Positions 1-24,630 of a stretch of DNA of 24,630 nt are shown piece after piece; within the stretch, counting starts at the first letter, position 1, and the number at the start of each line of letters is the position of its first letter. The stretch is from a virus. The stretch is from the IMG/VR virus record IMGVR_UViG_3300050033_000331, positions 1 to 24,630 of that record; one strand, written 5' to 3'. The notes under the pieces were generated by a model. That model was given only the letters and a program-made list of their open reading frames with translations, did not search any database and was not told the DNA's origin. Position numbers and translations under genes: made by a program.

Positions 1-73
1 TGAACCGGATCAGCGGAAGGGGGACAGTAGATAACTGCTATTACTAGATTAAGGGAAGGAGGGTGTAAAAAGA

Positions 74-310
74 ATGAAGACATGTTGCAAAAATATTTAC
101 AAATTATACAGGCAAGCTGCGCGAATCAACCAGGATGTGGCGGCCGAATCGTTAAACGTATCAACTCGGTCCCTCAGTGATTATGAAACGGACAATACTA
201 TCCCACCGGATGATGTAGTCTGCCGCATGGCAGAAATCTACGACGCCCCGATATTAGCTTACATGCATCTTAAGACGAATAACGAAGTTGGCCGACGTTA
301 CCTGCCGTAA
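74..310 (+). CDS. XRE-type helix-turn-helix regulator, N-terminal part (interrupted gene)
   Basis: This 78-residue product carries the DNA-binding half of an XRE/Cro-CI-type regulator. Residues about 8-60 fit the five-helix fold: a Q-D-V-A-A helix 2, the recognition segment V-S-T-R-S-L-S-D-Y-E, then I-P-P-D-D-V-V and the M-A-E-I-Y-D-A-P helix. A GGAAGGAGGG ribosome site precedes the ATG. The stop (TAA, 308-310) falls after R-R-Y-L-P, and the same frame stays open to 610 with a sequence that looks like the C-terminal half of the same regulator family. The codon is probably a mutated GAA. As written the gene gives a truncated DNA-binding protein. The HTH fold is clear; whether the fragment still works is unknown. 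Confidence 0.75.
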   Translation: MKTCCKNIYKLYRQAARINQDVAAESLNVSTRSLSDYETDNTIPPDDVVCRMAEIYDAPILAYMHLKTNNEVGRRYLP

Positions 311-340
311 ATATCTGTAGACAGTCTAAGTGAAGCGGTT

Positions 341-610
341 TTGAGGTTACAGATGAAAAAGCATTCTCTGGATACTATTGAACCCCAGATTGTGCAGATA
401 GCGTGTGACGGCATTATAGATGAAAGCGAGATGCCGATATGGACTCGGGTGCGAAAAGAAATGGAGCAGATGGCCAGCGCCGTGATGTCCCTGTTGTTTA
501 TCCCGGAGAAAAAAAGAGCTCCACTAGCTAAAGTGGCGCCCGATAAAAATATGCAACCTCAGTATACCACACAAGAGGAGGAAGCTAAATGTTCCGCTAT
601 CTTGAACTAA
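341..610 (+). CDS. C-terminal half of the interrupted XRE regulator
   Basis: This is in the same frame as the upstream HTH fragment and separated from it by one TAA and ten open codons. The text S-E-A-V-L-R-L-Q, then I-A-C-D-G-I-I-D-E-S-E, then M-A-S-A-V-M-S-L-L-F is what I recall as the C-terminal region of Firmicutes phage XRE proteins of about 150-180 residues, where it probably mediates oligomerisation or partner binding. Separate translation would need the TTG at 341 or the ATG at 353, and neither has a good ribosome site, so it is more likely a dead fragment, or is reached only by readthrough. The last 22 bases overlap the next small gene. Confidence 0.5.
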   Translation: MRLQMKKHSLDTIEPQIVQIACDGIIDESEMPIWTRVRKEMEQMASAVMSLLFIPEKKRAPLAKVAPDKNMQPQYTTQEEEAKCSAILN

Positions 611-690
611 AAGAGACGATCTGTGGCCTGCTGGTGGTAGGCACGTTCTGGATATTAATAACAGCCGCAATGGCGATATTCGGAAGATAA
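589..690 (+). CDS. Small single-span membrane peptide (33 aa)
   Basis: The ATG at 589 sits behind a strong GAGGAGG site. The 33-residue product has a charged start (M-F-R-Y-L-E-L-K-E-T), a hydrophobic span of about 20 residues (I-C-G-L-L-V-V-G-T-F-W-I-L-I-T-A-A-M-A) and a short F-G-R end. It is probably a one-pass inner-membrane miniprotein. It overlaps the end of the split regulator and lies 15 bases before the ATPase gene. Small membrane peptides are common in phage early regions; I recognise no specific family and assign no function. Confidence 0.6.
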   Translation: MFRYLELKETICGLLVVGTFWILITAAMAIFGR

Positions 691-705
691 GGAGGATGAA
701 TAGAT

Positions 706-2280
706 ATGCCACAAATCAAAAGGTTGGAAATCAAGAATTGTTTGGGAATCACTGAACTAGAACTTAATGCCGGCAAGGTCAATATCATTTCCGGCGGCAA
801 TGAAAAAGGCAAAACCTCAGTTCTGGAAGTGATTGAAAAGGGCCTGCAGAATACCCAACGCCGGACCCGCTTCGTTAAGGATGGGGCCGAGGAAGCTACT
901 CTATATATTGAAATGGACGATACCACTTCAATTTCCCGTAAGGAAAAGGCAGACGGCAAGGTTAGCTCCAAGATCACTCAATACGGAGCCAGCATCCCAA
1001 AGCCGGAAACTTATCTAAAGGGATTGATAGGAGAGGGCTTTGGTTTTAACCCGGTAGACTTCATGGCCAAGAAGGACAAGGAACAAACCGAGATCCTTTT
1101 ATCATTAATGCCGATGCGAGTAAGTGAAGCAGATCTGTTGGAATGGTTCGGGGAAGTACCGCCGGTCAATCTGAATCAACATGCAATAGGCGTCTTGGAA
1201 TACCTGGCCGAGAAATACTTTTACGATAAGAGGGCCATTGCCAACGGAGAGGTCAAAGAGGCTAACGCAGAAGCCCGGGCATTATTTGAGCAGTTACCCG
1301 ATAACTACGATGCCAACCAATGGCGCGAGGTTAATATAGGCAGTCTATGGGCCAAGGTTCAGGAAACGCAGAAGATCAACAATCTTCGGGAACAGGCGCA
1401 TAAAGTTGTGGATGGACTCAATAATGCGGCGGCCAACATTAGGAATCGCTTTGACCTAAAGATTAAGGAACAAGAGGAACTTTTGGAATTTAAGATCGAT
1501 AAGGCCCAAAAGTCGGTGGAACAGGACAAGGATATTATCCGGGAAACAATAATCACTGTTGAGGGCGAAATATCCCAAATGGAGAACAAAATTAAACGGT
1601 TACAAGAGGATATTCAAGCCTGTAAAAGTCGCATCACCCTTTATGTGAACGACTTAAAGAACATCGACGAATCCACGTTGGCCACCAGGGTCCAATCCCT
1701 GAAAAACGAACAGGCTATTGAGTTGAAGAATATCCAGGCCAACCGGCAAGCGGAAATAGCCGTCGCCAACGACAAGGCCAATCAAGCACAAGCCTACCTG
1801 GACGGAAAACTGTCCGTTGAGATTGAACCCCTGGAAGCGGCAGCTAAGGAAGCGGAGGCCATGAAGGGTTACATCAACCTGTACGACAACATGCGTACCC
1901 TGCAAGACTCCCTGTCTACCAAGCAAGCCAGAGCGTCCCACCTGGACGATTGTGTGGAACTGGCCCGCAAGAAACCAGCCGACCTATTGAAGCAAATCGA
2001 AATGCCCATCAAGGGCTTAGGTATTAACGACCAAATGCAGATCACTATTGACGACCTACCGATAACAAACCTATCAACCAGCCGACAAATCAAATTGGCA
2101 CTGGATATTGCCCGGGCAACCGCTGGCCCACTTCGTTTTATTTCAGTAGATCGATTTGAATCTCTGGACAAAGAGCAACAGGCCATATTTTTGAAAGAAA
2201 TTGAGAAGGACAAGTTTCAGTATTTCATTTCAGTTGTGACCGACGGCGAATTACAGGTTGAATCGCAGGGGGTAGCATAA
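706..2280 (+). CDS. SbcC/Rad50-like AAA ATPase of the recombination module
   Basis: This 524-residue ABC-type ATPase has the SMC/Rad50/SbcC layout. The Walker A loop is G-G-N-E-K-G-K-T at about residues 30-37, followed by a long Glu/Lys/Gln-rich coiled coil (about 230-410), a signature-like L-S-T-S-R-Q at 456-461, and a Walker B strand F-I-S-V-D-R at 478-483 with a downstream S-L-D. The residue after the Walker B aspartate is Arg instead of the usual Glu, so ATP turnover may be unusual, although E485 is close by. No CxxC zinc hook is visible in the coil. Such ATPases sit beside YqaJ exonuclease and RecT genes in many Firmicutes phages and probably help process DNA ends. A GGAGG site precedes the ATG; the stop abuts the next start. 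Confidence 0.85.
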   Translation: MPQIKRLEIKNCLGITELELNAGKVNIISGGNEKGKTSVLEVIEKGLQNTQRRTRFVKDGAEEATLYIEMDDTTSISRKEKADGKVSSKITQYGASIPKPETYLKGLIGEGFGFNPVDFMAKKDKEQTEILLSLMPMRVSEADLLEWFGEVPPVNLNQHAIGVLEYLAEKYFYDKRAIANGEVKEANAEARALFEQLPDNYDANQWREVNIGSLWAKVQETQKINNLREQAHKVVDGLNNAAANIRNRFDLKIKEQEELLEFKIDKAQKSVEQDKDIIRETIITVEGEISQMENKIKRLQEDIQACKSRITLYVNDLKNIDESTLATRVQSLKNEQAIELKNIQANRQAEIAVANDKANQAQAYLDGKLSVEIEPLEAAAKEAEAMKGYINLYDNMRTLQDSLSTKQARASHLDDCVELARKKPADLLKQIEMPIKGLGINDQMQITIDDLPITNLSTSRQIKLALDIARATAGPLRFISVDRFESLDKEQQAIFLKEIEKDKFQYFISVVTDGELQVESQGVA

Positions 2281-2940
2281 ATGCGCCTGGAGCTTACCGG
2301 GCAAAGGTTCGGCAGACTGTTGGTCGTAGAGTCAGACGAAGTTGTTGATCCTGGTCGCAATCTAACCTGGCTATGCAAATGTGATTGCGGGAACACAACG
2401 GTCGTTAAGGGCAGTTTGCTGAAAAGAGGATCAACTCAAAGCTGCGGGTGCCTAAACAGGGAAAGGACAATAGCGGCAAGCCGCACTCACGGAATGAGTA
2501 AATCAAAAATTAGAGGCGTTTGGCACACGATGGTTCGCCGGTGTACCGATCCTAATGTAATTGGATATTCCAATTATGGAGGACGAGGCATAAAGGTATG
2601 TGATAAGTGGTTGAGCTTCGTTGGTTTCTATCAAGACATGGGGGATGCCTACCAAGAGGGACTTACTATTGAGCGCAAGGACAACGGTGGAGACTACTGC
2701 AAGGAAAATTGTAGATGGGCAACACAGAAGGAACAGGCCAACAATATGCGAAGCAATAAGCTTCTCATAGTCAGGGGAGAGCGGCTTACGTTGGCGCAGG
2801 CTTGCGAGAAATACAACCTTCCATACGAAAGGACAAAACAAAGATTGCATCATGGTTGGTCGGATGAAGATGCAATATTTATTCCCAAGAAAGGAGGCAC
2901 GGGATGGACAACATTATTATCGCAGACACACGCGAAATAA
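2281..2940 (+). CDS. Free-standing HNH/AP2-type homing endonuclease-like protein
   Basis: This 219-residue protein has three recognisable parts. The N-terminus (G-Q-R-F-G-R-L, then C-K-C-D-C-G and S-C-G-C-L) is a likely zinc-binding DNA-contact module. The middle (W-H-T-M-V-R-R-C, Y-G-G-R-G-I-K-V-C, L-T-I-E-R-K-D-N, N-C-R-W-A-T) is the HNH/AP2-like core common in selfish phage endonucleases. The C-terminus (L-T-L-A-Q-A-C-E-K-Y-N-L through G-W-S-D-E-D-A) looks like a helix-turn-helix used for site recognition. The gene starts on the base after the ATPase stop, with no clear ribosome site of its own, and its last 37 bases run over the start of yqaJ. This fits insertion of a mobile endonuclease gene into a gene junction. 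The target site is unknown. Confidence 0.75.
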   Translation: MRLELTGQRFGRLLVVESDEVVDPGRNLTWLCKCDCGNTTVVKGSLLKRGSTQSCGCLNRERTIAASRTHGMSKSKIRGVWHTMVRRCTDPNVIGYSNYGGRGIKVCDKWLSFVGFYQDMGDAYQEGLTIERKDNGGDYCKENCRWATQKEQANNMRSNKLLIVRGERLTLAQACEKYNLPYERTKQRLHHGWSDEDAIFIPKKGGTGWTTLLSQTHAK

Positions 2941-3815
2941 CTGAGGACCAGTGGTTGGAGATTCGCAAAAGCTATATCGGGGGATCTGATGCCAGCGCGA
3001 TTCTAGGACTAAACCAATACAAGAGCTCATTCGGTATTTATGCGGAAAAGGTATTGGGCGTAAGTGAGGATCTATCGGATAACGTACACATCGACTTCGG
3101 CAACAAAATGGAGCCCATAATCCGCGAGTGGTTCCCGCCAGCCTTCCTAAAGGCGGAGGGCATACAAATAGAAGTGTCCGAGTATCCCTATATGATCCAG
3201 CACCCTACGATACCTTTCTTGTCAGCCAATATTGACGGCTTGATGGTTCATCCAGAACTAGGGCAAGGGCTAATAGAGATCAAGACAGCCGGCGAAAACC
3301 AATGGAGAGAATGGCAGGATGATGAGATTCCAGCACAATATTATTGCCAGATTGCCCACTATCTAGCCGTAACCGGCTTACCTTATGCCTATGTGGTTGC
3401 GTTAGTTGGGAAAAAACTATTGTGGAAGTACATTCCGAGAAACGACAGCTTCATAGAAATCATGGTCAACATGTTAAAAGACTTTTGGACCAATCACATA
3501 GTAGCCAAAGAAGCACCGTTGCCGGCGGGACTGGATGATGATGCCAGGACACTAAAATCCCTGTACGGTTCCGAGGTAAGTGGCAGGGCGGTAGAAATGC
3601 ACCAGTACCAGGACGATTATGACCACTATAAGGAGCTGGATAAGGAGATCAAGTTCTTGGACCAAGAGAAGGAGGCTATCAAGCAAAAGTTTATGCAGGC
3701 CATGGGCGAAGCGGAGATAGCTTTCATTGGAAACAAAAAGATCACCTGGAAAACTACCGAGCGCAAAGGCTATACAGTACAACCGACTAGCTTCCGAGCT
3801 ATGCGGATAAATTAA
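2904..3815 (+). CDS. YqaJ-type phage recombination exonuclease
   Basis: This 303-residue protein has the lambda-exonuclease-like PD-(D/E)XK fold of the YqaJ family. Visible landmarks are the R-K-S-Y-I-G-G-S-D-A-S start, G-N-K-M-E-P (family glutamate), S-A-N-I-D-G (metal aspartate), G-L-I-E-I-K-T (E-x-K pair) and P-A-Q-Y-Y-C-Q-I-A-H-Y-L (glutamine motif). It should resect double-stranded ends 5' to 3' to feed the RecT annealing protein encoded 14 bases downstream. A Glu/Lys-rich helical tail (about residues 232-272) probably forms a coiled coil. Its GGAGG ribosome site lies inside the preceding endonuclease gene, which it overlaps by 37 bases. Confidence 0.9.
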   Translation: MDNIIIADTREITEDQWLEIRKSYIGGSDASAILGLNQYKSSFGIYAEKVLGVSEDLSDNVHIDFGNKMEPIIREWFPPAFLKAEGIQIEVSEYPYMIQHPTIPFLSANIDGLMVHPELGQGLIEIKTAGENQWREWQDDEIPAQYYCQIAHYLAVTGLPYAYVVALVGKKLLWKYIPRNDSFIEIMVNMLKDFWTNHIVAKEAPLPAGLDDDARTLKSLYGSEVSGRAVEMHQYQDDYDHYKELDKEIKFLDQEKEAIKQKFMQAMGEAEIAFIGNKKITWKTTERKGYTVQPTSFRAMRIN

Positions 3816-3829
3816 GGAGGATGACTTAG

Positions 3830-4717
3830 ATGGCAGATAAAGACGGCAAAGCCTTAACTGACAAACTAGCAACCCAAGGCAAGGCCCCGGGAATGACGGT
3901 GGCCCAATTCTTTGAACAGCAGATACCGAATATATCCGCGGTCTTACCCAAGGGAACCATGGACCCGCAGCGCATGGCCAAGCTGGCCATTCAAATCTGG
4001 ACCGGCAACCCCAAGCTGGCAGCCTGCGACAAGAATAGTTTTGTAGCTGCCCTGATCACCTGCGCCCAATTCGGATTAGAACCGAATACTCCCCTGGGAC
4101 AAGCACATATTATACCTTACAACAACAAGGCTACGTTCCAGTTGGGCTACCAAGGACTACTCGCACTGGCTTATCGTACCGGGGAATACAAATCTATCTA
4201 CGTCCGGGAAGTATATAAGGACGATGAATTTGAAGTCAAATACGGGATATTTGAGGACTTGGTTCACGTTCCGTCCGAGGACGGACCTACCGACGGAGAA
4301 CTACCGACTCATATCTACGCAGTATACCACCTGAAAAACGGTGGCTATAACTTCGAGTGCTGGTCCTGGAATAAAATCATCAAGCACGGCAAGAAGTTCA
4401 GCAAGTCCTTTACCAAAAGCGATGGGGGATGGCAGACCAATCCAATTTCTATGGGTAAGAAAACGGTATTAATCGCCCTGCTAAAGTACGCACCAAAGAG
4501 TTTAGAGATTGCCCAAGCCATGGAGGTAGACGATACCGCACAGGTCGACCCCAACGCTAAGCGCGAGTATATGGAAGCCGATTATACGATGAACAACGAA
4601 GAAACCGTGGTAGTCAAAGAAGAACTCCCACCGGCCACGAAAGTTGCGGACGATAAGACCAAGTCTGACACCAGTGATTCGGCGTTGGCTTTTGAAGCAG
4701 CTATGGAGGGTAAATAG
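3830..4717 (+). CDS. recT: RecT-family single-strand annealing protein
   Basis: This 295-residue protein matches RecT. It has T-G-N-P-K-L-A-A-C, S-F-V-A-A-L-I-T-C-A-Q-F-G-L-E-P, then A-H-I-I-P-Y-N-N, F-Q-L-G-Y-Q-G-L-L-A-L-A-Y-R-T-G, and the conserved Y-V-R-E-V-Y-K-D-D-E-F-E. RecT proteins coat single strands made by the partner exonuclease and anneal them to complementary DNA, giving phage homologous recombination without RecA. The C-terminal 60 residues are acidic and low-complexity, as is common for tails that contact SSB or other partners. The start has a strong AAGGAGGATGA site. The frame after the TAG stop stays open for 37 more codons, which I regard as chance or remnant sequence. Confidence 0.92.
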   Translation: MADKDGKALTDKLATQGKAPGMTVAQFFEQQIPNISAVLPKGTMDPQRMAKLAIQIWTGNPKLAACDKNSFVAALITCAQFGLEPNTPLGQAHIIPYNNKATFQLGYQGLLALAYRTGEYKSIYVREVYKDDEFEVKYGIFEDLVHVPSEDGPTDGELPTHIYAVYHLKNGGYNFECWSWNKIIKHGKKFSKSFTKSDGGWQTNPISMGKKTVLIALLKYAPKSLEIAQAMEVDDTAQVDPNAKREYMEADYTMNNEETVVVKEELPPATKVADDKTKSDTSDSALAFEAAMEGK

Positions 4718-4817
4718 GTTTTAGCCAGTGGTGGTCCGATCAGCCCTAGCATGCCGGCTGTGACACCGAGTTTGATTCCGGTGGCTGGCTCCATTAAGTT
4801 TGAGAGAGGTGGACTAA

Positions 4818-4979
4818 GTGCAAGACGATGAGCTTACCCTGATGGAATCAGTCTGCAAGTCCTGTATAGACAGCTTGGGCGATAAGCTAGATCTGTTCAT
4901 TGCCCGGATCAGGGAGCTGGAGGATGAGAGGATAGAGCATCACAAAAGCACAATGCGGAGAGGAGTGGAGGCTGAATGA
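4818..4979 (+). CDS. Hypothetical 53-aa early protein
   Basis: A GTG start at 4818 follows a GAGAGGTGG ribosome site, and the stop overlaps the next gene's ATG (ATGA, 4976-4979), which argues for translational coupling. The product is highly charged and probably helical, with M-E-S-V-C-K-S-C-I-D and a basic/acidic segment R-I-R-E-L-E-D-E-R-I-E-H-H-K. The CxxC pair could bind metal with a partner, but there is no second pair. No family is recognised. Confidence 0.6.
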   Translation: MQDDELTLMESVCKSCIDSLGDKLDLFIARIRELEDERIEHHKSTMRRGVEAE

Positions 4980-5197
4980 TGGCACGAAGTAACGCAAACA
5001 TAATCCCAATTCACCGCCGAATGACCGAACGAGAGTTGATGAAGGTTGAAATTGAAGAAGCTACCTACGACCAGGCACACAGTTATGAGCAGGTGCAGGT
5101 TCACTTCACACCAGAGGAACTGAAGCGCGTGGCTATGCAACCAATATGGCAGGTGTTGCCCTGGTACAAGCGGCTGCTGGCGTGGCTGTTTGCGTAG
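4976..5197 (+). CDS. Hypothetical 73-aa early protein
   Basis: The gene starts inside the stop of the preceding small gene (AGAGGAGTGGAGG site just upstream) and its end overlaps the 3D-domain gene. The product has a charged middle (M-T-E-R-E-L-M-K-V-E-I-E-E-A) and a short aromatic C-terminus (L-P-W-Y-K-R-L-L-A-W-L-F-A) that could be an amphipathic membrane anchor. I recognise no family. Its place between recombination genes and a secreted protein gives no firm functional clue. Confidence 0.6.
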   Translation: MMARSNANIIPIHRRMTERELMKVEIEEATYDQAHSYEQVQVHFTPEELKRVAMQPIWQVLPWYKRLLAWLFA

Positions 5198-5573
5198 GGC
5201 CTTAATCCTGGCCCTTCTGTTGCTGGCATTGACCCCGCAGTCGCTGGCGGTTGAGCCAATCTTGATTAAACAACCCGTTATTTCAAGCGAGGTCAGTAGG
5301 GGACAGCGGGTACTGATCATGCAGGCCACGGCCTATTGCTACACCGGGCATAAAACCAAGACCGGTACTTGGCCGAAAGAGGGCAGGACGGTAGCAGTTG
5401 ATCCAAGCGTTATACCCCTGGGCAGTAGGTTGGTCATAGACGGAGTAGGCGGCTACATAGCGGAGGATACCGGGGGAGCGATCAAGGGCAGGATCATCGA
5501 TCTGTATATGACGGATAGAACGGATTGTATCAAGCATGGGAGGCAAACTGTGGAAGTGAGGGTGGTGGAGTGA
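5190..5573 (+). CDS. Secreted 3D-domain protein
   Basis: A TTG start inside the end of the previous gene gives a clear signal peptide (R-R-A-L-I-L-A-L-L-L-L-A-L-T-P-Q-S-L-A) with likely cleavage after the Ala. Residues about 44-125 form a 3D domain, named for three conserved aspartates, all visible here: V-A-V-D-P, A-E-D-T-G-G-A-I-K-G and I-I-D-L-Y-M. I-P-L-G-S-R and the closing V-E-V-R-V-V also fit. The fold is a double-psi barrel related to the MltA lytic transglycosylases and to the YocH/Rpf-like wall enzymes. It should act outside the membrane on peptidoglycan or the envelope. Its position in an early, not lysis, region is odd. The next gene starts inside its stop (GTGA). Confidence 0.85.
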   Translation: MRRALILALLLLALTPQSLAVEPILIKQPVISSEVSRGQRVLIMQATAYCYTGHKTKTGTWPKEGRTVAVDPSVIPLGSRLVIDGVGGYIAEDTGGAIKGRIIDLYMTDRTDCIKHGRQTVEVRVVE

Positions 5574-5932
5574 AAAAGAAAACCCCGCAAATACAACTCC
5601 AAGATCTAATTGATGACATTCGCCGGGAGTTTAAGCAGTGGCATTCCATATATAACAATGGTTGTAATGATCCATTCTACTCGGACGGCACTAACTTAAA
5701 TCTAGTTCACAACCATATTTATTATGACAAGAACGAAATGTTAGCTATCTGTTCTGAATATAAAATCAATTTGCCAGAAGAATATTACCAGCCTACTCCC
5801 GAAGTGTCTAATGACTATTTTGCAAATCCAAAATCAGATAGGGCCAAACGGATCCAAAGGGATGATGGAGTCAGGTTATCAAATAATACAACCAAAGTTG
5901 CAATAAACGATAACCAGTTAGTTTTGTTTTAG
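5570..5932 (+). CDS. Hypothetical phage protein with C-terminal clamp-binding-like motif
   Basis: I chose the GTG at 5570 (GTGA overlap with the preceding stop, GGGTGGTGGAG site) over the in-frame start at 5525, because the residues after it (K-K-K-T-P, then D-D-I-R-R-E-F-K-Q-W) fit a widespread family of roughly 100-120 residue Firmicutes phage proteins of unknown function with a conserved N-G-C-N-D-P-F, D-G-T-N-L-N-L-V-H-N-H-I core. The last five residues are Q-L-V-L-F, an almost ideal bacterial sliding-clamp (DnaN) binding motif, so the protein may be brought to replication forks. The gene is AT-richer than its neighbours. Confidence 0.7.
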   Translation: MKKKTPQIQLQDLIDDIRREFKQWHSIYNNGCNDPFYSDGTNLNLVHNHIYYDKNEMLAICSEYKINLPEEYYQPTPEVSNDYFANPKSDRAKRIQRDDGVRLSNNTTKVAINDNQLVLF

Positions 5933-5946
5933 GGGGGAATGGCAAT

Positions 5947-6153
5947 GTGGCTATACATATGAAAGTCCCAGAAATGAAGAAAATCCTGATTAATGGCTTT
6001 AAAATTCGCGGAAGGGAAATTGAAACCGTGTGTAAAACCTGTGGTAAGCAGTTCCTCGTTGATACTGGGGTCGTTGCCCGGGGAATGATTAAACACGGCG
6101 CATGTACTTGCAGTTGTTGCGGGAAAAAGACGCTTATACCGGTTCATAAATGA
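5947..6153 (+). CDS. Zinc-ribbon-like small protein
   Basis: The GTG start at 5947 sits behind an AGGGGGGAA site; an ATG at 5959 is a possible alternative. The 68-residue product has C-K-T-C-G-K in the middle and C-T-C-S-C-C-G-K-K near the end, a spacing that suits a zinc ribbon. Its stop overlaps the start of the methylase-like gene (ATGA), so the two are probably translated together. Its partner or nucleic-acid target is unknown. Confidence 0.65.
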   Translation: MAIHMKVPEMKKILINGFKIRGREIETVCKTCGKQFLVDTGVVARGMIKHGACTCSCCGKKTLIPVHK

Positions 6154-6926
6154 AATCCATAAAGCAGTTAATCGACCTTATTGGACAACTCAGCTACCGG
6201 CATTCTGCCTGGGAAGTGTTCTCAGACTTTGTAGAGATGGCTGCCATTGCAGTGAGCAACAGTGTTGACTGGAACCAGAGGGAGGCCCGGGAGAAAAGAT
6301 ATCTGGAGGTTCTTGCCCGATACAATGCCAAGGAACAGGAAGTGTTCCCCAAGCTCTTAGCCAGCTTAATAGAAGCTCTGGAGGATGAACTCACCATGAA
6401 TGGCCCAGGTGACTTGCTCGGTACAGTATTCCACGAGCTGGAGCTACACAACAAATGGAAAGGGCAGTTCTTCACCCCGGACGGTATCTGCGAAATGATG
6501 GGTGAAGTTGTGATCGGTGAGCAGGATCTGAATAGGCACATTAAAGACAAGGGCTTCATAACCTTGAGTGAGCCGGCTTGCGGATCCGGGGCTATGGTCC
6601 TGGGATTCTGCCGGGCAATGCAAAAACGGAAGTTAAATTGCTGCAGTCAGTTGGTGGTCACCGCGGTAGACGTAGATCTCAAATGTGTGGCAATGGCTTA
6701 CCTGCAGTTCAGTTTATACGGGATCCCAGCAGTAGTCATACATGGAAACACGCTCCTGGTAGAGGAATGGTCCAGGTGGTACACCCCGGTATATATCATG
6801 GATGGTTGGAGCAGGAGACAAAGATGCGTAATTACCGAACGAGTGAAAGTAGCGCCAGAACCTATGGGACCCATGGAAATCATAGTGCCCATGGAACCTC
6901 ATCTACAACAAGGTTTTTTATTTTAG
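6150..6926 (+). CDS. N-6 DNA methylase-like protein, apparent catalytic motif missing
   Basis: The middle of this 258-residue protein resembles the HsdM/N6-adenine methylase family: K-G-Q-F-F-T-P-D-G-I-C-E-M-M, then motif I S-E-P-A-C-G-S-G-A-M-V-L (about 140-151) for S-adenosylmethionine binding, T-A-V-D-V-D for the ribose contact, and A-Y-L-Q-F-S-L-Y-G-I-P-A. The family's catalytic (D/N)PP(Y/F) motif should follow about 20-40 residues later; instead I see H-G-N-T-L-L and W-Y-T-P-V-Y-I-M. It may therefore bind cofactor without methylating, or use a diverged site. The protein ends in Q-G-F-L-F, a second sliding-clamp-like C-terminus. There is no restriction partner beside it. Confidence 0.75.
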   Translation: MKSIKQLIDLIGQLSYRHSAWEVFSDFVEMAAIAVSNSVDWNQREAREKRYLEVLARYNAKEQEVFPKLLASLIEALEDELTMNGPGDLLGTVFHELELHNKWKGQFFTPDGICEMMGEVVIGEQDLNRHIKDKGFITLSEPACGSGAMVLGFCRAMQKRKLNCCSQLVVTAVDVDLKCVAMAYLQFSLYGIPAVVIHGNTLLVEEWSRWYTPVYIMDGWSRRQRCVITERVKVAPEPMGPMEIIVPMEPHLQQGFLF

Positions 6927-6942
6927 GGATAGGGGACTTCAT

Positions 6943-7167
6943 ATGAGCGAGATTAAACAGATCTGCGGCACTTGTCGCTACTGGCAACAGGAGGAACGAG
7001 GACAGGTAGGGAGCATATCAACCCGGGTCAAAGACCCACTCTGTAAACAATTCAAAAAGATCAAGTATCCAGAGGATAAGCCTGAGTCCTGGTGCTGGAA
7101 GGTAGCAGATATATTTGACCTGGTTAACAGGCAGCGTGCGGGATTAATTGAGGGAGAATTTGAGTAG
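6943..7167 (+). CDS. Small cysteine-motif protein
   Basis: This 74-residue product opens with Q-I-C-G-T-C-R-Y-W and has later cysteines in D-P-L-C-K-Q-F and S-W-C-W-K, a layout seen in many small phage proteins that probably bind one zinc ion. The ATG follows the methylase-like gene by 16 bases; the GGGGA just upstream is a modest ribosome site. No specific role can be given. Confidence 0.65.
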   Translation: MSEIKQICGTCRYWQQEERGQVGSISTRVKDPLCKQFKKIKYPEDKPESWCWKVADIFDLVNRQRAGLIEGEFE

Positions 7168-7181
7168 GAAGGTGAGATTGG

Positions 7182-7733
7182 ATGGATTACATGATTAAGG
7201 GGTTTGCTATCGGTGAACGCTCATTAGAGGAGTTTGTCGAAGATATTGAACAATATAGCGATCCGGTAAAGAAATTTTTATGGGATGAAATATGTTGCGC
7301 TTTTGATTATCTTGATGCCACTTTGATGGATATTAAATCACCGATTGAACAAGCATTGTTTTTAGCATGGAGACAAAGCGGGCACATGTACCCACTAAAA
7401 CATAGAGCGAAATTATCTAACCAATTGGAAACAGTAATATTTGAGCCGCAACATGCAGTAAAAATAGAGGCTAAAACTTACTATCTCGATTTCTTATTGG
7501 CCTTATTGTTGCCTAATGATAAATCTGTTCAGATAGCCATTGAATGTGATGGGCATGATTTCCACGAAAAAACCAAACAGCAAGCTAGGGCCGACAAACA
7601 GCGAGAAAGGGCATTAATAAAAGCGGGTTATACAGTTGTAAGATTTACCGGTAGTGAGATATATGCAGATCCTCATAAATGTGCTGATGAAATTTATGAT
7701 GTTACTATTAATTTAATCAATCAATTTAAGTGA
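7182..7733 (+). CDS. DUF559/Vsr-like PD-(D/E)XK endonuclease
   Basis: This 183-residue protein has the short-patch-repair (Vsr)/DUF559 core. S-P-I-E-Q-A-L-F carries the first acidic residue, Y-Y-L-D-F-L-L the metal aspartate, and I-A-I-E-C-D-G-H-D-F-H-E the E-x-D-G-x-x-x-H hallmark, followed by K-Q-Q-A-R-A-D-K-Q-R-E-R and G-Y-T-V-V-R-F-T-G-S-E-I. Such proteins are nicking or restriction-like nucleases; the substrate is unknown. An ATG at 7191 is an alternative start. The gene and the next one are visibly AT-richer than the recombination module, suggesting separate acquisition. A role in DNA processing or host DNA attack is inference only. Confidence 0.75.
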   Translation: MDYMIKGFAIGERSLEEFVEDIEQYSDPVKKFLWDEICCAFDYLDATLMDIKSPIEQALFLAWRQSGHMYPLKHRAKLSNQLETVIFEPQHAVKIEAKTYYLDFLLALLLPNDKSVQIAIECDGHDFHEKTKQQARADKQRERALIKAGYTVVRFTGSEIYADPHKCADEIYDVTINLINQFK

Positions 7734-7746
7734 GAGGTGTATATTA

Positions 7747-8598
7747 ATGGCTACATATCGCCAAATCCATGTAAAAATTTGGTCAAGTCCTGACTTTCAG
7801 GCATTATCGTCAAATGGTAAATTCGCTTTTATATATCTCTTTAGTAATAGTCACCGGAACGAGTCTGCGCTTTACCGCATAACTCCTAAAACAATTTCAA
7901 ATGAGACCGATATCTCAGCCGACCAAGTAAGGTCTGCCTTGGATGAATTAGTGGCCAATGGACTCATTAAGTATGACCACGATCAATCTATAATTTGGAT
8001 TATTAATGCTATCAAATACCAGAAAATGAGCCCCAATGAGATCAAGAGTATCCTTAAAGACCTTGATACTCTTGATCATCCATTTGCCGAGGAACTAATG
8101 GAATATTATAAAGACCTATTAAGTACCTCCGAAGGTCCTTCAAAGGATACGCAAAACACCTATGAAGAACCATCGGGTAAGGGTAAGGGTAAGGGTAAGG
8201 GTAAGGGTAAGGGTAAGGGTAATGATAAAGATAAGGGTAAGGGTAATATCTTATCTCTCGAAATTGAACAATTTCGTTCTCGATATTCTTCTGAACAGTT
8301 AAAAAATATTGATTTATATTTTGATATTCTGCGCACAACCAGAATAAGCGGAAACTTGGCAGTCAGTGTAACTGCCAAAATATACGAGGATATGCACAAA
8401 TATGACCCCTTGATAGTCGATTATGCCTGCAGTACCGTGATAAACAAGCCTGACTTACATAGTAAAAAAGAGAATTATTTTGCGGGCATACTCAGAAATA
8501 CAACCATCGACGATGCATTAAAAGGCGGACGAGCCAGCCCAAGCAAGACAGAAACCAAGGCTGATCTGATTGACAAATACTTGGGACTGGAGGCTTAA
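7747..8598 (+). CDS. Phage replication initiator (DnaD-like/winged-helix replisome organiser)
   Basis: This 283-residue protein has an N-terminal winged-helix region (Y-R-Q-I-H-V-K-I-W-S, F-A-F-I-Y-L-F-S, I-S-A-D-Q-V-R-S-A-L-D-E-L, W-I-I-N-A-I-K-Y-Q) typical of phage replisome organisers that bind the origin. A Gly-Lys repeat linker (about residues 143-167) follows, then a C-terminal helical domain (I-D-L-Y-F-D-I-L, then K-K-E-N-Y-F-A-G-I-L) like those that recruit helicase-loading factors. The next two genes, a helicase loader and a resolvase, support the assignment. The linker is coded by GGGTAA hexamers, and by analogy with lambda O the gene may contain the phage origin. Confidence 0.75.
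   Translation: MATYRQIHVKIWSSPDFQALSSNGKFAFIYLFSNSHRNESALYRITPKTISNETDISADQVRSALDELVANGLIKYDHDQSIIWIINAIKYQKMSPNEIKSILKDLDTLDHPFAEELMEYYKDLLSTSEGPSKDTQNTYEEPSGKGKGKGKGKGKGKGNDKDKGKGNILSLEIEQFRSRYSSEQLKNIDLYFDILRTTRISGNLAVSVTAKIYEDMHKYDPLIVDYACSTVINKPDLHSKKENYFAGILRNTTIDDALKGGRASPSKTETKADLIDKYLGLEA
8175..8246 (+). repeat. GGGTAA hexanucleotide array, possible iteron/G-quadruplex tract
   Basis: Eight perfect head-to-tail GGGTAA copies run from 8175 to 8222, a 12-base interruption follows (TGATAAAGATAA), and two more copies occupy 8235-8246. In frame they encode Gly-Lys dipeptides. Runs of GGG separated by TAA could fold into an intramolecular G-quadruplex on the + strand. Their position between the two domains of the replication initiator gene is where lambda-type phages carry origin iterons, so an origin role is possible but unproven; simple slippage in a flexible linker is the plain alternative. 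Confidence 0.9.
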
Positions 8599-8600
8599 CC

Positions 8601-8900
8601 GTGGACAAAAAGCAAACGGCCATGTTTTTGAAGCAAATTTGGGGACTATATTCAACTTTTGAGCCAGCTCCGGAGAGAGTACAGGCCTGGGCAAGGAATC
8701 TATCGGAAATTGAATATGACACGGCCATTAAGAGATTAGACAAATACGCTGCCTTTAATCAATACCCCCCAACCTTGGCCAACATACTCAACCCCGAAAG
8801 GATAGGGGAGAAGAAAAGGCCCCCCGATGAAGGGAGCTCGCCGGCAGCCATAATCAACGGCGGATACGCCCCGTTGTATTGTGTGAAGGATGATGAATGA
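8601..8900 (+). CDS. Replicative helicase loader/inhibitor (G39P-like)
   Basis: The GTG start at 8601 lies two bases after the initiator stop. The 99-residue protein has the helical N-terminal pattern M-F-L-K-Q-I-W-G-L-Y, V-Q-A-W-A-R-N-L, Y-D-T-A-I-K-R-L-D-K-Y, Y-P-P-T-L-A-N-I-L, which resembles the SPP1 gp39 (G39P) family, followed by a probably disordered, charged tail. These proteins bind the replicative helicase and hand it to the initiator bound at the origin. No phage helicase is encoded in the window, so the host DnaB-type helicase is the likely partner. The stop overlaps rusA by four bases. Confidence 0.65.
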   Translation: MDKKQTAMFLKQIWGLYSTFEPAPERVQAWARNLSEIEYDTAIKRLDKYAAFNQYPPTLANILNPERIGEKKRPPDEGSSPAAIINGGYAPLYCVKDDE

Positions 8901-9310
8901 CCCAAACCAACTTAAAAGCGAGGCAGGCGCAGTTGATAATTTTGAAAGGTCGCCCAATAACCAAAAAGAACAGCCAGCAGATTTATCGTACGAAGGGCAG
9001 ACCGCATATAGCCCAGAGTGATGCTTTTCAGAATTACGAAACTGATTGTCTTTGGCAGCTTAAGGGTTATCGCGGTCAGAGATTTGAGCCAGGCGCGAGA
9101 TTAAATCTAAGTGCCCGGTATTGGATGCCGAATAGAAGCGGGTGGCCAGACTTGATAGGAGTCCTTCAGGCAACCTGCGACATTCTCGAAAAGGCCGGGG
9201 TTATATTCAACGACCGTGATATTACAACGTTTGATGGTAGCCGGATAGTGGGGGTAGACAAGGCTTCGCCCCGCGTAGAAATTGAGATTATTGAGGAGGT
9301 CAGCCGATGA
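8897..9310 (+). CDS. rusA: RusA-family Holliday junction resolvase
   Basis: This 137-residue protein matches RusA: I-I-L-K-G-R-P-I-T-K-K-N-S-Q at the start, basic residues through the middle, and the catalytic acidic cluster in W-P-D-L-I-G-V-L-Q-A-T-C-D-I-L followed by G-V-I-F-N-D-R-D-I. RusA enzymes are small dimeric nucleases that cut four-way junctions left by recombination and replication, which fits the YqaJ/RecT module and initiator upstream. ATGA overlaps at both ends couple it to the helicase loader and to the next small membrane peptide. Confidence 0.88.
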   Translation: MTQTNLKARQAQLIILKGRPITKKNSQQIYRTKGRPHIAQSDAFQNYETDCLWQLKGYRGQRFEPGARLNLSARYWMPNRSGWPDLIGVLQATCDILEKAGVIFNDRDITTFDGSRIVGVDKASPRVEIEIIEEVSR

Positions 9311-9390
9311 TCCTGGTTACAATCACCGCCGCGACATTATTGCTAATGATAGCTATGGTATTGGGGGCAGTAAGGTGGTGGTTGAGGTGA
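9307..9390 (+). CDS. Tiny membrane peptide (27 aa)
   Basis: The ATG at 9307 overlaps the rusA stop (ATGA) and has an excellent TTGAGGAGG site eight bases upstream. The product is a nearly complete membrane span (I-L-V-T-I-T-A-A-T-L-L-L-M-I-A-M-V-L-G-A-V) capped by R-W-W-L-R, which predicts an N-out, C-in one-pass peptide. The next gene starts inside its stop (GTGA). No family is recognised. Confidence 0.55.
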   Translation: MILVTITAATLLLMIAMVLGAVRWWLR

Positions 9391-9542
9391 AGGTCTGCAA
9401 GAGTCCGCACCGATACTGCCATAAACATGATGGACTATGCTGCAGTAGTTGCGATGAACAACGAACTTGCGATAAGGCTTGCGGGTTTCCTGGTATGTTT
9501 TGTTTTTTAGCAGTTAATGTGAAGGAGGAGGAGAAAAAATAA
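9387..9542 (+). CDS. Cysteine-rich miniprotein (51 aa)
   Basis: The GTG at 9387 overlaps the previous stop and lies downstream of AAGGTGG; in-frame GTGs at 9375 and 9378 are alternatives. The protein holds eight cysteines and three histidines (K-V-C-K-S-P-H-R-Y-C-H-K-H, then L-C-C-S-S-C, R-T-C, K-A-C, M-F-C) before a Val-Lys-Glu tail. This Cys/His pattern resembles small phage zinc-cluster proteins I have seen in Firmicutes prophages, function unknown. The stop TAA shares a base with the next ATG. Confidence 0.6.
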   Translation: MKVCKSPHRYCHKHDGLCCSSCDEQRTCDKACGFPGMFCFLAVNVKEEEKK

Positions 9543-9817
9543 TGACTAAATATCAAATCACAGTTACAAACACGGAGGACGGGACGATCGTCAAGGAGTA
9601 TCCCAACGTAGATGCCTTTATCCTGGCGGTCAGCGACGGATTGGCAGGCGAGATGACCTGCGCCGGACCACCATTGTATCTAATCGAGTCCGGAGCCAAC
9701 ATCATCAATGCCGGGATTGAGGCCAACAAGCAGATGCTAAGGGGGTTTGAGGCGGAGCAGGTGAAGGCTCGAGCTAAGTTGCTCGCACGAGGGAAGGGCC
9801 CGCTGGGGTTGATTTAA
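9542..9817 (+). CDS. Hypothetical 91-aa early protein
   Basis: The ATG at 9542 overlaps the preceding TAA, with a GAAGGAGGAG site about ten bases upstream. The N-terminal half (Y-Q-I-T-V-T-N-T-E-D-G-T-I-V-K-E-Y, then D-A-F-I-L-A-V-S-D-G) suggests a small alpha/beta fold. The C-terminal half is a charged helix. No metal or catalytic motif is visible and no family is recognised. The stop overlaps the next start. Confidence 0.65.
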   Translation: MTKYQITVTNTEDGTIVKEYPNVDAFILAVSDGLAGEMTCAGPPLYLIESGANIINAGIEANKQMLRGFEAEQVKARAKLLARGKGPLGLI

Positions 9818-9951
9818 TGCGCAAAGACAACAACCGTGATTGCACCAATTGTCAGTACAATAAAGGGATTGATCCCAATAATAGACCTGATCTAATTGCA
9901 GGACCTTGTGGTCAACAGAACTGTTGGATGGATCTTGAAAAGAATGCGTAG
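9817..9951 (+). CDS. Tiny cysteine-motif protein (44 aa)
   Basis: The ATG at 9817 shares its A with the preceding TAA. The product has D-C-T-N-C-Q-Y near the start and P-C-G-Q-Q-N-C-W near the end, four cysteines in two pairs that could bind one zinc ion. The start overlap and the continuing chain of packed genes support it being real. It is too short for a family assignment. Confidence 0.55.
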   Translation: MRKDNNRDCTNCQYNKGIDPNNRPDLIAGPCGQQNCWMDLEKNA

Positions 9952-9962
9952 GTGAACAAATC

Positions 9963-10193
9963 ATGCTCGGATGGTTAATTATTATCGGGATAATAGTGTG
10001 GCTGGTCATTGGACCGGCGTACGGAGATGGTGGAATGTATTTTTGCAAGTATTGCAACCGCAAGGTGCGCCCGGTACACAAGAAAATGGGTTGCTTGGCC
10101 TATCTACTTTGTGCACCTCTTGCGATGATATTTAAGCATAACTCAAAGCAATGCTCCATTTGTGGCGGCAACCTTAGCCGCTTCACTCGATGA
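9963..10193 (+). CDS. Membrane-anchored zinc-ribbon-like protein
   Basis: The 76-residue product begins with a strong membrane span (L-G-W-L-I-I-I-G-I-I-V-W-L-V-I-G). F-C-K-Y-C-N-R-K-V then pairs with Q-C-S-I-C-G-G-N-L near the end in a zinc-ribbon pattern, with a second hydrophobic stretch (L-A-Y-L-L-C-A-P-L-A-M-I) between them. It may be a membrane-tethered zinc protein. A GTAGGTGA site precedes the ATG and the stop overlaps the next gene (ATGATG/TGA). Confidence 0.65.
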   Translation: MLGWLIIIGIIVWLVIGPAYGDGGMYFCKYCNRKVRPVHKKMGCLAYLLCAPLAMIFKHNSKQCSICGGNLSRFTR

Positions 10194-11215
10194 TCGTTCG
10201 CATCTTCGACGGCAGTAACAAGGTGCTCCCGACCGTGTTCGGGGATGAGTTTGCCCCGGACGCAGCGCCACCCGACAAGTTCGTCGACAACACCGTCCGG
10301 GTGTTCAAGTTGGCTCCGGACGGAACCAAGGGGGAGTTTATCCGCACTGACCCTCCCTTCCCGGAAGGATACGTCGGTACATATATACACAACATTAAAA
10401 ACAAGGAGGATGAAGGGATGCCAGCAAAAATACAAGCCCCAGAAAAGGCGGATTTAAAAAAGGATTTTGAACGCTTAAGTTGTAAAATCGATCAATTGGC
10501 CAAGGAATATGGAGTAAGTTGGTCGGTAGTAAGACGATGGCTGCAGGAAGCGGAATTGATTGAAAAGCCAGTTGTCAAAGCAGAACAATCACATAACGAT
10601 CACATAGCGGAAACGCCCACCGCTGTATGTCCGGTTAAACCGCAAGAGGTTAGGCTTGAGAAATCTTGTCACATAGAAGGGCACGAAGTATTTGATAAAT
10701 CTTTGGCGGATTTGACTATAGCTGATGTCTGTATGGCCGAGACGATCATGAGCGAGACAGAAAGCCCACACCCACGAGCAATTCCGCCGGTTACCGGTAT
10801 TACTGTAAATGGGATCGAGCCTGAGAACTTTAAAGAAGCGATGAACGCGGCCTTTCTAAAAAAAGATGATCTACAAGCGGCCTTCGAGCGCCTCACACTT
10901 GATGACGAATTCACCGCTCTGAATGATGAGCCTATTCCGTTTTTCCCAAATCACAACTACATACCTGAGCACCACATAATTGCCGAAGAAATCGTCTGCC
11001 TGCTTGATCTTAAGCAGCAGGATTACGGCGTGGACAACATAAAGAAGTTCGGGAGTGCCGGCTGTCTAGTGCGGGCCAGTGATAAGATCGAAAGACTCAT
11101 TAATCTTACTTGGCTACAAAAATCGATCGCCAATTTTGAGAGCGTCGAGGACACATGGATGGACATAATTGGCCATGGCATCCTTGGGCTGATGGAAGTG
11201 AGGTCGAGACGCTGA
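10190..11215 (+). CDS. Composite protein: N-terminal small domain, HTH and DUF1599/Nmad1-like C-terminus
   Basis: The 341-residue frame seems to join separate parts. Residues 1-76 are a small domain (V-R-I-F-D-G through P-P-F-P-E-G-Y-V-G-T-Y). An excellent AAGGAGGATGAAGGG site then precedes an in-frame ATG at 10418 (residue 77). A helix-turn-helix-like segment follows (I-D-Q-L-A-K-E-Y-G-V-S-W-S-V-V-R-R-W-L), then a long low-conservation stretch. The C-terminus (L-K-Q-Q-D-Y-G-V-D-N-I, V-R-A-S-D-K-I-E-R-L-I-N-L, S-V-E-D-T-W-M-D-I-I-G-H) resembles DUF1599/nucleotide-modification-associated domain 1. Either a full-length fusion or a shorter protein from 10418 (265 aa), or both, may be made. A role in nucleotide or base modification is inference from the domain. 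Confidence 0.7.
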   Translation: MIVRIFDGSNKVLPTVFGDEFAPDAAPPDKFVDNTVRVFKLAPDGTKGEFIRTDPPFPEGYVGTYIHNIKNKEDEGMPAKIQAPEKADLKKDFERLSCKIDQLAKEYGVSWSVVRRWLQEAELIEKPVVKAEQSHNDHIAETPTAVCPVKPQEVRLEKSCHIEGHEVFDKSLADLTIADVCMAETIMSETESPHPRAIPPVTGITVNGIEPENFKEAMNAAFLKKDDLQAAFERLTLDDEFTALNDEPIPFFPNHNYIPEHHIIAEEIVCLLDLKQQDYGVDNIKKFGSAGCLVRASDKIERLINLTWLQKSIANFESVEDTWMDIIGHGILGLMEVRSRR

Positions 11216-11246
11216 TGATAAGAAGCAAGTATTGGAGGCCGCGGAG

Positions 11247-11810
11247 GTGAGCCGGCCGCGCGGGAAGCGCCCTGAATGGATGACACAGGTCGACCGAGAT
11301 ATGAGGATGCATGTTGTCTGGGGAACCATCATCGAACACCAGACAGAGATCATGAACGATTATCTACTCAACGGTTCCCGCATCACCCCTACATACGAAC
11401 TGCAGGAGGGCTCGCCCGGTGGAGACAGCACCTGTCAGAACGAACGGATCGTAATGAACTTTTTAACTGCCAATGAAAAAATAATCAAGGGCACCCACTA
11501 CCGGGCCCACATGGAAACCATCGTCCGCCAGGCGGCTCAGGGAGATGCCGACCGGGAAACCTTTATCCGTCGCTACTGGTGGGCCGGCGACAGCACCTTG
11601 GTTAAGATCCGGTCGCAGCTTGTACTCGATGCCCTCCCTTTCTTGGCCCATTCCACTTGGAGGACAGGTCGACCGGGGAGTCCTAACCGCACCTTTTATC
11701 GCTGGCAGAGCGAAATATATCAGACCTTGGGCGAACTGATGGGATACTGGGAACCCACTGCATCGGTCTACACAACTGATAGTGCAAGTCGTCTTCTGAG
11801 GTGCAATTAA
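11247..11810 (+). CDS. RinA/ArpU-like late transcription regulator (tentative)
   Basis: I prefer the GTG at 11247, which has TTGGAGG eight bases upstream, to the TTG at 11232. The 187-residue product has a helical N-terminal region (M-R-M-H-V-V-W-G-T-I-I-E-H-Q) and a C-terminal segment E-T-F-I-R-R-Y-W-W-A-G-D-S-T-L followed by N-R-T-F-Y-R-W-Q-S-E-I-Y-Q-T-L-G-E-L. This order, an R-x-Y-W-W patch and then a helix containing Y-R-W, is what I associate with the phage late activators RinA and ArpU. Position supports it: last gene before the control island and the terminase operon. Sequence evidence alone is moderate. Confidence 0.55.
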   Translation: MSRPRGKRPEWMTQVDRDMRMHVVWGTIIEHQTEIMNDYLLNGSRITPTYELQEGSPGGDSTCQNERIVMNFLTANEKIIKGTHYRAHMETIVRQAAQGDADRETFIRRYWWAGDSTLVKIRSQLVLDALPFLAHSTWRTGRPGSPNRTFYRWQSEIYQTLGELMGYWEPTASVYTTDSASRLLRCN

Positions 11811-11958
11811 TTTTGTCATTAAAAACACTTTAAATGCGTGATACACTGGAAATGGAAAATTACATACACGAGCGCGGATTATCGGTAACAAATGAAACCT
11901 TTGGAGAAGGGGATGCGGCCCTCGTTTAAATTGGGCTTGCCTTACCAAAAGCCGGAGC

Positions 11959-11986
11959 TTGTATTATTCATCTTTCGTGGTAGAAT
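11959..11986 (+). promoter_or_regulatory. Sigma-A-type promoter for the 58-aa gene
   Basis: TTGTAT (11959-11964) and TAGAAT (11981-11986) are 16 bases apart, and the -10 is extended by TGG just upstream. It sits 25 bases before the small gene at 12012, giving a short leader with the AGAGGGG ribosome site. The gene would thus be transcribed independently of the early operon. Confidence 0.55.
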
Positions 11987-12011
11987 TAGGAAAAACGAGA
12001 GGGGAAATAAT

Positions 12012-12188
12012 ATGTTAAAAATCAGAATGGATAATGGATCAGAATACATTGTTGACGAGACCCAAAAGAGCCTCGATAATAAGATCCATAATCAATTGGG
12101 AATATTGATAAACAGCTTTGTTGATTTAAAGGAAAGACTAAAAATTAATCCAAGTCATATTTCTTCAATAGAAGAAGTTGAAGAATAA
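12012..12188 (+). CDS. Hypothetical 58-aa protein in its own transcription unit
   Basis: The frame is open from further upstream, but the ATG at 12012 has the AGAGGGG site and lies just behind the promoter at 11959-11986, so I take it as the start. The product opens M-L-K-I-R-M-D-N-G-S-E-Y-I-V-D-E, a small beta-like motif that resembles the N-terminus of the 65-residue protein encoded at 15432, and continues as a charged helix ending E-E-V-E-E. A clean terminator follows at 12257. It is probably a phage accessory (moron-like) gene; function unknown. Confidence 0.65.
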   Translation: MLKIRMDNGSEYIVDETQKSLDNKIHNQLGILINSFVDLKERLKINPSHISSIEEVEE

Positions 12189-12256
12189 TTTAAACACACA
12201 ATGCCGCCAGATATAGAGTGAGTTAAAACAAACTGATAAAGTAAGACAAAATAATC

Positions 12257-12278
12257 AGCCCCTATGGGGGCTTTTTAT
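12257..12278 (+). terminator. Rho-independent terminator after the 58-aa gene
   Basis: The stem AGCCCC (12257-12262) pairs with GGGGCT (12267-12272) around a TATG loop, followed by TTTTTAT. On the minus strand the same hairpin is followed by GATTATTTT, so it may also stop transcripts from the minus-strand gene at 12340-12603. Confidence 0.8.
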
Positions 12279-12339
12279 ATTGGAAGCTTGTAAGGACTTT
12301 TAGATGTTGTATCAATTTGCCCGACAAGCCTATGTATGG

Positions 12340-12603
12340 CTATTTGCCGAAGATATTTAGGATCCACGATATTAGATCGATAAAATTGTTAGCTTTTTTA
12401 ACTTTACTGTTAGCTTCCCTGCGACTGTCTCCGGATAGGAGACTAAAGTCGTATACGAGTCTGCCGTGGACCTTTTTTATTACGAATAATGTTATTGACC
12501 CGAGTACGACGGGGAACAATATTGGCCAGAAGATCTTAACAAGGTTAGGCATTAATATGTTTATAGTTTTCACGAATATTTCATGCCAATTGATCAAAGA
12601 CAT
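12340..12603 (-). CDS. Minus-strand single-span membrane protein (87 aa)
   Basis: This is the only convincing minus-strand gene. Upstream of the start, reading on the minus strand, are a CTGGAGG ribosome site and an extended -10 promoter at 12644-12652. The product has an amphipathic N-terminus (S-L-I-N-W-H-E-I-F-V-K-T), a hydrophobic stretch (P-N-L-V-K-I-F-W-P-I-L-F-P-V-V-L-G-S), a second hydrophobic patch to V-I-K-K, and a basic cytoplasmic-like tail (S-R-R-E-A-N-S-K-V-K-K). The opposite-strand frame across the same DNA lacks a ribosome site and reads as a shadow. An independently transcribed, opposite-strand membrane gene between early and late blocks is the usual layout of lysogenic-conversion or superinfection-exclusion genes; that role is inference. 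Confidence 0.65.
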   Translation of the reverse strand: MSLINWHEIFVKTINILMPNLVKIFWPILFPVVLGSITLFVIKKVHGRLVYDFSLLSGDSRREANSKVKKANNFIDLISWILNIFGK

Positions 12604-12643
12604 CGCTCCAAAACCTCCAGATAAAGCTACCTGTAATAAATAA

Positions 12644-12652
12644 ATTATAACA
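12644..12652 (-). promoter_or_regulatory. Extended -10 promoter for the minus-strand membrane gene
   Basis: Read on the minus strand, the sequence is TGTTATAAT: a perfect TATAAT with the TG extension, 41 bases upstream of the start codon at 12603. No good -35 hexamer lies 16-18 bases further up, which an extended -10 can compensate for. It drives only the minus-strand gene and points away from the Spo0E-like gene. Confidence 0.6.
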
Positions 12653-12685
12653 CCGCAAGAAAAAAACGGAATGTTGTAAAAAGGT

Positions 12686-12712
12686 GCAGGAAACCACTCC
12701 CTTTTGTAGAAG
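12686..12712 (+). promoter_or_regulatory. Possible sigma-H-type promoter of the Spo0E-like gene
   Basis: GCAGGAAAC (12686-12694), an 11-base spacer and GTAGAAG (12706-12712) match the Bacillus sigma-H pattern RnAGGAwww - N11-12 - RnnGAAT, with mismatches at the last base of each element. The spacing equals that in the classic spoVG sigma-H promoter as I remember it. Transcription would begin near 12719, about 25 bases before the TTG start and just upstream of the GGAGGGGGG ribosome site. No sigma-A promoter of comparable quality is visible in this gap. Confidence 0.4.
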
Positions 12713-12743
12713 CATATAGGAGCAATAGGAGGGGGGTATTTCC

Positions 12744-12905
12744 TTGAGCATCATCGAAAAAATAGAAAAGGTACGTCAAGAACTGGCTCATTTAGGAATT
12801 GAGAAGGGTTTTCAGGATCCGCAAGTGATCAAAGCGAGTCAAATGCTTGATGAGTTAATTAATCAATATTATAAATCGCAATTAGAGGTCCAAGGGGCAA
12901 GTTAA
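12744..12905 (+). CDS. Spo0E-like sporulation-regulatory phosphatase
   Basis: This 53-residue helical-hairpin protein starts at TTG 12744 behind AGGAGGGGGG. It carries the Spo0E-family signature near the end: K-A-S-Q-M-L-D-E-L-I-N-Q-Y-Y, compared with S-Q-x-L-D-x-L-I-N-x-Y in Bacillus Spo0E, YisI and YnzD, preceded by a first helix (I-I-E-K-I-E-K-V-R-Q-E-L). Spo0E-type proteins remove the phosphate from the response-regulator aspartate of Spo0A and so hold back sporulation. The gene has its own terminator and an apparent sigma-H-like promoter, in the accessory island before the terminase operon. Phage benefit by delaying host sporulation is inference; some short Spo0E-like proteins have other, unknown targets. 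Confidence 0.8.
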   Translation: MSIIEKIEKVRQELAHLGIEKGFQDPQVIKASQMLDELINQYYKSQLEVQGAS

Positions 12906-12922
12906 CATATACATATATCGAT

Positions 12923-12960
12923 GAGTCTGGCAGTGAGCCGGGCTCTTTTTATTTTTATTT
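12923..12960 (+). terminator. Strong rho-independent terminator after the Spo0E-like gene
   Basis: A nine-base stem (12923-12931 with 12937-12945, two G-T wobbles) with an AGTGA loop is followed by a long T-rich tract (TTTTTATTTTTATTT). It closes a single-gene unit and insulates the terminase operon. Confidence 0.85.
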
Positions 12961-12978
12961 AAGGACACGTGGGCATTG

Positions 12979-13089
12979 TACCTAACGACAAGAGTGTACG
13001 CGCTGTTGCGCTGTCATTATGTGTGGCTGTTCAATTCACTAGCCGTCTACGTTCATGGGAATGCTAGGGGCGGGAAGCATAGTTAGGTA
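12979..13089. other. Non-coding segment with multi-helix folding potential (structured RNA or packaging site)
   Basis: No convincing gene lies between 12906 and 13244. In it, TACCTAAC (12979-12986) is the exact inverse complement of GTTAGGTA (13082-13089). Inside this outer pair are three nested local helices: GACA/TGTC (12987-12990 with 13012-13015) enclosing GCGC-TGTT-GCGC (13000-13011), GGCT/AGCC (13025-13028 with 13041-13044), and ATGCT/AGCAT (13061-13065 with 13076-13080). Together they make a closed multibranch shape. It could be a small structured RNA or a packaging (cos/pac) or protein-binding region, since it lies about 150 bases before terS. No known RNA family is recognised. Confidence 0.3.
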
Positions 13090-13144
13090 GATCATCTGTG
13101 ATTGGAGTGGTTATCATGTTGGAACGATCGCGAATATACTGGCA

Positions 13145-13173
13145 TTGGTGGCCACTATCAGTCTTATTATAAT
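13145..13173 (+). promoter_or_regulatory. Sigma-A-type promoter of the terminase operon
   Basis: TTGGTG (13145-13150) and a perfect TATAAT (13168-13173) are separated by 17 bases, 72 bases before the TerS start. The weak -35 would suit activation by a late regulator such as the product of the gene ending at 11810; that link is inference. Confidence 0.5.
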
Positions 13174-13223
13174 GGTTGCAAGTGGCGGCAAGCCATGATT
13201 GCACAATGAATTAAAGATTTTCA

Positions 13224-13247
13224 GGTGGAGGTGGTGTTATGTAAATG
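13224..13247 (+). promoter_or_regulatory. Ribosome site with ATG-TAA start-stop element before terS
   Basis: The site GGTGGAGGTGG (13224-13234) is followed at ideal distance by ATG (13239-13241), which is directly followed by TAA (13242-13244) and then by the real TerS ATG at 13245. Spacing from the GGAGG core to the TerS ATG is about 13 bases, longer than normal, so ribosomes could initiate at the start-stop pair and reinitiate one codon later. Confidence 0.5.
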
Positions 13248-14099
13248 CCCAGGCATAAAAGCGACAATCGATTACTAGCATTTGAAAAATATGAACAGAG
13301 CGGTGGTTCGATCTCGTGCAAAGAGATTGCTGCAACTCTTGGTGTATCTGATAGCCAGATTAGAAACTGGAAGGCTAAAGATAAATGGGACAAACAAATA
13401 CAGTTGCGCAATCAAACAAATACAGTTGCGCAATCAAATAAACCACAGCCATGGAAAGAGGGTAAACCCTGGGGTGCCCCCAAAGGAAGTGAAAATGCCC
13501 TAGGCAATAAAGGTGGCCATGGTGGCCCAAACGGAAACGACCATGCAGTAAAGCATGGTTTTTTTTCGCGTATCTTTCCGGATGATGAGGAGACTCGGGC
13601 TATCCTGGATGATATCCAAGTTAAGAGCTCGATTGAGATCCTTTGGGAGCAGATTGTAATCCAATACACTGCTATAGCCAGAGCGCAGAAGATCATGTTT
13701 GTCAAAGATCAGGAGGATATCACCGAGCACCTTAAAAAACGCAAGGTGATGTCGGATGTTAAGAATACTGGCGATAGAAGCGAAAAAGACTACCAAGCAA
13801 TTGAAACCTACCACGAGGAAGAGTGGGAGCTGCAGTTTGCATGGGATAAGCAAGCCACTTTCCTGACCGCTCAATCAAGGGCTATTAAGACGTTGGAAGG
13901 GTTGATTGCCAGGTATGAGCAAATGTTGCATAAGGATTTAGATGTTGAGGAGCAGCAACTGAGGGTTGATAAGCTTAGGGCTGAAATTGCCAAAATTAAA
14001 GATCCGGAAGGAGATCCAGTCGAGGACGACGGTTTTATCGAAGCACTGCAAGCCGAAGCCATAAAAGACATATGGAACGGAGATGGGGATGAATGCTAA
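13245..14099 (+). CDS. terS: Terminase small subunit (PBSX/YqaS-like)
   Basis: This 284-residue protein begins M-P-R-H-K-S-D-N-R, then a helix-turn-helix (I-S-C-K-E-I-A-A-T-L-G-V-S-D-S-Q-I-R-N-W-K) and K-D-K-W-D, as in PBSX-type small terminases that bind the packaging site. A Gly/Asn/Lys linker (G-A-P-K-G-S-E-N-A-L-G-N-K-G-G) leads to a helical oligomerisation domain and an acidic tail. The linker region contains a 22-base tandem duplication that is not a multiple of three. It overlaps terL by seven bases, the standard layout. Confidence 0.85.
   Translation: MPRHKSDNRLLAFEKYEQSGGSISCKEIAATLGVSDSQIRNWKAKDKWDKQIQLRNQTNTVAQSNKPQPWKEGKPWGAPKGSENALGNKGGHGGPNGNDHAVKHGFFSRIFPDDEETRAILDDIQVKSSIEILWEQIVIQYTAIARAQKIMFVKDQEDITEHLKKRKVMSDVKNTGDRSEKDYQAIETYHEEEWELQFAWDKQATFLTAQSRAIKTLEGLIARYEQMLHKDLDVEEQQLRVDKLRAEIAKIKDPEGDPVEDDGFIEALQAEAIKDIWNGDGDEC
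13394..13437 (+). repeat. Two exact 22-bp tandem copies inside terS
   Basis: The 22-base unit ACAAATACAG...CAATCAA occurs at 13394-13415 and again at 13416-13437 with no mismatch. Because 22 is not divisible by three, the second copy is read in another frame (Q-I-Q-L-R-N-Q then N-T-V-A-Q-S-N) and the copy number sets whether the TerS frame stays open. Confidence 0.95.
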
Positions 14100-15385
14100 A
14101 GCCCGCACCGTTCAAGTTTAAGACCTTTTCCAGGAAACAAAAACAACTGCTTACATGGTGGATGCCAGGATCCCCACACTGTGACCGGGATATGATCATT
14201 GCATCAGGAGCCATAAGGTCAGGCAAAACGCTGCCCATGAGCCTGAGCTTTGTGATTTGGGCCATGACTACGTTTAACAATCAGAACTTCGGCATGTCCG
14301 GAAAGACGATTGGTGCACTACGCCGAAACGTCATAATCCTGCTGAAGGTCATACTTCGGAGCCGGGGCTACAAGGTTAACGATCGCCGCGGCGATATTCA
14401 TTACCTGGAGATCATCAAGGGCAACGTGACAAATTACTTTTTTCTGTTCGGCGGCTACAACGAACAGAGCCAGGACCTTATTCAAGGCGTTACGCTGGCT
14501 GGGATGTACTTCGATGAGGTGGCCATCATGCCGGAGAGTTTCGTCAACCAGGCCGTTGGCCGTTGCTCGGTCGAAGGCGCCCGATTCTGGTTCAACTGCA
14601 ACCCACAGGGACCTTTCCACTGGTTTAAGACCGGGTGGATCGATGACCTAGATGAGAAGAACGCACTCTACATTGAGTTTGGGCTCGATGACAACCTATC
14701 CTTAAGCGATAAGACCAAGGTCCGGTACCGACGACTGTTTTCCGGGGTGTTCTATCAGCGCTACATCTTGGGACTCTGGGTGCTGGCCGAGGGCATCATA
14801 TACAGCATGTTTGACGATGACGAGAATATCTTTGACGAAGAGCCAGAGAACCTGCGCTACAAGGCGAGGCGTTACGCGGCCGTCGACTATGGTACCACCA
14901 ACCCCATGGTCTTTTTGGAGATCTGGGATGATGACGATACGATCTATCAAACCCGGGAGTATTACTACAGCAGCAAGGACAAGGCCCACGAAGGACAGCA
15001 AAAGACGGACAGCCAGTACGCCGATGACTTCGAGGAGTTCTTCGGGCCGGCCACCGAGCCCGACGCACCCATTGAGGTGATCTTGGATCCAAGTGCTGCG
15101 AGCTTCAAAGCGGAGCTCCGCAACCGCGGGTACCGGGTCAAGGACGCCAACAACGATGTGGCTGACGGGATCCGGGTGTTTGCATCGGTCCTCGGACTGC
15201 GGATGTACAAGGTGCATCGGAGTTGCGTTAACACGATCAGGGAGTTTAAATCCTATGTCTGGGATGAGAAGGCCACGCTCCGCGGCGTTGAGCAACCACT
15301 AAAGCAGAACGATCATGCAATGGACGCCGGCAGATACTGGTGTTTGACCAAGATAAAGAACTGGAGACTCCAAAAAGCAGCGTAA
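14093..15385 (+). CDS. terL: Terminase large subunit (PBSX type)
   Basis: This 430-residue packaging motor has an N-terminal ATPase and a C-terminal nuclease. Walker A is G-A-I-R-S-G-K-T (about residues 39-46) and Walker B is A-G-M-Y-F-D-E-V-A. The coupling region W-F-N-C-N-P-Q-G-P follows, then nuclease acidic residues in A-V-D-Y-G-T-T-N-P, V-I-L-D-P-S-A-A-S-F and N-D-H-A-M-D-A-G-R-Y. It drives DNA into the prohead through the portal encoded downstream and cuts the concatemer. The length is usual for the Terminase_3/PBSX family. The start lies inside the terS stop region. Confidence 0.92.
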   Translation: MLKPAPFKFKTFSRKQKQLLTWWMPGSPHCDRDMIIASGAIRSGKTLPMSLSFVIWAMTTFNNQNFGMSGKTIGALRRNVIILLKVILRSRGYKVNDRRGDIHYLEIIKGNVTNYFFLFGGYNEQSQDLIQGVTLAGMYFDEVAIMPESFVNQAVGRCSVEGARFWFNCNPQGPFHWFKTGWIDDLDEKNALYIEFGLDDNLSLSDKTKVRYRRLFSGVFYQRYILGLWVLAEGIIYSMFDDDENIFDEEPENLRYKARRYAAVDYGTTNPMVFLEIWDDDDTIYQTREYYYSSKDKAHEGQQKTDSQYADDFEEFFGPATEPDAPIEVILDPSAASFKAELRNRGYRVKDANNDVADGIRVFASVLGLRMYKVHRSCVNTIREFKSYVWDEKATLRGVEQPLKQNDHAMDAGRYWCLTKIKNWRLQKAA

Positions 15386-15431
15386 GATTTGGCAAGGGCA
15401 GATAGGGAGACAGATAGAAAGGGATGATAGT

Positions 15432-15629
15432 ATGATATTAAAGGTAAAAAACGGAAACAACTGGATTTTCCTAGACAACATTGATAGCGTAACAAAAATA
15501 ATGAATGATGCCCTCGAATCAAGTGGCTTTATCAGTTACGGGCGCGCAGGCGAAGTGCTCACACTAGACGTCTCCGAGGGATGTTTCCTTTTGAATGACA
15601 CCGGGAGAACAATTGAAAGAATAGTCTAA
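15432..15629 (+). CDS. Hypothetical 65-aa protein between terL and portal
   Basis: The ATG at 15432 follows AAAGGGATGA. The product begins M-I-L-K-V-K-N-G-N-N-W-I-F-L-D-N, resembling the 58-residue protein encoded at 12012, and looks like a small beta-rich fold ending G-R-T-I-E-R-I-V. Two hairpins follow, one of them a terminator. A small gene with its own terminator inside the packaging operon looks like an insert, and no packaging role is evident. Confidence 0.65.
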   Translation: MILKVKNGNNWIFLDNIDSVTKIMNDALESSGFISYGRAGEVLTLDVSEGCFLLNDTGRTIERIV

Positions 15630-15650
15630 CTGGCTTGCCCTTGCCAGTTA
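15627..15650 (+). other. Perfect hairpin at the end of the 65-aa gene
   Basis: TAACTGGC (15627-15634) pairs with GCCAGTTA (15643-15650) around an eight-base TTGCCCTT loop and overlaps the stop codon. Only AAAATTG follows, so it is not a classic terminator on the + strand; it may protect the 3' end or bind a factor. Confidence 0.55.
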
Positions 15651-15669
15651 AAATTGTCACCATCCTTCG

Positions 15670-15703
15670 GCCCAACCCTCAGTACGAGGGGGTTGGGCTT
15701 TAT
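15670..15703 (+). terminator. Probable intrinsic terminator before the portal gene
   Basis: GCCCAACCCTC (15670-15680) pairs with GAGGG...GTTGGGC (15686-15698) with a two-G bulge and an AGTAC loop, followed by a short TTTAT. The stem is very stable but the T tract is short, so it may attenuate and not fully stop transcription into the portal gene. Confidence 0.6.
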
Positions 15704-15738
15704 AAATAAAAAAGCAGCGTAGAGAGGACGGTTAGCAA

Positions 15739-18480
15739 GTGAGCAGAAAAAATAAAAGGACTATGACGCTAGACAATGCCAGCACTGCTCGCCAATTGCA
15801 GGCTGTGCAAGGCAATAAGATGAGTGTCGGATTTGACAACGAAATACGCTTAACGCTTGACGCTTTCGCTAATCCCATGGCTCGACTGGGAGCAGGTACC
15901 CCCAACATGCTGGAGGCCACGGAGTATCCGCTTACCCGGCTGACTAAAAACTATACGCTCATGAACTCGCTGTATCGCAGCCACTGGCTGGTGCGGCGCA
16001 TCATCGATATCATTCCCGAGGACATGGTGAAGAACTGGTATTCATTAGAGAGCCAGCTCGAGCCAGGCGCGCTCGACCGCATATCCAAGCTGGAGCGTAA
16101 AAAGCAAGTCAAGGCCAAGATATTAGAAGCTTTGAAGTGGGGCGGACTGTACGGCGGCGCTGCGGCTATTATGATGATCAAGGGGCATGAGGATTACCTC
16201 GACCAGCCGCTTGACCTAGACACCGTGTTCCCAGGCTCATTCATGGGATTGATGATATTAGACCGCTGGTCGGGCATCTCCCCGGGCCCTGGAGTTGTAG
16301 ACGACATCAACGATCCGGACTTCGGACTGCCGGAGACCTACCAAGTAACCAACAACGCCTCTCGGCAGACGTTCGACGTGCATCACTCCCGGGTGCTGCG
16401 CTTTATTGGCCGTGACCTTCCCTTCTGGGAGAAACAAGCCGAGGTCGGCTGGGGCGCATCCGAGATAGAACATGTGTTTGACGAAATAAAGAAAAGAGAC
16501 AACACGAGCTGGAACATGGCGCAGCTTGTTTTTCTGGCCAATCTCAGAGTATTAAAGATGGATGGTTTAGAGGAGATATTAAGCAGCACGAGCGCCGTGC
16601 AACAGCAGCGTTTATATAATACGGTTCAGAACCAGAACTGGCTAATGAACAACATGGGACTTCAGGTTATGGGCAAGGACGACGATTTTGACACCAAGTC
16701 TTACGCCTTCAGTGGATTAAGCGAAGTATATGAGTGCTTTATGGCCGATGTTTCCGGCGCGGCCGAGATCCCGATAACGAAACTCTTTGGCCGGAGCCCG
16801 GGTGGACTCAATGCTACCGGCGAGGGCGACCTGCAGAATTATTATGACAGTATTGGTGCCAAGCAGGAATCCAAACTGCGGCCGGTATTTGATAAGTTGT
16901 TGCCAATCATGTTTATGTCCGAGCTGGGCGCGGTCCCGGATGATTTTAAATTCAACTTCAACCCAATGGAGGAGCTCAATGACTCCGAGAAGGCCGATCT
17001 AAGCAGTAAAATGACCACAACCGTCCTGGCGGCGTTCAATGCCGGCATAATCTCGCCACAGACGACGCTCAAGGAATTACAGCAAATGTCCGGCACGACC
17101 GGCGTGTGGACCAACATCACCGACGAAGATGTAGCCAAGGCCGATGCCGAGGTCCAGCCGCAGGGCATGGTAGGTATGATGCCGCCCGGCATGGGCGGGG
17201 ATAATCCTTTTGGGGACGGCAATCCTCCGGGAACACCAAAGCTGCCAGCGGGCAATGAAAGCGGTCCTCCTTCTTTACCTCCTGGTACCCCGGCCGGGGC
17301 TTCTTCTTCTCCGGTCGGAGGACAGGAGGATTCAACAAACCCTTTGTTGGCATTAGATAATGCACTTGATCTTTTATCTAATGCCTTAATCAACAAAATG
17401 GGACTATCGGCAACCATGGCAACCACGGATGCTCAACCAGCATCGAGCGGTAATCATTGGGTGACAATCAAACGTGATGAGGATTCCGAGAATGTGCGGA
17501 GAATATTACTTGATGCTCAAGGGAATATAATCGGGGGAGATGTGCCGAAAACAGCACAAGGAAAGCCGATAGGAGCAACTTCGACATGGACGTCGATAAC
17601 TAAGCCAAATGCCCCTGGGACTGGTGCTGAATCTAAACCCGCAACTGAACCCAAGAGCGAACCCAAACCAACACCTGAGCCGATACCCGAACCGGAGAAA
17701 CCCGTAATAGCTGATGCGCCAATATATAAAACCACCAAAGAAGCTCAGGCGTGGGCGCACGACAACTTAGGAATAGAATCCACTGACTATACCAATATCC
17801 ATGTAACCGCCGCCAATGCAATAAATAAAGCGGTTCACAACTTCAAACAAAGATTTACGCAGGTGCAGGGTACCAAGTGGCTATCTACCAGTCAGCAATT
17901 ATTTAGAGCAAAGTACGAAGATGACCTTGTAAAACGAACTGACCGTCTAGTGCAGATGGGCTATGATGAGGAAAAGGCCGCAAAATACGCGGCGTCGGCG
18001 GTAAAGAAAAAGAAGGTACCCGGTCGAGCTTATGCCTTCAGTACTGGTCCGGGATGGGGAAAATATGAGGGGATAGCTCTATCAGAGAAATTTGTTAAGA
18101 CGGCCAAGGCTTACGAGGAGATGCGCACGCAGATAAGCCGGGACATCGCAAGCGGCTTTCATCCGGTAGGAACTGAGGATCCTTCTAGCGTAGTTACTCA
18201 CGAGATGGGGCATCAGCTCAAAAACCTATTAGATGCACATCATAAAAATACGTTTATTGAGCAAGCTTATTCTCAGTTTAAGCAAGAGGCTGGAGACAGA
18301 ATGAGGGAAACCGGAGATCCAGGTGCAAAGGTTTATGGAGACTTATTAAGCAGATATGGCGCCACAAATCGCGATGAATTCTTTGCGGAAGCCATTATGG
18401 AATATCTGCATAACCCTAATCCACGCAAATACGCTATGATGATAGGACAGGGAGCAGAAAAGGCTCTGAAGGAATTATAG
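15739..18480 (+). CDS. DUF1073-type portal protein with C-terminal zinc-metallopeptidase domain
   Basis: The 913-residue protein starts at GTG 15739 (GAGAGGAC site). Residues about 1-465 are the portal (DUF1073/HI1409 type): W-L-V-R-R-I-I-D-I-I-P-E-D-M, W-G-G-L-Y-G-G-A-A, H-H-S-R-V-L-R-F-I-G, A-A-E-I-P-I-T-K-L-F-G-R-S-P-G-G-L-N-A-T-G. A Pro/Gly-rich linker (about 474-545) and a short module (D-A-Q-G-N-I-I-G-G-D-V-P) follow, then a second Pro/Glu linker (630-660). The C-terminus holds a zincin motif H-E-M-G-H (821-825), preceded by G-F-H-P-V-G-T and followed by D-E-F-F-A-E-A (E880 or E884 as third zinc ligand). The portal part forms the ring through which DNA enters and leaves. The protease-like tail could process head proteins or travel with the particle; that is inference. 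DUF1073 portals are normally near half this length. Confidence 0.82.
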   Translation: MSRKNKRTMTLDNASTARQLQAVQGNKMSVGFDNEIRLTLDAFANPMARLGAGTPNMLEATEYPLTRLTKNYTLMNSLYRSHWLVRRIIDIIPEDMVKNWYSLESQLEPGALDRISKLERKKQVKAKILEALKWGGLYGGAAAIMMIKGHEDYLDQPLDLDTVFPGSFMGLMILDRWSGISPGPGVVDDINDPDFGLPETYQVTNNASRQTFDVHHSRVLRFIGRDLPFWEKQAEVGWGASEIEHVFDEIKKRDNTSWNMAQLVFLANLRVLKMDGLEEILSSTSAVQQQRLYNTVQNQNWLMNNMGLQVMGKDDDFDTKSYAFSGLSEVYECFMADVSGAAEIPITKLFGRSPGGLNATGEGDLQNYYDSIGAKQESKLRPVFDKLLPIMFMSELGAVPDDFKFNFNPMEELNDSEKADLSSKMTTTVLAAFNAGIISPQTTLKELQQMSGTTGVWTNITDEDVAKADAEVQPQGMVGMMPPGMGGDNPFGDGNPPGTPKLPAGNESGPPSLPPGTPAGASSSPVGGQEDSTNPLLALDNALDLLSNALINKMGLSATMATTDAQPASSGNHWVTIKRDEDSENVRRILLDAQGNIIGGDVPKTAQGKPIGATSTWTSITKPNAPGTGAESKPATEPKSEPKPTPEPIPEPEKPVIADAPIYKTTKEAQAWAHDNLGIESTDYTNIHVTAANAINKAVHNFKQRFTQVQGTKWLSTSQQLFRAKYEDDLVKRTDRLVQMGYDEEKAAKYAASAVKKKKVPGRAYAFSTGPGWGKYEGIALSEKFVKTAKAYEEMRTQISRDIASGFHPVGTEDPSSVVTHEMGHQLKNLLDAHHKNTFIEQAYSQFKQEAGDRMRETGDPGAKVYGDLLSRYGATNRDEFFAEAIMEYLHNPNPRKYAMMIGQGAEKALKEL

Positions 18481-18493
18481 GAGGGGACCAGAG

Positions 18494-18643
18494 ATGATAG
18501 GACCGATGCCTGAGTTTATGAACAGTCCGTTTTTTGTTGAGGAGCCGGATAACTGGCATCTCAAACCTGGAGCTCCGGAGGAAGTCGTAAAAGAGTTTGA
18601 AGAGTTTATGAAGGCCTTGAATGGAGAAATTGACGAGGAATAA
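18494..18643 (+). CDS. Small acidic phage protein (49 aa)
   Basis: An AGGAGGGGACC site precedes the ATG at 18494. The 49-residue product has M-N-S-P-F-F-V-E-E-P-D-N-W-H-L-K-P-G-A-P-E-E-V-V-K-E-F-E-E-F, a pattern I have seen in small genes beside portal and minor head genes of Firmicutes phages, function unknown. It is strongly acidic. A perfect terminator follows. Confidence 0.7.
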   Translation: MIGPMPEFMNSPFFVEEPDNWHLKPGAPEEVVKEFEEFMKALNGEIDEE

Positions 18644-18659
18644 CAGAAGGTGATAAGCG

Positions 18660-18688
18660 AGCACTTGTTTTTTAACAAGTGCTTTTTT
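18660..18688 (+). terminator. Perfect intrinsic terminator between portal block and MuF gene
   Basis: AGCACTTGTT (18660-18669) pairs perfectly with AACAAGTGCT (18674-18683) around TTTT and runs into a T-rich tail (TTTTTTG). It lies inside the head operon, where full termination would cut off the capsid genes. Confidence 0.9.
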
Positions 18689-18716
18689 GTTGCCATTCTC
18701 TAGGGGATGATTCCTG

Positions 18717-19532
18717 ATGTGGCGGCCTAAAAAAATAATTGAAGCTCGATATTTAAAATCGCTGGACCCAATAATTTCCCTTCTCCGCAAGGCTATAGCT
18801 AATGAAACTGATCCGTTCACAATTGCGCGAATCATTCGGAATGGTCTAAATGATGCTGACCTCATGCGCTATGCCGTGGAGGCGGCGCGGAGGATGGTGA
18901 CGCATTTGTTCACCACCTCCAAACAGAGTTGGAGGGAGGCCGCCAGCGAGGCCGGGAGAGGGAATGTTATATATAAGGCACTGCGAGCCGAGCTGAATAG
19001 TCCGATGATCAGCGGCGAGTTTTATCATCAGATCCAGCGTAATGCGGCCGTCATTAAAACACTGCCGGCTGACTTGGCTGATCAGGTTACAAGATACATC
19101 GCCGATGAGACCGTCAAAGGCCGCAGGGCAGCGGATATCGCCAAGGAGATACAAGAGACCTTCCCACAGCACAGCAAGGTCAGAGCGTCGCTGATAGCAC
19201 GCACGGAGGTCAGCAAAACCAACACCGCGATCACGCAGGTGCGGGCTCAGAACATGGGGGTGAATTGGTATGAGTGGCAGACCAGCGAAGACGGCCGAGT
19301 GAGACTGAGCCACAAGAAGATGGACAAGGTGTTGATTAACTGGAACGATCCACCCGCGCCGGAAGTCCTGGCTGGGGAGAAGTCGGAAGGAAAATACAAT
19401 GCTGGGGAAATTTACAACTGTCGCTGTTTTGGGGCTCCGATTGTGAATCTTGATCTTATATCCTGGCCGCATAAAGTATATTGCCAAGGGTCAATCAGAA
19501 TGATGTCCCGAGCACAATTTAGTAAATTGTAA
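18717..19532 (+). CDS. Minor head protein (MuF/SPP1 gp7-like)
   Basis: This 271-residue protein ends in the MuF signature: L-I-A-R-T-E-V-S-K-T-N-T-A, N-W-Y-E-W-Q-T-S-E-D-G-R-V-R-L-S-H, N-D-P-P-A-P and G-E-I-Y-N-C-R-C-F-G-A-P-I-V. MuF proteins sit inside the prohead in few copies and help DNA packaging or ejection. It has no extra C-terminal toxin domain; in this phage the extra domain is on the portal instead. The start is the ATG at 18717; its GGGGA site is modest. The next gene has a strong AAAGGAGG site immediately after the stop. Confidence 0.85.
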   Translation: MWRPKKIIEARYLKSLDPIISLLRKAIANETDPFTIARIIRNGLNDADLMRYAVEAARRMVTHLFTTSKQSWREAASEAGRGNVIYKALRAELNSPMISGEFYHQIQRNAAVIKTLPADLADQVTRYIADETVKGRRAADIAKEIQETFPQHSKVRASLIARTEVSKTNTAITQVRAQNMGVNWYEWQTSEDGRVRLSHKKMDKVLINWNDPPAPEVLAGEKSEGKYNAGEIYNCRCFGAPIVNLDLISWPHKVYCQGSIRMMSRAQFSKL

Positions 19533-19546
19533 AGGAGGATAAAAAT

Positions 19547-19726
19547 TTGCCAAATCCAACCATACAACAACTGCCCCCCGGGACCGGACGCCTATTAAAA
19601 GAGGATGGGACAATAGTAAACATAGCTAATCTTATTGAGACGCTGAGCGCAAAAGATTTTACATCATCTTTAGACTCCGGTACAGCCACAAGCGGATATG
19701 CAGGCGATACTAGAAACGCTGGTTAA
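19547..19726 (+). CDS. Small head-region protein (59 aa)
   Basis: A TTG start at 19547 follows a perfect AAAGGAGGAT site. The product reads N-P-T-I-Q-Q-L-P-P-G-T-G-R-L-L-K-E-D-G-T-I, then N-I-A-N-L-I-E and a Gly/Ser/Thr-rich tail. I recall the L-P-P-G-T-G-R-L-x-x-E-D-G motif from small proteins in Firmicutes phage head operons; function unknown. It is the third small gene here that is closed by a terminator. Confidence 0.65.
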   Translation: MPNPTIQQLPPGTGRLLKEDGTIVNIANLIETLSAKDFTSSLDSGTATSGYAGDTRNAG

Positions 19727-19760
19727 TTAGCACTATCGGAACCGCGAATGCAGGACAAGT

Positions 19761-19784
19761 GAGAGGTAACGACCTCTCTTTTTT
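19761..19784 (+). terminator. Intrinsic terminator after the 59-aa gene
   Basis: GAGAGGT (19761-19767) pairs with ACCTCTC (19772-19778) around an AACG loop, followed directly by six Ts. It lies between the MuF block and the decoration-like gene, again inside the head operon. Confidence 0.85.
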
Positions 19785-19857
19785 AATACCAAAATCAAGC
19801 TAGGTATCAATGCCCTCGGGCACAAAATACAAAATTAATTAAAGGAGGTCAAGAATA

Positions 19858-20574
19858 GTGCCAATACTCAACGAAAACACACAAATCGTCAATGCACTGG
19901 GATTTCCCATCGCGAACCTATCAGCTATTGTGGCGGCTGCAGGCCCAGGAACCGCTGGGACATTGACCAGTGCAGCAAGCCCGGCAACCACGCTGTCCGG
20001 CATAACCGGACCGAACTTCTACCTACAGTTAGACGGTGATCCCACCCCCCGGCTGATAACGCTGACCAATACGGATGCGACTGGTGCAAACATTGCCGCA
20101 GAAATCCAATCGGTGGCCCGCGCTTTGTCTGGAGTCCCGGCCAGCTATGCAGCCATGACCTGTACGTTTACCAACTCAAAGTATGTTATCACTTCCGGCG
20201 CCGTAGGCGGGGCATCCGCCGTATTGGTAACTGCTGGGCCAACCGCTGCAGGGGTTACAACCGACATCGCTTTGACAACACTCAAACTGCTCACTGGTGC
20301 AGTTGTCGTAGCGGGAACCAATGTTGGAATATTGGCAACCCCATATACTGCAATTGAGACCACTCGCGCAAAGTTGTGGGTAACTTCTGACACCGCAGGG
20401 ACTCTGTATCTTATTAAGGACGGAGTCGCAGTTAAGCTTAATGCTGGTGCTGTGGTGACAGTAGCGGTTCCGGTAAAGGATTCCGATATGATTTTGATAG
20501 CTGGCTCAGTCTATGACCTGGCGTTCTCCGCCGCCGGAGCCAAGCTCCAGATTAGCTGGATGGGAGGAATGTAG
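19858..20574 (+). CDS. Ala/Thr-rich head decoration or fibre-like protein
   Basis: A GTG start at 19858 follows AAAGGAGGTC. The 238-residue product is rich in Ala, Thr, Gly and Val with almost no charged clusters, suggesting an all-beta secreted-type or virion surface protein. The middle (Y-L-Q-L-D-G-D-P-T-P-R-L-I-T-L, then I-Q-S-V-A-R-A-L, then K-Y-V-I-T-S-G-A-V-G-G-A-S-A-V) resembles a repeat domain I associate with phage sheath, fibre or decoration proteins. The end (S-V-Y-D-L-A-F-S-A-A-G-A-K-L-Q-I-S-W) fits a beta sandwich. The exact virion role is unknown. Confidence 0.6.
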   Translation: MPILNENTQIVNALGFPIANLSAIVAAAGPGTAGTLTSAASPATTLSGITGPNFYLQLDGDPTPRLITLTNTDATGANIAAEIQSVARALSGVPASYAAMTCTFTNSKYVITSGAVGGASAVLVTAGPTAAGVTTDIALTTLKLLTGAVVVAGTNVGILATPYTAIETTRAKLWVTSDTAGTLYLIKDGVAVKLNAGAVVTVAVPVKDSDMILIAGSVYDLAFSAAGAKLQISWMGGM

Positions 20575-20596
20575 CAGATAGTGAGGTGACTTAGGG

Positions 20597-21898
20597 ATGG
20601 CAAAGGCATACTACGGAGACCGGATAAGTGAGAATATGACAGAGACTCCCGAGGGATACCTCATCTGTCATAACGTCCCCATCGGCAGAACAGGTTGGCA
20701 GGAATATCTGGGGCAAGAGATCGGGCAGAATGATCTATACGATCACAAGGTCCAAGTCTATCGTTCCCCGGAAGAGGTTTTTCACCCCGCGGCTATAGCG
20801 AGCTTCGAGGGCAAGAGCACCACCGACGAGCACCCATCCGACTGGGTCAGGCCCGACAATTACTCCTCCTTGGAGAAGGGGCATGTCACCAACGTTCGGA
20901 AGGGCTCGGGCGAGGATGCCGATTCCCTGTTAGCAGACTTGATCATCAAGGATCCCAAATTGATCTCTGATGTAAAGCATGATATAAAGCGGGAAGTTTC
21001 CTGCGGCTACAACGCTATTTACACACCAATTCCAGGCGAGGACGCCAAGTTTGCACAGACCCAGATTCGAGGCAACCATGTAGCTGTTGTAGGCAATGGC
21101 CGAGCCGGTCACGATGTGGCCATTAAGGACTCGGCCGACAAATTAATGGAAAGGGGCAAAAGAATGAACATAGTAGACGTAGTAAAAGCAAAAATGCTGG
21201 GCTCGTTTGTCAAAGACGGCGCAACTCCCGAAGAGCTGCTCGAAGCCGCCAAGTTGACCAATGGTTCTCAGCCGGCGGACGACGGGTTGGCCACACCTCC
21301 CACAATGAAACCCATGGTAGCTCCTGCGATTAAAGATGAGGAGGGAGTTGATCCAGCGATCTCAGCCCTCACCGCCAAAATTGATGCGCTGACCGCTGTA
21401 GTAAGCCAACTGGTGCAGGGCGAGCAGAGTGAGCAGGGTGAGAAGGCTCCTCAGGGACTAGATGCACTAGAGAAGGAACTGGGCGGCAACGGTGGAGACA
21501 ATGGTGAGGCTGCCGTAACCCTTTCACCCGAGCAGATTACCGACTGCGATCCTGGTCCTGGTCCAGTAGCTCCCAATGATCTCTTACCTGAGAATCCCAT
21601 TCCGGGCGCCGATCGTGCGACCATGCTGAATGCGGTACGGACCATGAAAACCGTTATCGCAAAGATTCCTGATGCCAAAACCCGTCAGCAAGTGTCTGAT
21701 AGCCTGGCCCAAAGCTTCAGGACCCAGATGGCAAACAAGGCGCCCTCTCAGTTCGGTGGCTATGCCGGCATCCAGAAGGCGCAGGTCGCTAATGCTCGCA
21801 AAGCTACTCAGGACGCTGCAGTTAAAGTCGATCCCGAACAGGACGGCAAGAACTGGGCAGCGAAACACAATCCCCATTACAAAAAGGAGGTAAAATAA
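20597..21898 (+). CDS. DUF2213-type prohead protease fused to scaffold-like domain
   Basis: Residues about 1-185 of this 433-residue protein match the DUF2213 family found beside DUF1073 portals and DUF2184 capsids: T-P-E-G-Y-L-I-C-H-N-V-P-I-G-R-T-G, S-T-T-D-E-H-P-S-D-W-V, K-G-H-V-T-N-V-R, S-C-G-Y-N-A-I-Y and I-R-G-N-H-V-A-V-V-G-N-G-R-A-G. It is the likely capsid maturation protease, with a His in T-D-E-H-P as one candidate active-site residue. The rest is helical, acidic and Gln-rich, like a scaffold. An in-frame ATG at 21164 with GGAAAGGGG seven bases upstream could give the 244-residue scaffold separately. The stop abuts the cement gene. Confidence 0.75.
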   Translation: MAKAYYGDRISENMTETPEGYLICHNVPIGRTGWQEYLGQEIGQNDLYDHKVQVYRSPEEVFHPAAIASFEGKSTTDEHPSDWVRPDNYSSLEKGHVTNVRKGSGEDADSLLADLIIKDPKLISDVKHDIKREVSCGYNAIYTPIPGEDAKFAQTQIRGNHVAVVGNGRAGHDVAIKDSADKLMERGKRMNIVDVVKAKMLGSFVKDGATPEELLEAAKLTNGSQPADDGLATPPTMKPMVAPAIKDEEGVDPAISALTAKIDALTAVVSQLVQGEQSEQGEKAPQGLDALEKELGGNGGDNGEAAVTLSPEQITDCDPGPGPVAPNDLLPENPIPGADRATMLNAVRTMKTVIAKIPDAKTRQQVSDSLAQSFRTQMANKAPSQFGGYAGIQKAQVANARKATQDAAVKVDPEQDGKNWAAKHNPHYKKEVK

Positions 21899-22402
21899 AT
21901 GCCTGGACAATCTATAGGTACAAGCCTACTGAATGGCTACCCCGGATCCTTCGCTCGCAACTCTGACTGCATTATAGCAGGTAAGATTGCGACGGCCGAC
22001 ATTGCCTTTGGTTCCCCGGTTGTTATCGGCGCGACCAATAAGGTTACTAAATTTGGGGCGGCCGACACTTTGGCCAACTTCCTCGGCATAGCCGTAAGAG
22101 AAGTGAAACAGTCCCCCGATTATGTGCCTGCAACCGGCAAGTATAAGGTTGGGGAAGTCGCCGACATCCTTGAAAGAGGTTCTATCTCCGTAATTTGCGT
22201 AGAAGGCACGCCCACTCCACTGGCTGGTGTATGGGTTTGCACATCCGCAGGCACCAACACTGTTATTGGTGATTTAGTTGCCACCGCGACGCCTGCCGGT
22301 TCTCCGTCGGTCGTAGCACTGACCAATTGTCGCTGGGGTTCTGACAGTATTGATTCGAACAACGTTGCTGAATTGGCTATTGTTAGCCGGAATAACGCAT
22401 AA
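21899..22402 (+). CDS. Capsid cement/decoration protein (DUF2190-like)
   Basis: The ATG at 21899 directly follows the protease-scaffold stop; AAAAGGAGG lies upstream. The 167-residue, Gly/Val/Ala-rich, beta-type protein has A-F-G-S-P-V-V-I-G-A-T, F-L-G-I-A-V-R-E-V and V-W-V-C-T-S-A-G, the layout of small proteins that bind capsid hexamers and stabilise the shell. Position just before the major capsid gene supports this. The family name is tentative. Confidence 0.65.
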   Translation: MPGQSIGTSLLNGYPGSFARNSDCIIAGKIATADIAFGSPVVIGATNKVTKFGAADTLANFLGIAVREVKQSPDYVPATGKYKVGEVADILERGSISVICVEGTPTPLAGVWVCTSAGTNTVIGDLVATATPAGSPSVVALTNCRWGSDSIDSNNVAELAIVSRNNA

Positions 22403-22417
22403 GGAGGCGAGTACTTA

Positions 22418-23458
22418 ATGTTTGGAACATCAACTTATCCTGTACAAGACGTCAAAACCATTGACGCAATGGTTCAAGCGGGAGACGCTCGCTTCGCCAT
22501 GATGACCACCGACGCTGCGACTGCAGGAGGCATGGCCTTCCTGATCGGCGAGCTTGAGAAACGTGATCCCAAAATCCGTGAACCGCTAACCTCAGTAACT
22601 TGGGCTCGTGATATCGTGGCCAAGACCGGTGGCGGATGGGTAGAATTCACCAGCACATATAATGTGTCCTATGCTGTTCCTGGTGGCAGCCAGAGCGGAC
22701 TGATTAATGGCGAAACGAATGCCATCCCCATCATGCAGGCGGACATCGGTAAAGACATCTATAAGGTGTTCACATGGGCCAACATCCTTAAGATTCCCTT
22801 TGTGGATCAGGCCAAGTTGCAGGCTATTGGGCGCTCCTTGGATGATATTTTAGACAAGGGCATTCGTCTCAACTACAACAAAGCCATAGACCAGAACGTG
22901 TATCAGGGCTTCGCAACTGCGGGTACCACCGGAATTGTCAATGATACAGGCGTTACCCATGCTGCCGCGGCCAATGGTGCTGCTGGGCATCCGGCCTGGA
23001 CCACCAAAACTCCGGATGAAATCCTGTACGATATCAACGCAGTTATGACAGCTGCATGGGCGGCATCCGAGTATGATCTGTCCGGTATGCCTAACCATAT
23101 CCTGATTCCGCCTGCACAGTATGCAATGCTGGTAGGAACCAAGATCAGCACTGCGGGTAACACGAGTATCCTGCAGTTCCTGCTCGACAACAACATCGGG
23201 CGCAACCAAGGGATAGATTTGGTTATTGCTCCTTCCCGGTGGTGCATAGGCGCTGGTGCTGGCAATCCTGCAACCGACCGCATGGTAGCTTACGTTAATG
23301 ATGAAGACAAGCTCTACTTTGATCTGACCGTGGCCTTGTCCAGAATCATGACTCAGCCCAGCGTCGAGAACATGGCCTATCTGACTGCATATGCGGCACA
23401 GATCGGAGTCCCGAAGTTCCTGTACTACCAGTGCGTTCGCTACGTTGACGGAATATAA
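22418..23458 (+). CDS. Major capsid protein (DUF2184 family)
   Basis: This 346-residue protein resembles the DUF2184 major capsid group, HK97-fold shell proteins found in phages with DUF1073 portals. Features include F-L-I-G-E-L-E-K-R-D-P-K-I-R-E-P, F-T-W-A-N-I-L-K-I-P-F-V-D-Q, a central I-P-P-A-Q-Y-A-M-L-V and W-C-I-G-A-G-A-G-N-P-A-T-D-R-M-V-A-Y. Codon use is strongly biased to C/G-ended and optimal codons, as expected for an abundant protein, and the ribosome site is AAGGAGGCGA. The long open frame on the opposite strand is a by-product of this bias. Confidence 0.82.
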   Translation: MFGTSTYPVQDVKTIDAMVQAGDARFAMMTTDAATAGGMAFLIGELEKRDPKIREPLTSVTWARDIVAKTGGGWVEFTSTYNVSYAVPGGSQSGLINGETNAIPIMQADIGKDIYKVFTWANILKIPFVDQAKLQAIGRSLDDILDKGIRLNYNKAIDQNVYQGFATAGTTGIVNDTGVTHAAAANGAAGHPAWTTKTPDEILYDINAVMTAAWAASEYDLSGMPNHILIPPAQYAMLVGTKISTAGNTSILQFLLDNNIGRNQGIDLVIAPSRWCIGAGAGNPATDRMVAYVNDEDKLYFDLTVALSRIMTQPSVENMAYLTAYAAQIGVPKFLYYQCVRYVDGI

Positions 23459-23492
23459 GTAAAGGGAAAGTAGAAAGTGGAGGGGAAGATTT

Positions 23493-23807
23493 ATGATCAG
23501 ACTATTTACTAAGAAGGTGTTTGAGTTCAGTCGCCACGGAGTAGATAACGGGAAGTTGGTAAAGATCGAATCGGTCACCACTCCCGTTCTCGGTTTCGTG
23601 AATGTGCCGGATTGGGCAGCGCAGGACAACATGTACAAGTGGGGCGTCCAGGATGGTAGCATCAGTGTTATCGGAAGTCTAGAGCAGGAACTCAAAATCG
23701 AGCATAACATCGGCGATCCTTCTGAGGACGTCGAAGTTGTGGGAAACAAGGCGGCAGAGAAACCCGTCACCGGTAACAAACACAGCCAACAGGGGAGTAA
23801 AAAATAG
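23493..23807 (+). CDS. Small head-region protein (104 aa)
   Basis: The ATG at 23493 follows a GTGGAGGGGA site. The N-terminal half (I-R-L-F-T-K-K-V-F-E-F, then V-L-G-F-V-N-V-P-D-W-A) is beta-like, and the C-terminal third is disordered and charged (N-K-A-A-E-K-P-V-T-G-N-K). Small proteins with a V-P-x-W-A motif follow major capsid genes in many phages, probably as head-completion helpers. No specific activity can be read from it. Confidence 0.65.
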   Translation: MIRLFTKKVFEFSRHGVDNGKLVKIESVTTPVLGFVNVPDWAAQDNMYKWGVQDGSISVIGSLEQELKIEHNIGDPSEDVEVVGNKAAEKPVTGNKHSQQGSKK

Positions 23808-23819
23808 GAGGCATGATCT

Positions 23820-24398
23820 ATGCCTTTTCCAGAAAATATTATAGCCAATAACTACCCGACCAACCAGACAGACATCAACGAGCTAGGGATAGTGGCAAAT
23901 GCCTCCAATATTAGGAGGGACACCAATCCAGCCTACACATTGAAGGACAACTTTTATCCGGCATATCCGCAGTTCTTAAACCAAGCGGCGGTGTCTGCAG
24001 CGGTGGGCCCCCCGTTAGTCATCGCGGTTCCCGCAGTCATTGGGCCGGTTCCCGCAGCGATGTTGACGCTTTATCTAACACTGGCTAATTCTGCAGTAGG
24101 GTATGGCCGATGGATTGAGTATTGGGAGCTTGCCATGGGCTTGTTCATCGCGCACTGGGCATCGTTATGGTTACAGGGAACAGGTGCACCAGGAAGTCCG
24201 GCGGCGAAAGTTTTAGAGATCAGTCACGCCAAAGGGCTGCGAACCAGCGAGTCAGTGGACAGTCTCTCGGCCGGATATGACTTCAGTTCTGTTGTTCAAG
24301 ACTTAAATGGCTGGGCCGCATGGAAGTTAACTACTTATGGTGTACAATTTGCCACCATCGGGCGCCTTTTGGGAAAAGGTGGGATGGGGGTGTATTGA
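23820..24398 (+). CDS. Head-tail adaptor (DUF4054-like)
   Basis: This 192-residue protein is rich in hydrophobic and aromatic residues (W-I-E-Y-W-E-L-A-M-G-L-F-I-A-H-W-A-S-L-W) followed by a serine-rich loop (S-E-S-V-D-S-L-S-A-G-Y-D-F) and W-K-L-T-T-Y-G-V-Q-F. It fits the DUF4054 adaptor group, which occupies this operon position and bridges the portal vertex to the tail. GGAGG precedes the ATG at 23820. The next gene starts inside its stop (TGATG). Confidence 0.75.
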   Translation: MPFPENIIANNYPTNQTDINELGIVANASNIRRDTNPAYTLKDNFYPAYPQFLNQAAVSAAVGPPLVIAVPAVIGPVPAAMLTLYLTLANSAVGYGRWIEYWELAMGLFIAHWASLWLQGTGAPGSPAAKVLEISHAKGLRTSESVDSLSAGYDFSSVVQDLNGWAAWKLTTYGVQFATIGRLLGKGGMGVY

Positions 24399-24630
24399 TG
24401 GCACACGGACCACGGATTGCCGTATTAGAGTGGGCTGACAAAACCATCAACCTCTACGATCGTATTAGTAAATTGGCTGACTTGGAAGTCTTGGTGGGGG
24501 TACCGGAAGAGAAGAGTGAGCGCAAGGCTGGCAACATCAATAATGCGCAGATTGCTTTCGTTCAATCCCACGGGTCCCCCATGCAGGGCATCCCTGCGCG
24601 TCCGTTTATTGAGCCTGCGATCGAGGATTC
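24398..24630 (+). CDS. HK97 gp10-like head-tail/tail component, incomplete at window end
   Basis: The ATG at 24398 overlaps the adaptor stop. The 77 residues visible include L-E-V-L-V-G-V-P-E-E, N-I-N-N-A-Q-I-A-F-V-Q-S-H-G-S-P and I-P-A-R-P-F-I-E-P-A-I, the pattern of phage tail-attachment/HK97 gp10-like proteins in which N-A-x-I-A-x-x-x-x-x-G and I-P-A-R-P-F are conserved. It is cut by the window end, so total length is unknown. Confidence 0.75.
   Translation, partial: MAHGPRIAVLEWADKTINLYDRISKLADLEVLVGVPEEKSERKAGNINNAQIAFVQSHGSPMQGIPARPFIEPAIED

Follow-up and report, generated by a model that had tools for sequence, protein, structure and literature searches.

Bacteria can gain protection from phages by sporulating, and known phage genes disrupt this process. 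There are earlier descriptions of Spo0E encoded by phages and of how it might be used against sporulation: gp70 of Brevibacillus phage SecTim467 is a spo0E homologue (PMC4909266), and phages have been proposed to manipulate sporulation with spo0E homologues that adjoin RRNPP systems (PMC10075063). In the Spo0E protein of B. subtilis, the Asp of the family signature is reported to be critical (PMC11115286). Spo0E is a repressor of sporulation also in C. difficile, where it works through RstA as well, and the C. difficile and B. subtilis proteins do not cross-complement, indicating narrow partner specificity (PMC11115286).

Here, we analyzed a virus record of 24,630 bases (the window, that is, the whole stretch of DNA under analysis). 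From 5' to 3', its genes comprise YqaJ and RecT recombination genes, a DnaD-like helicase loader, an AT-rich cargo island, and then terminase, portal and capsid genes. The island extends over ~11850-12950 with a GC content of 32-40%, compared with ~50% on both flanks. A spo0E-like gene lies inside it, immediately ahead of the terminase genes, and the portal and capsid genes that come after the terminase establish its phage context. The features of this region are as follows.

12257-12272, T-run on the + strand: upstream terminator-like hairpin AGCCCC-TATG-GGGGCT, from a terminator scan
12340-12603, - strand: divergent gene, an open reading frame between the two terminators whose 87-aa product has a hydrophobic segment
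12618-12613, - strand: ribosome site GGAGGT of the divergent gene, from its upstream sequence
12652-12644, - strand: extended -10 element TGtTATAAT of the divergent gene, from its upstream sequence
12686-12712, + strand: candidate sigma-H site GCAGGAAAC-N11-GTAGAAG, considered to match by chance
12727-12736, + strand: Shine-Dalgarno sequence AGGAGGGGGG, read directly, ahead of the TTG start
12744-12905, + strand: spo0E-like gene, 53 aa, TTG start, identified by PF09388, an AlphaFold model and a PDB fold match
12923-12945, + strand: intrinsic terminator of the spo0E-like gene, 9-pair stem and U-tract, -15.7 kcal/mol, z = -4.0
13245-14099, + strand: terminase small subunit gene (PF10668, phrog_509), directly 3' of the spo0E-like unit
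14093-15385, + strand: terminase large subunit gene (Terminase_6N, phrog_2)

A 38.9-kb record (L002/G001) matches the window at 99.7% and is entirely identical to it over 12200-13300, and no near DNA relative of the window was found in the phage collection searched. The longer record runs on into tail genes, which we read as contractile-tail type from the translations alone, with no profile search. At 19686-19696, about 2.6 kb present in the longer record is missing from the window; the open frames of this extra segment resemble virion or tail-fibre-type proteins, and the late-gene region seems to have undergone a deletion in the window, or else an insertion in the longer record. Two further genes of the window merit mention. 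A 3D-domain protein (PF06725) at 5190-5573, probably a cell-wall lytic enzyme, is placed among the early genes and not with late lysis genes. At 7182-7733 lies an MTES_1575/DUF559-type nuclease-like gene, a relative of which in another virus record (G005; L100 4818-5309) adjoins a Spo0E-like gene there.

The 53-aa protein is a member of the Spo0E family. The first-pass annotation had picked out its S-Q-x-L-D-x-L-I-N-x-Y signature, and this identification is confirmed: the open reading frame contains S32-Q-M-L-D36-E-L-I-N-Q-Y with Ser32 and Asp36 intact, and the protein reaches 64.5 bits with the Pfam profile PF09388 (cutoff 23), covering profile positions 1-42 of 42. In an alignment of 16 homologues, I7, R11, S32, L35 and D36 are invariant. 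The single-sequence AlphaFold model (pLDDT 91.5) is a two-helix hairpin with helices at residues 3-21 and 26-51. Its best fold match in the PDB by Foldseek is 2c0s, an aspartyl-phosphate phosphatase of B. anthracis, with a probability of 1.00, a TM score of 0.78 and an E-value of 0.1, which is weak, as expected at a length of 53 residues. The top PDB sequence matches are 2c0s and 2bzb, both weak. Family membership is firm because the profile score, the invariant residues, the predicted fold, the 2c0s match and the signature Asp all point the same way. Neither this protein nor the divergent 87-aa protein matched any defence-system model.

The spo0E-like gene has its own small transcription unit. 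The hairpin at 12257-12272 sets the unit apart from the early genes, and the strong terminator that had been proposed to close the gene is indeed present at 12923-12945. Relatives of the divergent 87-aa gene were found in the near-identical record only. In the 140 bases upstream of the spo0E-like gene, no convincing sigma-A promoter was found (best match 7/12), and a scan of both strands for sigma types A, B, D, E, F, G, K and W yielded nothing beyond chance. The gene is placed between phage modules, has its own terminator and deviates in base composition. It thus looks like a phage "moron", with no convincing promoter among the nine sigma types scanned.

We then propose a model for the function of this gene. 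As a small unit of its own, flanked by the early/replication genes on one side and the terminase genes on the other, it would supply a two-helix protein whose most likely docking site is the receiver domain of phosphorylated host Spo0A. Asp36 would speed the loss of phosphate from Spo0A~P, and the infected cell would be held out of sporulation and kept in growth, so that phage growth could continue. We consider it reasonably probable that the gene is phage-carried cargo encoding a Spo0E-family aspartyl-phosphate phosphatase that acts on host Spo0A~P and holds the cell out of sporulation. The phosphatase activity, Spo0A as the target and the benefit to the phage are what we infer here, and our confidence in the target goes no further because the partner specificity of Spo0E is real and other partners exist. 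Of the earlier proposal that the protein strips phosphate from Spo0A, the Spo0E-family identity is thus strongly supported, and this identity is most reasonably taken to mean an effect on Spo0A~P. Such a phage phosphatase would directly hinder the host from escaping by sporulation.

The assignment of the host to Bacillus is an assumption. Prophage status is also an assumption, since no tyrosine integrase (Phage_integrase, PF00589) was found in the window or in its 38.9-kb near-identical relative, both of which may be fragments. The closest bacterial homologue of the Spo0E-like protein (73%) comes from the MAG "Firmicutes bacterium HGW-Firmicutes-15", and other genomes of that class contain Spo0E-like matches of up to ~60%. 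A portal protein search in the class of the nearest relative (L034) returned one distant match, at 39% identity.

One alternative is that the main target of this Spo0E-family protein is not Spo0A, and that it binds a different response regulator or one of the RRNPP type, altering motility, growth-phase or lysis-lysogeny control. That viral spo0E homologues adjoin RRNPP quorum-sensing systems (PMC10075063) is consistent with this idea. However, the Ser and Asp of the signature are both in place, the Spo0A_C domain is nearly universal in the class that includes the closest homologue, being present in 59 of 63 genomes, and no RRNPP gene was recognized in the window. We regard a different main target as unlikely, though it is the best of the alternatives.

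It is less probable still that the gene is passive host-derived cargo, poorly expressed or not expressed at all and of no benefit to the phage. The AT-rich island, the lack of an identifiable promoter and the finding that, among virus records, only the one near-identical record carries the gene would fit such a passenger. Against this, nothing is damaged in the open reading frame, the signature residues, the ribosome site or the terminator, and Spo0E-like genes have been kept by several unrelated phages.

A further possibility is that entry into sporulation itself switches the gene on. Exact Spo0A boxes (TGTCGAA) occur upstream of Spo0E-like genes at 12 sites in 11 of 59 genes, compared with 0.46 expected, although several of these genes are related and the independent count is nearer six. 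Two mutually related virus records (G020 and G023; L103 and L104) have TTTTGTCGAAT in common, with an exact box 86-91 bases before the spo0E-like gene. In phage vB_BpsM-61 (L138), TGTCGAA lies 69 bases before the spo0E-like gene and overlaps the -35 element of a sigma-A-like promoter. The enrichment of exact boxes ahead of Spo0E-like genes in bacteria, together with their presence in some phages, suggests that Spo0A feedback may be a common control of such genes. Given the exact box ahead of the gene, a Spo0A-controlled phage brake on sporulation is plausible for BpsM-61 and for G020/G023. Near the spo0E-like gene of the window there is no exact box, and only one-mismatch matches were found. 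One of these, TTTTGTAGAAG at 12702, is a match of a kind of which ~1.6 are expected per window by chance. The sequence evidence in the window for switching on at sporulation entry is weak, and it is improbable that the phage uses a degenerate site for sigma-H or Spo0A to make a Spo0A phosphatase coincide with host commitment here.

The first-pass annotation had read 12686-12712 as a sigma-H-like promoter and saw its novelty in sigma-H timing of the gene. The letters GCAGGAAAC-N11-GTAGAAG are there, their spacing from the start codon is plausible, and the 140 bases upstream contain no good sigma-A promoter as a competitor. Of the 13 specified positions of RnAGGAwWW-N11/12-RnnGAAT, the site matches 11, with GAAG in its -10 element where the consensus has GAAT. 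However, this match is at chance level: equally good sites number 28 in the window and 34.2 +/- 5.6 in shuffles. When the 140-base upstream region was shuffled, an equal score was reached in 18% of trials (P 0.18), and with the RWAGGANNT-HGAAT form of the consensus 75% of trials were as good (P 0.75). In the nearest relative (L034, 73% identity), the proposed site is absent and TTGTCA-N18-TATAAT is found upstream instead. No sigma-H enrichment was detected upstream of 59 Spo0E homologues, whose mean best score was 10.15 compared with 10.12 for shuffled sequences.

SpoVS is sigma-H dependent in B. thuringiensis, with the consensus RNAGGAWWW and RNNGAATWW (PMC8510167), and the spoVS loci in the class of L034 (L108-L137) served as a positive control. 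The near-perfect site GnAGGAwTT-N11/12-TnnGAATAT was present in 28 of these 30 loci. In a weight matrix derived from the spoVS sites, spoVS scores at least 27.7 bits and the window site -3.6 bits, with 98 better places in the window; this gap is illustrative and not exact, as the matrix represents one gene family with sites picked by a strict pattern, and the class may not be that of the phage host. We rejected the candidate on two consensus forms, the shuffles, the homologue upstream regions, the spoVS control and the weight matrix, all of which agree that 12686-12712 contains no recognizable sigma-H promoter. It is therefore highly improbable that a sigma-H promoter at this position switches the gene on at the onset of sporulation and lets the phage sense and delay the process, and the claimed timing is not supported. 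Loose matches to the sigma-H consensus in AT-rich upstream regions mean little, real sites in a related class being far sharper, and the spoVS site can usefully serve as a reference when sigma-H control is claimed in the class of L034.

The preferred reading, a phage-carried Spo0E-family phosphatase acting on Spo0A~P, has several points of comparison with known systems. With the Spo0E family (PF09388; B. anthracis 2C0S and 2BZB), the protein has in common the sequence profile, the SxxxD signature, the two-helix fold and the short length; the family members are chromosomal, whereas the present gene is phage-encoded and its phosphatase activity is predicted. Phage genes that interfere with sporulation control also include sporulation sigma factors and truncated spo0A (PMC9429907, PMC10294663), and Spo0E was not found in the text of PMC10294663. 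These act on transcription, whereas the Spo0E-like protein would affect how far Spo0A is phosphorylated.

SecTim467 gp70 (PMC4909266) and the viral spo0E genes by RRNPP systems (PMC10075063) are phage spo0E homologues, as here, but the transposable region or quorum-sensing neighbours that are features of those cases were not recognized in the window. The Geobacillus phages TP-84 and vB_GthS_PK2.1 and the Bacillus phage vB_BpsM-61 also encode Spo0E-like proteins of similar size. The PK2.1 and BpsM-61 genes already have a Spo0E-like annotation and the TP-84 gene is unlabelled: its "hypothetical protein" AQY55069.1 (L102 2977-3135) is Spo0E-like and 75% identical to the PK2.1 aspartyl-phosphate phosphatase. 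The TP-84 protein is 50% identical to that of the window over 40 residues. In these three phages the gene heads a recombination operon before an XRE regulator, whereas the window gene is a separate unit adjoining the terminase genes. This record suggests that phage Spo0E-like genes are not confined to phages infecting Bacillus, Geobacillus and Brevibacillus, and occur also in those of another Firmicutes host.
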